A stretch of 64,000 nt of DNA from Pseudomonas silesiensis (GTDB lineage: Bacteria > Pseudomonadota > Gammaproteobacteria > Pseudomonadales > Pseudomonadaceae): NCBI RefSeq assembly GCF_001661075.1, contig NZ_CP014870.1, forward strand, positions 1,942,501 through 2,006,500, written 5' to 3'. The notes beneath the pieces are model-generated. The model made no database searches and was not told the origin of the DNA. It saw only the letters and a list, made by a program, of their open reading frames with translations. Below are positions 1 to 64,000 of this stretch, piece after piece (the first letter of the stretch is position 1; each line of letters starts with the position of its first letter). The position numbers were made by a program, and so were the translations under genes.

Positions 1-1
1 G

Positions 2-775
2 GCCAAACTGGAGGCGATGATCGGCCGGCAGTTGTTCTTGCGAACGGCGCGGGGCGTGACACTCACACCGGTCGGCGAGCAATACCTCAAGGAAGTGTCT
101 GGCATCCTCCACAGTCTCGCGATAGCGACCGAACGTGCCGCCAGTGATGTCAGCCTGGACTGCCTGCGGTTGCACTCGTCGCCCAGTTTCGGCCTGTTGT
201 GGCTGATGCCGCGCCTGGAGCAGTTCCGGGAAAGTCATCCGGATATCCAGCTCAACCTGTCGTGCTCCTACGAGTCGCTGCACTTCAGTCGGGACAAGAT
301 CGATGTCGATATTCGCCATGGTTTGCCCAACTGGCCAAGCTTCGAAGTGCGGACAGTGAGAGACGAAAAAATTGCGGTGATGGCGTCACCGAAACTGCTG
401 GAAAAGCGCCCTGTGCACAGTGTTGTCGATTTGCTGGACAGCAACCTGATCATGTCGGAGGCGACGCTGATCAAGTGGCCGCAGTTGTTCGCGCAGCATG
501 GCGTCTCACGCCCGGATAAACCCTATACCCTGAGCTTCGACCGTTCGTATATGACACTGGAAGCTGCAAGCCATGGGCTTGGTTTTGCCCTCGAAAGTAC
601 CTTGCTCGCCCAGGACTACCTCGCTCGGGGCGTATTGGTCGAAGTGGCGCCGGAGCTGAGCGCGCCTATTACGGCGCACCATCTGGTATTTCCCCGGGCC
701 CATTCCAATTTTCCAAGGGTGCGGCGGTTCCTGGAATGGATGCAAAAGGAATTGGGACATGATTTTGCGTACTGA
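2..775 (+). CDS. LysR-family transcriptional regulator, 3' part (start lies before the window)
   Basis: The reading frame is already open at base 2 and the protein begins inside the N-terminal winged helix-turn-helix: the segment LFLRTARGVTLTPVGEQYL is the usual end of the LysR DNA-binding domain (wing and start of the linker helix). About 258 codons remain of a family that is normally near 300, so roughly 40 residues are missing upstream. The rest is the two-lobed effector-binding domain, with the phrase PSFGLLWLMPRLEQF typical of the GcvA-like branch. It should be a cytoplasmic activator or repressor; its target is not visible because LysR genes usually act on a divergent neighbour, which here lies outside the window. 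The ATG at 17 is internal, not a start. No effector can be named. Confidence 0.9.
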   Translation, partial: AKLEAMIGRQLFLRTARGVTLTPVGEQYLKEVSGILHSLAIATERAASDVSLDCLRLHSSPSFGLLWLMPRLEQFRESHPDIQLNLSCSYESLHFSRDKIDVDIRHGLPNWPSFEVRTVRDEKIAVMASPKLLEKRPVHSVVDLLDSNLIMSEATLIKWPQLFAQHGVSRPDKPYTLSFDRSYMTLEAASHGLGFALESTLLAQDYLARGVLVEVAPELSAPITAHHLVFPRAHSNFPRVRRFLEWMQKELGHDFAY

Positions 776-878
776 TTGCAACATCAAGTCCGATGTACCG
801 AGGCGCCCGTAGCGCATCACGATGACCAAGGGGTTGGTCGCTGCATGAACAGGGTAAGGCGAGCAGTTGAACTAAAAA

Positions 879-894
879 CTGACCGGTTAGTCAG
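879..894. promoter_or_regulatory. dyad CTGAC-N6-GTCAG before a small gene
   Basis: The stretch CTGACCGGTTAGTCAG has perfect 5-base arms around a six-base centre and lies 40 bases before the start of the 78-residue gene. It could be an operator for a dimeric regulator. There is no second copy in the window to support it. Confidence 0.3.
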
Positions 895-933
895 GATGGT
901 TGGCTGCTCTTCTCCCATTACGAGGATCCCCCC

Positions 934-1170
934 ATGCACAACTACACCGTGAAATACCTGTTCAACGGCGAGCCCCGCACTCACAGTTTCGAACTCAGCC
1001 AGGCTCGGCTACCCGTGCATGAGGCGGCAATGCATCTGCTACAGCTGCATTTGGGGGATGCCGAGAACAGCCTGGTCATGCCCACGGCGGATTCGACGCC
1101 GGAGGAGATTTTAGAGCAGGCGGAGCGGGTAGGGCTGACGCGGATCGAGGTTGTTGGTCTTGCTGGTTGA
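934..1170 (+). CDS. conserved hypothetical protein, 78 residues
   Basis: I do not recognise a named family. The protein is small, soluble and acidic, with no signal peptide or membrane segment. The start ATG follows a GAGGA ribosome site about 9 bases upstream, and codon use looks like that of neighbouring genes, so it is probably real. It stands alone between the LysR gene and a convergent gene, and a hairpin with a T-run follows about 24 bases after its stop, suggesting a single-gene transcript. The C-terminal half (TPEEILEQAERVGLTRIEVV) looks like helix followed by strand, but this gives no function. Confidence 0.7.
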   Translation: MHNYTVKYLFNGEPRTHSFELSQARLPVHEAAMHLLQLHLGDAENSLVMPTADSTPEEILEQAERVGLTRIEVVGLAG

Positions 1171-1193
1171 GGTCAGGCGCAATCACATTAAGG

Positions 1194-1220
1194 GCGCTTC
1201 CTTGGGGAGGCGCACTTTTT
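1194..1220 (+). terminator. rho-independent terminator after the small gene
   Basis: GCGCTTCC and GGAGGCGC form an 8-base stem with one G-T pair, followed by ACTTTTT. It sits 24 bases after the stop at 1170. Confidence 0.75.
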
Positions 1221-1249
1221 GCTGTTCGAACTTATAAAAAATGGATCCG

Positions 1250-2041
1250 CTATTTAGCCACAGGCACCGCCAACCACTGCTCCAAAACCTTCTGATAATT
1301 CCCCGTCACCTTCGCCAGATGCAGCCACTGATCGACATACAACTTCCAGCTGATGTCGTCCCGCGGCAGCAGATAGGCCTTCTCCCCATATTGCATGAAC
1401 CGGGTTGGATTGACCGCGCACAAACCGGGTTTGAGTTTCTGCTGGTACAGCGCTTCCGAAGCATCAGTGATCATCACGTCGGCCTTCTTGTCCAGCAGCT
1501 CCTGGAAGATGGTCACGTTGTCATGCAGGCGCAATTGCGCCTTGGGCAGGAAGGCGTGGACAAAGGCTTCGTTGGTGCCGCCGGCCGGTTCGACCAGGCG
1601 CACCGAAGGCTGGTTGATTTGCTCGATGGTCTGGTACGACGCCTGCTCTTCGCAGCGCACCAGCGGGATCTTGCCGTCGACATCCAGGGTGGTGCTGAAG
1701 AAGGCTTTTTTCTGGCGCTCCAGCGTGACCGAGATGCCGCCGACGCCGATGTCGCATTTGCCTGCCAGCATGTCGGGCATCAGGGTTTTCCAGGTGGTCT
1801 GCACCCATTCGACCTTGACGCCAAGGCTGTCGGCCAGCGAGCGGGCCATGGCGATGTCGATCCCCGAGTATTCGCCGTCATCGGCTTTGGAGGTATAGGG
1901 TTTGTAGTCGCCCGTGGTGCAGACGCGCAGCTGGCCTTGTTGAATGACGGTGTCCAGGTGCGATGGGCTTTGCTGGGCCTGAACGCCGAAGGATAGGACG
2001 AGCAGGCCTCCGAGCGTCATCGCGGTTTTGATTTTTTTCAT
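1250..2041 (-). CDS. pheC: periplasmic cyclohexadienyl/arogenate dehydratase-like protein (PheC family)
   Basis: The 263-residue protein is a type II periplasmic-binding fold with a cleavable signal peptide (residues 1-22, cut near VQA). It matches, from memory, the P. aeruginosa periplasmic cyclohexadienyl dehydratase PheC along its length: TTGDYKP near residue 42, GGTNE at 154-158, NVTIFQ and TDASEA at 192, and KAYLLPRDD near the C-terminus, with similar total length. PheC converts prephenate or arogenate to phenylpyruvate or phenylalanine in the periplasm. I chose the ATG at 2041 because the signal peptide starts there; an upstream in-frame ATG adds 44 residues of unlikely sequence. The alternative is a solute-binding protein of an amino-acid ABC importer, but no permease or ATPase gene is beside it. 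The family is clear, the exact substrate is not. Confidence 0.7.
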   Translation of the reverse strand: MKKIKTAMTLGGLLVLSFGVQAQQSPSHLDTVIQQGQLRVCTTGDYKPYTSKADDGEYSGIDIAMARSLADSLGVKVEWVQTTWKTLMPDMLAGKCDIGVGGISVTLERQKKAFFSTTLDVDGKIPLVRCEEQASYQTIEQINQPSVRLVEPAGGTNEAFVHAFLPKAQLRLHDNVTIFQELLDKKADVMITDASEALYQQKLKPGLCAVNPTRFMQYGEKAYLLPRDDISWKLYVDQWLHLAKVTGNYQKVLEQWLAVPVAK

Positions 2042-2224
2042 TGTTATTGGGCTTTTGAATTGGAATGTCGGCCGAGTGTAGTGAATTGGTTCCTCAACTT
2101 GAAGAACTGGCGACCCAACTCGTAAAGCGCGTACAGCTAACATGAGCGCAGTGAGGCGCATGCAGCTTTCCATTCAGGACAAAAACCGGTCGTGATTACG
2201 GGAGCATTGTCGCTGCCGAAGTTC

Positions 2225-2929
2225 TTATTGGCGGGTCGTGGACTTTGAAGACGACGCAACCGTGGCGCCACCACAATTGATGTACGAAGAAGACTTCAGC
2301 CACCGCTGGTCGGGATAGTAAGAGAACAGCAACTGCCCATCTTTCATCGAGTCGATCAGCTTGTGCGCAATGGCCGGTCGTACTGCCGGGCAACCCAGGC
2401 TTCGACCGATTCGCCCATTCGCCCGTGCAAGTACCGGGCTGACATAAGGTGCGCCGTGGATAACGATCGCCCGGTCAAACGCATTGTCGTTGAAACCCGG
2501 CTCCAGTCCTTCCATGCGAAGCGAGTAACCGTTCTGCCCGACATAACTCGCCTGGGTGCGGTACAGGCCGAGGCTGGTGGCAAAACTTTCGTTCTGATTG
2601 GAGAATTTGACCGCCATGTTCTCGCCGCTGTTGCGACCGTGGGCCACCAGTTCGTGGAACAGCAACTTGCGTTTCTTCAGATCGAAAACCCATAGCCGCT
2701 GTTCGGTGGAGGGCAGTGAGTAATCGATCACTGCTAGCCTTTGCACCGGGGCTTTGCCCTGGGCGATGCTACATTGGGAAGCGCGTACCGCCAGTCCAAT
2801 GACTTTGGCGTTGGCATGGGGAGCCGCTTTGATCAGCGCGGCTTCAAGCGAATCGGCGTACGCTGCCGGTATTGAGAGGGAGGTCAGCAGCAGGGCCGTG
2901 ATTGCCATGCCAATGCGGTCTAGCGCCAT
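2225..2929 (-). CDS. murein L,D-transpeptidase catalytic domain protein (YkuD_2 type), exported
   Basis: The 234-residue protein has a signal peptide (about residues 1-26, ending AAYADS) and then one catalytic domain. The L,D-transpeptidase signature is visible: His158 in VIHGAPYVSP, then RSLGCPAV with the nucleophile Cys180 about 20 residues later. Enzymes of this group act in the periplasm on tetrapeptide stems of peptidoglycan, making 3-3 crosslinks or related exchanges. It is divergent from a second, larger L,D-transpeptidase gene starting at 3010, with only 80 bases between the two starts, so they may share control. The tail after the active site (SSSYINCGGATVASSSKSTTRQ region) is low-complexity and may be disordered. 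Confidence 0.85.
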   Translation of the reverse strand: MALDRIGMAITALLLTSLSIPAAYADSLEAALIKAAPHANAKVIGLAVRASQCSIAQGKAPVQRLAVIDYSLPSTEQRLWVFDLKKRKLLFHELVAHGRNSGENMAVKFSNQNESFATSLGLYRTQASYVGQNGYSLRMEGLEPGFNDNAFDRAIVIHGAPYVSPVLARANGRIGRSLGCPAVRPAIAHKLIDSMKDGQLLFSYYPDQRWLKSSSYINCGGATVASSSKSTTRQ

Positions 2930-2957
2930 AGTCGTGTCTCATTAGATGGTGTCAAGT

Positions 2958-2979
2958 CTAGCAGTCTGTAGGATGCTAG
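2958..2979. promoter_or_regulatory. inverted repeat between divergent L,D-transpeptidase genes
   Basis: CTAGCA and TGCTAG form a perfect 6-base inverted repeat with a 10-base spacer, in the middle of the 80-base gap between two divergent genes. It could be a shared operator; I cannot assign a regulator. Confidence 0.35.
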
Positions 2980-3009
2980 TTGTTGAATGCAGGAGATTAA
3001 GGATTATCC

Positions 3010-4761
3010 ATGGTGCAGTTAACAAGGTTATTCGTCATAAGCCGCGTCTTTTTTATGGTCTTTCTGATCAGCGGTGCAGCGCAGGGGCAAACGTCGCCGA
3101 TCATGCTGTCATCTCCAGCGGATGCGATGAACGAGACGGCACCTGATGACATCGTCGCTCAGGCGATTCAGGCCGAACTGGCGCCACTGGCAACTGCGTT
3201 CCCGCCGTTGCTCACCTCGCCGCGTCATCAGCGGGTGGATGTGAACCGGGTGGTGATGGATTTTTACAGCCATCGCGGTTATCGCGCCGCCTGGTCCCAT
3301 GACAGCGACGTTGCACAGTTGCTGAAAAGCCTGGGCGAAACCCAGGTCGACGGGCTCGACCCCGCGGATTTTCGCATTGCCGAGCTGGCCGGGGCGCAAA
3401 CATTGATGCAGTCCATGGTGCCCACCCCGGCGCAACGCGCTGCGTTCGATATGGCGGCCACCCATACCTTCATCACGGCATTGCTGCAGCTACGACGCGG
3501 CAAGGTCGACCCATCGCGACTGGACATGCATTGGAACTTCGACCCTGTCGGCGTCGATCCTCGTGCAGACGTAAACAATTTCTTCGCCGCGCTCGACAAC
3601 CACGATGTGGCGCGGGCGTTCGCCCAAGCGCCACCACAAGAAGCGATTTATGGCAGCTTGCGGATGGGCCTGGCGCAATTGCGCACGGTGCGGGACAGGG
3701 GGGGCTGGCCGAAGGTTGCCGAAGGTGAGTCGCTCAAGCCCGGCATGGATAACGCTGCGGTCGGGCAGTTGCGGACCCGTTTGGTGGCGGGGGGCTATCT
3801 GGCTCCACAACGAACGCCGCGCACGATTTACGACGACGCCGTCATCGCTGCGGTGAAGAAGTATCAATCCGAGCAATACCTGGGCGCGGACGGTGTGGCG
3901 GGGGCGGCGACGCTGGCGGCCCTGAACGTACCCGTCGAGGCGCGGATCGACCAGGTCCGGGTGAACATGGAGCGCGCGCGCTGGTTGCTGTACAAGCTGC
4001 AGGGCACGTTCGTCATCGTCGATATCGCCGGCTACAAGGTGGCGCTCTACCGCGACGGCAAGGCGATATGGCGTTCACGGGTACAGGTCGGCAAGCCGTA
4101 CCGCAGTACGCCGGTGTTCCAGTCCGAGATCACCTACGTCACGTTCAACCCGACCTGGACCGTGCCGCCGACGATCCTGGTCCAGGATATGCTGCCCAAG
4201 ATCCGCAGTAATCCAGGCTACCTGGCCGCGAACCGCATCAGGGTCCTGGATCGCGAAGGCAATGTGCTCGATCCGGCGGGCGTTGATTGGGATCACCCGC
4301 GCGGCCTGACCTTGCGTCAGGATGCCGGTGCGGAGAACTCGCTGGGTCAGGTGGTGATCCGGTTTCCTAACGACTATGCGATCTATCTTCACGACACCCC
4401 CCACCGCGAGTTGTTTGCCAAACCCTTCCGTGCCACCAGTTCCGGTTGCATACGGGTGGAAAACCCGTTGCAATTGGTGGAGCTTTTGTTTAACGATCCG
4501 GTTCGGTGGAATGCCGCCGGGATCCAGGCCCAATTGGCAAACGGCAAAACTGAAAACATCAAGCTTCCCGTGAAAGTGCCGGTGTTGCTGGCGTATTGGA
4601 CGGTAGACTTGAGCAACGATGGCCGGGTGATTTTCAAACCCGACATTTACGGGTATGACACGGCTGTGCTTCGAGGGTTGAACAAGCCGTTGAAACTACC
4701 CATCCTGGATTGGCAGCGCGCAGGTAGTCCCGCGGTCGTGGCGGGGCAGAACCAACAGTAG
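3010..4761 (+). CDS. L,D-transpeptidase with peptidoglycan-binding domain (YcbB/LdtD-like), exported
   Basis: The 583-residue protein begins with a signal peptide (VFFMVFLISGAAQGQ). It carries the layout of the E. coli YcbB (LdtD) group: an N-terminal scaffold region, a peptidoglycan-binding module around residues 245-300 (GMDNAAVGQLRTRLVAGGYL), and a C-terminal YkuD catalytic domain. His461 in the HDTPHRELF stretch and Cys480 in SGCIRVE are the catalytic pair. Such enzymes make 3-3 (DAP-DAP) crosslinks in the periplasm and, in E. coli, are the ones linked with beta-lactam bypass and envelope repair. The start has an AAGGA ribosome site 6 bases upstream. It diverges from the smaller transpeptidase at 2929, and the next gene starts 47 bases downstream, perhaps in the same transcript. 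Confidence 0.88.
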   Translation: MVQLTRLFVISRVFFMVFLISGAAQGQTSPIMLSSPADAMNETAPDDIVAQAIQAELAPLATAFPPLLTSPRHQRVDVNRVVMDFYSHRGYRAAWSHDSDVAQLLKSLGETQVDGLDPADFRIAELAGAQTLMQSMVPTPAQRAAFDMAATHTFITALLQLRRGKVDPSRLDMHWNFDPVGVDPRADVNNFFAALDNHDVARAFAQAPPQEAIYGSLRMGLAQLRTVRDRGGWPKVAEGESLKPGMDNAAVGQLRTRLVAGGYLAPQRTPRTIYDDAVIAAVKKYQSEQYLGADGVAGAATLAALNVPVEARIDQVRVNMERARWLLYKLQGTFVIVDIAGYKVALYRDGKAIWRSRVQVGKPYRSTPVFQSEITYVTFNPTWTVPPTILVQDMLPKIRSNPGYLAANRIRVLDREGNVLDPAGVDWDHPRGLTLRQDAGAENSLGQVVIRFPNDYAIYLHDTPHRELFAKPFRATSSGCIRVENPLQLVELLFNDPVRWNAAGIQAQLANGKTENIKLPVKVPVLLAYWTVDLSNDGRVIFKPDIYGYDTAVLRGLNKPLKLPILDWQRAGSPAVVAGQNQQ

Positions 4762-4808
4762 CCAGGACGGGCGCTGGATCTAATATCGTTAAAGGAGGGA
4801 ATCTGAAG

Positions 4809-5600
4809 ATGGATGTTGCGCAAAAAAAACCGTCATTGACTACGCGTCAGCTTGCGGTGCATGACTTCGATGAGTGTCGCAACATTCAAAAGGGTCCGGT
4901 GTTTATCATTGCCTCGGGCGCGTCCGCGAAAGATTTTCCGCTGGAGAAGTATGCCGACGTTCCGATGATTACCATGAACGGGGCTATTTCGATGTTCGTC
5001 GAGCCTGATATCAAACCGTTCTTTTACGCCTGTACGGACGACGATTTTTGCCGACAACAGCCTTATCTTTTTGCTGAAGCCATGCGCCGCAGTCAGCGGA
5101 TAGCCTTGTGGAAAGACCTCGTCAGGTATGAAGCGCTGGCGCCCGAGGGCGAACTTTATTTGCTGACGCAGGCGCCCAAACTCTCCTGGGGCGAGTTGCT
5201 GTTCCGGCGGGATAAAGAGCTTGTCCGAAGACGAAAGTTAGGGACTGGCCGCAATCGAAGCCTGGGTTTCAGCAAGAACCTCAAACGAGGCTTTTTCGAT
5301 GCCCGCACAGTGGCCTACCTGGCGTTGCAAATCGCCTATCACGCGGGGTTCACCAAGGTGTTTCTGGTGGGCGTCGACCTGGATCAGTCGGCAGGTCGCT
5401 TTTATGAAAAGGCCGGCGCCGTTGTTTCGCCGTGCAACCTCGACGATCACTTTCATACGAGAATCCTGCCGTCGTTCGAGATCATGGCGAAGTACGTCAT
5501 GGATGATGATTTTCAGGTCTACAACCTCTCCGGTTCATCGCGGATTCCCGGTGAACTCGTGCCCCAGGTGACGCTGGATCAAATCGACAGGATGATTTGA
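4809..5600 (+). CDS. putative lipopolysaccharide-core / DUF115-like protein
   Basis: The 263-residue protein is cytoplasmic by sequence, with no signal or membrane segment. Its opening GPVFIIASGASAKDFPLEKY resembles the nucleotide-sugar-binding start of DUF115 and CstI-type sialyltransferase proteins, which read roughly I-x-G-x-G-x-S with an acidic residue soon after. Later parts (VFLVGVDLDQSAGRFYEKAG; NLDDHFHTRILPSFE) resemble proteins annotated in pseudomonads as LPS core biosynthesis. That points to sugar transfer or sugar-phosphate handling in surface-glycan assembly, but this is inference from fold-like motifs. The ribosome site AAAGGAGGGA is unusually strong, 8 bases before ATG. It follows the large L,D-transpeptidase by 47 bases with no terminator between, so both may serve the envelope. 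Confidence 0.6.
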   Translation: MDVAQKKPSLTTRQLAVHDFDECRNIQKGPVFIIASGASAKDFPLEKYADVPMITMNGAISMFVEPDIKPFFYACTDDDFCRQQPYLFAEAMRRSQRIALWKDLVRYEALAPEGELYLLTQAPKLSWGELLFRRDKELVRRRKLGTGRNRSLGFSKNLKRGFFDARTVAYLALQIAYHAGFTKVFLVGVDLDQSAGRFYEKAGAVVSPCNLDDHFHTRILPSFEIMAKYVMDDDFQVYNLSGSSRIPGELVPQVTLDQIDRMI

Positions 5601-5638
5601 AGAGATGAGCGTCATCAGGACATCGGTCAAAGGAACCG

Positions 5639-5950
5639 TCAACATGCCTTGCCAACTTCTTCGCGCAAAAAATCCACCAGCGCCCGCTGCAACCCGGTCA
5701 GCGCGCCATCCCGGCTGATCAGTGCCAGCTCCGTCGGCGACAGTTCGGGCAGGTCATTGCACACGCTGTGCTCAGGCAATACCGCCGAAACCGGCAGTAT
5801 TGACACGCCCAGGCCGCAAGCGACCGCAGCCTGAATGCCTGTCAGGCTATGACTGCCAAAGGCAACCCGCCATGGCCGCTGTGCCACGTCCAGCAGACGG
5901 ATGGCCCGCTGCCGATAAATGCAGCCTTGGGGAAACAGCGCCAACGGGAC
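5639..5950 (-). pseudogene. LysR-family regulator remnant, C-terminal ~105 codons only
   Basis: Read on the minus strand, about 103 codons match the end of a LysR effector domain: the run LALFPQGCIYRQRA and GIQAAVACGLGVSILP is typical of the second lobe. No helix-turn-helix and no first lobe exist upstream. The homology breaks off near 5950 and, within about 45 bases, a different broken gene begins on the other strand. The nearest in-frame ATG (5977) is in unrelated sequence, and the product would have no DNA-binding domain. I read it as the tail of a gene whose 5' half was deleted. Confidence 0.75.
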
Positions 5951-5984
5951 CACTGCGTTGGCTGTATCCACATCCACATCGCCT

Positions 5985-6513
5985 GGAGCAGATCCCGCCC
6001 CATCGTTCGTTTCGTCAGTTGGGCACCCTCGGCCTGCACCTCGCCCTGGAAGACTTGGGGCTGTCCAGCGCTCCCGAAGACAGTCAGCGCCTGGCCGCCG
6101 AGATCCCGCGCATGCCGCCGTTTCCCGAAGTGATCGAGACCCTGGCGCAACTCAAGGCAATGGGGTTCAAGTTGTGCATCGTGTCCAATACGGATGACGA
6201 CATCATCGCCGGCAATGTCGCGCAGCTCGGCGGGTCTATCGATCGTGTCATCACCGCCCAGCAGGCTGGCGCCTACAAGCCGACCCCGCGATTGTTTGAC
6301 TACGCTCATGAACAGCTCGGCGTCAGTCGCGAGCAGGTGGTGCACATTTGCGCCAGCCCGATGCTGGATCACGCCGCTGCCCGGGACATGCATTTTCGGT
6401 GCGTGTGGATCGATCGCGGCACCGGTCGGCAATTGCTGCCGGATTATCGACCTGATGCCATATTGAGCACGCTGGATCAGGTCGTCCCCTTATTTAAATC
6501 TCTTGGCTGGTAG
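5985..6513 (+). pseudogene. haloacid dehalogenase-like (HAD) hydrolase remnant, 5' end missing
   Basis: The frame ending at 6513 carries the C-terminal ~175 residues of a type II haloacid dehalogenase-like enzyme: PPFPEVIETLAQLKAMGF, then motif II at IVSNTDDD, the motif III lysine in AGAYKPTPRLF, and a motif IV-like region around CASPMLDHAAARDM. Motif I with the nucleophile aspartate (DxYGT near the N-terminus) is absent, so the product cannot be an active phosphatase or dehalogenase. The frame is open further upstream to 5722, but that part reads antisense through the LysR remnant and resembles no protein. The remnant lies only 17 bases before the class II aldolase gene, with which the intact gene probably formed an operon. 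Confidence 0.75.
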
Positions 6514-6530
6514 CACACGGAGTCGTCGTC

Positions 6531-7322
6531 ATGGCACATACGCTTGCAGGCAGTTCCCGTCCTTCGCGTTACGCTGATCTGCAGCTCGACTCGCCAGCCG
6601 CCATCACCGCGCGCACGGAGTTGGCGGCATGCTTTCAATTGGCGGCGCTGCACGGATTGGAAGAGGGCATCTGTAACCATTTTTCCGCCATGGTCCCAGG
6701 CCGCGATGACCTGTTTTTCGTCAATCCCTACGGCTATGCGTTCGCTGAAGTGACCGCTGAAAACCTGTTGGTCTGCGATTTTCACGGCCATGTCGTGGAC
6801 GGCGAAGGCCTGCCGGAAGCAACGGCGTTTTACATCCATGCTCGCCTGCACAAACAGTTACCGCGGGTGAAAGTGGCGTTTCACACGCATATGCCGCACG
6901 CCACGGCGTTGTGTCTGCTGCAAGGCCCGCCGCTGTTGTGGCTGGGTCAGACGGCGCTGAAGTTTTACGGCCGTACCGCGGTGGATGAGCACTACAACGG
7001 CCTGGCCCTCGATGAATCCGAAGGCGACCGGATCGCCAGCGTCATGGGCAATGCCGACATTGTTTTTTTGAAGAACCACGGGGTGATCATCGCTGCGCCG
7101 ACCATCGCCGAGGCCTGGGACGATCTGTATTACCTGGAGCGCGCCGCCCAGGTGCAGCTGATGGCGATGGCGACCCAGCGCGAACTCAAACCGGTGCCTC
7201 ACGAGATCGCCCAGCGAGCTTACGAACAAATGCGCCTGGGCGATGCCGAGAGTGCCCGGGCGCATTTGCACAGTGCGATGCGACGGCTGGCCAAAGGTGA
7301 TCTCCGTCCCACCACGGCGTAG
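6531..7322 (+). CDS. class II aldolase/adducin domain protein
   Basis: The 263-residue protein is a complete class II aldolase/adducin fold, a zinc-dependent cytoplasmic family that cleaves or epimerises sugar phosphates and related hydroxy-acids (fuculose-phosphate aldolase, ribulose-phosphate epimerase). Visible landmarks are NHFSAMVPG near residue 45, the zinc ligands His118 and His120 in HTHMPHA, and FLKNHGVI in the second half where a further histidine ligand usually lies. It sits 17 bases after a broken HAD gene. In other bacteria such neighbours handle two steps of one small-molecule pathway, so the substrate of this enzyme may have been linked to the lost HAD activity. No substrate can be read from the sequence. 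Confidence 0.85.
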   Translation: MAHTLAGSSRPSRYADLQLDSPAAITARTELAACFQLAALHGLEEGICNHFSAMVPGRDDLFFVNPYGYAFAEVTAENLLVCDFHGHVVDGEGLPEATAFYIHARLHKQLPRVKVAFHTHMPHATALCLLQGPPLLWLGQTALKFYGRTAVDEHYNGLALDESEGDRIASVMGNADIVFLKNHGVIIAAPTIAEAWDDLYYLERAAQVQLMAMATQRELKPVPHEIAQRAYEQMRLGDAESARAHLHSAMRRLAKGDLRPTTA

Positions 7323-7366
7323 CCCGGATGAAAAGCAGCCGACGTTCATCGGCTGCGTTTATTCGT

Positions 7367-7669
7367 TCAACTGCCCGTGCCGCCGCCCGCACCACCCGTT
7401 CCGCCCCCTGCGGCCCCCGTGCCGCCGCCCGCACCGGAGCCAGAACCGCTGGCCCCGCCGGTGGTGCCGGTGTCCGAGCCGCCCGAGTCGGTCTGATTGC
7501 CGCTCGAGGGCTCGCCGGGGGTGTTATCCGGTGGCGTGGTCGGACCGCTGGTGGCGCCGGATTGGGTCCCGGTCGCATCGGCACCATCGCTCGACCCTGC
7601 GAATGTGGCCGCTGACGCCACCGATAACAATCCGGCCAACAACAACGAAGTGATTTTGCTGTTCATCAT
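7367..7669 (-). CDS. small secreted Gly/Ser/Thr-rich protein
   Basis: This 100-residue product starts with a clear signal peptide (ITSLLLAGLLSVASAATFA) and continues as a low-complexity tail of Gly, Ser and Thr that ends in GGG-TG units. There is no folded domain to recognise. A GGAGA ribosome site lies 6 bases before the ATG at 7669 (the ATG at 7666 is almost equally good). It is convergent with the aldolase gene and is alone on its strand. Similar short exported Gly/Ser-rich proteins are common in pseudomonads as unnamed proteins; no role is known to me. The strong signal peptide and ribosome site are what make it credible despite the low complexity. Confidence 0.65.
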   Translation of the reverse strand: MMNSKITSLLLAGLLSVASAATFAGSSDGADATGTQSGATSGPTTPPDNTPGEPSSGNQTDSGGSDTGTTGGASGSGSGAGGGTGAAGGGTGGAGGGTGS

Positions 7670-7849
7670 GGTGGGTCTCCAAAAGAAGAATCGTTACCTG
7701 AAGTTGGTGTGAGAGGGCGGGGAGTTGGTGCCGGTTGGATGACGAGTGGTGGGGGGCGCCATTCATCATCAACGCGGGGCTGGCGACGCAACCACCAAAA
7801 CCTGCAGATGTCACACGCTAGGCACCCCGCCATCAGGAGCGTTGGCCTC

Positions 7850-8644
7850 ATGAAGAATTTGCGAATCGCGACCTTCAACATCAACGGCATGCGCGCCCGG
7901 CTGCCGAACCTGCTGGCCTGGCTGGAGCGAGAAAAACCGGACATTGCCTGCTTGCAGGAACTCAAGTCGGTGGACACTGCGTTCCCCGCCGCAGAACTTG
8001 AGGCCGCTGGCTACGGCGCGATCTGGCAAGGTCAGTCGTCATGGAACGGGGTGGCGATCCTGGCGCGGGATGCACAACCGCTGGAGAGTCGGCGCGGTTT
8101 GCCGGGCGATGACAGCGATACCCACAGTCGTTATCTGGAAGCCGCCGTGCACGGCATCCTGGTGGGTTGCCTGTACCTGCCCAACGGCAATCCGCAACCG
8201 GGGCCGAAGTTCGATTACAAACTGGCATGGTTCGAACGGTTGATCGCCTATGCCAAGAACCTGCAAAGCAGCGAACACCCGGTGGTGCTGGCGGGCGACT
8301 ACAACGTGGTGCCGACCGACCTGGACATCTACAACCCGCGGTCCTGGCTCAAGGATGCGTTGCTGCAACCGCAAAGCCGCGAGTGTTATCAGCGGTTGCT
8401 GGATCAGGGCTGGACCGATTCCCTGCGTCACCTGTATCCGGAGGATCGCCTTTACACCTTCTGGGATTACTTCCGGCAGCACTGGCAGAAAAACTCGGGG
8501 CTGCGCATCGATCACCTGTTGCTCAACCCGGCATTGAGTCCTTACTTGCAAGAGGCGGGTGTCGACGCCTGGGTGCGCAACGAACCCCATGCCAGCGATC
8601 ATGCGCCGACCTGGATTCGACTGGGTTCGCGCAAGCGGCGCTGA
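7850..8644 (+). CDS. xthA: exodeoxyribonuclease III / AP endonuclease
   Basis: The 264-residue protein is a complete ExoIII-type enzyme, which cuts DNA 5' to abasic sites and removes 3' blocking groups in base-excision repair. The family order is intact: NINGMRARL at the start, the metal-binding glutamate in CLQELKS, GDYNVVPTDLD in the middle (catalytic Asp and Asn), and SDHAP with the catalytic histidine near the end. I start it at the ATG at 7850 because the protein then opens MKNLRIATFNING as usual; CAGGAG lies about 10 bases upstream. The frame runs open 47 codons further upstream without family resemblance. It is probably monocistronic; the next gene is 110 bases away. Confidence 0.93.
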   Translation: MKNLRIATFNINGMRARLPNLLAWLEREKPDIACLQELKSVDTAFPAAELEAAGYGAIWQGQSSWNGVAILARDAQPLESRRGLPGDDSDTHSRYLEAAVHGILVGCLYLPNGNPQPGPKFDYKLAWFERLIAYAKNLQSSEHPVVLAGDYNVVPTDLDIYNPRSWLKDALLQPQSRECYQRLLDQGWTDSLRHLYPEDRLYTFWDYFRQHWQKNSGLRIDHLLLNPALSPYLQEAGVDAWVRNEPHASDHAPTWIRLGSRKRR

Positions 8645-8754
8645 TTTTACCTGGGTGGCGATTGGCTAAATCAATTGTCGGCCGGACCGGTTTTTCCCTT
8701 ATACATGGCGGCCAATAGCGCAGAAATCTGCGGCCCCTGCATAAGGATCGAGCA

Positions 8755-9603
8755 ATGAGCGAGCCACGCCTGACCCACCTGGCGGTGTACCTGCAACGCC
8801 TGGGCTACGATGCCCCTCCGGCACCGACCCTGGAAACCCTGCGCCTGTTGCAACGGCGCCACACCGGTGCCTTTGCGTTCGAAAATCTCACCACCCTGTC
8901 GGGCGAGCCGGTGCTCATCGATTTACCGTCCGTGGAGCAAAAAGTCCTGCTCGAGGGTCGCGGCGGGTACTGCTATGAGCTCAACAGCCTGTACCTGGCC
9001 TTGCTCAAGGAGCTGGGCTTTGACGCGCGCGGTATCTCCGGGCGGGTAGTCATGGGCCAGCCCGAAGGCGCCTGGACCGCGCGAACGCACCGCTTGAGCC
9101 TGGTGACCCTGGGCGGTGTGCGCTACATCACCGACGTCGGCTTCGGCGGCATGGTGCCCACCGCGCCGCTCATACTCGATTCGACGACCGAACAGCTCAC
9201 CCCCCACGAACCCTATCGCATCGAGCAGCATGACGACGGCTACACCCTGCGCGCCAACGTCGCCGGGGAGTGGAAAGCGATGTACATCTTCGATCTGCAA
9301 CGCCAGGAAGACATCGATTATGCCGTCGGCAACTGGTACGTCTCGACCCATCCTGAATCGTCGTTCAGAAAACAGCTGATGGTGGCGCGAACGGGGGAGG
9401 GATGGCGACGTACGTTGAATAACGGCAGCTTTGCGATTCATCGGGTCGGCAGCGAGAGCGAGCGGCGGCAGGTGGCGGACGTAGACGAACTGGTGGCGTT
9501 GCTGGCGCGCGAGTTTGGGATTCGGGTGCCGGAGCATGCAGGGTTGAAAAGCGTGCTGGGGCGGTTGATCGAGCCTGCACAGGAGGCAAGCCAAATGTCG
9601 TGA
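8755..9603 (+). CDS. nat: arylamine N-acetyltransferase
   Basis: The 282-residue cytoplasmic enzyme transfers acetyl from acetyl-CoA to arylamines and hydrazines. The cysteine-protease-like triad is complete: Cys73 in RGGYCYELN, His112 in THRLSLV and Asp127 in TDVGFGG. The opening motif FAFENLTTLSGEPV (residues 41-54) is also typical. Length fits the bacterial family (about 275-285). It follows xthA by 110 bases in the same direction but is unrelated in function. A spaced pair of palindromes lies between this gene and the permease downstream. Confidence 0.93.
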   Translation: MSEPRLTHLAVYLQRLGYDAPPAPTLETLRLLQRRHTGAFAFENLTTLSGEPVLIDLPSVEQKVLLEGRGGYCYELNSLYLALLKELGFDARGISGRVVMGQPEGAWTARTHRLSLVTLGGVRYITDVGFGGMVPTAPLILDSTTEQLTPHEPYRIEQHDDGYTLRANVAGEWKAMYIFDLQRQEDIDYAVGNWYVSTHPESSFRKQLMVARTGEGWRRTLNNGSFAIHRVGSESERRQVADVDELVALLAREFGIRVPEHAGLKSVLGRLIEPAQEASQMS

Positions 9604-9658
9604 GGGAAATATTTCAAGGTTTTTTGATGGCCGCTTGCGGCGAGCCTGTAAGGCGGAA

Positions 9659-9716
9659 ATGGACATATGTCCATAATCTGACCGACGAGTTGTATACAAC
9701 TCTATAGACATTTGTC
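9659..9716. promoter_or_regulatory. operator-like palindrome cluster before the NCS2 permease
   Basis: Three dyads lie in 58 bases. ATGGACATATGTCCAT (9659-9674) is a perfect 16-base palindrome. GAGTTGTATACAACTC (9687-9702) is another perfect 16-base palindrome whose core TTGTATACAA fits the T-GT-AC-A pattern of GntR/FadR-type operators. GACATTTGTC (9707-9716) repeats the half-sites of the first. The permease starts 53 bases downstream, so this is probably its control region. The regulator is not in the window. Confidence 0.55.
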
Positions 9717-9769
9717 CTGAGTCTTGCATACAGTGTGCGCACAACAAAAACCAGGGAACCCCCCAAACC

Positions 9770-11323
9770 ATGAAAACGCCCTCTGTTTCACACCAACGGC
9801 CCGAGGACGAGAATCTCGGGGTCGGCGCGAATATGGCTTATGGCCTGCAACATGTTCTGACCATGTACGGCGGCATCGTCGCGGTGCCCTTGATCATCGG
9901 CCAGGCGGCCGGGCTCTCGCCGGCGGACATCGGATTGTTGATTGCTGCTTCATTGTTTGCGGGGGGCTTGGCGACATTACTGCAAACACTGGGTTTACCG
10001 TTTTTCGGTTGTCAGTTGCCGCTGGTCCAGGGCGTGTCGTTCTCCGGCGTCGCGACCATGGTGGCGATTGTCAGCAGTGGCGGGGAGGGTGGCTTCCAGT
10101 CGATTCTCGGGGCGGTGATTGCCGCGTCCCTGATCGGTTTGCTGATCACGCCGGTGTTCTCGCGCATCACCAAGTTCTTCCCGCCGTTGGTGACGGGCAT
10201 CGTCATCACCACCATCGGCCTGACGCTGATGCCGGTGGCGGCGCGCTGGGCTATGGGTGGCAACAGTCACGCGCCGGACTTCGGCAGCATGGCGAACATC
10301 GGGCTGGCGGCGGTGACGCTGGTGCTGGTCCTGTTGTTGAGCAAGGTCGGCAGCGCGACCATCTCCCGTTTGTCGATTCTACTGGCCATGGTGATCGGTA
10401 CGGTGCTCGCGGTGTTCCTCGGCATGGCGGACTTCTCGTCGGTGACTCAGGGCCCGATGTTCGGCTTCCCGACCCCCTTCCACTTCGGCATGCCGACCTT
10501 TCACTTCGCGGCGATTCTGTCGATGTGCATCGTGGTCATGGTGACCCTGGTGGAAACGTCGGCGGACATCCTGGCAGTGGGTGAAATCATCGATACCAAG
10601 GTGGATTCCAAACGCCTGGGCAATGGCCTGCGGGCCGACATGCTGTCGAGCATGATCGCGCCGATCTTCGGCTCCTTCACCCAAAGCGCCTTTGCCCAGA
10701 ACGTCGGGCTGGTGGCCGTGACCGGGATCAAGAGCCGCTTCGTGGTCGCCACCGGCGGCTTGTTCCTGGTGATTCTCGGCTTGCTGCCGTTCATGGGCCG
10801 GGTCATCGCCGCGGTACCGACCTCGGTACTCGGCGGTGCCGGCATCGTGTTGTTCGGCACTGTGGCCGCCAGCGGCATTCGGACGCTGTCCAAGGTCGAC
10901 TACCGCAACAACGTCAACCTGATCATCGTTGCCACCTCCATCGGCTTCGGCATGATCCCCATTGCCGCACCGAACTTCTACGACCACTTCCCCAGCTGGT
11001 TCGCCACGATCTTCCACTCGGGCATCAGCTCCTCGGCGATCATGGCCATCGTGCTGAACCTGGCCTTCAACCACCTCACTGCCGGTAACTCCGACCAGCA
11101 ATCGGTGTTTGCGGCGGGTACCGAGCGGGTGCTGCGTTACCAGGACCTGGCGGCATTGCGCGAAGGGGATTATTTCAGCGAAGGCAAGTTGCATGACTGT
11201 GATGGCAAGGAGATTCCGGTGATAGAGGCGGAGCATGAGCATGAGCATGAGCATGAGCATGAGCATGAGCATGGGCATGCCGAGCCGCGGGCGGGGCATG
11301 CGAAAAGCGGTGAGCATGTGTGA
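9770..11323 (+). CDS. NCS2-family nucleobase:cation symporter (xanthine/uric acid/uracil type) with His-rich tail
   Basis: The 517-residue inner-membrane protein has the 12-14 membrane segments of the NCS2 (UraA/XanQ/UacT) family. Signature parts are QHVLTMYGGIVAVPLIIG near the start, ETSADILAVGEI in the substrate-binding TM8 region, and QSAFAQNVGLVAVTGIKSR, where the NxGxxxxTG motif of purine-type carriers is intact. It should import a purine or pyrimidine with protons; the sequence points to xanthine or urate more than uracil, but not firmly. The C-terminus carries an odd cytoplasmic tail with (EH)7GH at residues 488-503, encoded by a hexanucleotide repeat. It stands alone, behind a cluster of palindromes and followed by a hairpin terminator. 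Confidence 0.88.
   Translation: MKTPSVSHQRPEDENLGVGANMAYGLQHVLTMYGGIVAVPLIIGQAAGLSPADIGLLIAASLFAGGLATLLQTLGLPFFGCQLPLVQGVSFSGVATMVAIVSSGGEGGFQSILGAVIAASLIGLLITPVFSRITKFFPPLVTGIVITTIGLTLMPVAARWAMGGNSHAPDFGSMANIGLAAVTLVLVLLLSKVGSATISRLSILLAMVIGTVLAVFLGMADFSSVTQGPMFGFPTPFHFGMPTFHFAAILSMCIVVMVTLVETSADILAVGEIIDTKVDSKRLGNGLRADMLSSMIAPIFGSFTQSAFAQNVGLVAVTGIKSRFVVATGGLFLVILGLLPFMGRVIAAVPTSVLGGAGIVLFGTVAASGIRTLSKVDYRNNVNLIIVATSIGFGMIPIAAPNFYDHFPSWFATIFHSGISSSAIMAIVLNLAFNHLTAGNSDQQSVFAAGTERVLRYQDLAALREGDYFSEGKLHDCDGKEIPVIEAEHEHEHEHEHEHEHGHAEPRAGHAKSGEHV
11231..11278 (+). repeat. hexanucleotide repeat (GAGCAT)7 plus one variant unit
   Basis: Seven exact GAGCAT units followed by GGGCAT encode alternating Glu-His in the permease tail. 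The unit is a multiple of three, so slippage would change tail length without breaking the frame. Confidence 0.9.
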
Positions 11324-11329
11324 TTGAAA

Positions 11330-11355
11330 GAGGCGTCCTACGGGGCGCCTCTTTT
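11330..11355 (+). terminator. rho-independent terminator after the permease
   Basis: GAGGCGTCC and GGGCGCCTC form a 9-base stem with one G-T pair, closed by a short loop and followed by TTTT, 6 bases after the permease stop. Confidence 0.8.
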
Positions 11356-11394
11356 GCAACTGACAAGCGCCGGCCCCTGTGGTTTACACCTGTT

Positions 11395-11527
11395 TCACCC
11401 CAACGCCCGATGCACCGCATCGGGCGTTTTGTATTTTAAGGACAGGTGCGGGCGCTCCTGGTTGTAGATCAGGATCGCTTCCCGCACCATTTGCTCCGCT
11501 TGCGCCCAGTTGTCGTGCCTTGGACGT
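11395..11527 (-). mobile_element. IS3-family transposase remnant (C-terminal ~44 codons)
   Basis: On the minus strand the last ~44 codons before the stop at 11395 read RPRHDNWAQAEQMVREAI followed by YNQERPHLSLKYKTPDAVH, the unmistakable end of an IS3-group OrfB integrase (YN-RPH-SL---TP motif). Nothing upstream of it belongs to the transposase: the sequence switches directly to the start of an outer-membrane lipoprotein gene near 11527. The catalytic DDE core is gone, so this piece is inert. I cannot identify terminal inverted repeats. An extra frame effect at the end (the other frame continues five codons as GVKQV) suggests a single-base change near the stop. Confidence 0.8.
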
Positions 11528-11644
11528 TTGTGCGGAGAAATGCTCGGGCAATTCCACACGGGGTTCTGAGTAGTCGGGGCCCACTGCGCAACCTGCAACC
11601 ATACCCAAACACAGTAAGACGGCGAAACGAGGAGGAGGGTGCAT
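11528..11644 (-). pseudogene. outer-membrane efflux lipoprotein (NodT/OprM type), first ~39 codons only
   Basis: The minus-strand frame from 11644 starts with a lipoprotein signal peptide (LLCLGMVAGCAVGPDY) whose lipobox cysteine is followed by the AVGPDY phrase that opens nearly all NodT/OprM outer-membrane factors, then SEPRVELPEHFSAQ. At about codon 39 it runs into an IS3 transposase tail and the outer-membrane channel is lost. It diverges from the TetR gene at 11732, beside a matching operator, and lies next to an adaptor and RND pump. It was therefore probably the third component of the same efflux system, removed by insertion plus deletion. The pump now needs another outer-membrane partner. 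Confidence 0.8.
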
Positions 11645-11667
11645 GCGATGCCTGCGAAAGGGTCGGT

Positions 11668-11695
11668 TTGTGACGATATTACAATTTGGTCACAA
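11668..11695. promoter_or_regulatory. probable TetR operator between outer-membrane gene remnant and tetR
   Basis: TTGTGAC and GTCACAA form a perfect 7-base inverted repeat with a 14-base spacer. The same GTGAC-N14-GTCAC pattern is found at 12468-12491 before the pump operon. The site lies between the divergent starts at 11644 and 11732, where an autoregulating TetR repressor would bind. Confidence 0.65.
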
Positions 11696-11731
11696 GTTGT
11701 CAACCACCTTTGGGATGAGTAAGCTGCTCGC

Positions 11732-12352
11732 ATGAATCAGCCATCAGTTTCTTCGCCCAGCGCCCGTGGCCCAGCCGATCACGACATTCGAGACCAGATT
11801 GTCGCGGCGGCCAACGAACATTTCAGTCAATATGGTTATGGCAAAACAACGGTTTCTGACCTAGCCAAGGCCATCGGCTTTTCCAAGGCTTACATCTACA
11901 AATTCTTTGAATCCAAGCAGGCGATTGGTGAAGCAATCTGTACAAATTGCCTGACTGAAATCGTTGCGGCAGTGGAGCAAGCCATCAATGTAGACGGCAT
12001 CTCCCCGACTGAACGTTTTCGGCGCCTGGTCAAAACCTTAATCGCTACAGGTGTGAGCCTGTTCTTTAACGACCGTAAACTCTACGACATCGCAGCGTTC
12101 GCCGCGTCGGAGCGATGGCCCAGCTCACAAGTCTATGACGCTCGGATCAAGAGCTTCGTGTTGCAAATCGTGCGTGAGGGGCGAGAGCTCGGCGAGTTTG
12201 AACGCAAGACTCCGCTGGACGAGACGGTAGAGTCGATTCATCTCGCTCTGCGGCCTTTCATGAATCCTCTGCTATTGCAGTACAACCTCGATTTTGTTGA
12301 AGAAGCCCCTTCTCTCATCTCCAATCTTGTTCTGCGCAGCCTGATGCCTTAA
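11732..12352 (+). CDS. TetR-family regulator, probable repressor of the adjacent RND efflux operon
   Basis: The 206-residue protein has an N-terminal TetR helix-turn-helix at about residues 22-66: ANEHFSQYGYGKTTVSDLAK followed by AIGFSKAYIYKFFESKQAIG. The C-terminal ligand domain is not assignable to a known effector. It faces away from the truncated outer-membrane gene and precedes the adaptor/pump operon by 177 bases. An identical-spacing dyad (GTGAC-N14-GTCAC) lies before both its own start and the pump operon, which supports repression of both. Between this gene and the pump operon, 12364-12382 contains a perfect CGGATGC/GCATCCG hairpin that may end the tetR transcript, although no T-run follows. 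Confidence 0.88.
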   Translation: MNQPSVSSPSARGPADHDIRDQIVAAANEHFSQYGYGKTTVSDLAKAIGFSKAYIYKFFESKQAIGEAICTNCLTEIVAAVEQAINVDGISPTERFRRLVKTLIATGVSLFFNDRKLYDIAAFAASERWPSSQVYDARIKSFVLQIVREGRELGEFERKTPLDETVESIHLALRPFMNPLLLQYNLDFVEEAPSLISNLVLRSLMP

Positions 12353-12466
12353 ACCTCTGCTGACGGATGCGCTGTGCATCCGTATCAGCGTGTGCGCCTG
12401 AAAAAACCAGATATCAAGCCTCTCTGCTTTGCTCTGATCAAGTGGGCGATGTTCATTCATCTCGGT

Positions 12467-12503
12467 AGTGACTATTGACAGAAATGGTCACTTGAATAAG
12501 CAT
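12467..12503 (+). promoter_or_regulatory. efflux operon promoter overlapped by a TetR-type operator
   Basis: AGTGAC and GTCACT (12467-12472 and 12487-12492) are an inverted repeat with a 14-base spacer, the same arms and spacing as the dyad before tetR. A TTGACA -35 box (12475-12480) sits inside the repeat; a weak -10 (AAGCAT, 12498-12503) follows at 17 bases. Binding here would block RNA polymerase. The adaptor gene starts 27 bases downstream. Confidence 0.6.
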
Positions 12504-12529
12504 GGTGCATCCGCTACCGAGAGGTCTTT

Positions 12530-13651
12530 ATGATCCAGCGCCACCGCATGTCAGCCATTTTCATTGTCTTGTTGCCGTTTGCGCTGGCGGCCTGCAACGA
12601 GGCCACGCCTGCCGATCCTCGCCTTCAAGTGCCCTTGGTGCGCATCGGCGTGGTTCAACCCTCCGCGCCTGCGGCACGGGTATTCACTGGTATCGTCGCG
12701 GCCCGGGTTCAGAGCGATCTCGGTTTTCGGGTACCTGGGAAGGTCTTGGAGCGTTTGGTGGATGCTGGACAGAGTGTCAAGCGCGGGCAGCCCCTTATGC
12801 GAATCGATGCCAACGACCTGACGCTGACCGCGCGGGCACAGCAGGAAGCGGTACTGGCCGCCATGGCCCGAGCTCGGCAGGCCTCCGATGACGAGCTTCG
12901 CTACCGTGATCTGGTGTCCGTCGGAGCGGTATCTGCTTCAGCTTACGCAGGGTTCAAAGCAGCTGCCGACTCGGCGAAAGCCCAACTCAACGCTGCCCGG
13001 GCCCAGGCTGATGTGGCGAAAAACGCGACCGGTTATTCGACGTTGCTGGCGGATGCTGACGGGGTGGTAGTGGATACCTTGGCGGAGCCGGGGCAGGTAG
13101 TTGGCGCTGGGCAGGTGGTGGTACGCGTTGCCCATTCGGGGCAGCGCGAGGCCGTGATCCAGTTACCCGAGACGCTACGTCCTGCGCTGGGCTCGGCGGC
13201 GACGGTTGAGCTATACGGCCAGCACCAGACTGCAGGTAAAGCGCGTTTACGCCAGTTGTCCGACTCTGCCGACCGACAGACCCGAACGTTTGAAGCGCGT
13301 TATGTGCTGGAGGGGGCACTCTCCAACGCCACCCTGGGTTCGACGATCTCAGTGGTTATCGCTGACACGGATGTTGCTGATGCCAAGGAATTACAGGTGC
13401 CCATGGGGGCCCTCTACGACGCCGGTAAAGGTCCGGGGGTCTGGGTGGTGGGCGGGGAACCTGAGCAGGTGGCATGGCGCCCGATCAAGGTTCGCGGCCT
13501 GAATAATGAGGCCATCGCGCGCGTGACGGGGGATCTGCAGGTGGGTGATCGTGTTGTCGCATTGGGTGCTCACTTGCTGAGCGAGGGAGAGAAGGTCAGG
13601 ACTGAACTCGCCGATGCTCCGCAAAATTCAGTGGTTGAGGTAAGTCGATGA
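12530..13651 (+). CDS. RND efflux periplasmic adaptor (membrane fusion protein), lipoprotein
   Basis: The 373-residue protein is the periplasmic adaptor that links an inner-membrane RND pump to an outer-membrane channel. It has a lipoprotein signal peptide with lipobox LAAC at Cys22, then the barrel-sandwich (lipoyl-like) half near residues 60-85 (FTGIVAARVQSDLGFRVPGK), a short alpha-hairpin, the second lipoyl half (STLLADADGVVVDTLAEPGQ), and beta-barrel and proximal domains. The gene overlaps the pump gene by 4 bases (ATGA), showing translational coupling. An alternative ATG at codon 7 would keep the signal. The matching outer-membrane factor next to tetR is destroyed, so this adaptor may work with another channel such as an OprM-like protein. 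Confidence 0.9.
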   Translation: MIQRHRMSAIFIVLLPFALAACNEATPADPRLQVPLVRIGVVQPSAPAARVFTGIVAARVQSDLGFRVPGKVLERLVDAGQSVKRGQPLMRIDANDLTLTARAQQEAVLAAMARARQASDDELRYRDLVSVGAVSASAYAGFKAAADSAKAQLNAARAQADVAKNATGYSTLLADADGVVVDTLAEPGQVVGAGQVVVRVAHSGQREAVIQLPETLRPALGSAATVELYGQHQTAGKARLRQLSDSADRQTRTFEARYVLEGALSNATLGSTISVVIADTDVADAKELQVPMGALYDAGKGPGVWVVGGEPEQVAWRPIKVRGLNNEAIARVTGDLQVGDRVVALGAHLLSEGEKVRTELADAPQNSVVEVSR

Positions 13652-16600
13652 GCGGCTTCAATCTTTCGGCGCTGGCCGTACGCGAGCGCTCAATCACCCT
13701 GTTTTTGATCCTGCTGATTTCTGTGGGTGGGTTGTACGCCTTCTTCAAACTGGGGCGTGCGGAAGATCCCGCATTCACCATTAAACAAATGACGGTGGTC
13801 ACTGCCTGGCCTGGGGCGACGGCCCAGGAGATGCAAGACCAGGTGGTAGAAAAGCTGGAAAAACGCATGCAGGAGCTGCGTTGGTACGATCGGACCGAGA
13901 CCTTTACCCGGCCCGGCTTGGCATTCACTACAGTGTACCTGCTCGACAGCACGCCGCCCTCAGCGGTCCAGGAGGAGTTTTACCAGGCGCGCAAGAAAAT
14001 TCTGGATGAGCAGAAGGGGTTGCCGTCTGGGGTGATCGGCCCGATGGTCAATGATGAGTATTCCGATGTCACCTTCGCGCTCTATGCGCTCAAGGCCAAG
14101 GGCGAGCCGCAACGTCTGTTGGTGCGCGAAGCCGAGAGCTTGCGCCAGCGTCTGCTGCATGTGGCGGGTGTGAAGAAGGTCAACATCATTGGTGAACAGG
14201 CCGAGCGCGTTTTTGTCGAGCTGTCCTACGAGCGTCTGGCGACACTGGGCATTTCTGCACGAGACATCTTCAGTGCGCTGAACACGCAAAACATGATAAC
14301 CCCGGCCGGTTCGGTAGAAGCGAAGGGGCCCCAGGTTTTCATCCGCCTGGATGGCGCGTTTGATGACCTGCAGAAGATTCGTAATACCCCACTGACGGTG
14401 CAGGGCAGAACCCTCAAGTTGTCCGATGTGGCTGAGGTCAAGCGCGGTTATGAGGACCCCGCGACATTCCTGGTACGCAACAACAGCGAGCCGGCACTGT
14501 TGCTCGGCGTGGTCATGCGCGATGGCTGGAACGGCCTGGATTTGGGGAAGTCGCTGGATGCTGAGGCAACAGCGACCAATGAGCAGATGCCTTTGGGCAT
14601 GAGCCTGACCAAGGTCACGGATCAGGCGGTGAATATTGGCGCCTCCGTCAACGAGTTCATGGTGAAGTTTTTTGCTGCCTTGGGCGTGGTGCTGCTGGTG
14701 TGTTTTCTCAGCATGGGCTGGCGTGTCGGCGTTGTGGTTGCCGCAGCGGTGCCGCTGACTCTGGCGGCCGTGTTCATTGTCATGGCGGCCACGGGCAAAG
14801 ACTTCGATCGAATTACCCTGGGCTCGTTGATTCTGGCGCTGGGGCTGCTGGTGGACGATGCAATCATTGCCATTGAAATGATGGTGGTGAAGATGGAGGA
14901 GGGCTACGACCGAATCAAGGCCTCCGCTTATGCCTGGAGCCACACGGCCGCGCCGATGTTGTCGGGGACGTTGGTGACGGCGATCGGCTTTATGCCCAAC
15001 GGTTTTGCCAAGTCGACCGCTGGTGAGTACACCGCGAACATGTTCTGGATCGTTGGCATTGCGCTGATCACTTCCTGGGTGGTGGCCGTGGTGTTTACCC
15101 CTTACCTGGGCGTCAAACTGCTGCCGCAGATCAAGGTGCCTGAAGGCGGGCATACGGCGATTTACGGTACACCGAACTACCAGCGTTTCAGGCGCCTTCT
15201 GGGCAGTGTGATCCGCCGCAAAGGCCTGGTGGCGACATCCGTCGTGGGCTTGTTTGTTGTTGCGATTCTGGGCATGGGCGTGGTCAACAAGCAGTTCTTC
15301 CCAACGTCCGACCGGCCTGAGGTGCTGGTTGAGGTGCAGATGCCTTACGGCACCTCTATCGAACAGACTGATGTGGCGGCGGCCAAGGTCGAGGCGTGGT
15401 TGGCTCAGCAGCCGGAGGCCAGGATCGTCACCGCTTACATTGGCCAGGGCGCGCCGCGCTTCTACTTGGCGATGGCCCCTGAACTACCCGATCCATCCTT
15501 CGCAAAAATCGTCGTCCTGACCGCGAATCAGCAAGAGCGTGAGGCGCTCAAGCTCCGCCTCAGACAAGCCGCGGCCGATGGCTTGGCACCTGAAGCTCGG
15601 GTGCGGGTGACGCAGTTGGTATTTGGTCCTTATTCACCGTATCCGGTGGCCTTTCGGGTGATGGGCGCCGACCCCGCAGTGTTGCGGGATATCGCCGCGC
15701 AGGTGCGTGAGGTCATGACCGCCAGCCCCATGATGAGAACCGTCAACACCGACTTGGGCGAGCGCGTGCCGGCACTTCATCTCACGCTGGATCAGGATCG
15801 CCTGCAAGCATTCGGCTTGACCTCGACCGATGTCGCGCAACAGCTGCAATTTCTGCTCACGGGGGTGCCTGTCACCGAGGTGCGTGAGGACATTCGTTCG
15901 GTTCAGGTGGTCGCTCGCTCCGCTGGTGAGACGCGTCTGGATCCATCGAAAATTGCCGCCTTCACGCTGAACGGCGTCCAAGGCCAGCGCGTTTCGCTGT
16001 CCCAGGTAGGGGCAGTGGATGTGCGCATGGAAGAGCCCATCCTGCGACGTCGTGATCGTACGCCGACAATAACCGTGCGCGGTGACGTGGCTGAAGGTCT
16101 TCAGCCTCCCGATGTCTCCAACGCCTTGAAAACGCAGTTGCAACCTATCATCGAAAAGCTGCCGGCGGGCTACCGCATTGAGTTTGCTGGCGCGATCGAG
16201 GAGTCGGGTAAAGCAAACAAGGCATTGCTGCCGTTGTTCCCGATCATGATCGCGCTGATGTTGCTGACCATCATCATTCAGGTGCGCTCGATGTCGGCAA
16301 TGATGATGGTGTTTGCCACCGCGCCTTTGGGCCTGATTGGTGTGGTGCCAATTCTGCTGCTGTTCCAGCAGCCGTTCGGGATCAACGCCTTGGTGGGATT
16401 GATTGCCTTGTCAGGGATTCTGATGCGCAACACGCTGATCCTCATTGGCCAGATTCACTCTAATAAACAAGCCGGCCTGTCGCCTTACAACGCCGTGGTC
16501 GAAGCCACTGTGCAGCGTGCACGGCCAGTGATTCTCACGGCGTTGGCGGCGATGCTGGCGTTCATTCCGCTGACCCATTCTGTGTTCTGGGGAACGCTGG

Positions 16601-16734
16601 CCTACACCCTGATTGGCGGTACGTTTGCTGGCACCGTGCTGACCCTGGTGTTCCTGCCAGCGATGTACGCCCTCTGGTTCAAGATCAAGCCCGAGCCCGC
16701 GCATGAGCTTGCAGCGAACACTCATGTTGCTTGA
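13648..16734 (+). CDS. RND-family efflux pump, inner-membrane transporter subunit
   Basis: The 1028-residue protein is a full-length AcrB-type proton-driven exporter: 12 membrane helices and two large periplasmic loops in the usual places. The proton-relay pair is seen as Asp403-Asp404 in LALGLLVDDAIIAIE, the TM4 signature. The second half repeats the fold (FPIMIALMLLTIIIQVRSMS; GLIALSGILMRNTLILIGQI). It overlaps the adaptor gene by ATGA. Substrates cannot be predicted; pumps of this branch export drugs, detergents or metabolites. A strong bidirectional hairpin terminator follows at about 100 bases. The pump and adaptor are intact although the locus has lost its own outer-membrane component. 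Confidence 0.92.
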   Translation: MSGFNLSALAVRERSITLFLILLISVGGLYAFFKLGRAEDPAFTIKQMTVVTAWPGATAQEMQDQVVEKLEKRMQELRWYDRTETFTRPGLAFTTVYLLDSTPPSAVQEEFYQARKKILDEQKGLPSGVIGPMVNDEYSDVTFALYALKAKGEPQRLLVREAESLRQRLLHVAGVKKVNIIGEQAERVFVELSYERLATLGISARDIFSALNTQNMITPAGSVEAKGPQVFIRLDGAFDDLQKIRNTPLTVQGRTLKLSDVAEVKRGYEDPATFLVRNNSEPALLLGVVMRDGWNGLDLGKSLDAEATATNEQMPLGMSLTKVTDQAVNIGASVNEFMVKFFAALGVVLLVCFLSMGWRVGVVVAAAVPLTLAAVFIVMAATGKDFDRITLGSLILALGLLVDDAIIAIEMMVVKMEEGYDRIKASAYAWSHTAAPMLSGTLVTAIGFMPNGFAKSTAGEYTANMFWIVGIALITSWVVAVVFTPYLGVKLLPQIKVPEGGHTAIYGTPNYQRFRRLLGSVIRRKGLVATSVVGLFVVAILGMGVVNKQFFPTSDRPEVLVEVQMPYGTSIEQTDVAAAKVEAWLAQQPEARIVTAYIGQGAPRFYLAMAPELPDPSFAKIVVLTANQQEREALKLRLRQAAADGLAPEARVRVTQLVFGPYSPYPVAFRVMGADPAVLRDIAAQVREVMTASPMMRTVNTDLGERVPALHLTLDQDRLQAFGLTSTDVAQQLQFLLTGVPVTEVREDIRSVQVVARSAGETRLDPSKIAAFTLNGVQGQRVSLSQVGAVDVRMEEPILRRRDRTPTITVRGDVAEGLQPPDVSNALKTQLQPIIEKLPAGYRIEFAGAIEESGKANKALLPLFPIMIALMLLTIIIQVRSMSAMMMVFATAPLGLIGVVPILLLFQQPFGINALVGLIALSGILMRNTLILIGQIHSNKQAGLSPYNAVVEATVQRARPVILTALAAMLAFIPLTHSVFWGTLAYTLIGGTFAGTVLTLVFLPAMYALWFKIKPEPAHELAANTHVA

Positions 16735-16839
16735 TACCTGCGTGCCTGGATCGTTTCAAAAAGCCTGTTTGGATGGGCTCGCAAACTCTGCCCTTAAAAC
16801 GGCTGGTACCCACCGGAATCCGACAGAACGCCAAAACGA

Positions 16840-16866
16840 AAAAACCCGCCAGAAGGCGGGTTTTTC
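16840..16866. terminator. bidirectional terminator between RND operon and tRNA-Asn
   Basis: CCCGCC and GGCGGG stems around AGAA are flanked by a run of A on the left and T on the right, so it can end both the RND operon (plus strand) and the tRNA-Asn transcript (minus strand). A run of ten G follows at 16867-16876. Confidence 0.85.
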
Positions 16867-16911
16867 GGGGGGGGGGTCAGAGATTTTGAAAGCCTTCTCT
16901 GGAACCTTGTC

Positions 16912-16987
<76 letters not shown>

Positions 16988-17214
16988 ATGCCGTGTATGT
17001 TACTGATTCAAAAAGAGAAGTCAAGCATCTGTTGGCGATGGGACGGTTTCGATGAGACGGACGGTGGTTTATCGATCATTGACGGTTACCAGAACGGGCT
17101 CAGGGGTCTACCATGGCCGCCCGGAAGTGGTTACACGCGCTGCCGGCCATTCGCCGAAAAGGTACGCGCCATGAATCACCCAATCCTCACGCCTCGCCAC
17201 CACGAGGTGCTTGC

Positions 17215-17445
17215 ATGAGCATCGCTCAGATCAGCCTGCCCAAAGGCGTCGGCCCTCACGCCGAGAAATTGTTCGACGCGATCACTCAGGCCAGCACCGC
17301 CGACGAGTTGAACCGCGCCGGTGGCAAGGCCGAAGGCTTCGTCCTCGGCCTGGAAAGCACCAAGGCGATCAAGAGTCAGGTCGCCGAATCGCTGTATGTG
17401 GCCTATGACGATGCCGCCAGCCAGCGTGCAACCGAACTGGCCTAA
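17215..17445 (+). CDS. conserved hypothetical protein, 76 residues
   Basis: The product MSIAQISLPKGVGPHAEKLF and onward is a small soluble, mainly helical protein with no recognised domain. I start it at the ATG at 17215, preceded by GAGGTG about 6 bases upstream; longer in-frame starts add sequence with no conservation signs. It converges with a small membrane-protein gene, and the two stop codons overlap (TAA at 17443-17445 and, on the other strand, TAG at 17444-17442). No function can be inferred. Codon use looks native. Confidence 0.6.
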   Translation: MSIAQISLPKGVGPHAEKLFDAITQASTADELNRAGGKAEGFVLGLESTKAIKSQVAESLYVAYDDAASQRATELA

Positions 17446-17651
17446 CCGCCGAAGGTGATAGTGCCGAGCATCAGTTTGGCGTACAGCATCGTCGCGGCCA
17501 GTTGCACCAGCCACAAGGCCAGGCCGCCGAGGAAGACGCCGGTGGCCACTTGCATCACCAGGTTGTTCCCGCGTTTGGCCGGGGTGCGCGGGACGAAGGC
17601 ATCCAGGTCGTCCAGGTCATCGCGCTCGGCGCGTAGGTCATCGTTTTTCAT
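17442..17651 (-). CDS. small membrane protein, 69 residues
   Basis: The product starts with a charged acidic segment (MKNDDLRAERDDLDDLDAF) and then has one or two hydrophobic stretches (VATGVFLGGLALWLVQLAAT and the following LYAKLMLGTITFGG). That suggests a small inner-membrane protein with its N-terminus in the cytoplasm. I start it at the ATG at 17651; the in-frame ATGs at 17657 and 17663 are alternatives, and the frame further upstream runs through a REP repeat and is not coding. It overlaps the stop of the convergent 76-residue gene. Function unknown. Confidence 0.6.
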   Translation of the reverse strand: MKNDDLRAERDDLDDLDAFVPRTPAKRGNNLVMQVATGVFLGGLALWLVQLAATMLYAKLMLGTITFGG

Positions 17652-17687
17652 GTGCATTCTCATCAGAATTCTCGGGTGTACATGAAC

Positions 17688-17789
17688 CTGTAGGAGCCGG
17701 CTTGTCGGATCGCCGCACCGCGGCGAAGGCGTCTTCATGGGCGATGTAAGTCTTGAGGCCGCCTTCGCTGGCAAGCCAGCTCCTACAGG
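17688..17789. repeat. REP hairpin pair (inverted)
   Basis: Two inverted copies of a REP-type unit (GTAGGAGCCGGCTTG... and ...CAAGCCAGCTCCTAC) are separated by about 70 bases. This is the Pseudomonas REP doublet (REPIN) form. Confidence 0.8.
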
Positions 17790-17851
17790 GGGGACAGATG
17801 TGTGCAGTCTAGAGCGCTTGCCTGGCGGGTTGAAAATTATCTGGGACAAAT

Positions 17852-17880
17852 AAAAACGGGAAGCCCGAAGGCTTCCCGTT
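17852..17880 (-). terminator. terminator after the aromatic aminotransferase gene
   Basis: AACGGGAAGC and GCTTCCCGTT form a perfect 10-base stem with a six-base loop; a T-run follows on the minus strand. It is 18 bases after the stop at 17899. Confidence 0.9.
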
Positions 17881-17898
17881 TCACATCGCAAAGTTGAA

Positions 17899-19095
17899 TC
17901 AAATCACCTGAACGATCGCATCCGTCACAACCTTGATGTTGCTCTGGTTCAACGCCGCAACGCAGATTCGGCCAGTATCCAGCGCGTAGATACCGAACTC
18001 GTTGCGCAGACGGGTCACCTGCTCAACCGTCAGGCCGGAGTAGGAGAACATGCCGCGCTGACGACCGACGAAGCTGAAATCACGCTGGGGCGCGTTTTTC
18101 GCCAGCAGGTCGACCATCTGGGTGCGCATGTCGCGAATCCGCAGGCGCATTTCGGCCAGTTCTTCTTCCCACTGGGCGCGCAATTGCGGGCTGTTCAGCA
18201 CCGCGGCGACGATGCTGGCACCGTGGGTCGGCGGGTTGGAGTAGTTGGTGCGGATCACGCGCTTGACTTGCGACAGTACGCGCGCGCTTTCTTCTTTCGA
18301 TTCGCTGACGATCGACAGGGCGCCTACGCGCTCGCCGTACAACGAGAAGGATTTGGAGAACGAGCTGGAGACGAAGAACGTCAGGCCCGACTCGGCGAAC
18401 AGGCGCACGGCAGCCGCGTCTTCGTCGATACCGTCGCCAAAGCCCTGGTAGGCCATGTCGAGGAACGGCACGTGACCTTTGGCTTTCACCACTTCCAGGA
18501 CGTTGTTCCAGTCCTCCGGGCTCAGGTCGACGCCGGTCGGGTTGTGGCAGCAGGCGTGCAGCACCACGATCGAACCGGACGGCAGGGCGTTCAGGTCTTC
18601 CAGCAGGCCGGTACGGTTTACGTCGTGGGTCGCGGCGTCGTAGTAGCGGTAGTTCTGCACCGGGAAGCCGGCGGTTTCGAACAGTGCGCGGTGGTTTTCC
18701 CAGCTCGGGTCGCTGATCGCCACGACGGCGTTCGGCAGCAGTTGCTTGAGGAAGTCGGCGCCGATTTTCAGGGCGCCAGTACCGCCGACGGCCTGGGTGG
18801 TGATGACGCGGCCGGCAGCGATCAGCGGCGAGTCATTGCCAAACAGCAGTTTCTGTACGGCCTGGTCATAGGCCGCGATGCCGTCGATCGGCAAGTAGCC
18901 CCGGGACGCGTGTTGAGCGACGCGAATCGTCTCGGCTTCGACAACGGCGCGCAGGAGTGGAATTCGCCCCTCCTCGTTGCAATAAACACCGACCCCCAGG
19001 TTGACCTTGTTGGTACGGGTATCGGCGTTGAATGCTTCGTTGAGGCCCAGGATTGGATCGCGTGGTGCCATTTCGACAGCGGAGAACAGGCTCAT
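17899..19095 (-). CDS. tyrB: aromatic/aspartate amino acid aminotransferase
   Basis: The 398-residue cytoplasmic protein is a class I PLP aminotransferase of the AspC/TyrB group, closing tyrosine and phenylalanine synthesis by amino transfer from glutamate. It opens with FSAVEMAPRDPILGLNEAF, the family start, and carries LHACCHNPTGVD (the conserved NPTG) and the PLP lysine in SSSFSKSFSLYGERVGAL. The length is typical. It diverges from uvrB across a 338-base gap and ends in its own terminator. TyrB and AspC cannot be firmly separated by eye; in pseudomonads this gene next to uvrB is usually called aromatic or general amino acid aminotransferase. Confidence 0.9.
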   Translation of the reverse strand: MSLFSAVEMAPRDPILGLNEAFNADTRTNKVNLGVGVYCNEEGRIPLLRAVVEAETIRVAQHASRGYLPIDGIAAYDQAVQKLLFGNDSPLIAAGRVITTQAVGGTGALKIGADFLKQLLPNAVVAISDPSWENHRALFETAGFPVQNYRYYDAATHDVNRTGLLEDLNALPSGSIVVLHACCHNPTGVDLSPEDWNNVLEVVKAKGHVPFLDMAYQGFGDGIDEDAAAVRLFAESGLTFFVSSSFSKSFSLYGERVGALSIVSESKEESARVLSQVKRVIRTNYSNPPTHGASIVAAVLNSPQLRAQWEEELAEMRLRIRDMRTQMVDLLAKNAPQRDFSFVGRQRGMFSYSGLTVEQVTRLRNEFGIYALDTGRICVAALNQSNIKVVTDAIVQVI

Positions 19096-19433
19096 TTTTG
19101 CGGCGGCTCTGAATGGAGAGTGGAGGGACGTGTCGCGCTCCAGCCGAATGCACTAGAGCGGTGCACAAACGGGGAGCTAGTATAGAGGCCATCACTGATC
19201 CAAGGCGACAGGCATTTCGACTTTTAACGTAGGTTTTCAGGATTATTTTTCGATCGATCGTCGATTGATTGCGTCAAAGACTTCAAGGGTTGTAGGACGT
19301 TTGCCTTGAAAGCGCAGGCAATCGGCGCCACATTGAGCATAATCCCAGTTTTTTCCTCGGGCGACATCGGTCGTTTGCGGTCTTTTTCGTTGCTGTCCAG
19401 TTGCCCGGCCAGGCGCGAACCCAGAGGTTTTGT
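19096..19433. other. 338-base divergent intergenic region, tyrB / uvrB
   Basis: I see no gene here. It holds a perfect 10-base palindrome CGATCGATCG at 19251-19260 inside an A/T-rich patch, which may mark promoters for one or both genes. I found no LexA-type box (CTGT-N8-ACAG) although uvrB is an SOS gene in many bacteria. Confidence 0.4.
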
Positions 19434-21449
<2,016 letters not shown>

Positions 21450-21470
21450 GATGTTCAGTGAATGGGCAGG

Positions 21471-21570
21471 CCTCATCGCGGGCAAGCCCGCTCCCACAGG
21501 GTATGTGGGTGAACACATAGTGTGTGGACACCTTCAATCCTTGTGGGAGCGGGCTTGCCCGCGATGAGGC
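21471..21570. repeat. REP hairpin pair in the uvrB-gltX gap
   Basis: Two inverted copies of the unit CTCATCGCGGGCAAGCCCGC(TCCCAC) lie about 50 bases apart. They fill most of the 326-base gap between uvrB and gltX, where I see no gene. Confidence 0.85.
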
Positions 21571-21775
21571 CCGTCAGTGCGCTACACATATCAATCAGTT
21601 CGCTTGCCCAACCTTCACCCTTACCGGCAATCCCCTGGTAGACAACACCGCCACAAAGCTGATCCCCCAACGCAATATTGGCTTAAATGCCCCACCGACT
21701 AGAGCCGGGCAGCCTGCGCCTGTTACCATTCGCCCCCTGTTTTATCTTCGCTTTTCATTCTTTTCGAGACATGCC

Positions 21776-23257
21776 ATGACCACCGTCCGCACTCGCATCG
21801 CGCCATCGCCTACCGGGGATCCCCACGTAGGTACCGCTTACATCGCTTTGTTCAACTACTGCTTTGCCAAGCAGCACGGCGGTGAGTTCATCCTGCGGAT
21901 CGAGGACACCGATCAACTGCGTTCGACCCGCGAGTCCGAACAGCAGATTTTCGACGCCCTGCGCTGGCTGGGGATCGACTGGAGCGAAGGCCCGGACGTC
22001 GGCGGCCCGCATGGTCCTTACCGGCAGAGCGAGCGCGGCGATATCTATCAGAAGTATTGCCAGCAGCTGGTCGAGATGGGCCACGCCTTCCCGTGCTTCT
22101 GCACCGCCGAAGAGCTGGATCAGATGCGCGCCGAGCAAATGGCCCGTGGCGAAACCCCGCGCTACGACGGCCGTGCGCTGTTGCTGTCCAAGGAAGAAGT
22201 GGCGCGCCGCCTGGCCGCCGGCGAGCCCCATGTGATCCGCATGAAGGTGCCAAGCGAAGGCGTCTGTGTGGTGCCGGACATGTTGCGTGGCGACGTCGAG
22301 ATCCCGTGGGATCGCATGGACATGCAGGTGTTGATGAAGACCGACGGCTTGCCGACGTACTTCCTGGCCAACGTGGTCGACGACCACCTGATGGGCATCA
22401 CCCACGTCCTGCGCGGCGAAGAATGGCTGCCCTCGGCACCGAAGCTGATTCTGCTGTACGAATACTTTGGCTGGGAACAGCCGGAGCTGTGCTACATGCC
22501 GCTGCTGCGCAACCCGGACAAGAGCAAGCTGTCCAAGCGCAAGAACCCGACCTCGGTCACGTTCTACGAGCGCATGGGCTTCATGCCGGAAGCCATGCTC
22601 AACTACCTCGGCCGCATGGGCTGGTCGATGCCGGACGAGCGCGAGAAGTTCTCGCTGCAGGAAATGGTCGACCACTTCGACCTGAAACGCGTGTCCCTCG
22701 GCGGGCCGATTTTCGACATCGAGAAACTGTCGTGGCTCAATGGCCAGTGGCTGCGTGACCTGCCGGTGGAAGAATTCGCTTCGCGCCTGCAGACCTGGGC
22801 GCTGAACCCTGAATACATGATGAAGATCGCGCCGCACGTGCAAGGCCGGGTTGAAACCTTCAGCCAGGTGGCACCGCTGGCTGGTTTCTTCTTCGCTGGT
22901 GGCGTTAACCCGGACGCCAAACTGTTCGAATCGAAAAAGCTCTCGGGTGATCAGGTTCGCCAGTTGATGCAGTTGATCCTGTGGAAGCTCGAAAGCCTGC
23001 GCCAGTGGGAGAAGGACAGCATCACCGCGACGATCCAGGCGGTGGTCGAGTCCCTGGAACTGAAGTTGCGAGACGCCATGCCACTAATGTTCGCCGCAAT
23101 CACCGGCCAGGCCAGTTCGGTGTCGGTGCTCGATGCGATGGAGATCCTCGGTCCGGACCTGACCCGATTCCGTCTGCGCCAGGCCATCGACCTGCTGGGC
23201 GGCGTGTCGAAGAAAGAAAACAAGGAGTGGGAAAAGCTGTTGGGCAATATCGCCTGA
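21776..23257 (+). CDS. gltX: glutamyl-tRNA synthetase
   Basis: The 493-residue cytoplasmic class I aminoacyl-tRNA synthetase charges tRNA-Glu. It opens with [19 protein letters not shown], which contains the HIGH-type ATP site (HVGT), and carries the KMSKS-type loop KLSKRKN near residue 250. The anticodon-binding domain fills the C-terminal part. I use the ATG at 21776; the upstream open frame runs into a REP repeat. It lies 322 bases before a tRNA cluster that contains two tRNA-Glu genes, its own substrates. Confidence 0.97.
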
Positions 23258-23271
23258 CTCCGTTTGCCCCT

Positions 23272-23388
23272 GTGTAGGAGCGAGCTTGCTCCGGGCGGCG
23301 TTCCGACGAAGGTCTCAAGGGCAACGCGTTCATTCAGAAAGCACGCGTTATCGTTAACGTCCATCGCGAGCAGGCTCGCTCCTACACT
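23272..23388. repeat. REP hairpin pair after gltX
   Basis: Inverted copies TGTAGGAGCGAGCTTGCTC and GAGCAGGCTCGCTCCTACA flank about 75 bases. The remaining bases up to the tRNA cluster hold its promoter and no gene. Confidence 0.8.
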
Positions 23389-23516
23389 CTCCGAGTCGCC
23401 GCAAGCTGCGATCGCTTGATCCTGACTTTCGGCACCCACACTCCCGGTTTTCCGGGGGGAGGGCGGTAAGTGGTTGTTATGCCGACAAAAAATTTTGAAA
23501 TATTTCAAAAATAAAT

Positions 23517-23545
23517 TTGACAGGCTTTCGATACGCCCTTAAGAT
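23517..23545 (+). promoter_or_regulatory. promoter of the Ala-Glu tRNA cluster
   Basis: TTGACA (23517-23522) and TAAGAT (23540-23545) are separated by 17 bases, 33 bases before the first tRNA. A GC-rich stretch (CGCCCCG) follows the -10, as at stringently controlled stable-RNA promoters. Confidence 0.75.
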
Positions 23546-23578
23546 TCGCCCCGTCCTCAGCGATGACATCAACGATGA

Positions 23579-23654
<76 letters not shown>

Positions 23655-23733
23655 ATTTACACTTCAGGGCCTGGCCACACCGGCCTTGAAGCGATCAACA
23701 CTCAGCGTTGATCTGTTGTATAGAAGGGTTTGC

Positions 23734-23809
23734 GTCCCCTTCGTCTAGTGGCCTAGGACACCGCCCTTTCACGGCGGTAACAGGGGTTAGAGTCCCCTAG
23801 GGGACGCCA
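23734..23809 (+). tRNA. tRNA-Glu (anticodon TTC), copy 1, with an altered T-loop
   Basis: 76 bases fold as tRNA-Glu with acceptor GTCCCCT, anticodon TTC and encoded CCA. The T-loop reads TTAGAGT, with A at 23789, where the second copy and nearly all tRNAs have TTCGAGT. The changed base is position 56, normally the C that pairs with G19 to hold the elbow of the molecule. This copy may therefore fold or work poorly. Confidence 0.9.
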
Positions 23810-23862
23810 GTTTTACAGAAGCGATGTTGCAAGATGTCGCTCCGCCGCGAGGCGAAAAATCC

Positions 23863-23938
23863 GGGGCTTTAGCTCAGCTGGGAGAGCGCCTGCATGGCAT
23901 GCAGGAGGTCAGCGGTTCGATCCCGCTAAGCTCCACCA
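23863..23938 (+). tRNA. tRNA-Ala (anticodon GGC), copy 2
   Basis: 76 bases with acceptor GGGGCTT pairing with AAGCTCC, anticodon GGC and CCA encoded. It differs from copy 1 by compensated changes in the acceptor and other stems. Confidence 0.96.
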
Positions 23939-24018
23939 ATTTTACAGTTCAAGGTCTGGCCACACCGGCCTTGAATCGATCAGCACTCAGCACTGATCAG
24001 TTGTATAGAAGGTTTTGC

Positions 24019-24094
24019 GTCCCCTTCGTCTAGTGGCCTAGGACACCGCCCTTTCACGGCGGTAACAGGGGTTCGAGTCCCCTAGGGGACGCCA
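24019..24094 (+). tRNA. tRNA-Glu (anticodon TTC), copy 2
   Basis: 76 bases with acceptor GTCCCCT pairing with AGGGGAC, anticodon TTC, normal T-loop TTCGAGT and encoded CCA. Confidence 0.97.
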
Positions 24095-24121
24095 CGATTA
24101 CCCGCTCTGCGGGATTTATAG

Positions 24122-24150
24122 GGGTCATTCAATCATTGAATGGCCCTTTT
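24122..24150 (+). terminator. terminator of the tRNA cluster
   Basis: GGGTCATTCAA and TTGAATGGCCC pair over 11 bases with one G-T pair and a 3-base loop, followed by TTTT, 27 bases after the last tRNA. Confidence 0.85.
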
Positions 24151-24242
24151 GTTTGTCTGGCGTTTGGCCAAATCCCCCCACTTCTCTCAAACTGTTCTTC
24201 AGACCAGCGGTCACATCCACGACTTGCGGAAAATTATTATGA

Positions 24243-24267
24243 GAATAATATTCTAGTCGTAATATTC
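24243..24267. promoter_or_regulatory. AT-rich dyad before a TetR gene
   Basis: GAATAATATTC (24243-24253) is a near-perfect palindrome, and its half AATATTC recurs at 24261-24267. It ends 11 bases before the TetR start, where an autoregulatory operator would lie. Confidence 0.4.
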
Positions 24268-24277
24268 GGAGGCAACG

Positions 24278-24817
24278 ATGAACGATAAAAAAGCTCAAAC
24301 CCGCGAACGCATTCTCAAGGCCGCCAGCGCAGCGCTGATCCAGCGCGGTCCGGCCGAACCGAGCGTGGGCGAAGTGATGGGCGCAGCCGGCCTGACCGTC
24401 GGTGGTTTCTACGCCCACTTCGACAGCAAGGACGCGATGATGCTGGAAGCGTTCAAGCAACTGCTCACTCATCGCCGTGGCTTGATTGCCGACATGGATG
24501 CCGGGTTGACCGGCGAAGAGCGTCGCGCCCTGGTCGCTGCGTTCTACTTGTCGCGCAAGCACCGTGATTCCTCTGAATCAGCGTGCCCGATCCCGGCGTC
24601 TGTCGGCGAGCTGGGCCGGCTGCCGGACGAATTTCGCGTGGCCTTGAATGAGCACGTGGAAATGATGGTCGCGCAATTGGCGGCCAGCCCCGAAGAGACC
24701 GACAAAGCCTTGGCCGACATGGCCTTGATGGTCGGTGGCCTGGCCCTGGCACGCGCGCTGGGGCCGGGAGAGTTGTCCGATCGATTGCTGCGCGCCGCCA
24801 AGTCGGCGGTGCTGTGA
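24278..24817 (+). CDS. TetR-family transcriptional regulator
   Basis: The 179-residue protein has a TetR helix-turn-helix at about residues 8-50 (ERILKAASAALIQRGPAEPS; VGGFYAHFDSKDAMMLEAF). The ligand domain is not assignable. A good ribosome site (GGAGG, 8 bases before ATG) and an AT-rich dyad just upstream suggest self-regulation. It is followed after 31 bases by an alpha/beta hydrolase gene in the same direction, so it likely controls that gene and itself in one operon, perhaps in response to the hydrolase's substrate. That link is inference from position. Confidence 0.85.
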   Translation: MNDKKAQTRERILKAASAALIQRGPAEPSVGEVMGAAGLTVGGFYAHFDSKDAMMLEAFKQLLTHRRGLIADMDAGLTGEERRALVAAFYLSRKHRDSSESACPIPASVGELGRLPDEFRVALNEHVEMMVAQLAASPEETDKALADMALMVGGLALARALGPGELSDRLLRAAKSAVL

Positions 24818-24848
24818 CCTGAAGGCATTAGCCTGGGGAGTGAGAGCG

Positions 24849-25682
24849 ATGAGCACGTTGAAGTGGGTTCGTGGCGTAAATGGCACCTTGGGCTGGTTCG
24901 CACCGAAACTGGTGGCGAGCAAAATGCGACTGGCGTTCATGACGCCGCGGGAGCTGCCGCCCCGTGACTGGGAGTTGCCGCTGTTGGCCAATTCCGAACG
25001 GATCACCTTGCGCTTCGGCCTCTCGGCCCTGCGTTGGGGGCAGGGGCCGGCGGTGTTGCTGATGCACGGTTGGGAAGGGCGGCCGACGCAGTTTGCCAGC
25101 CTGATCACCGCGCTGGTCGATGCCGGTTATACCGTGGTGGCCCTGGACGGCCCCGCCCACGGTCGCTCGCCCGGCAATGAAGCAAATGTCGTGCTGTTTG
25201 CCCGGGCCATGCTCGAGGCGGCTGCCGAGTTGCCGCCACTGCAGGCGGTCATCGGCCACTCCATGGGCGGCGCCAGTGCCATGCTCGCCGTTCAGTTCGG
25301 GCTGCGTACTGAAACCCTGGTGTCCATCGCCGCCCCCGCTCGAATCCTCGGGGTGCTGCGCGGGTTTGCGCGGTATGTGCGGCTGCCGCCCAAAGCCCGT
25401 TCGGCGTTCATTCGTCAGGTCGAGAAAGACGTCGGCATGCGCGCCGCGACGCTGGACGTCGCGCATTATCAGCTCGACATGCCCGGCCTGATCGTGCATG
25501 CCGAAGACGACAACTTTGTCTCGGTCAAGGAATCCCAGCTGATCCACGAAGCCTGGTTCGACAGCCGTCTGTTGCGCCTGGAGGAGGGCGGTCATCAACG
25601 GGTGCTGGCCGATCCCCGGGTGATTGATGGCGTGCTGGCACTGTTGTCCGGTCGGAGCCTGCAATCGCGCCAATCGGCTTGA
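24849..25682 (+). CDS. alpha/beta-fold hydrolase
   Basis: The 277-residue protein is a complete alpha/beta hydrolase: LLMHGWEGRPTQF gives the oxyanion-hole HG motif, VIGHSMGGASAML the nucleophile elbow with Ser, an aspartate lies in HAEDDNFVS and the catalytic histidine in EEGGHQRVL. It has no signal peptide, so it is cytoplasmic. I start it at the ATG at 24849 after GTGAGAG; the longer open frame overlaps the TetR gene. Substrate is unknown; esterase or lactonase activity would be usual. It stands between a TetR gene and a thioesterase gene, all in the same direction. Confidence 0.85.
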   Translation: MSTLKWVRGVNGTLGWFAPKLVASKMRLAFMTPRELPPRDWELPLLANSERITLRFGLSALRWGQGPAVLLMHGWEGRPTQFASLITALVDAGYTVVALDGPAHGRSPGNEANVVLFARAMLEAAAELPPLQAVIGHSMGGASAMLAVQFGLRTETLVSIAAPARILGVLRGFARYVRLPPKARSAFIRQVEKDVGMRAATLDVAHYQLDMPGLIVHAEDDNFVSVKESQLIHEAWFDSRLLRLEEGGHQRVLADPRVIDGVLALLSGRSLQSRQSA

Positions 25683-25730
25683 GCATCCGTTACACTGCGC
25701 CGGTCGACATCATTTGACCGGGAGTGAGGC

Positions 25731-26168
25731 ATGGGTTGGGATCGGGCAACGCCGTTTATCATTGATCTGCAAGTGGGCGCCGAGGACATCGACGGGCTGG
25801 GTCACGCCAATAACGCGGTGTACGTGACCTGGCTCGAACGCTGCGCCTGGCGCCACTCCCAGCGACTCGGCCTGGACCTGGTCGAGTACCGGCGGCTGGA
25901 CCGGGCGATGGCGGTGGTGCGGCACGAGATCGATTACCTGGCGGCCGCCTACGAAGAGGATGAGTTGCAATTGGCGACCTGGATCGTCGATTGGGACCAG
26001 CGCCTGAAAATGACCCGGCACTTCCAGTTGAAGCGCCCTAGCGACAACACCACGCTGCTGCGGGCGCAGACCACTTTCGTCTGTATCGAACTGTCCACTG
26101 GCAAGCCCAAGCGCATGCCGGCGGAGTTTATCGAAGGCTATGGCCCGGCGTTGCAAGTGTTGACCTGA
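25731..26168 (+). CDS. acyl-CoA thioesterase, 4-hydroxybenzoyl-CoA thioesterase (hotdog) family
   Basis: The 145-residue protein has the hotdog fold of the 4HBT family. The active-site stretch DIDGLGHANNAVYVTWLE (residues 20-37) is the standard D-x-x-G-H-x-N-N motif. Such enzymes cleave acyl-CoA in the cytoplasm; the chain preference cannot be read. It begins 48 bases after the hydrolase, possibly in the same transcript, and is followed by a REP pair that may end the mRNA. Confidence 0.88.
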   Translation: MGWDRATPFIIDLQVGAEDIDGLGHANNAVYVTWLERCAWRHSQRLGLDLVEYRRLDRAMAVVRHEIDYLAAAYEEDELQLATWIVDWDQRLKMTRHFQLKRPSDNTTLLRAQTTFVCIELSTGKPKRMPAEFIEGYGPALQVLT

Positions 26169-26175
26169 TTGAAGC

Positions 26176-26243
26176 TTTCGCGGGCAAGCCTCGCTCCTAC
26201 AGGACCGTGATGACCGTAGGAGCGAGGCTTGCCCGCGAAGGCG
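26176..26243. repeat. REP hairpin pair
   Basis: Inverted units TTCGCGGGCAAGCCTCGCTC and GAGCGAGGCTTGCCCGCGAA are separated by about 27 bases, forming one long hairpin between the thioesterase gene and dusC. Confidence 0.85.
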
Positions 26244-26317
26244 TCCTATCTGACGAAATACCTTCCGCACGCCGAAACCAGTAAACTGCCCCACGTTTTT
26301 CGTCGAGTGTGTTTTTC

Positions 26318-27277
26318 ATGCAAATTGCTTTGGCGCCCATGGAGGGGTTGGTCGACAACATCCTGCGGGACGTGCTGACCCGTGTGGGCGGTATCGACTG
26401 GTGCGTGACCGAGTTCATCCGGATCAACGATCAGCTGCTCACCCCTGCCTATTACCACAAGTTCGGTCCGGAACTGCTGACCGGCGCCCGGACGGCGTCC
26501 GGCGTGCCGTTGCGGGTGCAGCTGCTCGGTTCCGACCCGGTGTGCCTGGCTGAAAACGCCGCCCTGGCCTGCGAGCTCGGTTCCGAGGTCATCGACCTGA
26601 ACTTCGGCTGCCCGGCCAAGACCGTCAACAAGTCTCGCGGCGGTGCGGTATTGCTCAAGGAGCCTGAACTGCTCAACGAAATCGTCGAGCACGTGCGTCG
26701 CGCGGTACCGGCGCACATCCCGGTGACCGCCAAGATGCGCCTCGGTTTCGACAGCCCCGACGGTGCCCTGGTCTGTGCCACGGCCCTGGCCGAAGGCGGC
26801 GCGGCGCACATCGTGGTGCATGCGCGGACCAAGACCGATGGCTACAAGCCGCCGGCCCATTGGGAGTGGATCCCGCGGGTGCAGGAGGTGGTCAAGGTGC
26901 CGGTGTTTGCCAATGGCGATATCTGGAGCGTCGAGGACTGGCGCCGTTGCCGTGAAATCAGCGGCGTGGAAGACATCATGCTTGGTCGCGGCCTGGTTTC
27001 GCGCCCGGACCTGGCTCGGCAAATCGCTGCTGCGCGCGCCGGCGAGGACGTGGTCGAGATGACCTGGGCCGAGCTGCTGCCGCTGATCCAGGACTTCTGG
27101 TTGCAGGCCAAGGCGCAGATGACCGCGCGGCAATCGCCGGGTCGCTTGAAGCAGTGGCTGGCGATGCTGACCCGCAATTATCCCGAAGCGGTGGAGCTGT
27201 TCACCGTCCTGCGTCGAGAAACCGAACTGGATCAGGTCTCGCGTTTACTGGGGCTGCAGGTGGCCGAAGCGGCCTGA
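26318..27277 (+). CDS. dusC: tRNA-dihydrouridine(16) synthase
   Basis: The 319-residue flavoprotein reduces uridine 16 in the D-loop of tRNAs with NADPH. It opens [20 protein letters not shown], as DusC proteins do, and has the catalytic cysteine in [19 protein letters not shown] and the FMN-phosphate motif ANGDIWS. A GTG three codons earlier (26309) is open, but the family starts at the ATG at 26318. It is probably transcribed alone; the downstream ibpA has its own heat-shock promoter starting 20 bases after this stop. Confidence 0.93.
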
Positions 27278-27297
27278 AAAAAATTTGAAAATACCCT

Positions 27298-27325
27298 CTT
27301 GAAAACCAGTCAGCGGTCCCTATTT
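27298..27325 (+). promoter_or_regulatory. sigma-32 (RpoH) heat-shock promoter of ibpA
   Basis: CTTGAAA (27298-27304), a 13-base spacer and CCCTATTT (27318-27325) match the RpoH consensus (CTTGAAA, 13-15 bases, CCCCATNT). Transcription from here would start near 27332, giving a leader of about 68 bases. Confidence 0.8.
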
Positions 27326-27333
27326 TTGAATTA

Positions 27334-27399
27334 CGCGATGCCGAATCCGGGTCGCGGAGACAAAAAAACTTGCTGATCTGTTTTCAGGAGATTTGAATC
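27334..27399 (+). promoter_or_regulatory. ROSE-like RNA thermometer in the ibpA leader
   Basis: The leader folds into two hairpins. CGCGA (27334-27338) pairs with TCGCG (27352-27356). Then TTGCTG (27370-27375) pairs with CAGGAG (27385-27390), burying the ribosome site with one internal G-G mismatch. The UUGCU/AGGAG pairing with a bulged or mismatched G is the hallmark of ROSE elements, which open on heating. Short ROSE-like elements are known before ibpA in Pseudomonas. Confidence 0.75.
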
Positions 27400-27852
27400 A
27401 TGAGTACTGCATTTTCCATGGCACCCCTGTTCCGTTCCTCGGTGGGCTTCGACCGCTTCAACGACCTGTTCGAAACCGCCCTGCGCAACGAGCCAGGCAG
27501 CACCTATCCACCTTACAACGTGGAAAAACACGGCGACGACCAATACCGCATCGTCGTAGCGGCCGCCGGCTTCCAGGAAGACGACCTGGAGCTGCAAGTG
27601 GAAAAAGGTGTGCTGACCATCAGTGGCGGCGGTAAACGTGACGTGAACGAAGGCGTCACTTATCTGTACCAGGGCATCGCCCAGCGGGCCTTCAAACTGT
27701 CCTTCCGCCTGGCGGACCACATCCAGATCCAGGCCGCCGACCTGAGCAACGGTTTGTTGAGCATCGACCTGTTGCGGGTGGTTCCGGAAGAGGCGAAAGC
27801 CAAGCGCATCCCGATCAACAACGGGACGCAGAAACCGGCTCTGCAGCATTGA
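27400..27852 (+). CDS. ibpA: small heat-shock protein (Hsp20/IbpA)
   Basis: The 150-residue protein is an alpha-crystallin-type holdase that binds unfolding proteins and aggregates for DnaK/ClpB rescue. It has the IbpA opening (FSMAPLFRSSVGFDRFNDLF), an alpha-crystallin domain from about residue 35 (NVEKHGDDQYRIVVAAAGFQ) to 125, and a C-terminal IPI motif (AKRIPINNG) used for oligomer assembly. Control is two-layered in the sequence: a sigma-32 promoter and a ROSE-like thermometer hiding the AGGAG ribosome site 9 bases before ATG. A strong terminator follows 53 bases after the stop. Confidence 0.95.
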   Translation: MSTAFSMAPLFRSSVGFDRFNDLFETALRNEPGSTYPPYNVEKHGDDQYRIVVAAAGFQEDDLELQVEKGVLTISGGGKRDVNEGVTYLYQGIAQRAFKLSFRLADHIQIQAADLSNGLLSIDLLRVVPEEAKAKRIPINNGTQKPALQH

Positions 27853-27904
27853 GCCGGACCCCGGGCAGGGTTGTCTGAGTACGACCCGACCGGCTGAAGC
27901 AAAA

Positions 27905-27933
27905 AGACCCCGACTTGTCGGGGTCTTTTTTTT
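27905..27933. terminator. terminator after ibpA, shared with the convergent lipid operon
   Basis: AGACCCCGAC and GTCGGGGTCT form a perfect 10-base stem with a 2-base loop, then seven T. A-rich sequence on the left side makes it usable for the opposite strand too, where the lipid operon ends at 27953. Confidence 0.9.
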
Positions 27934-27952
27934 GCAGGGCCGGTTTATGAAA

Positions 27953-28885
27953 TCAGGTCCACCCATACCGGACCAGGTGAAAGAAGATCGGCGCCGCAAA
28001 GCACACCGAGTCCAGGCGGTCGAGCATGCCGCCGTGGCCTTCGATCATGTGCCCCCAATCCTTCACCCCGCGGTCGCGCTTGATGGCCGACATCACAATG
28101 CCGCCGGCGAACCCCAGCAGGTTGATCAGCAGGGCGATGAGCAGTGACTGCCAGGGACTGAACGGTGTGATCCACCACAAGGCACAACCGATCAACGAGG
28201 CCAGGAGGATGCCACCGACAAAGCCTTCCACTGTCTTGGACGGCGACAGGTTGGGGGCGATCTTGCGTTTGCCGAACAGTTTTCCACAGACGTACTGCAG
28301 CACATCCGACATCTGCACCACGATCACCAGGTAGGCGATCAACAGCAGGTTTCGTCCCTCGTAACCGGTGATGTCGAGGGTCAACAGGGCGGGCACGTGG
28401 GACACACAGAACACCGCGATCATCAGGCCCCACTGGACTTTGGAGGCGCGTTCGAGAAAGTGCGTGCTGTCGCCGCCCAGGGACGCGAGGATTGGCAGCA
28501 GCAGGAACACGTACACCGGGATGAAGATCGAGAATAGCCCGTACCAGTCGTAGTAGATGAGCAGGTACTGCAGCGGCAGTGCCAGGTAGAACGCCGCCAC
28601 CAGTGCCGGGTAATCGCTGCGACGGGTCGGTGTGAGGGTCATGAATTCGCGCAGGGCGTAGAAGGACACGGTGTAGAACAGCAGGATCACCGCCGTGGTG
28701 CCGAGCCAGAAGGCGATTCCGATCACCAGCACCATGACCCACCAGGCGTTGATCCGGGCGTTGAGGTTGTCGACCACCGGGTTCGCCGTGCCGCCCGCGC
28801 GCCGCTTGAGAATGAAACCGATCACCGAGGCCAGCAGCAGAAACGCGCCAATCCCGCCAAACAACATCAGGGTTTGTCTGTCCAT
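27953..28885 (-). CDS. ynbB: phosphatidate cytidylyltransferase (CDP-diglyceride synthase), YnbB-like
   Basis: The 310-residue integral membrane protein has about eight membrane helices and ends with the CdsA signature NLSPSKTVEGFVGG, followed by the acidic RDRGVKDWGHMIEGHGGMLDRLDS stretch that binds metal and CTP. It makes CDP-diacylglycerol from phosphatidic acid and CTP. This is not the housekeeping cdsA, which normally sits with dxr and bamA; here it is the last gene of a lipid operon like E. coli ynbABCD. It overlaps the acyltransferase gene. I prefer the ATG at 28885, with GAGGAG about 10 bases before it; the in-frame ATG at 28894 is too close to that site. Confidence 0.85.
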   Translation of the reverse strand: MDRQTLMLFGGIGAFLLLASVIGFILKRRAGGTANPVVDNLNARINAWWVMVLVIGIAFWLGTTAVILLFYTVSFYALREFMTLTPTRRSDYPALVAAFYLALPLQYLLIYYDWYGLFSIFIPVYVFLLLPILASLGGDSTHFLERASKVQWGLMIAVFCVSHVPALLTLDITGYEGRNLLLIAYLVIVVQMSDVLQYVCGKLFGKRKIAPNLSPSKTVEGFVGGILLASLIGCALWWITPFSPWQSLLIALLINLLGFAGGIVMSAIKRDRGVKDWGHMIEGHGGMLDRLDSVCFAAPIFFHLVRYGWT

Positions 28886-28886
28886 G

Positions 28887-29507
28887 TCAGGCATGCTCCT
28901 CGGCCAGGCTCAACAGCGCGTCGCGGCTGCGTTCGAGAAATTGCGCCTTGGTTTCGTCTTCGCCAAGGGCCAGGATGGCGCCAAAGCTGATGGTGCATAA
29001 CAGTGGCAGCGGCAGGACGCGGCCTTTGGGCATCACGCGGTTGAGGTTGGCGATCCACACCGGGATCAATTGAGCCTGGGGATAGGCTTTTGCCAGGTGA
29101 TACAGCCCGCTTTTGAACGGCAGCAGGCCGTCCTCTGGGTTGCGTGTGCCTTCAGGGAAAATGATCAGCGAATCGCCGCTTTCCAGGGCGTCGAGCATCG
29201 GCTGCAAGGGATTGTCGCCGGTCTCCTTGCGTTCGCGGTCGATCATTACGCCATTGAACACCCGGTTGATGATGTAGCGGCGCAGGGGACTTTTGAGCCA
29301 GTAATCGGCACCGGCCACCGGCCGGGTGATGCTGCGCAAGGTGGGTGGCAAGGAAGCCCACAACAACACGAAGTCGCCATGGCTGCTGTGGTTGGCGAAG
29401 TAGATGCGCTGCACCGCCTGCGGTGCACAGCCGAGCCACAGGCTGCGGGCTCCCGTGAGCAGGCGGGCGCCCGAGATGATGAGGGTGGCAATCGCGGGTG
29501 CGAGCAT
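28887..29507 (-). CDS. 1-acyl-sn-glycerol-3-phosphate acyltransferase (PlsC family)
   Basis: The 206-residue membrane-associated protein has the PlsC acyltransferase boxes in order: NHSSHGDFVLLWASL (H-x4-D catalytic box, near residue 40), the arginine region NRVFNGVMIDRERK, FPEGTRNPEDG (glycerophosphate binding, near residue 120) and LIPVWIANL. It should place the second acyl chain on lysophosphatidic acid, giving the phosphatidate used by the neighbouring CDP-diglyceride synthase. E. coli ynbABCD lacks such a gene, so this is an addition to the cassette. AAGGAG lies 5 bases before the ATG. It is a paralogue rather than the only PlsC of the cell, since the housekeeping gene usually lies elsewhere. 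Confidence 0.85.
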   Translation of the reverse strand: MLAPAIATLIISGARLLTGARSLWLGCAPQAVQRIYFANHSSHGDFVLLWASLPPTLRSITRPVAGADYWLKSPLRRYIINRVFNGVMIDRERKETGDNPLQPMLDALESGDSLIIFPEGTRNPEDGLLPFKSGLYHLAKAYPQAQLIPVWIANLNRVMPKGRVLPLPLLCTISFGAILALGEDETKAQFLERSRDALLSLAEEHA

Positions 29508-29516
29508 GAAAACTCC

Positions 29517-29972
29517 TTATCCAGCAAAGGTCAGCCAGGGGCCGGCCACAATGAAAACCAGGGTCAGCAGCACTTGTGCCGCCACCAGCAATGCCTGGCG
29601 ACGTAACAGCTTCAGAGCGCCAGAGATACGTTCGTTCCAGGGACGTCCGCCACGGTCGGCGGGCTGCAGGCCCAGCGCTGTCAGCGCATGGTCCAGGGCC
29701 TGGGTGCGTTCGGGGAGGTCTTGTGCACTGGCGGCCAGGTGCTGGAACAGATCGGCATCGAAGGCGACCCGCAGTGCCCAGTATTTTTGCCACAGGCCCA
29801 GTACCAGCAGCGCGACGCTGCAGGTCAGCCCCCAGGTTCCCGGGCTGGTCATGACAAATTGGCTCAGTCCGAGCAAGGCCCCCAGCAGCGTGAGCCCGGT
29901 GGACAGTCGGTCCAGCGAACCACCACGGCGCAACAGGCTCGCGGTCGCTTGCAGCTGCATATCAGTGGACAC
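29517..29972 (-). CDS. small membrane protein in the ynb-type lipid operon
   Basis: The 151-residue protein has three or four hydrophobic segments: TLLGALLGLSQFV and GLTCSVALLVLGLWQKYWAL near the N-terminus and LLVAAQVLLTLVFIVAGPWL at the end, with a soluble helical stretch between. I do not recognise a family. It starts with GTG (29972) after GGAG at 7 bases and overlaps the end of the phosphatase gene by 11 bases; an ATG at codon 5 directly follows that stop (TGATATG) and is an alternative. Its fixed position between the phosphatase and the acyltransferase suggests a subunit or assembly factor of the lipid pathway. Confidence 0.7.
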   Translation of the reverse strand: MSTDMQLQATASLLRRGGSLDRLSTGLTLLGALLGLSQFVMTSPGTWGLTCSVALLVLGLWQKYWALRVAFDADLFQHLAASAQDLPERTQALDHALTALGLQPADRGGRPWNERISGALKLLRRQALLVAAQVLLTLVFIVAGPWLTFAG

Positions 29973-31308
29973 AGACGTGCTCCGTGCTCATGGGTAACTG
30001 CTGCAGCACCTGTCGGTGCGCAGGGCCCAGGACGATCCCCGGACGTGCTCGCTGAATCAGCAGGATGGCGTCATCGACACTGGCGGCCCTGCCGCTGTGC
30101 AACAGCCACGCGGCTACGGCGATGGCGCTGCGTGAATAGCCCAGGGCGCAGCAGACCAGCAGCGGACCTTGCTGACGCAGGCTTTCGATCGCCTCGGCCG
30201 CTGCCTGGCATTGCGCGGCGGTGGGTACCGTAAGGTCCAGTACCGGCAGCGAGCGGTAACTGACCGAAACCGGATTCAGCGACAGCTCGGAACACAGGTC
30301 GAGTACCGCCCGAAACGGCGAGTGCTGCAATTCCCGTCGACCTGGCAGGCGTCCGAGCCAGACGTCATCGGTCACCCGGTCGGGCTGCGGATGGTGGCGA
30401 GTCCACAGGCGCGAGTTGAGCCAGGCCGCTGCCAGGTAGGGGGCCAGTAGCCAACGTACCGCGGGGGACAGGCGCCCATCGACGCGTTTCTGGAAACCGC
30501 GAGCGTCCAGCAGGGCGTAATTGAGCGCTACCAGCAGCAAGGCCACCGCTGGCCAGATCAACCACAGCCACGCGCCCCTCAAAGTAAAGGCCGGAATCGT
30601 GAAGGCTGCGGCACCCAAGCTGTAATACAACGCCAGTTGCCAGCGTTTTCTATCCTTTGGCAGATGAGCACCGTGCAGAGGGCCAGCTCCCTCCAGTGGC
30701 CACAGCCAGACGCACAGCCAACCGAGCAGCGCACCGGTGGGCAGGTCGACGAAATGGTGTTGGTAAGTGGTCAGCACCGACACTCCGATCAGGATGAACC
30801 AGCCATGCATCAACCCGCGCCACAGGCCCCGCAAGTGCCGCTGGTAGCAGCTCCATAACACCACCAGCAGAGCGATGTGCAGGGAGGGCGCCTGATTGAA
30901 CGGCTTGTCGAAACCTGCCAGGACATCGAACAGCCAGCCGAATACCCCATCCAGTTCGGGCCGGGCAAAGGTAAAGCGCAACGGCCAGATCAGAAAACAA
31001 CTGACGGCGACCAACTGGGCGGTTATCAGGCGCAGGGCGTGGCGCCTGAGTTCCAGGCGACTGGTCGGCAGCAACAGCGACAGGCCGTAGAGCAGGTCTA
31101 TGGACCAGTACGGGACGATGCTCCAGGCCCAGAACGGCATTTGGGTTTCCCAGTCGAACACCAGGCTGGCGACATCGTCCCGTTGAGTGGTGACCCAGGT
31201 GGCGAAGCCGTAGGTGGCGAAGAACAGCGGGGCCAGCAGCAACAGCCAGAGCAGTGCCGGTTTGAACAGGCCGGGTTCGCGTCCGGGCGTGGCAGTCAGG
31301 GGCATCAT
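29962..31308 (-). CDS. ynbD: fused PAP2 membrane phosphatase / dual-specificity phosphatase, YnbD-like
   Basis: The 448-residue protein joins two parts. The first ~300 residues are polytopic, with a PAP2-like region (PSLHIALLVVLWSCYQRHLR and YQHHFVDLPTGALLG, carrying the PAP2 histidines). The last ~150 are a cysteine phosphatase with LVCCALGYSRSAIAVAAWL, the C-x5-R loop of dual-specificity phosphatases. The same fusion is known from E. coli YnbD. It may dephosphorylate a lipid phosphate such as phosphatidylglycerol-phosphate or a phosphoinositol-like head group; dual-specificity phosphatases of the PTPMT1 type do this. The start ATG at 31308 overlaps the stop of the previous gene (ATGA). Confidence 0.85.
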   Translation of the reverse strand: MMPLTATPGREPGLFKPALLWLLLLAPLFFATYGFATWVTTQRDDVASLVFDWETQMPFWAWSIVPYWSIDLLYGLSLLLPTSRLELRRHALRLITAQLVAVSCFLIWPLRFTFARPELDGVFGWLFDVLAGFDKPFNQAPSLHIALLVVLWSCYQRHLRGLWRGLMHGWFILIGVSVLTTYQHHFVDLPTGALLGWLCVWLWPLEGAGPLHGAHLPKDRKRWQLALYYSLGAAAFTIPAFTLRGAWLWLIWPAVALLLVALNYALLDARGFQKRVDGRLSPAVRWLLAPYLAAAWLNSRLWTRHHPQPDRVTDDVWLGRLPGRRELQHSPFRAVLDLCSELSLNPVSVSYRSLPVLDLTVPTAAQCQAAAEAIESLRQQGPLLVCCALGYSRSAIAVAAWLLHSGRAASVDDAILLIQRARPGIVLGPAHRQVLQQLPMSTEHVCVH

Positions 31309-33059
31309 TGCACCCGTTGCGCCAGGGATACGCTGAAAATGCCCCATTGATCGACCCGCATGCCGATCTTGCGAAAGCCGGCGGCGGCTACGAGTTGGTC
31401 CATTTCCGCCTGGGTACGCCGGCGCATGACCCAGGCCAGGCCTTCACGGTGACTGGTCAAGGCGCGGGCGATCAGTTCCAGTTGCGGGTGCCAGGGCTGG
31501 CCGGTGTAGACCAGATATCCACCGGGTTCCACGGCGTCGGCCAGTCCGGCGAGTGAGCCACTGACCATCTGGTTGTCGGCGAACAGCTCATACAGGCCGG
31601 ACACCACCGCCAGCGTCGGCTTGGGATCGAGTGCGGCGAGGTCGGCACGGTCGAACGCATCGCCTTTGACGAATCGTGCGATAGCCTCCAGGCCTTTGTC
31701 GCGGATCAGTGCACCGCCGTCGCGCACGTTGATGTCGCTGTAGTCGCGCAACAGGATCGACTCGGGAAGCGGGTCGATGCCCTGTAAGGCTTCAAGAATG
31801 TAGCGCCCATGCCCGGCGGCAATGTCGACGATGCGCACTTCGCGACCCTGGTCACGCAGTTGTGCCATGGCCAGGCGCAGCAGTTCTTCGACATGCAGCT
31901 TGCGTTGGCGAATGCCGCGCCAGCCGATGGAGTCCAGGTAGTTACGGTCGATCAGGCGGCCAACGGCAGACGTGCCGGTGGGTGTGTTGCGGTAGACGTA
32001 GTCCAGGGTACTGCCGGAGTCGAAGCCGGTGTCGAAACCCAGCTTGAGCCCGGACGACAGCCGGCTGCCGAAGCCCATGCCGGTGCGGGTCATGCGCCAG
32101 TACAGTTCGCGCAGGGAGTTGCGGGGCAATGGCGCGGCCAATGATTCTGATTCGGCGCAGGTCAGGCCCAGACGGTCGGCGGCCAGCAGGGAAGGGCGGG
32201 CAGCCGGTTGTTGAAAGTTGTGCAGGATAAAACGACGAACGCTGGCAACGACGCTCTCGCGACGCTGTTCACCCAGGGTGTCATGGAAGAATCCCGGCAG
32301 GACATGTTTCTCCTTGTGCAGGCTGCCGAGGCGCTCGAAGAACTGTTCCTGTGGCTGGCGATGCACCACGAAATCGGCACCGGAGATCAACAACTGCGTC
32401 GGCACCTGGATGGCCTGGGCATCGGCCACCACTCGCTCGGCAGCGTCGTAAAGACCGAGCAGGACATTGACCGAAATCGCCTTGGTGATCAGCGGGTCGT
32501 CGTCGTAGCTGGCGACCCGTTGCGGGTCGTGGCTGAGAAACCGCGCTTTAACGTAGCTGTTGACGAAAAAGTTGCCGCGCCACCGGCGCATCAGCGCCAG
32601 CCCCTGGCGCGCGAAGGGCACGTAGAGTTTGACCTTGAACGCCGGTGACGCCAGCACCAGCGAGCGTATGCGTGGCGCGTAATCGTGGACCCAGGTGGCC
32701 ACGATCACTGCACCGACGCTCTGGGCGATCACCGCGATATTTTCTTCATCGATACCGTATGCCGCGCCCAGGTGATCGCAGAAGGTCTGCACGTCACGCA
32801 CGCTGGTGGCAAAACCCGGGCTGTCGCCACGGGCACCGGGCGAGAGGCCATGACCCCGGGCGTCCCAGGCAAAGAAATCATGGTCGGGCAGGTTCAGTTC
32901 ATCCACCAGATGAGCAATGCGCCCGGAGTGTTCATGGCCGCGGTGAAACAACAGCACGGCCTGTCGTGCTTCGCCCGGGGCCGTGGTGCCTGGCCAGTAG
33001 CGGTAAAACAATTCCACGCCGTCATGGGTGGTGAACGTCTGATGTTGAGCTTCGCGCAT
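31305..33059 (-). CDS. ynbC: bifunctional alpha/beta hydrolase / SAM-dependent methyltransferase, YnbC-like
   Basis: The 584-residue protein has an N-terminal alpha/beta hydrolase (about residues 1-280; VLLFHRGHEHSGR, nucleophile elbow VIAQSVGAVIV, catalytic histidine in GFFHDTLGE) and a C-terminal class I methyltransferase (about 390-584; SAM site RIVDIAAGHGRYILEAL, then RPTLAVVSGLYELF-like acidic loop). From memory it matches E. coli YnbC closely over both halves, including GFDSGSTLDYVYRN and SIGWRGIRQRK. The hydrolase resembles monoglyceride lipases, so a lysolipid or lipid substrate is likely, with methyl transfer to the same or a linked molecule. It overlaps the phosphatase gene by 4 bases and follows the synthase gene by 10. 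Confidence 0.88.
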   Translation of the reverse strand: MREAQHQTFTTHDGVELFYRYWPGTTAPGEARQAVLLFHRGHEHSGRIAHLVDELNLPDHDFFAWDARGHGLSPGARGDSPGFATSVRDVQTFCDHLGAAYGIDEENIAVIAQSVGAVIVATWVHDYAPRIRSLVLASPAFKVKLYVPFARQGLALMRRWRGNFFVNSYVKARFLSHDPQRVASYDDDPLITKAISVNVLLGLYDAAERVVADAQAIQVPTQLLISGADFVVHRQPQEQFFERLGSLHKEKHVLPGFFHDTLGEQRRESVVASVRRFILHNFQQPAARPSLLAADRLGLTCAESESLAAPLPRNSLRELYWRMTRTGMGFGSRLSSGLKLGFDTGFDSGSTLDYVYRNTPTGTSAVGRLIDRNYLDSIGWRGIRQRKLHVEELLRLAMAQLRDQGREVRIVDIAAGHGRYILEALQGIDPLPESILLRDYSDINVRDGGALIRDKGLEAIARFVKGDAFDRADLAALDPKPTLAVVSGLYELFADNQMVSGSLAGLADAVEPGGYLVYTGQPWHPQLELIARALTSHREGLAWVMRRRTQAEMDQLVAAAGFRKIGMRVDQWGIFSVSLAQRVQ

Positions 33060-33069
33060 TGCGCTGTCC

Positions 33070-33693
33070 TTATGCTGAAGGGGTGTCTTCGTGTACTTCC
33101 TTGAGGCCCTGGCGGACCCGATTGATCAGCGTGTAAACCAATAACACGGCGATGACTGCGAACACGCCGTTGATCCAAATGGCGCTGATCCAGCCCAGTG
33201 CGATAGCGACCGCCACGACACCCAGCACAAAAGCCCGATCACTTTTGCCCATGGGCCCGTCATAGCGTCGCGAGGCGCCAACCATGGGCCCCAGCACGCC
33301 GCCGTATTCGCTGAACAAGGCGAGCAGGGCGACCAGCAACACCAACCACAGGCTGACGCCCGGGAGCAGGGCGAACGGCAATATCAGGGCACAGTCGGCG
33401 GCGATATCGCACAGCTCATTGAGATAGGCCCCCAGGTGCGACTGCTGGTTGAACTCCCGGGCGAGCATGCCATCGATGGCGTTGAGCGCCATGCGCAGGA
33501 TCATCCATGCCGGCACCAGTAAAAATACCCATGGGTGCTGCGCGAAACCGGCGATCACCGCGCCCACCAGCACCGAGCCGATGCCTGCAATCAGGGTGAT
33601 CTGGTTGGCGGTGGTGCCTTGGTTGAACAGTCGTTGCACCAATGGTCGCAGGAGGTTTTGAAACGCCGGTTTGATCTGGTAGATGCTGGGCAC
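33070..33693 (-). CDS. ynbA: CDP-alcohol phosphatidyltransferase family protein, YnbA-like
   Basis: The 207-residue membrane enzyme carries the CDP-alcohol phosphatidyltransferase motif over LNAIDGMLAREF and GAYLNELCDIAAD: D-G-x2-A-R-x8-G-x3-D-x3-D is complete, but the very first Asp of the canonical motif is Asn here, as I also recall for E. coli YnbA. It would swap CMP of CDP-diacylglycerol for an alcohol head group; the alcohol is unknown. It is the first gene of the six-gene operon (ynbA-ynbC-ynbD-membrane protein-plsC-ynbB), all on the minus strand with overlaps or gaps of 10 bases or less. Confidence 0.87.
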   Translation of the reverse strand: MPSIYQIKPAFQNLLRPLVQRLFNQGTTANQITLIAGIGSVLVGAVIAGFAQHPWVFLLVPAWMILRMALNAIDGMLAREFNQQSHLGAYLNELCDIAADCALILPFALLPGVSLWLVLLVALLALFSEYGGVLGPMVGASRRYDGPMGKSDRAFVLGVVAVAIALGWISAIWINGVFAVIAVLLVYTLINRVRQGLKEVHEDTPSA

Positions 33694-33868
33694 GTCAGTA
33701 GGATCTCAGGGGAAAACAGTGTGTGGGCGAGTTTCGGTGGAGGCGATTTTTCAGTGTAGATGGGTTCGTGTGGGGACACGTTTAGTTGGCTGAGGAGATG
33801 TCGGGGGACGTCATTAATGATTGGGGTCATGGCTTCACCCAGGGCGTGGCAAGCTGCAGAGCGCAGGG

Positions 33869-34483
33869 TCATGGTCTTCCCCACGGAGAGGCCAGCTGCA
33901 AGGTGATGAGATAGCGTTCCTCGGTAGGACGTTTAACGTCCCTGAAGCGATTCACCACCAGCATCACTTGGAATTTGTCCTCCGCGCGCCAGTAAGTCGA
34001 ACCGCCTTTGTTTACGTCTCGTAAGCGGGCACGCCATTGCGGTGTGTCAGCGAAGGATGGAAAGTCCTGGAGCCGGATTGGCGTCCATCCGCCTTGGTGC
34101 CATTGCTCCTGCAAATCCAGGACGACCTTGAGCGTGTGGTCGAGCAATAGCGGCTCGATTTGGGGAGACATCCGAACACTGCTTACAGACTCATCGCTAT
34201 TGAAACTGACAGAGAAAAAGCGGGCCAGTGGTGTCACGAATCCGTATTTGGGATCTAAAAAACGAAGGCGAGCATCCGACCCTGGTAATCTCCCCCAAAA
34301 ATGCCCGGGAATCGCTGGATCAATGGCCGCGCTGGAGCGCTGGCGCATGTCCTCCCAAGGTTCACCAATTATCAGTGCAATTTCTGGATCATCCGAGAAC
34401 GTTTGAATCGCCGTCAGCGTAATAACGGCAGCGACTGCCAGTGCCAGGCCCCGTCGCCAGTCCACACGTAAGCGCAAGCTCAT
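33869..34483 (-). CDS. membrane-anchored hypothetical protein, candidate immunity protein for the PAAR protein
   Basis: The 204-residue protein has an N-terminal membrane anchor or uncleaved signal (GLALAVAAVITLTAIQTF) and a soluble region that should lie in the periplasm; no domain is recognised. Its start overlaps the stop of the PAAR-domain gene (ATGA at 34483-34480), which makes the two translationally coupled. Small proteins coded directly after a PAAR-toxin gene are commonly cognate immunity proteins, and a periplasmic placement would fit a toxin that acts on the envelope. This function is inferred from position only; it might instead be an accessory or adaptor. Confidence 0.6.
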   Translation of the reverse strand: MSLRLRVDWRRGLALAVAAVITLTAIQTFSDDPEIALIIGEPWEDMRQRSSAAIDPAIPGHFWGRLPGSDARLRFLDPKYGFVTPLARFFSVSFNSDESVSSVRMSPQIEPLLLDHTLKVVLDLQEQWHQGGWTPIRLQDFPSFADTPQWRARLRDVNKGGSTYWRAEDKFQVMLVVNRFRDVKRPTEERYLITLQLASPWGRP

Positions 34484-35943
34484 AGCACGCCCCGACCTGC
34501 GGCAATGTCCTTAATCGACTTTTCGATCAGCTGGCGATCGGGGCCCCGTAGCAGGTCATCAAACTGAGTTGCAGCCTTTAGCACGAAAAGCATGCGTTGC
34601 TGGATATCGGCCAAATTCGCGCGGCGATCATTGCTGAAGCCAATGGTGCGTCCGTCATCGACTGGGCGGCACTGGCTGGCCAAGGTTAGTTCGATAGCCT
34701 CAGCGGCGCCGGACGGGACGCCGGTGATATAGGAAACATGGTTGCTACGCAGCAGCCATACCAGTCCTTGGTCGCTGTACATCACCGGTTGCAGAATGTT
34801 GCGCTGTTCGTGCAAAGCAAGATGCTCAACACTTTCAGCAATCTTGCCGTCCTCAATAGCCTTGAAAGCTCGCAGGATTTCCTTGTAATCAGTTCCAAAT
34901 TTCAGCGTTTCCTGCGCGACCGGCCACAGGACCGGATGCTGATCATGTCCATAAATATTTTGGCGTGCCTCCAGGCAGGTTTCGAGCGACCACAAACCCC
35001 GCTCCTTGTAGAAAGCATGCAGCGCAAACACATCCAGAAACAGCGTGGTATTACCCATGGCCAGCATCTCGTACACGAATTTGTACATCCGCTGTGCGTA
35101 CGGCAGTGCGTGGTCGCCGCCTCCGATGCCACTACCCGGCACCGGATTGTTGCGGTCGGCTTGCTCGTAGTCGCGCTGCGCCTGCTCGAACTCCCGCAGT
35201 TTCGCCTGCCGTTCACGCTCACTGGGGCCGAACAAGCCAAAGAATCCTTTCCTGGCGCTGTTCTTCAAACGTTGTGCCGCTTCATATTCCGCCTGCATCT
35301 TGTCGATCGAATTGGCGGCATGCAGCAGGCCACACCCAACTTGCTTTGAGGCGAAAGCCGCAAGTCCCGCCCATTGAAAACGCCGATCGTCCAGCCACAA
35401 CTGCGCGTAAGCGGCATTGATCGCACGATTGCGCGCCTTGGGATCGGCAATCAGTACGCCGCCCGGCGCCACGATGGCTTCGGCGCGTTGTTGATACCCG
35501 CGCCAGAGGTTCTGACAGACCAGCCCCGGCAGTTCGCTGAAAGACGGTGAGGGTGCCGTTCGCGCCGGCGAATAGCTGGATGGGCGTGGTGCTGCCGGAT
35601 CGCTGCGGAAAGTAGTAGTGGCTGGCTGAGCTGCGGCACGGGTGCCTTGCGGCGCAACGGCCTCCCTGGAGGAGTAAGTGGCCGTTTTTAGCGAGGGGAT
35701 CAACTCGGCTCTGCAAGGGCAAGAGCTGACGCTGTCCAGCGTCCCTGCCAAGAGCCGGCCGTTGCTTCGCATGTGCGAAATCCCGCCGGCGATCGCGTAA
35801 GTCTTACCGGTTATTCCGCAGGAAACTCCATCCCCGTCGCGGGCATGGTTTTCGCCAAACATCGTAATGCAGGGTTCGGCATCCAGCACAGTGCCGCCGC
35901 AGGTGGTCTTGTCGCCTTGGCGAATGTAGTACCCGACTGCCAT
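34480..35943 (-). CDS. PAAR-domain protein with large C-terminal extension, candidate type VI secretion effector
   Basis: The 487-residue protein starts with a PAAR-type spike-tip domain (about residues 1-90: YYIRQGDKTTCGGTVLD, ARDGDGVSCGITGKTYAIAG, with His and Cys residues that can bind zinc). A Pro/Ser/Thr-rich linker follows (about 95-140), then a helical C-terminal region of about 340 residues that I do not recognise with certainty; it faintly recalls DUF2515. PAAR proteins sharpen the VgrG spike of the type VI system and carry toxins as extensions. No VgrG or other T6SS gene lies in the window, so it would be an orphan effector locus. Base composition looks less GC-rich by eye than its neighbours, suggesting acquisition. 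The ATG at 35943 has no clear strong ribosome site. Confidence 0.75.
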   Translation of the reverse strand: MAVGYYIRQGDKTTCGGTVLDAEPCITMFGENHARDGDGVSCGITGKTYAIAGGISHMRSNGRLLAGTLDSVSSCPCRAELIPSLKTATYSSREAVAPQGTRAAAQPATTTFRSDPAAPRPSSYSPARTAPSPSFSELPGLVCQNLWRGYQQRAEAIVAPGGVLIADPKARNRAINAAYAQLWLDDRRFQWAGLAAFASKQVGCGLLHAANSIDKMQAEYEAAQRLKNSARKGFFGLFGPSERERQAKLREFEQAQRDYEQADRNNPVPGSGIGGGDHALPYAQRMYKFVYEMLAMGNTTLFLDVFALHAFYKERGLWSLETCLEARQNIYGHDQHPVLWPVAQETLKFGTDYKEILRAFKAIEDGKIAESVEHLALHEQRNILQPVMYSDQGLVWLLRSNHVSYITGVPSGAAEAIELTLASQCRPVDDGRTIGFSNDRRANLADIQQRMLFVLKAATQFDDLLRGPDRQLIEKSIKDIAAGRGVL

Positions 35944-36371
35944 TGATTGAGGTCCTTGTCTGCTGGCGACTTGAGCGAGGCGCTTTGGCGCGCCTGCTGG
36001 CGATCAACTTGCTCTGGGGCCCGAAGGAATTGGGGCAAGGCAAGGTGCAGCGCAAAGGGTCGGCGAAGGGGTTTTCAAGGTAAATCGGATGTTTCTCGGA
36101 AGCGTGTAGGAAATGGCGATTCGAATCTTGATGAGGGCGACGGTTTGGTCGGTATAGAGGGATTACGGTTAGGAGGTGGGATGGCTGCCAGGGGCGGTGG
36201 CCTCAAGTTTTGCAGCGCACGTGAAGACGCATTCGCCAGCAAGCCGGCTCCTACAGTGACCGTGGTATATCTGTAGGAACAGGTTGTGGGGACGTCTTCG
36301 CCGGCAAGCCGGTCTCGCTCCCACAGGCAAACGCGCCCGTACGGTAGACGGGGGGCCTTACAGCGACCGCG
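35944..36371. other. 428-base region without a gene, containing a degenerate REP pair
   Basis: The region upstream of the PAAR gene holds no convincing coding frame. REP-like units lie at 36224-36327 (CGCCAGCAAGCCGGCTCCTACA, CTGTAGGAACAGG and GCCGGCAAGCCGGTCTCGCTCCC), more decayed than the other REP pairs in the window. The promoter of the PAAR gene should be in the first 100 bases, but I cannot mark it. Confidence 0.5.
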
Positions 36372-39300
36372 TTATTTCAGGAGTTTTTGAAATTCCTCCA
36401 CCGGCAACGGCCGGCTGTGCAAATACCCCTGATAGAAATGACAGCCCAACCCCTGCAGGAAATCCAGCTGGTCCTGGGTTTCCACCCCTTCGGCGATCAC
36501 CTTCAACTCCAGGCTGCGGGCCATGGCGACGATGGCGCGGATGATCTCGGCGTCGTTGGGGTCGGTGGTGGCGTCACGTATGAAGGACTGGTCGATTTTC
36601 AGGGTGTCGACCGGCAGGCGCTTGAGGTAGGTCAGCGAGGAGTAGCCGGTGCCGAAGTCGTCCATGGCGAAGCTCACGCCGAGTTTTTTCAGGCGGCGCA
36701 TTTTGCTGATGGTGTCTTCCAGGTTCTGGATGACGATGCCTTCGGTGATTTCCAGCTTCAGCAGCGAGCAGGGCAGGCCGTGGCTGGCGAGGCTCCGTTC
36801 GATGCGTTCGACGAAGTCGGTCTGGCGGAATTGCCGCGGGCTGATGTTTACGCACAGGCTGAAGTCGAGCGGGTCGATCAGGTTTTTGGTGGCTAGTTGT
36901 TTGAAGGCGGCGCAGACCTCGTCGATGATCCAGGTGCCCACTTCGAGGATCAGCCCGCTGTCCTCCAGCACCTTGATGAACTCCGTGGGCGACTGCGCGC
37001 CGAATTCCGGGTGGTCCCAGCGCACCAGCGCCTCGGCGCCGACGATGCGGCCGTTGCGCGCGTCCACCTGCGGTTGGTAATTCACGCGAAATTCGCCGCG
37101 GGACAGGGCCTGGCGCAGGTCGGTCTCCAGGCGCAGGCGTTGGCTCGCGGCCTTCTGCATGGTGTTGTGATACATCTGCGTGGTGTTGCGCCCCGAATCC
37201 TTGGCCCGATACAGCGCGATGTCGGCGCGCTTGAGCAGGTCGGTCGGGGTCGAGCCGTGATCGGGAATCAGTGCGATGCCGATGCTCGGGGTCACTTGCA
37301 GGCGCTGGCCGTCGAGGAACATCGGTTCGGACAACAGTTCACGCAAGGTGTCGGCCAGATCCAGGACCTGATCGCTGACGTCGTTGCGCGAGCCTTCCAG
37401 GCCGCTGAGCAGCACCACGAACTCATCACCCCCCAGCCGCGCAACGGTGTCCTCCATGCGCACGCTGGCTTCAAGGCGCGCGGTGATGATTTTCAGCACC
37501 GTATCGCCCACCGGATGGCCGAGCGAATCGTTGATGTGCTTGAAGTGGTCGAGGTCGAGAAACATCAGGGCGCCGCGCAGGTTGTGGCGCTTGAGCAGGG
37601 CGATCTGCTGGCTCAGGCGATCCATCAGCAGCGCGCGGTTGGGCAGGTTGGTCAAAGGGTCGTGGTAGGCCAAGTGGCGGATCTGCGCTTCGGCGTTTTT
37701 CAGCAGGCTGACGTCTCGCGCTGTCAGCAGCAGGCAGGCGGTTTCGTTCAGGGTGATGGGTTCCACCGAGACTTCGACGGTCAGCAGTTCGCCGCGTTTG
37801 TTGCGCCCGAGCATTTCCAGGTGATGCACCCGGCCCTTGAGCTGTAGCTCGGCCAGGAGGATCGAACGTTGTTTTTCTTCGGCCCAGATGCCGACCTGGT
37901 ACACCGTGCGGCCGATCACTTCGTCGGCGCGATAGCCGGTCAGGCGGCAGAAGCCATCGTTGACTTCTAGATAGCGTCCGGTGTCGCGCTCGGTGATGGT
38001 GATGGCATCGGGACTGGAGTGGAAGGCTTTGGCGAACTTCTCTTCGCTGGCCTTGAGCGCCGCTTCCGAGCGTTGCTGCTGGGTGATGTCGCGCAGGGTG
38101 GTGACGATGCACGGCTGGTCGCCGACGCTGATCTGGCGGCTGGAAATCACGCAGGTCAGGGTCTGTCCGTCTTTGTGCTGAACCAGGATCGCCACATTGT
38201 TCAGGCCTTGTTCGCGGATGACGCGTTCGATCCGCCGCAGGCTTTTCTCCGAAGCGTCCCACATGCCGATTTCGTCGGCAGTGCGACCGATCACCTCGGC
38301 GGTGCTCCAGCCGAAGGTCTGGGTGAAGCTGGAGTTGATCTCGATGAACAGGCCGGTGTCCTGGTGGGTCACGCAGATCGGGTCCGGGCTGACCTGGAAC
38401 AGGGTGGCGAATTTCTCTTCGGAGGCCAACAGGCGTTGTTCGCGCTCCACCTGATCGGTGATGTCGAGCAGCGTGCCGGCCATGCGCAGCGGCGCACCGT
38501 CTTCATCGCGGTACAGCCGGGCGCGGCTTTCCAGGTAGCGCGAACTGCCGTCCGGCAACTGCACGCGGTAGGTCAACTGGTAATTGCCGGCGGGGCCTTC
38601 GCGCAAGCTGCGGTAGGCGTCGCGCATGCTGTTGCGTTCTTCGTCGGGCACGCCTTCGAAAAAATCGTCGAAGGCTTCATGGAAAGGCTTGGCTTCCAGC
38701 CCGTGCAGTTGGGCGGCTCGCGCCGAACCGTAGAGCATGCCGCTGGGAATGTGCCAGTCCCAGGTGCCCAGTTGCGCCGAATCCAGGGCCAGGTCGAGGC
38801 GTTCCTGGCTGTCTTTGAGGGCGTGTTCGGCGGCTTTGCGTTCGGTGGTATCAAGGAAGGTGCTCAGCAGGTAGGGCTGGCCTTCGAGCTCGACTTTCTG
38901 CGCGCTGAGGATGCCGTCGTGGACCTGGCCATTGCTGGCGCGAAGCTGCACTTCCATGTTGATCAATTCGCCCTTGGCCTTGGTGGCCTTGACCAGTTGC
39001 GCCCGTTGTTCCGGGTGCACCCACAGGCCCAGTTCGAGGGTGGTGCGGCCAATCGCATCCTGGACCGGCCAGCCGAACAGGCTTTCGAAATACTGGTTGG
39101 CTTCGCTGATCAGGCCGTCTTCCTGGCGGGTCAGCAACACCATGTTCGGACACAGGTGAAACAGCGTGGCGAAGCGTTTTTCCGAACTGCTCAGGGCTTG
39201 TTCACGCTGACGCTGGTGGGTGATCTCGCGGATGACACCGATCATCCGTGGCCGGCCGTGCTTGTCCGGCAGCAGGCTGCCGTTGATCTCCAGCCAGTGC

Positions 39301-39656
39301 AGGCTGCCGTCGGGCCAGCGGATGCGGTGGTGCATCGCCTGTTCCAATGGGGCGCCGGCAATCACCGCGTGGAAGGCGCGAATGGTTTTCGCCCGGTCCT
39401 CGGGTGGCAGCAAGTCAAGGTATTCCAGATCGGCCGGCAGCGGTTGCCGGGGATCGAAGCCGAACAATGCCTGGGTGCCCCGGGACCAACTGATCTGCCC
39501 GCGCTCGATGTCCCAGTACCAGGCGCCCAGGCGCGCGCCGTTGAGGGCGGCCAGCAATTGCGGGGCGCTTTCCCAACTCTGCTCGGACCGTTTCGGGTCG
39601 AGCGCCTGAATGCGCGGCATCGGCGGAATTCGGTCAACAGATTTCGGCATTTTCAA
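36372..39656 (-). CDS. PAS-rich GGDEF-EAL protein (cyclic-di-GMP cyclase/phosphodiesterase)
   Basis: The 1094-residue cytoplasmic protein has no membrane segment. Five PAS domains can be counted, each opening with a sensor-type phrase (for example GARLGAWYWDIERGQISWSR; EEKFATLFQVSPDPICVT; EEKFAKAFHSSPDAITIT). A GGDEF domain begins near residue 667, with an intact GGDEF motif near 742 and the RxxD inhibitory site (RMED) five residues before it. An EAL domain follows from about 860, with EALVRW and MDDFGTGYSSL intact. Both catalytic signatures are therefore preserved; which activity dominates cannot be told. It should set cyclic-di-GMP in response to a small molecule, redox or light signal at the PAS domains. 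It stands alone. Confidence 0.93.
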   Translation of the reverse strand: MKMPKSVDRIPPMPRIQALDPKRSEQSWESAPQLLAALNGARLGAWYWDIERGQISWSRGTQALFGFDPRQPLPADLEYLDLLPPEDRAKTIRAFHAVIAGAPLEQAMHHRIRWPDGSLHWLEINGSLLPDKHGRPRMIGVIREITHQRQREQALSSSEKRFATLFHLCPNMVLLTRQEDGLISEANQYFESLFGWPVQDAIGRTTLELGLWVHPEQRAQLVKATKAKGELINMEVQLRASNGQVHDGILSAQKVELEGQPYLLSTFLDTTERKAAEHALKDSQERLDLALDSAQLGTWDWHIPSGMLYGSARAAQLHGLEAKPFHEAFDDFFEGVPDEERNSMRDAYRSLREGPAGNYQLTYRVQLPDGSSRYLESRARLYRDEDGAPLRMAGTLLDITDQVEREQRLLASEEKFATLFQVSPDPICVTHQDTGLFIEINSSFTQTFGWSTAEVIGRTADEIGMWDASEKSLRRIERVIREQGLNNVAILVQHKDGQTLTCVISSRQISVGDQPCIVTTLRDITQQQRSEAALKASEEKFAKAFHSSPDAITITERDTGRYLEVNDGFCRLTGYRADEVIGRTVYQVGIWAEEKQRSILLAELQLKGRVHHLEMLGRNKRGELLTVEVSVEPITLNETACLLLTARDVSLLKNAEAQIRHLAYHDPLTNLPNRALLMDRLSQQIALLKRHNLRGALMFLDLDHFKHINDSLGHPVGDTVLKIITARLEASVRMEDTVARLGGDEFVVLLSGLEGSRNDVSDQVLDLADTLRELLSEPMFLDGQRLQVTPSIGIALIPDHGSTPTDLLKRADIALYRAKDSGRNTTQMYHNTMQKAASQRLRLETDLRQALSRGEFRVNYQPQVDARNGRIVGAEALVRWDHPEFGAQSPTEFIKVLEDSGLILEVGTWIIDEVCAAFKQLATKNLIDPLDFSLCVNISPRQFRQTDFVERIERSLASHGLPCSLLKLEITEGIVIQNLEDTISKMRRLKKLGVSFAMDDFGTGYSSLTYLKRLPVDTLKIDQSFIRDATTDPNDAEIIRAIVAMARSLELKVIAEGVETQDQLDFLQGLGCHFYQGYLHSRPLPVEEFQKLLK

Positions 39657-39724
39657 GCCTTGGGCTGAATTGGGCGTTAGGCACAGGAATTCACGGCATA
39701 TTGACGCTATGGACGTAGCACAGC

Positions 39725-40615
39725 TTAGCCTTGAATCCCTGGCCCATCGATTTGTGCATCCAGCAGGGCCATAAAGGCCCGTGCCGCGTTCGAGAGCGTC
39801 CGTTCGGTGTGCAAGATATAGCCTAGCTGGCGAGTCAGTTGTATGCCCGGTAAAGGTATCCGTGCAACTTGCTCGTCAAGCATGGTGCGCGGCAACACGC
39901 TCCAGGCCAGGCCGATCGAGACCATCATCTTGATCGTTTCCAGATAATTGGTGCTCATGGCGATGTTCGGCGTCAGGCCCCGGGCTTCGAACAGGCGCTG
40001 GACGATGTGGTGGGTAAAGGTGTTGCCGCCGGGGAATACCGCCGGGTGCAGGGCGATGTCCGCCAGGCTGACCGGGCCGTTGCTGATCAGCGAATGCTCC
40101 GGGGCGACCACGAAATCCAGCGGGTCGTCCCATACGGGCGTGGCCTTGACCAGGGCGTGGGGCTCCGGCGCCAGGGTGATGACCGCCAGTTCGGCGCGGC
40201 CATGGAGGATTTCTTCGTAGGCCACTTCCGAGTCGAGGAACTGGATATCCAGCGCCACCTGTGGGTAACGGCGGGTGAACTCCCTCAATAAAGGCGGCAG
40301 GCGGTGCAGGCCGATGTGGTGACTGGTGGCCAGAGTCAGGCGGCCGCTCACTTCGCCGGTCAGGTTGGTCAGGGCGCGGCGGGTGTCATCCAGCACGTTC
40401 AGGATCTGATAGGCCCGCGGCAGCAAGGCGCGGCCGGCCTCGGTAAGCCCGACTTCCCGCCCCAGGCGATCGAACAGGCGCACCTTCAATTGCTGCTCCA
40501 GCCCGGCGATACGCTTGCTGATGGCCGGTTGCGTGAGGTGCAGCCTTTCACCGGCACCGGAGAAGCTGCCGGTCTCGGCAATGGCTATGAAAGCATTGAG
40601 GTTGGCCAGATCCAT
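39725..40615 (-). CDS. LysR-family regulator divergent from leuC
   Basis: The 296-residue protein is a complete LysR regulator: helix-turn-helix at residues 1-60 (LNAFIAIAETGSFSGAGERL; LTQPAISKRIAGLEQQLKVR) and a two-lobed effector domain. I start it at the ATG at 40615, because family members open with MDLANLNAF-type sequence; the frame runs open ten codons upstream. It diverges from leuC across 148 bases, the classical arrangement for a LysR regulator and its target. The same lysR-leuC layout is conserved in pseudomonads. A leucine-pathway intermediate as effector is a guess by analogy. Confidence 0.9.
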   Translation of the reverse strand: MDLANLNAFIAIAETGSFSGAGERLHLTQPAISKRIAGLEQQLKVRLFDRLGREVGLTEAGRALLPRAYQILNVLDDTRRALTNLTGEVSGRLTLATSHHIGLHRLPPLLREFTRRYPQVALDIQFLDSEVAYEEILHGRAELAVITLAPEPHALVKATPVWDDPLDFVVAPEHSLISNGPVSLADIALHPAVFPGGNTFTHHIVQRLFEARGLTPNIAMSTNYLETIKMMVSIGLAWSVLPRTMLDEQVARIPLPGIQLTRQLGYILHTERTLSNAARAFMALLDAQIDGPGIQG

Positions 40616-40763
40616 TGTCGTATTCCAGTTGGTTATCCAAAGCATAAAAAATATGAATTTGAGTTATTTAATGTAACCCCCTAGGATCGACCTCACAAGC
40701 CAAAGGGTTATTGAACCATTCGATGCCCGGGGCATAGAAACACGCTGATGAGGAAACCGTCTG

Positions 40764-42182
40764 ATGGCCGGCAAAACGCTCTACGACAAGCTCTGGGATT
40801 CGCACTTGGTCAAGCAGCGCGACGATGGCTCTGCGCTGATCTACATCGATCGTCACATCATCCATGAAGTGACCTCGCCGCAAGCCTTCGAAGGCCTGCG
40901 CCTGGCCGGGCGCAAGCCTTGGCGCATCGATGCCAACATCGCGACCCCGGACCACAACGTACCGACCACACCGGAGCGCAAGGGCGGCATCGAAGCCATT
41001 GCCGACGAAGTCTCGCGCCTGCAGGTTCAGACCCTCGACGATAACTGTGACGAATACGGCATCGTCGAATTCAAGATGAATGACGTGCGCCAGGGCATCG
41101 TCCACGTCATCGGCCCGGAGCAGGGCGCGACCTTGCCGGGCATGACCGTGGTCTGCGGCGACTCCCATACCTCGACCCATGGCGCATTCGGCGCATTGGC
41201 TCACGGTATCGGCACTTCCGAGGTCGAGCATGTGCTCGCCACCCAGTGCCTGGTCGCCAAGAAAATGAAGAACATGCTGGTGTCGGTCGAAGGCAAGTTG
41301 CCGTTCGGCGTGACCGCCAAGGACATCGTCCTCGCCGTGATCGGCAAGATCGGCACCGCCGGCGGTAACGGCCATGCCATCGAGTTCGCCGGTAGCGCGA
41401 TTCGCGACTTGTCCGTCGAAGGCCGCATGACCATCTGCAACATGTCGATCGAGGCCGGTGCCCGCGTCGGCCTGGTGGCGGCGGACGAAAAGACCGTGGA
41501 ATACGTCAAGGGCCGTCCATTTGCGCCGAAAGGCGCGGAATGGGACCTGGCTGTCGAAGCCTGGAAAGACCTGGTGACTGACAAGGACGCGAAGTTCGAC
41601 ACCGTCGTCGAACTCGACGCGACCCAGATCAAACCGCAAGTCAGCTGGGGCACCTCGCCGGAGATGGTGCTGGCCGTTGATCAGAACGTGCCGGACCCGG
41701 CCAAGGAAATGGACCTGGTCAAGCGTGGTTCCATCGAACGCGCCTTGAAGTACATGGGCTTGACCGCCAACCAGGCGATCACCGACATCCAGCTGGACCG
41801 GGTATTCATCGGTTCCTGCACCAACTCGCGGATCGAAGACCTGCGTGCGGCGGCCGTGATCGCCAAGGGCCGCAAAGTGGCGTCGACCATCAAGCAGGCC
41901 ATCGTGGTGCCGGGCTCGGGCCTGGTCAAGGCGCAGGCCGAATCGGAAGGCCTGGACAAGATCTTCCTCGATGCCGGTTTCGAATGGCGTGAGCCGGGCT
42001 GCTCGATGTGCCTGGCGATGAACCCGGACCGTTTGGAAAGTGGCGAGCATTGCGCCTCGACCTCCAACCGTAACTTCGAAGGCCGTCAGGGTGCCGGTGG
42101 TCGTACTCACCTGGTGAGCCCGGCCATGGCCGCCGCCGCCGCTGTGAACGGTCGTTTCGTCGACGTCCGTGAATTGATCTAA
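40764..42182 (+). CDS. leuC: 3-isopropylmalate dehydratase large subunit
   Basis: The 472-residue protein is an aconitase-family iron-sulfur enzyme that, with LeuD, isomerises 2-isopropylmalate to 3-isopropylmalate in leucine synthesis. The [4Fe-4S] ligands are visible: the cysteine in FIGSCTNSR and the pair in [13 protein letters not shown] near the C-terminus. The catalytic-site stretches [14 protein letters not shown] and [11 protein letters not shown] are intact. A GAGGAAA ribosome site precedes the ATG. It runs into leuD after 11 bases with AAAGGAG between them. Confidence 0.97.
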
Positions 42183-42193
42183 AGGAGCGCAGC

Positions 42194-42838
42194 ATGAAAG
42201 CTTTTACCCAGCACACTGGACTTGTCGCGCCTCTGGATCGTGCCAACGTCGACACCGACCAGATCATCCCGAAGCAATTCTTGAAGTCGATCAAGCGCAC
42301 GGGTTTCGGCCCGAACCTGTTCGATGAATGGCGCTACCTGGATGTGGGGCAGCCGTATCAGGACAACTCCAAGCGTCCGTTGAACAAGGACTTCGTGCTC
42401 AACGCCGAGCGTTACCAAGGCGCCAGCGTGTTGCTGGCCCGTGAGAACTTCGGTTGCGGCTCCAGCCGCGAACACGCGCCGTGGGCGCTGGAAGAGTACG
42501 GTTTTCGCAGCATCATCGCGCCGAGCTATGCCGACATCTTCTTCAACAACAGCTTCAAGAACGGCTTGCTGCCGATCATCTTGAGCGACGCTGAGGTGGA
42601 TGAGCTGTTCCAGCAGGTTGAAGCGAATCCTGGGTACCAGTTGCAGGTCGATCTGGAAGCCCAGACCGTGACCCGTCCGGATGGCAAGGTGCTGAAATTT
42701 GAAATCGACGCGTTCCGTAAGCATTGCCTGCTCAATGGGCTGGACGATATCGGGCTGACGTTGATGGACCATGAGGCGATTGCGACGTTTGAAGCCAGGC
42801 ATCGGGCTAGCCAGCCTTGGTTGTTTCGTGACGCTTGA
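42194..42838 (+). CDS. leuD: 3-isopropylmalate dehydratase small subunit
   Basis: The 214-residue swivelling subunit completes the LeuCD enzyme. It opens with [20 protein letters not shown], the family start, and has [14 protein letters not shown], which binds substrate. It follows leuC by 11 bases with AAAGGAG as ribosome site, so both are made from one message in similar amounts. A REP pair follows it, then a methyltransferase gene and leuB. Confidence 0.97.
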
Positions 42839-42866
42839 TTGATCTGAAATCGTTGTAGTCAGGGCC

Positions 42867-42953
42867 GGCCTCATCGCGGGCAAGCCCGCTCCCACAGGGA
42901 TTTGCGGCGTTCACAAAACCCTGTAGGAGCTGGCTTGCCAGCGAAGAGGCCCG
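42867..42953. repeat. REP hairpin pair of mixed type after leuD
   Basis: The left unit is GGCCTCATCGCGGGCAAGCCC and the right unit is GTAGGAGCTGGCTTGCCAGC, so two slightly different REP types are paired. They lie inside the leu gene cluster and may reduce transcription into leuB. Confidence 0.75.
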
Positions 42954-42993
42954 GACAGACACCACAAGACTAAACCCTGAAAAAGGAAGTCCA

Positions 42994-43761
42994 ATGATCA
43001 GCACCCCCCAGCACACCCAGGTTGTCCAAAAGCAATTCGGTGAACAGGCCGCCGCCTACCTGAGCAGCGCCGTGCATGCTCAAGGCACCGAATTCGCCCT
43101 GCTGCAGGCTGAACTGGCAGGGCAGGGCGACGCCCGGGTGCTGGACCTGGGTTGCGGCGCCGGTCACGTGAGTTTCCACGTGGCCTCGCTGGTCAAGGAA
43201 GTAGTGGCCTACGACCTGTCCCAACAGATGCTCGACGTGGTCGCCGCCGCTGCGGTCGACCGTGGCCTGGGCAACGTGACCACGGTCAACGGTGCCGCCG
43301 AGCGCCTGCCGTTCGCCGATGGCGAATTCGACTTCGTGTTCAGCCGTTATTCGGCGCACCATTGGAGCGACCTCGGGCTGGCCCTGCGGGAAGTTCGTCG
43401 GGTACTGAAGCCGGGCGGGGTGGCGGCGTTCGTCGACGTGTTGTCACCGGGCAGCCCGCTGTTCGACACTTACCTGCAAAGCGTCGAAGTGCTGCGCGAC
43501 ACCAGCCACGTGCGCGATTATTCTGCGGGTGAGTGGCTGCGCCAGGTCAGCGAAGCGGGGTTGCATACCCGCAGCACCACGCGCCAACGCTTGCGCCTGG
43601 AGTACACCAGCTGGGTCGAGCGCATGCGCACGCCGCCAGTGATGCGCGCCGCGATCCGCGAGTTGCAGCAGTCGATGGGCAATGAAGTGCGCGAATATTT
43701 TGAGATTGAGGCCGATGGTTCGTTCAGTACCGATGTGCTGGTGCTGATAGCTGAACGATAG
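42994..43761 (+). CDS. class I SAM-dependent methyltransferase
   Basis: The 255-residue cytoplasmic protein is a UbiE/MenG-like methyltransferase of the Methyltransf_11 type. The SAM-binding glycine-rich loop is VLDLGCGAGHVSFHVA near residue 50, followed by an acidic residue in EVVAYDLSQQML and the later FDFVFSRYSAHHW motif. It lies between leuD and leuB, a fixed position in pseudomonads, although leucine synthesis has no methylation step. Its substrate is not known to me. Ribosome site AAAGGAAG lies before the ATG. Confidence 0.87.
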   Translation: MISTPQHTQVVQKQFGEQAAAYLSSAVHAQGTEFALLQAELAGQGDARVLDLGCGAGHVSFHVASLVKEVVAYDLSQQMLDVVAAAAVDRGLGNVTTVNGAAERLPFADGEFDFVFSRYSAHHWSDLGLALREVRRVLKPGGVAAFVDVLSPGSPLFDTYLQSVEVLRDTSHVRDYSAGEWLRQVSEAGLHTRSTTRQRLRLEYTSWVERMRTPPVMRAAIRELQQSMGNEVREYFEIEADGSFSTDVLVLIAER

Positions 43762-43833
43762 CCGCTGAACGATAGAATTTTTCCCGGCTAACCCGTGACC
43801 CACGGGCGCACCGACTGATGACATGAGGAAAGC

Positions 43834-44916
<1,083 letters not shown>

Positions 44917-44982
44917 TCTCTCGGGCCCGCTGCCAAATTCAAGACAAGGTAGCGGCCCACATTTCAAGAAGGTGTAGTTGCG

Positions 44983-46095
44983 ATGAAACGTGTAGGTCTG
45001 ATCGGTTGGCGCGGTATGGTCGGTTCCGTGCTCATGCAGCGGATGCTGGAAGAGCAGGATTTCGATCTTATCGAGCCGGTGTTTTTCACCACTTCCAATG
45101 TCGGTGGCCAAGGCCCGTCCGTGGGCAAGGACATTGCTCCGCTCAAGGACGCTTACAGCATTGAAGAGCTGAAGACCCTCGACGTGATTCTGACGTGCCA
45201 GGGTGGCGACTACACCAGCGAAGTCTTCCCGAAACTGCGCGAAGCCGGCTGGCAGGGCTACTGGATCGACGCCGCTTCCAGCCTGCGCATGCAGGATGAC
45301 GCGGTGATCGTGCTGGACCCGGTGAACCGCAAGGTCATCGACCAGCAGCTCGATGCGGGCACCAAGAACTACATCGGCGGCAACTGCACCGTCAGCCTGA
45401 TGCTGATGGGTCTGGGCGGTCTGTTCGAAGCCGGTCTGGTGGAGTGGATGAGCGCCATGACCTATCAGGCGGCCTCCGGTGCCGGCGCGCAGAACATGCG
45501 TGAACTGATCAAGCAGATGGGCGCGACCCACGCCGCTGTCGCCGATCAACTGGCCGACCCGGCCAGCGCGATCCTCGACATCGACCGCCGTGTTGCCGAA
45601 GCCATGCGCAGCGACGCGTACCCGACCGAAAACTTCGGCGTACCGCTGGCCGGCAGCCTGATCCCGTGGATCGACAAGGAACTGCCGAACGGCCAGAGCC
45701 GCGAAGAGTGGAAGGCCCAGGCCGAGACCAACAAGATCCTCGGTCGCTTCAAGAGCCCGATCCCGGTGGACGGCATCTGCGTGCGCATCGGCGCCATGCG
45801 TTGCCACAGCCAGGCGCTGACCATCAAGCTGAACAAAGACGTGCCGATCGCCGACATCGAAGGGCTGATCAGCCAGCACAACCCTTGGGTCAAGCTGGTG
45901 CCGAACAGCCGCGAAGCCAGCATTCAGGAACTGAGCCCGACCAAGGTCACCGGCACCCTGAACGTTCCGGTGGGCCGTCTGCGCAAGCTGAACATGGGCA
46001 CGCAGTACGTCGGCGCGTTCACCGTCGGCGACCAGCTGCTGTGGGGCGCGGCCGAACCGCTGCGTCGCATGCTGCGGATTCTGCTCGAGCGTTGA
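44983..46095 (+). CDS. asd: aspartate-semialdehyde dehydrogenase
   Basis: The 370-residue enzyme makes aspartate semialdehyde from aspartyl phosphate with NADPH, the branch point to lysine, peptidoglycan DAP, threonine and methionine. It opens [19 protein letters not shown] (dinucleotide fold) and has the catalytic Cys135 in [12 protein letters not shown], at the same number as in E. coli, and the catalytic histidine in [12 protein letters not shown]. It is followed by a terminator at 46117 and, after a REP pair, by an Asd paralogue lacking the cysteine. Confidence 0.97.
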
Positions 46096-46116
46096 TCGGT
46101 TGAAGCAATGAAAGAA

Positions 46117-46148
46117 CCCGTGCCTTGAAAGAGGTGCGGGTTTTTTTG
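46117..46148 (+). terminator. terminator after asd
   Basis: CCCGTGCCT and AGGTGCGGG pair over nine bases (two G-T pairs) with a 6-base loop, then seven T. Confidence 0.85.
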
Positions 46149-46188
46149 TTTTTGGCAGTCTGATGTTGATGGGTTGATTGACAGTGCG

Positions 46189-46287
46189 CTATCGCGAGCA
46201 AGCTCGCTCCCACAGATTTTTGAGCTGCCATCATAGTTTGTGTACGACACAAACCTTGTGGGAGCGAGCTTGCTCGCGATGAGGCCG
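46189..46287. repeat. REP hairpin pair between asd and its paralogue
   Basis: Inverted copies of ATCGCGAGCAAGCTCGCTCC, about 50 bases apart, form a long hairpin; no gene lies in the 281-base gap. Confidence 0.85.
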
Positions 46288-46376
46288 GCACAGGCGCCGC
46301 ATATCCCCCGCCCAATTGCCTGCACGCCACCCACCCGGTAAAGTGCCGCTCCCCCCGTTTCGCCAGAGGTAAAACC

Positions 46377-47387
46377 ATGAGCCAGTCCTTTGATATTGCC
46401 GTGATCGGCGCCACCGGTACTGTCGGCGAAACCCTCGTGCAGATTCTCGAAGAACGCGACTTCCCGGTCGGCAACCTGCACCTGCTGGCCAGCAGCGAAT
46501 CCGCCGGGCATTCGGTGCCGTATCGCGGCAAGAACGTGCGGGTGCGGGAGGTCGATGAGTTCGACTTCGGCAAAGTCCAGCTGGTGTTCTTCGCCGCCGG
46601 CCCGGCGGTCACCCTCAGTTTCGCCTCGCGCGCCACCGCCGCCGGTTGCTCGCTGATCGACCTGTCCGGCGCCTTGCCGGCCGATCAGGCGCCGCACGTG
46701 GTGCCGGAAGCCAATGCACAGGTGCTCGCCGGTTTAAAAAAACCCTTCCAGGTCAGCAGCCCAAGCCCGTCGGCCACCACGCTGGCCGTGGTGCTGGCGC
46801 CGTTGCTCGGTTTGCTCGACCTGCAACGCATCCACCTGACCGCTGCTTTGGCGGTCTCCGCCCAAGGTCGCGAAGCCGTGACCGAACTGGCCCGGCAAAC
46901 CGCCGAACTGCTAAACGTGCGTCCGCTGGAACCGACGTTCTTCGATCGGCAGATGGCCTTCAACCTGCTGGCCCAAGTCGGCAAGCCGGATGAACAAGGT
47001 CATACGCTGCTGGAAAAACGCCTGGTGCGCGAACTGCGCCAGGTCATGGCCCTGCCTGCCTTGAAGATTTCGGTCACGTGCATTCAAGCCCCGGTGTTTT
47101 TTGGCGATAGCTTCAGTGTGGCCTTGCAGTCGGCGAGCGACATCGATCTGGCGAAAGTCAATGCCGCCCTGGAAGACGCCCCGGGCATCGAACTGGTGGA
47201 AGCCGGCGATTATCCGACCCCGGTCGGCGATGCGGTCGGGCAGGACGTGGTCTACGTTGGTCGGGTTCGCCATGGAATCGACGACCTGTCGGAACTAAAT
47301 GTGTGGCTGACGTCAGATAACGTGCGCAAAGGCGCGGCGCTCAACGCTGTGCAGGTGGCCGAATTGTTGATAAAACAACTTGTGTAA
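46377..47387 (+). CDS. usg: Asd-like paralogue (Usg), probably non-catalytic
   Basis: The 336-residue protein has the same two-domain fold as aspartate-semialdehyde dehydrogenase: IAVIGATGTVGETLVQILEE opens the dinucleotide fold, and the dimerisation domain follows. Where the catalytic cysteine belongs, the sequence is VSSPSPSATTLAV (residues 126-137), with no cysteine, so it cannot form the thio-acyl intermediate. E. coli Usg is likewise an Asd relative of unknown role encoded near truA. Here it sits between asd and fimV, as in other pseudomonads. A GAGGT site lies before the ATG. Confidence 0.88.
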   Translation: MSQSFDIAVIGATGTVGETLVQILEERDFPVGNLHLLASSESAGHSVPYRGKNVRVREVDEFDFGKVQLVFFAAGPAVTLSFASRATAAGCSLIDLSGALPADQAPHVVPEANAQVLAGLKKPFQVSSPSPSATTLAVVLAPLLGLLDLQRIHLTAALAVSAQGREAVTELARQTAELLNVRPLEPTFFDRQMAFNLLAQVGKPDEQGHTLLEKRLVRELRQVMALPALKISVTCIQAPVFFGDSFSVALQSASDIDLAKVNAALEDAPGIELVEAGDYPTPVGDAVGQDVVYVGRVRHGIDDLSELNVWLTSDNVRKGAALNAVQVAELLIKQLV

Positions 47388-47597
47388 AAGATACTTGGCA
47401 ACAATTTTTCCAAGGGTTCCAGCCAACGCTATGCTTGGTCCGGACTGCTGAAGGCGAGCCACCCTGCGGGGGCTTTCCCCCGGCATGAATGAAACGACCG
47501 CGCGCGACGACTCCTCGTTGCCGCGCGCAATGCCTTGCGGCAGCGACTATCAACACCTTCTCGCTGGCCGAGGAATGTTCAAACAAAGGATGAGGCT

Positions 47598-50558
47598 ATG
47601 GTTCAAGTTCGCAAACTGGTGTTAGCAATAGCGGCCGCCTCGGCGCTGTCCTCCGGTGTGGCGCATGCGCTCGGGCTTGGGGAGCTGACCCTGAAATCGA
47701 CGCTGGACCAGCCGCTGGTGGCGGAAATCGAATTGCTCGACGTCAAGGAACTCACCGCTAGCGACGTGGTGCCGAGCCTGGCTTCGCCGGAAGATTTCGC
47801 CAAGGCCGGGGTCGACCGCCAGGCGTTTCTCGACGACCTGAGCTTTACCCCCGTGCTCAACCCCAGCGGTAAAAGCGTCCTGCGTGTGACGTCCAGCAAG
47901 CCCCTGTCCGAACCTATGGTGAAATTCCTGGTTCAGGTCATGTGGCCCAACGGCCGTCTGCTGCGCGATTACAGCGTGCTGCTCGACCCTTCCAGGTTCT
48001 CGCCGCAAACCGCCGATGCAGCTGCGCAGCCGGCGCCGACGTCTGCCGTCACCGCCCCCGTGGCCGGTGCCACCGAGCCTGGCCAATACACCACCACGCC
48101 ACGGGATACCCTGTGGGAAATCGCGGCGAAGGCGCGTAACGGCGGCTCGGTCCAGCAAACCATGCTGGCCATCCAGGCGCTGAACCCGGATGCCTTTATC
48201 GACGGCAACATCAACCGACTGAAAACCGGTCAGGTCTTGCGGCTGCCGGATCAGGCCCAGAGCGCCAGCCTGCCGCAGCACAAAGCCATTGCCGAAGTGG
48301 CCGCGCAGAACTCGGCGTGGCGTCAGGGCCGGCGCTATGTGCCGAAGACCGGGGCAGGGCAGCAGCAACTCGATGCCACCAACCGTCCGCGTGGTGAAGG
48401 CGCAGCCGGGCAAGCCCCCAGGGACAATTTGAGCCTGGTGTCCGCCGAGACTGGCAAGGCCGGTGGCAAAGGTGCCGCAGGCGACGCCAAGGCCTTGAAC
48501 AACAAGCTGGCCATGACTCAGGAAAGCCTCGACACGACCCGTCGTGACAACGAGGAACTGAAAAGCCGCATGACCGATCTGCAAAGCCAGCTGGACAAGC
48601 TGCAACGCCTGATCGAACTGAAGAACAATCAACTGGCCAAGCTGCAGGCCGAAGGCGCCGCGGACGCTCCGGCTGATGCGGCGGCCATTGCGGCAATCTC
48701 CGCCGATCCCGCGGCAGCGCCCGGGCAAGCGAATGCAGATACACCTGGCGCAGCGCCTGGGCAAGCGGATGCGGCCGCACCTGCGCCTGCATCCGAAGCT
48801 GCGCCGGCTGCTCCCGAGACCACAGCGGCACCGGCCGAAACGCCAGTGGAGCCGACGCCGGTAACGTCCGACGAGCAAAAATTCAACGAGCTGCTGACCA
48901 ATCCGGTGTTGATGGGGCTGGTGGGTGGCGGGGCCGTGGTCCTGCTGCTGTTGCTGCTATTGCTGGCGCGTCGCCGCAAAGCGCAGCAAGAAGCCGAGAA
49001 ACACGTGCGCATGGCCCGGGAACTGGCCGAAGAGCAGCAAAATCCTGCCGAACAGGATCAATTGGAAGACAGCTTCGAAGGCCTGGAAGTGCCACCGCCG
49101 AGCGTGAAGCTCGATACCGCGCAAGCGCCGACCCCGGCACCGGTGCCAACGCCAGTGCCAAAGCCTGCACCCGCTCCGCTGATTGTTCCGGTCGTGGTCA
49201 CGCCGCCGATTGCCGCGCCGCTGGTATCGCCCGCCGTCGATCGCCACGATGACGATGTACTGCGCAAGGCGCATACGCATTATGCCGCCGGTCGCTTGAA
49301 CCAGGCTGCCGCGCTGCTTGAAGACAGCATCAAGTTCGAACCGCAACGCAGTGACCTGCGCCTGAAGCTGATGGAAGTCTACGGCCAACAGGGCAACCGT
49401 ACCGCCTTTGTCGCCCAGGAACGCAAGCTGGTGGCCAACGGCGAAAACTTTGCCCGGGTCGAACAGCTGAAGCACCGCTTCCCGGCCATGGCCGTCGGCG
49501 GTATCGCCGCTGCCTCCATGGCTGCCGAGCTGGACGCGCAATACGTCAGGGAGTTGCTGCTGGACGACCCGCAGGCGCCAGAAGTGCCCGATGACTTCGA
49601 CAGTGCCTTCGACCTGAGTCTGGATGAGCCGCAAAGTCCTGTTGCGACGCCAGTGGTGTCCGATGACTTCGACAATGGCTTCGACCTGAGTCTGGATGAG
49701 CCGCAAAGTCCTGTTGCGACGCCAGCGGTGCCCGATGACTTTGACAGTGCCTTCGATCTGAGTCTGGATGAGCCACAAAGTCCCGTTGCGGCGCCAGCGG
49801 TGTCCGATGACGTCGACAGTGCCTTCGATCCGAGTCTGGATCAGCCACAAAGTCCTGTTGCGGCGCCAGCGGTGTCCGATGACTTCGACAGTGCTTTCGA
49901 TCCAAGTCTGGATGAGCCACGAAGCCCTGCGACTTCGCCGGTTGCATTGACTCCGGCCGCGGCGGCCGAACTGGATGATTTTCCAGCGGATGACGACTTG
50001 AGCTTCGAGTCGGTATTGCAACAACAGACAGACGTCAGGGAAAACCTCGACGACCTGTCGGACTTCGATCTGGACATGGACCTCGGTGGCGAGGCGTCGC
50101 CGGCGATCCTGGCCGAAGACGATTTCCTGTTGAACCTGGATGACGAGGGCAAGGATCCCTCTGTTGCTGCAGCGCCGGCGGCTCCGGCAATGGCGCCGGA
50201 CGATCTCGAACTGCCGGCCGACTTCGACCTGTCCCTGGCCGATGAAATGGACACTGCTGCCGCTCCGGACGCCTTTTCGACCGAGCTCACTGATGTCAAT
50301 GCCGAGCTGGATCGTCTGTCGCAGAGCCTGGGCGAGCCGACGTTCACCGCCGAAGATGCCTTGGCCTCGGCGGATGACGAGCCGGAATTCGACTTCCTGT
50401 CCGGTACCGACGAAGTCGCCACCAAGCTCGATCTGGCCCAGGCCTACATCGACATGGGCGATGCCGATGGTGCGCGGGATATCCTCAATGAGGTGGTGAA
50501 CGAGGGTGATGCGGAGCAGAAGGATGAGGCCAGGGAGCTGCTTTCGCGTTTGGCGTGA
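47598..50558 (+). CDS. fimV: FimV, peptidoglycan-binding polar hub protein for type IV pili
   Basis: The 986-residue inner-membrane protein organises the cell pole and, in P. aeruginosa, supports type IV pilus assembly and cAMP signalling. A signal peptide (LAIAAASALSSGVAHA) is followed by the FimV N-terminal domain (LGLGELTLKSTLDQPLVAEI), a LysM peptidoglycan-binding motif at about residues 160-215, a coiled-coil (MTDLQSQLDKLQRLIELKNN), an Ala/Pro-rich linker, one membrane helix near 436-456, TPR-like helices near 565-620, five near-identical 24-residue acidic repeats (663-782) and the FimV C-terminal domain. I start it at the ATG at 47598 with GGATGAGG upstream. The acidic repeats are recent duplications. 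Confidence 0.95.
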   Translation: MVQVRKLVLAIAAASALSSGVAHALGLGELTLKSTLDQPLVAEIELLDVKELTASDVVPSLASPEDFAKAGVDRQAFLDDLSFTPVLNPSGKSVLRVTSSKPLSEPMVKFLVQVMWPNGRLLRDYSVLLDPSRFSPQTADAAAQPAPTSAVTAPVAGATEPGQYTTTPRDTLWEIAAKARNGGSVQQTMLAIQALNPDAFIDGNINRLKTGQVLRLPDQAQSASLPQHKAIAEVAAQNSAWRQGRRYVPKTGAGQQQLDATNRPRGEGAAGQAPRDNLSLVSAETGKAGGKGAAGDAKALNNKLAMTQESLDTTRRDNEELKSRMTDLQSQLDKLQRLIELKNNQLAKLQAEGAADAPADAAAIAAISADPAAAPGQANADTPGAAPGQADAAAPAPASEAAPAAPETTAAPAETPVEPTPVTSDEQKFNELLTNPVLMGLVGGGAVVLLLLLLLLARRRKAQQEAEKHVRMARELAEEQQNPAEQDQLEDSFEGLEVPPPSVKLDTAQAPTPAPVPTPVPKPAPAPLIVPVVVTPPIAAPLVSPAVDRHDDDVLRKAHTHYAAGRLNQAAALLEDSIKFEPQRSDLRLKLMEVYGQQGNRTAFVAQERKLVANGENFARVEQLKHRFPAMAVGGIAAASMAAELDAQYVRELLLDDPQAPEVPDDFDSAFDLSLDEPQSPVATPVVSDDFDNGFDLSLDEPQSPVATPAVPDDFDSAFDLSLDEPQSPVAAPAVSDDVDSAFDPSLDQPQSPVAAPAVSDDFDSAFDPSLDEPRSPATSPVALTPAAAAELDDFPADDDLSFESVLQQQTDVRENLDDLSDFDLDMDLGGEASPAILAEDDFLLNLDDEGKDPSVAAAPAAPAMAPDDLELPADFDLSLADEMDTAAAPDAFSTELTDVNAELDRLSQSLGEPTFTAEDALASADDEPEFDFLSGTDEVATKLDLAQAYIDMGDADGARDILNEVVNEGDAEQKDEARELLSRLA
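49584..49943 (+). repeat. five tandem 72-base repeats inside fimV
   Basis: Units start at 49584, 49656, 49728, 49800 and 49872. Each codes 24 residues of the form V-P/S-DDFDSAFDLSLDEPQSPVA. Nucleotide identity between units is high, with changes such as D-to-N, L-to-P and E-to-Q at single sites. Confidence 0.93.
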
Positions 50559-50582
50559 TTGATTAATAAGGCTTGAACTGAG

Positions 50583-50609
50583 CGGCAGCCCATTGGGGCT
50601 GCCGTTTTT
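50583..50609 (+). terminator. terminator after fimV
   Basis: CGGCAGCC and GGCTGCCG form a perfect 8-base stem with a 5-base loop, followed by TTTTTGTTT, 25 bases after the stop. Confidence 0.88.
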
Positions 50610-50640
50610 GTTTGCGGGTGATGAGATGGCGACTGTCAGG

Positions 50641-50742
50641 CCGCCATCGCGGGCAAGCCCGCTCCCACAGTGGTCGGTGTCGAGCCCAAAGTTTATGTAC
50701 ACCAATGAAACCTGTGGGAGCGGGCTTGCCCGCGATGGGGCC
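50641..50742. repeat. REP hairpin pair between fimV and truA
   Basis: Inverted copies of CCATCGCGGGCAAGCCCGCT(CCCAC) are spaced by about 50 bases; the rest of the 278-base gap holds only the fimV terminator and the truA leader. Confidence 0.85.
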
Positions 50743-50836
50743 GGTACATTCAACACAGTATCGACAGTTACACTGGCATCCCGATCCAGCAGCCTTATAA
50801 TGCCCGCCTTTGCGCACATCAGCAGGCTGTCACTCC

Positions 50837-51691
50837 TTGGCAAATATAGATAACCCGGCCGCCGAAATGGCGGCCGACGGCTTTTTCCGGATCGCGTTGG
50901 GTGTTGAATACAAGGGCTCGCGCTATCGCGGCTGGCAGCGCCAGGCCTCCGGCGTGCTCACCGTGCAGGAAACCCTCGAAAAGGCCCTGTCCAAAGTCGC
51001 CGATTCCCCGGTGTCGCTGCTCTGCGCCGGGCGCACCGATGCTGGCGTGCATGCCTGCGGTCAGGTCGTGCACTTCGACACGTCGGTCGAGCGCTCGATG
51101 AAAGCCTGGGTCATGGGCGCCAACATCAACTTGCCCCACGACGTCAGTGTCAGCTGGGCAAAAGTCATGCCGGCGCATTTTCATGCGCGCTTCAAGGCCA
51201 TCGCCCGACGCTATCGCTACGTGATCTACAACGATCAGATCCGTCCGGCGCACATGAATGACGAGGTCACCTGGAACCACCGTCCGCTCGACGTCGAGCG
51301 CATGGCCGAGGCGGCGCAATACCTGGTCGGCACCCATGACTTCAGTGCCTTCCGCGCCGGTCAGTGCCAAGCCAAATCGCCGATCAAGGAACTGCATCAC
51401 CTGCGCGTCACCCGTCACGGCAAGATGATCGTGCTGGACATCCGCGCCAGTGCCTTCCTGCACCATATGGTGCGCAACATCGCCGGCGTGCTGATGACCA
51501 TCGGTGCCGGCGAGCGCCCGGTCGAGTGGATGAAAGAAGTCCTGGAAAGCCGCATTCGCCGCTCCGGCGGGGTCACGGCGCACCCGTTCGGCTTGTACCT
51601 GGTACAGGTCGAGTACCGCGACGAGTTCCAGCTGCCCGAGCGTTACATCGGGCCGCACTTCCTGACCGGCTTCTCGGAACTTGACGGCTGA
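50837..51691 (+). CDS. truA: tRNA pseudouridine(38-40) synthase
   Basis: The cytoplasmic enzyme converts uridines 38-40 in the anticodon arm of many tRNAs. Core motifs are intact: IALGVEYKGSRYRGWQRQ near the start, the catalytic aspartate in CAGRTDAGVHACGQV, and FLHHMVRNIAGVLMTIG late in the protein. The start is uncertain. The frame is open from 50810; I take the TTG at 50837, with CAGG about 8 bases upstream, giving 284 residues, while the ATG at 50867 has no visible ribosome site but is also possible. It leads a biosynthetic run (trpF, accD, folC) on the same strand. Confidence 0.9.
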   Translation: MANIDNPAAEMAADGFFRIALGVEYKGSRYRGWQRQASGVLTVQETLEKALSKVADSPVSLLCAGRTDAGVHACGQVVHFDTSVERSMKAWVMGANINLPHDVSVSWAKVMPAHFHARFKAIARRYRYVIYNDQIRPAHMNDEVTWNHRPLDVERMAEAAQYLVGTHDFSAFRAGQCQAKSPIKELHHLRVTRHGKMIVLDIRASAFLHHMVRNIAGVLMTIGAGERPVEWMKEVLESRIRRSGGVTAHPFGLYLVQVEYRDEFQLPERYIGPHFLTGFSELDG

Positions 51692-51754
51692 CGCCTGCGA
51701 ACGCTTTTGTTACCATCCGGGACTTTCTCGGATTTGCCGTGGGGTTGTCTCGAA

Positions 51755-52378
51755 ATGTCGTCCGTTCGCAGCAAGATTTGCGGGATTACCCGCACGGAAG
51801 ATGCGTTGGCCGCGGTCGAGGCCGGGGCCGACGCCCTCGGCTTTGTGTTCTACGCCAAAAGCCCGCGGGCGGTGACGTTCGAGCAGGCGCGCAGGATCAT
51901 CAAGGCGCTGCCGCCGTTCGTGACCACCGTGGGTTTGTTCGTCAACGCCAGCCGCTGCGAGTTGGGGGAAATCCTCGACGCCGTGCCGCTGGATCTGTTG
52001 CAGTTCCATGGCGACGAAACCGCGGCCGATTGCGAAGGCTGGCACCGTCCGTATATCAAGGCGCTGCGGGTCAAGGCCGGGGATGACATCGCGGCGGCTT
52101 GCGAGGCGTTTCCAGGTGCCAGCGGGATTCTGCTGGATGCCTACGTCGAAGGCGTACCGGGCGGAACCGGGGAAGCGTTCGATTGGTCTCTGATACCGCA
52201 AGGCTTGAGCAAACCGATTATCCTGGCGGGCGGCTTGACGCCGGACAACGTCGCCGAGGCCATTGCCCGGGTTCGGCCTTATGCCGTGGATGTCAGTGGC
52301 GGGGTAGAGGCGAGCAAGGGAATCAAGGATCACGCAAAGATCCGGGCGTTCATCAAGGCGGTACATACGATGATGTGA
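51755..52378 (+). CDS. trpF: phosphoribosylanthranilate isomerase
   Basis: The 207-residue TIM-barrel enzyme performs the third step of tryptophan synthesis from anthranilate. It opens [20 protein letters not shown] with the catalytic cysteine in KICGIT, and holds [15 protein letters not shown] and [14 protein letters not shown], the phosphate-binding end of the barrel. In pseudomonads trpF lies apart from trpBA, as here between truA and accD. I start it at the ATG at 51755; the upstream open frame is not conserved. The gap from truA is 63 bases. Confidence 0.95.
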
Positions 52379-52556
52379 CGGCTGGCAGGCTGCCGCCGTC
52401 CACAGGCATGGCTGAGGGGTTTTTGGGTTGTACGCAGGTCGCATCTCGCTGATCCGGCAACCCATCGATCATCGCCGCACACATGAATTTAGCTCAAGGG
52501 CATACGCGGGGCTGCGAACCAGAGCGTTCGGGCCGCCGGTACTGGAGAAAGAAAGC

Positions 52557-53477
52557 ATGAGCAACTGGTTAGTAGACAAACTGATCCCTTCGATCATGCG
52601 TTCCGAGGTCAAGAAGAGCTCGGTGCCTGAAGGTCTGTGGCACAAATGCCCGTCTTGCGAGGCTGTGCTGTATCGTCCGGAGCTGGAAAAGACCCTGGAC
52701 GTTTGCCCCAAGTGCAACCACCACATGCGTATCAGCGCCCGCGCGCGCATCGACATCTTCCTCGACGTTGAAGGCCGTGCCGAACTGGGTGCGGACCTGG
52801 AACCGGTCGACCGTCTGAAATTCCGCGACGGCAAGAAGTACAAGGATCGCCTGACCGCTGCCCAGAAGCAGACCGGCGAAAAAGACGCCCTGATCTCCAT
52901 GAGCGGCACCCTGCTGGGCATGCCGGTGGTGGTGTCGGCCTTCGAATTCTCCTTCATGGGCGGTTCGATGGGCGCGATCGTCGGCGAGCGCTTCGTTCGC
53001 GCCGCCAACTACGCCCTGGAACACCGTTGCCCGATGATCTGCTTCGCCGCCTCCGGTGGTGCGCGGATGCAGGAAGCCCTGATCTCGCTGATGCAAATGG
53101 CCAAGACCTCCGCGGTACTGGCGCGTCTGCGTGAAGAAGGCATTCCGTTCATTTCCGTACTGACTGACCCGGTCTACGGCGGTGTTTCCGCCAGCCTGGC
53201 GATGCTTGGCGACGTGATCGTCGGCGAGCCGAAGGCCCTGATCGGCTTTGCCGGCCCACGCGTGATCGAGCAGACCGTGCGTGAAAAACTGCCGGAAGGC
53301 TTCCAGCGCAGCGAGTTCCTGCTGGAGCACGGCGCGATCGACATGATCATCCACCGTCAGGAGCTGCGTCCGCGCCTGGGCAACCTGCTGGCACAAATGA
53401 TGGGCCTGCCGACGCCTCAATTCGTCGCCGCCCCCATCGAACCGATCGTTGTTCCACCGGTGCCTGCCAACATATGA
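52557..53477 (+). CDS. accD: acetyl-CoA carboxylase carboxyltransferase beta subunit
   Basis: The 306-residue protein is half of the carboxyltransferase that makes malonyl-CoA for fatty acids, with AccA. It begins with a zinc ribbon, CPSC and CPKC about 18 residues apart ([29 protein letters not shown]), and then the crotonase-like fold with [14 protein letters not shown] and [12 protein letters not shown] for binding acyl-CoA. I start it at the ATG at 52557 with GGAGAAAG upstream. Its stop overlaps the start of folC (ATGA). Confidence 0.97.
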
Positions 53478-54781
53478 CCCAACGTACCCTTGGCGAATGG
53501 CTCGCCTACCTCGAGCAGTTGCACCCTTCGGCCATCGACATGGGCCTTGCGCGTTCGCAACAGGTAGCGTCCCGCATGGGACTGGGCAAGCCGGCGCCTC
53601 GGGTGATCACGGTTACCGGCACCAACGGCAAGGGTTCCACCTGTGCGTTCGTGGCCTCGCTGCTGCGGGCGCAAGGCCTGAAAGTCGGGGTCTACAGTTC
53701 TCCGCACCTGCTGCGCTACAACGAGCGGGTGCAGGTCAATGGCGTCGAAGCCACTGACGCCGAGCTGTGCCAGGCCTTCGTGGCCGTCGAGGCCGGTCGT
53801 GGCGACACGACCCTGACGTACTTCGAAATGGGCACCCTGGCGGCATTCTGGCTGTTTCAACAGGCCGGTCTCGATGCGGTGGTGCTGGAAGTCGGCCTGG
53901 GCGGGCGTCTGGACACGGTCAACGTGGTGGATGCCGACATGGCGCTGGTGACCAGCATCGGCGTCGACCATGCGGACTATCTGGGGGATACCCGTGAGTC
54001 CGTGGCCTTCGAGAAGGCCGGTATCTTCCGCCAGGGCGCGCCTGCGCTCTGTGGCGACCTGAATCCTCCGCAAATCCTGCTGGACAAGGCGCGGGAGCTC
54101 GGTTGCCCGTTTTTCCTGCGGGGCCGCGATTTTGACCTGGGCGTGACCGATCACGCCTGGCAATGGCGCGGCCTGGACGCGCAAGGGCGGGTGGTCGAAC
54201 TGCGTGATCTGCCGCTGCTCGATCTGCCGATGGAAAACGCCGCGCTGGCACTGCAAGCCTATCTGCTGCTCGGCCTGCCTTGGGTGGATGCGCAGATCAA
54301 GGCTGCCCTGAAAGCGACGCGGGTGGTCGGTCGTCTCGATCGCCGCCAGTTCGACTGGCAGGGCAAGCGCCTGAACTTGTTGCTGGATGTGGGGCACAAT
54401 CCGCATGCGGCCGAGTATCTGGCCCGGCGCCTGGCCAGCCAGCCACCGGCCGGCAAGCGCCTGGCGGTGTTCGGCTTGCTGGCGGACAAGGATCTGGAGG
54501 GTGTTGTCGGCGAATTGAATGCCAGTGTCGGGCATTGGGCCGTCGCGCCACTGGATTCGCCCCGGGCACGACCGGTCGGCGATTTGCACCAGGCGTTACA
54601 GAACCTCGGTGCATCGGTAACGTCTTATGACAGTGTGACCGCCGCCCTGGAAGGGCAGTGCGCACTGGCATCGAGCGACGACGAGATTCTGTTGTTCGGA
54701 TCATTTTATTGTGTCGCCGAGGCCCTGCAATGGCTGGCCCGGCGCTCCACGGAGGACGCGGCAAATGGCATTGCTGGATAA
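53474..54781 (+). CDS. folC: bifunctional dihydrofolate synthase / folylpolyglutamate synthase
   Basis: The 435-residue ATP-dependent ligase adds glutamate to dihydropteroate and to folates. The P-loop [16 protein letters not shown] (about residues 40-55) and [17 protein letters not shown] are typical, as is [17 protein letters not shown] in the C-terminal domain. It overlaps accD by 4 bases and its own end overlaps the next gene by 17 bases, so accD, folC and the SPOR gene form a tightly coupled unit, an arrangement common to gamma-proteobacteria. Confidence 0.96.
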
Positions 54782-55439
54782 GGCATACAAACAGCGCATG
54801 GTCGGCGCCCTGGTCCTGGTGGCGCTGGCGGTGATTTTCCTGCCGATGCTGTTTTCCCGCCAGGACGAACAGCGTCAGGTGACGGTCGAAGCGCCGGCGG
54901 CCCCGCAAGCCCCTGCAGTGCCGCAAGTGCAGGTCGAGCCGGTGGTGGTACCCGAGCCGCAAGCCTTGCCGCAGGAGCCGGTGCCGAGCGACGAAGAAAT
55001 CGCCCGTCAGGAACAGCCGTCGACGCCGATTGCACCGACTGCGCCCGTAGCGCCGGCACCGGCCGCCAAGCCGGTCACGCCGCCTCCAGCCCCTGTGCCG
55101 ATGACCCGGCCGACCACTGCGCCGTCCCAGCCGATCACAGCCGGGCCGGGTGCATCGGGCAAACCCGATACCACCCAGAGCCGGGTCGATGCCAATGGCC
55201 TGTCGGTCAGCTGGTCGGTGCAAGTGGCCAGCCTGGCGAACCGGGCCAGTGCGGAAAGCCTGCAGAAAAAACTGCGCAGCCAGGGCTACAACGCCTATAT
55301 CCGCACGGCCGACGGCAAGAATCGGGTGTTCGTCGGGCCGCTGATCGAGCGCGCGGAAGCCGATCGCCTGCGTGACTTGTTGGGTCGCCAGCAGAACCTC
55401 AAGGGCTTTGTGGTGCGTTTCCAGCCGGAACGGGGTTAA
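54765..55439 (+). CDS. SPOR-domain cell-division protein (DedD-like)
   Basis: The 224-residue protein has a short cytoplasmic start ([15 protein letters not shown]), one membrane helix (LVLVALAVIFLPMLF, residues 15-30), a Pro/Ala/Val-rich periplasmic linker, and a C-terminal SPOR domain (about 148-224; SWSVQVASLANRASAESLQK; NRVFVGPLIERAEADRLRDL). SPOR domains bind glycan strands stripped of stem peptides at the division septum. This is the DedD arrangement, and E. coli dedD also follows folC and precedes cvpA. The start overlaps the end of folC by 17 bases. Confidence 0.92.
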   Translation: MALLDKAYKQRMVGALVLVALAVIFLPMLFSRQDEQRQVTVEAPAAPQAPAVPQVQVEPVVVPEPQALPQEPVPSDEEIARQEQPSTPIAPTAPVAPAPAAKPVTPPPAPVPMTRPTTAPSQPITAGPGASGKPDTTQSRVDANGLSVSWSVQVASLANRASAESLQKKLRSQGYNAYIRTADGKNRVFVGPLIERAEADRLRDLLGRQQNLKGFVVRFQPERG

Positions 55440-55478
55440 AACTATCGCCCCGATTTGAAATGCACGGACAATCGCAGC

Positions 55479-55507
55479 TTACCGATAAGCATGGGCTCTG
55501 CTAAAAT
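55479..55507 (+). promoter_or_regulatory. possible promoter of cvpA-purF
   Basis: TTACCG (55479-55484) and TAAAAT (55502-55507) are spaced by 17 bases, about 30 bases before cvpA. The -10 is good, the -35 weak. Confidence 0.4.
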
Positions 55508-55537
55508 GCGCCGCCTTATCCGTCTGTAGGCTGCACT

Positions 55538-56098
55538 GTGCCATTTACCTGGGTTGATTGGGCGATCGTTGCAATCGTCGCCATCTCCGCATTGATCAGT
55601 CTGAGCCGCGGCTTCGTCAAGGAAGCATTATCGCTGGTGACCTGGATCATCGCAGGAGTCGTCGCCTGGTTGTTCGGTGGTGCATTGTCCGAATATCTCG
55701 TCGGGTACATCGAAACGCCATCGGCTCGTGTGATCACGGGCTGTGCCATCATGTTTGTCGCCACGCTGATCGTAGGCGCAATGATCAATTATCTTATCGG
55801 CGAGTTGGTTCGCGTCACCGGGTTGTCCGGGACCGATCGATTCCTCGGCATGGCCTTCGGCGCCGCGCGTGGCGTGTTGCTGGTGGTCGTGGCGGTCGGG
55901 CTGTTGAGCCTGGGCCCGGTACAGCAGGACGAGTGGTGGAAACAATCGCAACTCGTGCCAAAGTTTTTATTGGTCGCAGACTGGTCCAAAAACCTGATTC
56001 TCGGGTGGAGCAGTCAGTGGCTTGCCAGCGGTATCAGCGTACCCGCTGAGATACCGTTCAAGGAGCACCTCTTGCCGACGGCCAAAACGCCTCAGTGA
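55538..56098 (+). CDS. cvpA: CvpA family membrane protein
   Basis: The 186-residue inner-membrane protein has four hydrophobic segments (VDWAIVAIVAISALISLSRG; VTWIIAGVVAWLFGGA; GCAIMFVATLIVGAMINYLI; ARGVLLVVVAVGLLSLGP). The R-G-F-V-K-E motif after the first helix is typical of CvpA. It starts with GTG (55538). It precedes purF by 41 bases as in E. coli, where CvpA was named for colicin V production; more recent work links it to envelope and bile tolerance. Its molecular role is not settled. Confidence 0.92.
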   Translation: MPFTWVDWAIVAIVAISALISLSRGFVKEALSLVTWIIAGVVAWLFGGALSEYLVGYIETPSARVITGCAIMFVATLIVGAMINYLIGELVRVTGLSGTDRFLGMAFGAARGVLLVVVAVGLLSLGPVQQDEWWKQSQLVPKFLLVADWSKNLILGWSSQWLASGISVPAEIPFKEHLLPTAKTPQ

Positions 56099-56139
56099 GT
56101 TGTGTTCAGTTCAGATCCATTAAGTAGGGGTTGCGTCGC

Positions 56140-57645
56140 ATGTGTGGCATCGTCGGTATCGTCGGTAAGTCGAACGTCAATCAGGCGCTGTATGACGCGC
56201 TAACCGTCCTCCAGCACCGCGGCCAGGACGCTGCCGGTATCGTGACCAGCCATGATGGCCGGTTATTCCTGCGCAAGGACAATGGCCTGGTACGTGACGT
56301 GTTCCATCAGCGTCACATGCAGCGCCTGGTCGGCCACATGGGCATTGGCCATGTGCGTTACCCGACCGCGGGCAGCTCGACTTCGGCCGAAGCCCAACCG
56401 TTTTACGTCAACTCGCCTTACGGCATCACCCTGGCGCACAACGGTAACCTGACCAACGTTGAACAGCTGGCCAAGGAGATTTACGAATCTGACCTGCGCC
56501 ACGTCAACACCAATTCCGATTCGGAAGTGCTGCTCAACGTGTTCGCCCACGAGCTGGCCCAACGCGGCAAGTTGCAGCCGACCGAAGAAGACGTGTTCGC
56601 CGCGGTCACTGACGTGCACAACCGTTGCGTCGGCGGCTACGCGGTCGTGGCGATGATCACCGGCTACGGCATCGTCGGTTTCCGCGACCCGCACGGCATC
56701 CGCCCGATCGTCTTCGGCCAGCGTCACACCGACGAAGGCGTCGAGTACATGATCGCCTCCGAAAGCGTGTCCCTGGACGTGCTCGGTTTCACCCTGATTC
56801 GCGACCTGGCGCCGGGCGAAGCGGTCTACATCACTGAAGACGGCAAGCTGCACACCCGCCAGTGCGCGACCAACCCGTCCCTGACCCCGTGCATCTTCGA
56901 ACACGTCTACCTGGCGCGTCCGGACTCGATCATCGACGGCGTCTCGGTGTACAAGGCGCGCCTGCGCATGGGCGAGAAGCTCGCCGACAAGATCCTGCGC
57001 GAGCGTCCGGATCACGACATCGACGTGGTCATCCCGATCCCGGACACCAGCCGCACCGCGGCCCTGGAACTGGCGAACCACCTGGGCGTGAAGTTCCGCG
57101 AAGGCTTCGTGAAGAACCGCTACATCGGTCGGACCTTCATCATGCCGGGCCAGGCCGCACGGAAAAAATCCGTACGCCAGAAGCTCAACGCCATCGAACT
57201 GGAATTCCGCGGCAAGAACGTGATGCTGGTGGATGACTCGATCGTTCGCGGTACCACCTGCAAGCAGATCATCCAGATGGCGCGCGAAGCCGGCGCCAAG
57301 AACGTCTACTTCTGCTCCGCGGCACCGGCCGTGCGCTACCCGAACGTCTACGGCATCGACATGCCGAGCGCCCACGAACTGATCGCCCACAACCGTTCGA
57401 CCCAGGACGTGGCCGACCTGATCGGCGCCGACTGGTTGATCTATCAGGACCTGCCTGACTTGATCGAAGCGGTCGGCGGCGGCAAGATCAAGATCGAGAA
57501 GTTCGATTGCGCGGTGTTCGACGGCCAGTACGTGACCGGCGACGTCGACGAGGCTTACCTGAACAAGATCGAGCAGGCCCGTAACGACGCCTCCAAGGTC
57601 AAGACCCAGGCGGTCAGTGCGATCATCGATCTGTACAACAACTAA
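56140..57645 (+). CDS. purF: amidophosphoribosyltransferase
   Basis: The 501-residue enzyme begins purine synthesis by moving glutamine amide nitrogen to PRPP. After removal of Met, Cys2 in MCGIVGIVG is the glutaminase nucleophile. The PRPP site is [18 protein letters not shown], and [14 protein letters not shown] is a typical mid-protein stretch. I start it at the ATG at 56140 for the N-terminal cysteine; an ATG three codons upstream would bury it. It follows cvpA and is followed by a REP pair. Confidence 0.97.
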
Positions 57646-57663
57646 GCTTCTACCGGCCTGCAC

Positions 57664-57757
57664 CTGTAGGAGCGAGGCTTGCCCGCGAAGGCGGCATCAC
57701 AGGCAACAATGATGTTGAATGTGATACCGCCTTCGCGGGCAAGCCTCGCTCCTACAG
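57664..57757. repeat. REP hairpin pair between purF and metZ
   Basis: Inverted units TGTAGGAGCGAGGCTTGCCC (and GCGAAGGCGG) and CCGCCTTCGCGGGCAAGCCT flank about 40 bases. It fills most of the gap to metZ. Confidence 0.87.
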
Positions 57758-57820
57758 TAACGGGTGTGCCCCTCCAGGCCGGTTTTGTATCTACTACCGA
57801 GCAAGGCAAGGAGTGACAGC

Positions 57821-59032
57821 ATGAGTCAGGATTGGGATGCCGGTCGGCTGGACAGCGACCTCGAAGGCGTAGCGTTCGATACCCTGGCCGTCCGCGCCGG
57901 TCAGCACCGCACGCCGGAAGCGGAACACGGTGATCCGATGTTCTTCACCTCCAGCTACGTGTTCCGTACCGCTGCCGACGCGGCGGCACGCTTTGCCGGG
58001 GAAGTGCCGGGCAACGTCTACTCGCGCTACACCAACCCGACCGTGCGTGCGTTCGAAGAGCGTATCGCCGCGCTGGAAAGCGCCGAGCAAGCGGTGGCCA
58101 CGGCGACCGGCATGGCCGCGATCATGGCCGTGGTGATGAGCCTGTGCAGCGCCGGCGATCATGTGCTGGTGTCGCGCAGCGTCTTCGGCTCGACCATCAG
58201 CCTGTTCGAAAAGTACTTCAAGCGTTTTGGCATCGAAGTCGACTACGTGCCCCTGGCGGACCTGTCCGGCTGGGATGCGGCAATCAAGGCTAATACTAAA
58301 TTGCTGTTCGTCGAGTCGCCGTCCAACCCGCTGGCGGAATTGGTGGACATCGCCGAACTGTCGAACATCGCTCACGCCAAAGGCGCGATGCTGGTGGTCG
58401 ACAACTGCTTCTGCACCCCGGCATTGCAGCAGCCACTGAAGCTGGGCGCGGACATCGTCGTGCACTCGGCGACCAAGTTCATCGACGGCCAGGGCCGTTG
58501 CATGGGCGGTGTGGTAGCCGGTCGCAGCGAGCAGATGAAAGAAGTGGTCGGTTTCCTGCGCACCGCCGGGCCGACCCTGAGCCCGTTCAACGCCTGGATC
58601 TTCCTCAAGGGCCTGGAAACCCTGGGCCTGCGGATGAAGGCCCATTGTGCCAACGCCCAGCAACTGGCCGAATGGCTGGAGCAGCAGGACGGCATCGAGA
58701 AAGTCCATTACGCCGGCCTCCAGAGCCATCCGCAGCACGAACTGGCCTTGCGCCAGCAGAAGGGCTTCGGCGCGGTAGTGAGCTTTGAAGTCAAGGGCGG
58801 CAAAGAGGGCGCCTGGCGCTTTATCGATGCGACCCGGCTGATTTCCATCACCGCCAACCTCGGCGACACCAAGACCACCATCACTCACCCGAGCACCACC
58901 TCCCACGGCCGTCTGGCGCCGCAGGAACGTGAAGCCGCGGGCATTCGTGACAGCCTGATCCGCATCGCGGTCGGCCTGGAAGACGTGGCAGACCTGCAAG
59001 CCGATCTGGCGCGCGGCCTGGCGGCGCTGTGA
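57821..59032 (+). CDS. metZ: O-succinylhomoserine sulfhydrylase
   Basis: The 403-residue PLP enzyme makes homocysteine from O-succinylhomoserine and sulfide, the direct-sulfhydrylation route to methionine used by Pseudomonas. It belongs to the Cys/Met-metabolism family: [18 protein letters not shown] near residue 70, and the PLP lysine Lys219 in [15 protein letters not shown] start it at the ATG at 57821 with AAGGAG 10 bases upstream. Its TGA overlaps the GTG start of the following dehydrogenase (GTGA). Confidence 0.95.
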
Positions 59033-59805
59033 TCGAACTGTCGAGGCCGGGCACGGGCACCAACGGCCGCGTCGCCCTGGTCACCGGTGCCGCCCGCGGC
59101 ATCGGGCTGGGCATTGCGGCCTGGCTGATCAGCGAAGGCTGGCAAGTGGTGTTGACCGACCTGGACCGGGTGCGCGGCTCGAAAGTGGCGAAGGTGCTGG
59201 GCGACAACGCCTGGTTCATCGCCATGGATGTTTCCAACGAAGGGCAGGTGGCGCTGGGCGTTGCCGAGGTGCTGGGGCAATTCGGGCGCCTGGATGCGCT
59301 GGTGTGCAACGCGGCGGTGGCCGATCCGCACAACATCACCCTGGAAAGCCTCGATCTGGCGTACTGGAACCGAGTGCTGGCGGTGAACCTCAGCGGGCCG
59401 ATGCTGTTGGCCAAGCACTGTGCGCCGTACCTGCGCGCTCACAGCGGTGCGATCGTCAACCTGGCCTCGACCCGCGCCGGGCAGTCGGAACCCGACACCG
59501 AGGCCTACGCGGCGAGCAAGGGCGGTCTGCTGGCCCTGACGCACGCGTTGGCGATCAGCCTCGGGCCGGAAATCCGCGTCAACGCGGTCAGCCCGGGCTG
59601 GATCGATGCGCGGGACCCGTCGGTGCGCCGTGCCGAGCCGCTGACCGATGCCGACCATGCCCAGCATCCCGCGGGCAGGGTGGGGACGGTGGAGGATGTG
59701 GCGGCGATGGTGGCCTGGTTGCTGTCGAGGAATGCCGGGTTTGTCACGGGGCAGGAGTTCGTGGTGGATGGTGGCATGACCAAGAAGATGATTTACAGCG
59801 AATAA
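59029..59805 (+). CDS. short-chain dehydrogenase/reductase (SDR)
   Basis: The 258-residue protein is a classical SDR: cofactor motif [13 protein letters not shown] (T-G-x3-G-x-G), NAA after the fourth strand ([10 protein letters not shown]), catalytic Ser in [10 protein letters not shown], and Y-A-A-S-K in [13 protein letters not shown]. The first Asp after strand 2 (LTDLDRV) favours NAD over NADP. It begins with GTG overlapping the metZ stop, so it is translationally coupled to methionine synthesis, a link kept in pseudomonads. Its substrate is unknown. Confidence 0.9.
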
Positions 59806-59844
59806 ATCCCCATCGACCTGGCCAGCATTTGTGTTGACTGTGCC

Positions 59845-59947
59845 GCCGCCATCGCGGGCAAGCCCGCTCCCACAGGGTTCTCCTGGGTGTGAAAAAAAGT
59901 GTGCACACCGGAGATCCCTGTGGGAGCGGGCTTGCCCGCGAAGGCGA
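59845..59947. repeat. REP hairpin pair before the tRNA-Val/Asp cluster
   Basis: Inverted copies of CCATCGCGGGCAAGCCCGCT and AGCGGGCTTGCCCGCGAAGG are spaced by about 50 bases. Confidence 0.87.
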
Positions 59948-60036
59948 TCTGACTGCAAAAGGATGATTGTGGGTAATGCCATCATCTTGCGAAATGACAC
60001 GATTTTGTCTTTTTCAGAAAAACTTCAAGCAGGCTA

Positions 60037-60065
60037 TTGACTTAGCTTCGTTAGGTGCGTAAATT
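60037..60065 (+). promoter_or_regulatory. promoter of the tRNA-Val/Asp/Asp cluster
   Basis: TTGACT (60037-60042) and TAAATT (60060-60065) are spaced by 17 bases, 22 bases before the first tRNA, with a GC-rich stretch (CGCGG) after the -10. Confidence 0.7.
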
Positions 60066-60086
60066 TCGCGGCCTCAGAGAAGCAAA

Positions 60087-60162
60087 GGGTGATTAGCTCA
60101 GCTGGGAGAGCGTCTGCCTTACAAGCAGAATGTCGGCGGTTCGATCCCGTCATCACCCACCA
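60087..60162 (+). tRNA. tRNA-Val (anticodon TAC)
   Basis: 76 bases; acceptor GGGTGAT pairs with ATCACCC, the anticodon loop is CTTACAA, the T-loop TTCGATC, and CCA is encoded. Confidence 0.97.
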
Positions 60163-60216
60163 CTTCTTGAGAGTCTTGCGTAAGCAAGAAGGAAGCTGAA
60201 AAGCCTCCACCGACGC

Positions 60217-60293
60217 GCAGCGGTAGTTCAGTCGGTTAGAATACCGGCCTGTCACGCCGGGGGTCGCGGGTTCGAGTCCCGTCCGCTGCGCCA
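60217..60293 (+). tRNA. tRNA-Asp (anticodon GTC), copy 1
   Basis: 77 bases; acceptor GCAGCGG pairs with CCGCTGC, the anticodon is GTC in CTGTCAC, the T-loop TTCGAGT, and CCA is encoded. It is identical to copy 2. Confidence 0.97.
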
Positions 60294-60386
60294 TATTTGC
60301 GAGTCAGGTATTACCTGGCCCGAGATTGAAAAGCCTCGAAGCTTTCCAGTCACACGAGTTACTTGGGCGAAAGTCCAAAGCGATAC

Positions 60387-60463
60387 GCAGCGGTAGTTCA
60401 GTCGGTTAGAATACCGGCCTGTCACGCCGGGGGTCGCGGGTTCGAGTCCCGTCCGCTGCGCCA
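60387..60463 (+). tRNA. tRNA-Asp (anticodon GTC), copy 2
   Basis: The 77 bases are identical to copy 1. The two copies are 170 bases apart and their short flanks (ATACGCAG or GACGCGCAG before, CCATAT after) are also similar. Confidence 0.97.
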
Positions 60464-60548
60464 TATCTGCATCAAGGCCCACTGAACGCCTTGACGCTAC
60501 GAAAAAGATTGCTGGCAAGCCAGTATCTGATTCGAGTCGATAGCAAAG

Positions 60549-60576
60549 ACCCTGGTCGAAAGGCCGGGGTTTTTTG
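60549..60576 (+). terminator. terminator of the tRNA-Val/Asp cluster
   Basis: ACCCTGGTC and GGCCGGGGT pair over nine bases (two G-T pairs) around GAAA, followed by TTTTTT. The remaining bases up to fecI (389 in all) hold no gene; a candidate Fur site is near the end. Confidence 0.87.
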
Positions 60577-60800
60577 TGTCTGCGATTTGGCTTTTTCCTG
60601 CATTTCCCTCCTGCCGCCTAACCGCTTGATGCCCGTCGATCCGTTAGGCGCGATGATCCTGTCTTTCTCAATGCGGCTTCTCCAGCGTGCACAGACCTGA
60701 CCAGTCGGGGCCTGTGAGCCCAATGGGCCTGTCTTTCCTTCACGTCAGCCACTGTTTCCCCGCGCTAAACCGTATAAAAGGCTTGGTTTGCAGCAACAAC

Positions 60801-60822
60801 ACTAATTAGAATGAGTCGCATT
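60801..60822. promoter_or_regulatory. possible Fur box upstream of the ECF sigma gene
   Basis: ACTAATTAGAATGAGTCGCATT, about 30 bases before the sigma gene, resembles the 19-base Fur site GATAATGATAATCATTATC in its A/T-rich spaced pattern, but several positions differ. Iron-starvation sigma genes of this type are normally Fur-repressed. Confidence 0.35.
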
Positions 60823-60852
60823 TAAAATATTTCCTGCGCAGGGTTCCTTGAC

Positions 60853-61362
60853 ATGAGTGAAGCAGCGATGCCGGCGGCGCAACATTTCCACGACTTGTAC
60901 CGCGACCATCGTGGCTGGCTCGAAAGCTGGTTGAGGCGACGCATGAGCAACGGCAGCGACGCGGCGGACCTGAGCCAGGATACCTTCCTGCGGGTGCTTG
61001 CCAGTTCCCAGCGCATTGCCGAGCTGCAGGAACCCCGCGCCTATCTGGCGACCGTCGGCAAGCGGCTGCTCGCCAACTTCTACAAGCGTCGCAGTCTCGA
61101 GCAGGCCTACCTCGATGCCCTGATGCTGTTGCCGGAAGAGTGTGTGCCGTCCCCCGAGCAACGCTGGTTGCTGCTGGAAGCGCTGCAAGCCCTGGACGAA
61201 CTGCTCGATGGCTTGCCGGTCGCGGTGCGACGGGCTTTTCTCTGGAGCCAGCTGGAAGGCCTGGGTTACGCCGAGATAGCCGAGCGCCTGCAAGTCTCCG
61301 AGCGCACGATCAAGCGCTATATGGCCCAAGCCTACGAACATTGCCTGCTGGTGGAATGGTGA
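60853..61362 (+). CDS. ECF sigma factor, FecI-type (iron-starvation sigma)
   Basis: The 169-residue protein has sigma region 2 (FHDLYRDHRGWLESWLRRRM; DAADLSQDTFLRVL) and region 4 with the helix-turn-helix (YAEIAERLQVSERTIKRYMA). It matches FecI/FpvI-type cytoplasmic sigma factors that switch on ferric-siderophore receptor genes. It is followed by a FecR anti-sigma gene overlapping by 7 bases and then by a TonB-dependent receptor with a signalling domain, so the three form a cell-surface signalling unit. A possible Fur box lies upstream. Confidence 0.93.
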   Translation: MSEAAMPAAQHFHDLYRDHRGWLESWLRRRMSNGSDAADLSQDTFLRVLASSQRIAELQEPRAYLATVGKRLLANFYKRRSLEQAYLDALMLLPEECVPSPEQRWLLLEALQALDELLDGLPVAVRRAFLWSQLEGLGYAEIAERLQVSERTIKRYMAQAYEHCLLVEW

Positions 61363-62309
61363 CAGGTTCGCCCCCTTCGGCCGAAGCTCGCCAGGTGGTG
61401 CGAGCCGCCGCTCAATGGCTTGCACTCATGGAATCGGGGGCCGCCAGTGACCGTGACCGGGCCAATCTGCAGCACTGGCGTGACAGCCACCCCAGTCACG
61501 AACACGCCTGGCAGAAGGCCCAGCTGTTGCGCCAACGCTTTGCCGACCTCCCGTCGACACTGGCCATGGCCAGTCTCGATCGGCCTCAGGCCAGTCGGCG
61601 CAAGGTGCTCAAGCGTGCTGTGGGGGCGGTGGCGCTGGTGCCGGCCGCCTGGCTGATCAGTCGACAGCTTCCGGTGGATGTGTGGCGCGCCGACCTGCGA
61701 ACCGCAACCGGGGAGGGCAAGAAGGTCCAGTTGGCCGATGGCAGCTCGCTGCAACTGAACACGGCGAGTGCCGTCGACATCGACTTGCAGAACCGGCGAC
61801 TGACCCTGGTGGAAGGCGAAATCGCGCTGAACGTGCCCGGGATCTCGCCGCTGACGGTTCAGACGCAGTTCGGGCAAGTGGTCGTCAGTCAGGGGCAGGT
61901 ATGCGTTCGTCAGCGACAGACGGGTTGCCGGGTCTCAGTGCTCAAAGGCGCGGTGCAGTTGCAGCCGTTGCGCGGTCCGGTTTTTTCGTTGGGCGCCGGC
62001 CAGCAAGTCAGCCTGCTGGCGGCGGGTGCAGATGCGGTGGAGCCCTTCGACGTGCTCGCCCCAGGCTGGCGTGACGGCGTGCTGATGGCGCAGAACCAGC
62101 CCCTGGGGGATTTTTTGCGCGAACTCAGCAGCTATCGCCCGGGCGTGTTGCGCTGGGAGCCGGCGCTCGAATCCCTGCGCGTCACCGGCAGTTTCCGTCT
62201 GGAAGACACCGATCGCATCCTGTCGTTGCTGGCCGCCAGCTTGCCGCTGGAGGTGCATAGGCGCACCCGGTACTGGGTGACTTTATTGCCGCGCAAAAAT
62301 ATGGCATGA
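61356..62309 (+). CDS. FecR-family sigma regulator
   Basis: The 317-residue inner-membrane protein carries the signal from the receptor to the sigma factor. Its cytoplasmic N-terminal part (HWRDSHPSHEHAWQKAQLLR) is the DUF4880/FecR_N type that binds sigma; a membrane helix (VGAVALVPAAWLI, near residues 90-105) and a periplasmic FecR domain (TATGEGKKVQLADGSSLQLN; DIDLQNRRLTLVEGEIALNV) follow. The start ATG at 61356 overlaps the end of the sigma gene; a GTG three bases later (GTGA) is the alternative. Confidence 0.92.
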   Translation: MVTGSPPSAEARQVVRAAAQWLALMESGAASDRDRANLQHWRDSHPSHEHAWQKAQLLRQRFADLPSTLAMASLDRPQASRRKVLKRAVGAVALVPAAWLISRQLPVDVWRADLRTATGEGKKVQLADGSSLQLNTASAVDIDLQNRRLTLVEGEIALNVPGISPLTVQTQFGQVVVSQGQVCVRQRQTGCRVSVLKGAVQLQPLRGPVFSLGAGQQVSLLAAGADAVEPFDVLAPGWRDGVLMAQNQPLGDFLRELSSYRPGVLRWEPALESLRVTGSFRLEDTDRILSLLAASLPLEVHRRTRYWVTLLPRKNMA

Positions 62310-62376
62310 GGCGTGTCCCCTTTTTTCGCTCCGCTTGTCATTCAAGGCATGTGAAACGAAATCAGAGAGATTCTCA

Positions 62377-64000
62377 ATGCTTCCAGTGATGGCCTGCAGT
62401 ACGCGTCTGGCTTCTTCCAGGCTGCGCCCGTTGTTGCACCTGAGTCTGCTGTTGAGTCTGGGTGCCTGTCCTTTATTCGTCGCGGTCAGCTATGCCGAAG
62501 ATTCTCCTCGTCGCAGTTATCAGGTGCCCGCCGGCAGCCTCAGCGCCGCGTTGACCCGCTTCGCCGGATTGGCCGGAGTCAACCTGTCGGTGGACCCGGC
62601 GCTGGTAAGCGGTCGCAACAGTCCCGGGTTGTCGGGGGACTACGCAGTGGAGGAGGGCTTTGCCCGGTTGCTGCAGGGTTCCGGCCTGCAATTGCAGCCG
62701 GTGGGCGAACAAGCTTACATCCTGACCCCGGCGCCGGAAGGCGGTAGCCTGCAACTGGCCCCCACCTCGATTCTCGGCGCCACGGGCGGCGAGGGCGGCG
62801 ATGTCTATGCCGGCGGCCAGGTCGCGCGCCGCAGTTCCCAAGGCTTGCTCGGCTCCAGGGACTTCATGGAAACGCCCTTCAGCGTGACCACCTACACCAG
62901 TGAAGCGGTCAAGAACCAGCAGGCTCGAACCCTGGGCGAGCTGATCGCCAGCGATCCCTCGGTCCGCGCCACCAACCCGGCGGGCGGGCGCTATGAGCAG
63001 TTCACCATTCGCGGGTTGAGCCTGTTCAACAGCGATGTCGCCTACAACGGTCTGTACGGCATCCTGCCGACCTATTCGATCGACATGGAGATGGCGGACC
63101 GCGTCGACGTCATCAAAGGCCCGAGCCAGCTGATCAACGGCATCTCGCCACGGGGCAGCGTGGGGGGCGGGATCAACGTGGAGCCCAAGCGCGCGACCGA
63201 CAAGCCCATCACCTCGTTTACCGGCATGTACGCGTCCGACAGCCAGGTCGGTGGTGCCGTGGATGTCGGCCGGCGCTTTGGTGAAGACAACAAGTTCGGC
63301 CTGCGTTTCAACGGCGTGAAGCAGTCCGGCGATACCGAATGGGATCACCAGAATGTCGACCGCGAGATGGCCGTGCTGGGCCTGGATTTTCGCGGTGAGC
63401 GCCTGCGACTGTCGACGGACATCGGGCGCACCGAGCGTGACACCGACGCCCCCCAGGAACGGGTGCAGGTCGGCCCCAACGCGCAGGTCCCCCGGGCCGG
63501 CGATGTGCGCCGCAACTATGCGCAGCCCTGGAGCCAGGCGAGCACCAACGACACCTTCGGCACTGTGAACGCCGAGTACGATGTCAACGATTCCGTCATG
63601 CTGTACGGCGGTGCGGGTGCGCGCAAAAGTAATCATGACTTCCTGCGCCATGCCGTTGCGGTCACCAACGACGCCGGCGATTTCAGCGTGCAACCCCGTG
63701 ATTTTACCCGGGACGAAAATGTGCGGACGGCCACGGCAGGGGTGCGCAACTGGTTCCATACCGGCCCGGTGAGCCACGAAGTCAACCTGGCCGCCAGCTA
63801 CTTCTACATGGACTTTGAAAACGGTGGTGCCCGTTATGGCGCGGCCCCGAGCAACATCTACAACCCGGTGGAAACACCCACCCCGAACACCCCGACCCGA
63901 CAGGATTCGAAGGTCTACACCGAGAACCGCTTCAGCGGCGTGGCGTTGTCCGACACCCTCGGCTTCTTCGATGACCGGCTGCTGCTGACCCTCGGCGCCC
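62377..64000 (+). CDS. TonB-dependent siderophore receptor with signalling domain, 5' part (runs off the window)
   Basis: The frame opens at ATG 62377 after an AGAGAG site and stays open for 541 codons to the end of the window. A signal peptide (LLSLGACPLFVAVSYA) is followed by an STN (secretin/TonB N-terminal) domain at about residues 50-125 (YQVPAGSLSAALTRFAGLAG; GVNLSVDPALVSGRNSPG), which contacts FecR in the periplasm. A plug domain then starts (DFMETPFSVTTYTSEAVKNQ; TNPAGGRYEQFTIRGLSLFN) and beta-barrel strands follow. It should import a ferric siderophore, and reports its binding through FecR and the sigma factor; the ligand cannot be named. Length of the whole gene would be around 800 codons. 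Confidence 0.93.
   Translation, partial: MLPVMACSTRLASSRLRPLLHLSLLLSLGACPLFVAVSYAEDSPRRSYQVPAGSLSAALTRFAGLAGVNLSVDPALVSGRNSPGLSGDYAVEEGFARLLQGSGLQLQPVGEQAYILTPAPEGGSLQLAPTSILGATGGEGGDVYAGGQVARRSSQGLLGSRDFMETPFSVTTYTSEAVKNQQARTLGELIASDPSVRATNPAGGRYEQFTIRGLSLFNSDVAYNGLYGILPTYSIDMEMADRVDVIKGPSQLINGISPRGSVGGGINVEPKRATDKPITSFTGMYASDSQVGGAVDVGRRFGEDNKFGLRFNGVKQSGDTEWDHQNVDREMAVLGLDFRGERLRLSTDIGRTERDTDAPQERVQVGPNAQVPRAGDVRRNYAQPWSQASTNDTFGTVNAEYDVNDSVMLYGGAGARKSNHDFLRHAVAVTNDAGDFSVQPRDFTRDENVRTATAGVRNWFHTGPVSHEVNLAASYFYMDFENGGARYGAAPSNIYNPVETPTPNTPTRQDSKVYTENRFSGVALSDTLGFFDDRLLLTLGA

What the first reader, a model, noticed from the sequence alone, without database searches (positions are those of the whole stretch)
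27953..33693. Six-gene ynb-type lipid cassette with an added acyltransferase and a membrane protein
CDP-alcohol transferase, hydrolase/methyltransferase fusion, PAP2/dual-specificity phosphatase fusion, small membrane protein, PlsC and CDP-diglyceride synthase are all coupled by overlaps or very short gaps. Together they could build a complete phospholipid branch: acylate, activate with CTP, attach an unknown alcohol phosphate, dephosphorylate it, and trim and methylate the product. E. coli ynbABCD has the other four; the extra PlsC makes the route self-contained. The product lipid is not known to me. This is the strongest candidate in the window for an undescribed pathway.
Basis: partly seen in the sequence, partly recalled or inferred. 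Interest (0 to 1): 0.7.

Follow-up and report, generated by a model that had tools for sequence, protein, structure and literature searches.

The report
Arc1 lipid-defence operon of Pseudomonas
This looks like the Pseudomonas version of a known six-gene membrane-lipid operon (arc1) that helps bacteria survive lipid-cutting toxins injected by rivals; its lipid product is still unknown, and its head-group enzyme lacks two active-site residues that are otherwise held to be universal.

Summary
In detail: six minus-strand genes at 27953-33693, coupled by overlaps or gaps of at most 10 nt. "Undescribed pathway" does not hold: by gene kind and order it matches P. aeruginosa PA2541-PA2536, named arc1A-F (eLife 2022), a Gac/Rsm-controlled antagonism-resistance cluster; a 2025 study ties arc1A to resistance to T6SS lipase effectors. 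PAO1 sequence was out of reach, so orthology rests on published descriptions. None of the passages I read names the product lipid. The recurrent unit is CDP-alcohol transferase + PlsC + CDP-DAG synthase (8 of 10 genomes with the transferase but no ynbC-type gene). E. coli ynbABCD lacks PlsC; the closest YnbA relative in my tree has it. New here: YnbA/Arc1A has Asn at signature aspartates D1 and D3 (117 of 117 orthologues), with Glu after D3 and Arg four residues before D1. A second Asn/Asn family (20 of 20) also sits beside a CDP-DAG synthase gene (19 of 20); 50 of 50 other CDP-alcohol transferases from 15 of these genomes are Asp/Asp, none beside such genes. The window's arc1A leader has no RsmA-type GGA near its start, so Gac/Rsm control here is open.

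The parts
33070..33693 (-). arc1A/ynbA: CDP-alcohol transferase fold, Asn/Asn type (gene A)
   Evidence: PF01066 31.3 bits; 47% identity to E. coli YnbA; motif NAIDGMLAREFNQQSHLGAYLNELCD, N at D1 and D3
31305..33059 (-). arc1B/ynbC: monoacylglycerol-lipase-like hydrolase fused to Methyltransf_20 (gene B)
   Evidence: PF12146, PF12147; 57% identity to YnbC; nearest solved structure of the hydrolase part is monoacylglycerol lipase 6qe2, 2.9e-19; nucleophile motif [AG]QSVGA found in 118 of 122
29962..31308 (-). arc1C/ynbD: PAP2-like membrane half and dual-specificity phosphatase half (gene C)
   Evidence: DSPc over cut-off, PAP2 below cut-off; PSLH in 113 of 114, QHHxxD in 114 of 114, C-x5-R in 112 of 114; 41% identity to YnbD
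29517..29972 (-). arc1D: 151-aa membrane protein without a known family (gene D); absent in E. coli
   Evidence: no Pfam or NCBIfam match; six invariant positions in 21 aligned rows
28887..29507 (-). arc1E: PlsC-type acyltransferase (gene E); absent from E. coli ynb
   Evidence: PF01553 64.8 bits; H-x4-D in 112 of 113, FPEGTR in 113 of 113
27953..28894 (-). arc1F/ynbB: CDP-diacylglycerol synthase paralogue (gene F)
   Evidence: PF01148 250.9 bits; CDS C-terminal signature in 110 of 114; 41% identity to YnbB
33694..33768 (-). leader of gene A: no GGA in the 75 nt before the GTG start, so no RsmA-type site at the Shine-Dalgarno position
   Evidence: no sigma-70-like promoter found by the simple scan
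27906..27933 (.). inverted repeat GACCCCGAC-TT-GTCGGGGTC flanked by A and T runs, terminator-like on both strands, just after gene F
   Evidence: read by eye; the scan does not list it

Best explanation
This is most likely the arc1 operon (arc1A-F; PA2541-PA2536 in P. aeruginosa) of a Pseudomonas of the fluorescens kind. Inferred route: E acylates lysophosphatidic acid to phosphatidic acid; F activates it with CTP to CDP-diacylglycerol; A, an unusual Asn/Asn member of the CDP-alcohol transferase fold, moves the phosphatidyl group to an acceptor not yet known (or otherwise uses the CDP-DAG). This A-E-F triad is the core. B (hydrolase plus methyltransferase), C (PAP2-like plus dual-specificity phosphatase) and D (membrane protein) are optional tailoring or helper parts that sit between A and E-F in most of the Pseudomonas loci seen. 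Physiologically, the product or the flux protects the envelope when lipase effectors of a rival's type VI secretion system cut membrane phospholipids. Shown by others in P. aeruginosa: Gac/Rsm control, and sensitivity of arc1 mutants to T6SS attack and to lipase effectors. Shown here: gene content and order, kept and lost catalytic residues, the core triad, and no RsmA-type site at the start of the window's first gene. Inferred: every enzymatic step, and that this strain uses the operon in the same way.
For: Gene kinds and order match the papers: six genes read from PA2541 to PA2536, five lipid-related, four resembling phosphatidylglycerol-synthesis enzymes; PA2537 acyltransferase, PA2536 phosphatidate cytidylyltransferase. 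arc1A contributes to resistance to TseL and Tle1 lipases. Order exact in 101 of 122 loci. A-E-F or A-F-E in 8 of 10 genomes with A but no B, and in 4 of 4 examined genomes where B lies elsewhere. 27 of 27 B-bearing genomes of a 398-genome sample also carry A. Catalytic motifs of B, C, E and F kept in nearly all rows. RsmZ present in the genome.
Against: PAO1 sequences were not compared. The window's arc1A leader lacks the GGA site that the P. aeruginosa gene is said to have. [quoted passage not shown] arc1A is auxiliary to arc3A against V. cholerae. arc1 mutants behaved like wild type under heat, peroxide, salt and detergent. D1 and D3 of gene A are Asn, a change that cuts activity in a related enzyme, so A may not be an ordinary transferase. 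Three genomes have A with B but no E-F beside it, though each has a strong F elsewhere.
Confidence: 0.72

Rival explanations
1. One reading: A adds an alcohol phosphate (as PIP synthase adds inositol phosphate), C removes the phosphate (as PTPMT1 does for phosphatidylglycerophosphate), and B trims and methylates the product.
For: Nearest solved relatives of A are PIP synthases (6h53, 5e-10); by my count on that printed alignment A's invariant R192 aligns with R195, an inositol-phosphate ligand; C carries a DSP domain with C-x5-R and PTPMT1 is among its matches (1.9e-8).
Against: C is missing from the neighbourhood in 8 of 122 loci and in all 8 minimal A-E-F loci. D1 and D3 are Asn. NCBIfam scores for archaetidylinositol-P and PIP synthase are far below cut-off (70 vs 180, 41 vs 170). 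The second PIPS arginine, R155, is one residue off in the alignment.
Confidence: 0.3
2. A glycolipid branch of the MPIase kind: F, or F with A, makes a GlcNAc-PP-diacylglycerol-like precursor with a sugar phosphate as the attacking group, and C and B act on it. The Asn/Asn site with a nearby Arg would suit a phosphate nucleophile that needs no deprotonation.
For: Overproduced E. coli YnbB raises MPIase and cannot replace CdsA for growth; a review reports CDP-DAG synthesis by YnbB in vitro and MPIase but not phospholipid restoration. Asn/Asn site with Arg at D1-4.
Against: The ynbB knockout has normal MPIase; the papers ascribe compound I formation to CdsA/YnbB themselves, not to YnbA; ynbB was found not to be needed for phosphoglyceride-linked ECA. 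No test of YnbA was seen in these passages.
Confidence: 0.12
3. A is no longer an enzyme: it binds CDP-DAG or organises the complex, and protection comes from PA/CDP-DAG supply (E, F) and from lysolipid removal or exchange by B and C.
For: Two of four signature Asp replaced in 117 of 117; Asp-to-Asn or Ser changes reduce or abolish activity in MjPSS. B resembles monoacylglycerol lipases.
Against: D2, D4, G and the following D are invariant over rows as low as 44% identical; the second family loses the AR arginine but keeps the rest, which looks like a rebuilt rather than a dead site; A is needed for defence in P. aeruginosa, though a scaffold could be too.
Confidence: 0.15

Closest known systems
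P. aeruginosa arc1A-F (PA2541-PA2536), antagonism resistance cluster 1
   Same: Six genes, same kinds and order as far as the papers describe them
   Different: Sequence not compared here; the window's first gene lacks the GGA site at its start
E. coli ynbABCD
   Same: Four homologues, 41-57% identical, including the Asn/Asn motif in YnbA
   Different: E. coli order is A-F-B-C and it has no PlsC and no gene D in the 12-kb region
PIP / archaetidylinositol-phosphate synthases (CDP-alcohol transferases)
   Same: Fold family, closest solved structures, D2, D4, G2 and the aligned R195 position kept
   Different: D1 and D3 are Asn, Arg at D1-4, Glu after D3; NCBIfam scores below cut-off
arc3A,B (PA5114-13) and aas (PA3267)
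   Same: Implicated in resistance to lipase effectors in P. aeruginosa; arc3 is Gac/Rsm-controlled, and one search's paper counts aas in that regulon too
   Different: Unrelated proteins; Arc3 prevents lysophospholipid build-up and Aas reacylates LPE, while Arc1 looks biosynthetic

Membership tests
arc1 (PA2541-36) | Six genes of these kinds in this order | tested here: met
   Window against the papers' descriptions; the papers do not spell out every gene in the passages I read
arc1 (PA2541-36) | Sequence orthology to PAO1 genes | not testable with these tools
   No named P. aeruginosa genome was reachable; the one genome-contig scan returned none
arc1 (PA2541-36) | Gac/Rsm control, RsmA site at the Shine-Dalgarno of the first gene | tested here: inconclusive
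   No GGA within 25 nt of the start in the window and in 46 other of 117 loci; A(N)GGA in 64. RsmZ is in the genome. Absence at this place does not exclude control elsewhere
arc1 (PA2541-36) | Protection against T6SS lipase effectors | not testable with these tools
   Needs competition assays; published for P. aeruginosa only in what I read
ynbABCD | Homologues of YnbA, YnbB, YnbC, YnbD in one operon | tested here: met
   41-57% identity; order differs and two genes are extra
Canonical CDP-alcohol transferases | PF01066 over cut-off | tested here: met
   31.3 bits, cut-off 22
Canonical CDP-alcohol transferases | Signature D1xxD2G1xxAR...G2xxxD3xxxD4 | tested here: not met
   N at D1 and D3 in 117 of 117; so it is a homologue, not filed as a canonical member
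PIP synthase / archaetidylinositol-phosphate synthase | NCBIfam equivalog cut-off | tested here: not met
   41 vs 170 and 70 vs 180 bits
PlsC acyltransferases | H-x4-D and EGTR motifs | tested here: met
   112 of 113 and 113 of 113; TIGR00530 is below its cut-off (52 vs 103), so the lysophosphatidic-acid substrate is inferred
CDP-DAG synthases (CdsA/YnbB) | C-terminal CDS signature | tested here: met
   S-x3-K in 111 of 114, long signature in 110 of 114
PAP2 phosphatases | Pfam PAP2 cut-off | tested here: not met
   20.4 vs 27.2 bits, although PSLH and QHHxxD are kept

The most novel reading that the evidence does not exclude
The Asn/Asn CDP-alcohol transferases (YnbA/Arc1A and the second family found here) are one clade with a rebuilt active site - fewer metals, with an Arg and a shifted acid in their stead - that takes CDP-DAG from a dedicated PlsC and CDP-DAG synthase and makes a phospholipid by chemistry not seen in known members, possibly with a phosphate as the attacking group. 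Arc1 would be its use in defence against lipases.
Probability: 0.3. Interest if true: 0.8.

Novelty: new member of a known kind. Interest (0 to 1): 0.5.

Why it matters
The cassette is a known defence against the lipid-cutting weapons of rival bacteria, but what it makes is not reported in the papers I saw. Showing that transferase, PlsC and CDP-DAG synthase are the recurrent core narrows the question to three enzymes and one product. Showing that the transferase lacks two of the four metal-binding aspartates throughout the family says that textbook CDP-alcohol transferase chemistry should not be assumed, and it makes the question directly testable with purified protein and with E. coli K-12.

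Tried and rejected
T6SS cargo next door: a PAAR-DUF2515 gene and a 204-aa gene lie upstream of A, but relatives occur in only 8 and 7 of 134 neighbourhoods, and a PAAR lies within 10 kb of A in only 2 of 16 genomes, the window's own included (measured against the positions). Rejected as a passenger.

PIPS arginine R155: the printed alignment puts A's R153 one residue off, so I claim only R195/R192.

A first gene-order count was spoiled by shadow reading frames and was replaced. A motif search for the hydrolase nucleophile first hit the wrong loop and was redone. The residue after D3 was mis-indexed and redone.

Rows dropped: searches counted only rows already matching Asn/Asn; of 135 A-set loci 6 gave no such row - five have no A in the stretch (L086, L167, L170-L172) and L229 has Ala at D1. 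(A) did not require Asn; (second family) did not either but kept only motif matches holding a Glu.

Full report
What is there. The six genes lie at 27953-33693 on the minus strand, coupled by a 10-nt gap, a 4-nt overlap, an 11-nt overlap, a 9-nt gap and an 8-nt overlap. I call them A to F in transcription order: CDP-alcohol transferase, hydrolase/methyltransferase, PAP2/dual-specificity phosphatase, small membrane protein, PlsC, CDP-DAG synthase. Pfam supports A, B, E, F and the DSP half of C above cut-off; the PAP2 half is below cut-off but keeps PSLH and QHHxxD; D has no family. E. coli YnbA, YnbC, YnbD and YnbB are 47, 57, 41 and 41% identical to A, B, C and F.

What it is. Papers in the held library describe the same gene set in P. 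aeruginosa as PA2541-PA2536, named arc1A-F. In Ting et al. 2022 (PMC8926400; abstract, sections 5 and 6 and found passages) these genes are under Gac/Rsm control, are needed to survive T6SS attack, and encode five lipid-related proteins, four resembling phosphatidylglycerol-synthesis enzymes; a second deletion in the operon added nothing, which the authors take as one pathway. [quoted passage not shown] only one Arc1 gene passed the threshold for Tle3 and one for ColA; arc1 loss did not alter survival of heat, peroxide, salt or detergent. In a 2025 paper (PMC12663445, passages) strains lacking tssM1 and arc1A are more sensitive to V. cholerae, the sensitivity falls when TseL is inactive, and they are more sensitive to A. 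baylyi carrying only the lipase Tle1; against V. cholerae arc1A is auxiliary to arc3A. A PA2537 (acyltransferase) transposon mutant had altered colonies and reduced survival in a mixed infection (PMC2246019, passages); PA2536 is called a phosphatidate cytidylyltransferase (PMC8190622, passage). I first thought of the PA numbers from memory; the searches then brought these papers. No named P. aeruginosa sequence was within reach, so orthology is by gene kind and order. None of these passages names a lipid product; I did not read the papers whole.

How constant it is. A-B-C-D-E-F is exact in 101 of 122; five more have it with one gene hit twice; one has a 2.3-kb insertion after B. The rest: A-B-E-F (3), B alone (3), B-C with A on the other strand (2), one each of A-B, B-C-D, A-B-D-E-F, A-B-C-D with E-F on the other strand, E. 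coli A-F-B-C, and two loci cut by contig ends (L065, L086). In Pseudomonadota the B domain occurs in 27 of 398 genomes and A (E below 1e-45) in 37 of 398; all 27 B genomes have A. In the window's family 163 of 398 genomes have a B-domain match, 161 over cut-off.

The core is A-E-F. Ten genomes of the 398 have A without B. In eight of them A lies beside E and F, as A-E-F or A-F-E; one is decayed (L231) and one has a lone divergent A (L229). Four genomes in which B lies without A (L167, L170-L172) have an intact A-E-F at another place (L232-L235); of eight genomes searched, seven have a strong A and one (G602) has none. Three genomes have A with B but no E-F beside them (L150, L151, L156); each has a strong F elsewhere, in one of them (G043) next to E and a transferase of the second family described below. 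So the acyltransferase is not an addition to ynb. In a tree of 67 rows E. coli YnbA is sister (100/100) to L224, 71% identical, whose locus is A-F-E with PlsC and whose genome has no PF12147 match. I read E. coli ynbABCD as a variant that lacks PlsC. The phosphatase C is missing from the neighbourhood in the eight minimal loci and in L156, L157, L169-L173 and L179, which speaks against dephosphorylation by C as a universal step; the rest of those genomes was not searched for C.

An unexpected active site. Structural papers call eight residues of CDP-alcohol transferases absolutely conserved, D1xxD2G1xxAR...G2xxxD3xxxD4 (PMC4634129, passage); the four Asp bind two metals in M. tuberculosis PgsA1 (PMC6506517, passages), and their change to Ser or Asn in MjPSS reduces or abolishes activity (PMC8633023, passage). 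In A, D1 and D3 are Asn in 117 of 117 orthologues, E. coli YnbA included. Among 129 Asn/Asn rows Glu follows D3 in 129 and Arg stands at D1-4 in 129. Searching with A also brought 13 weaker matches that I fetched: 10 belong to a second family, also Asn/Asn, 9 of these 10 with E and F within about 4 kb; the other 3 are Asp/Asp with neither. A search with the second family found 20 strong members in 383 genomes: 20 of 20 Asn/Asn; F within 1.5 kb in 19 of 20 and E in 16 of 20. As controls I took the 50 other PF01066 matches listed for 15 of these genomes: 50 of 50 are Asp/Asp, and E or F lies within 1.5 kb in 0 of 50 (for phosphatidylcholine-synthase-like ones the motif needs a longer spacer, and two stretches are cut by a contig end). 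Fisher's exact test for F beside the second family against the first 31 controls gives 4e-13; related genomes are not independent. Arg at D1-4 is in 0 of 34 controls counted and in none of the 19 printed. In the tree the two Asn/Asn families lie together on one side of a branch (97/88), but some control rows have long branches, and the tree is unrooted. One exception, L229, has Ala at D1 and lacks E-F. I saw no paper describing this motif; the nearest searches were made, none of them specific to it.

Regulation. PA2541 is listed as having one RsmA site at its Shine-Dalgarno (PMC4066749, passage). Of 117 loci, 64 have A(N)GGA within 25 nt of the start of A, 6 more have GGA, and 47 have none, the window among them. 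Three unnamed relatives from another genus of the family (L160-L162) keep AAGGA. The genome has RsmZ. Whether the window's operon answers to Gac is therefore open.

Mechanism. My best reading: E makes phosphatidic acid, F makes CDP-DAG, A uses it for an unknown phospholipid, B and C tailor it, D is a helper of unknown role. R192 of A, invariant in 29 rows, aligns with R195 of PIP synthase, an inositol-phosphate ligand, which keeps a phosphate-bearing acceptor possible. The MPIase work on YnbB (PMC6362211 and PMC7018664, passages) is the main rival for the product class. None of the steps has been shown for this strain.

Verdict. A real, conserved operon, most likely the known defence cluster arc1, with an unknown product; a new member of a known kind. 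The core triad and the Asn/Asn active site are what this analysis adds.

Noticed in passing
L236-L244, L247, L257-L276: A second Asn/Asn CDP-alcohol transferase family (N-x2-DG-x-VAxE...N[ED]xxD) beside PlsC and CDP-DAG synthase genes in Pseudomonadota; its function is unknown to me.
   Followed up: partly
window 33869-35943 (-): A PAAR-DUF2515 gene (34480-35943) and an overlapping 204-aa gene without family (33869-34483) just upstream of A look like a T6SS cargo pair; relatives in 8 and 7 of 134 neighbourhoods.
   Followed up: partly
leaders of gene A, 117 loci (window 33694-33768): The RsmA-type A(N)GGA site before arc1A is kept in 64 loci and no GGA is found in 47, the window included, so control may differ between Pseudomonas lineages.
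   Followed up: partly
L232 15789-17840, L233 2125-4176: A vgrG gene lies about 5-6 kb from the A-E-F triad in two genomes of one genus.
   Followed up: no
L154 10499-12658: A 720-aa WG-repeat protein gene is inserted between B and C.
   Followed up: no
L227 861-1397: A VTT-domain-like membrane protein gene (weak match) follows E in one minimal A-F-E locus.
   Followed up: no
L150, L151 and L247: Two genomes carry B-C with A on the other strand but no E-F beside it; in one of them (G043) an E-F pair sits with the second transferase family elsewhere, so the supply pair may be shared.
   Followed up: partly
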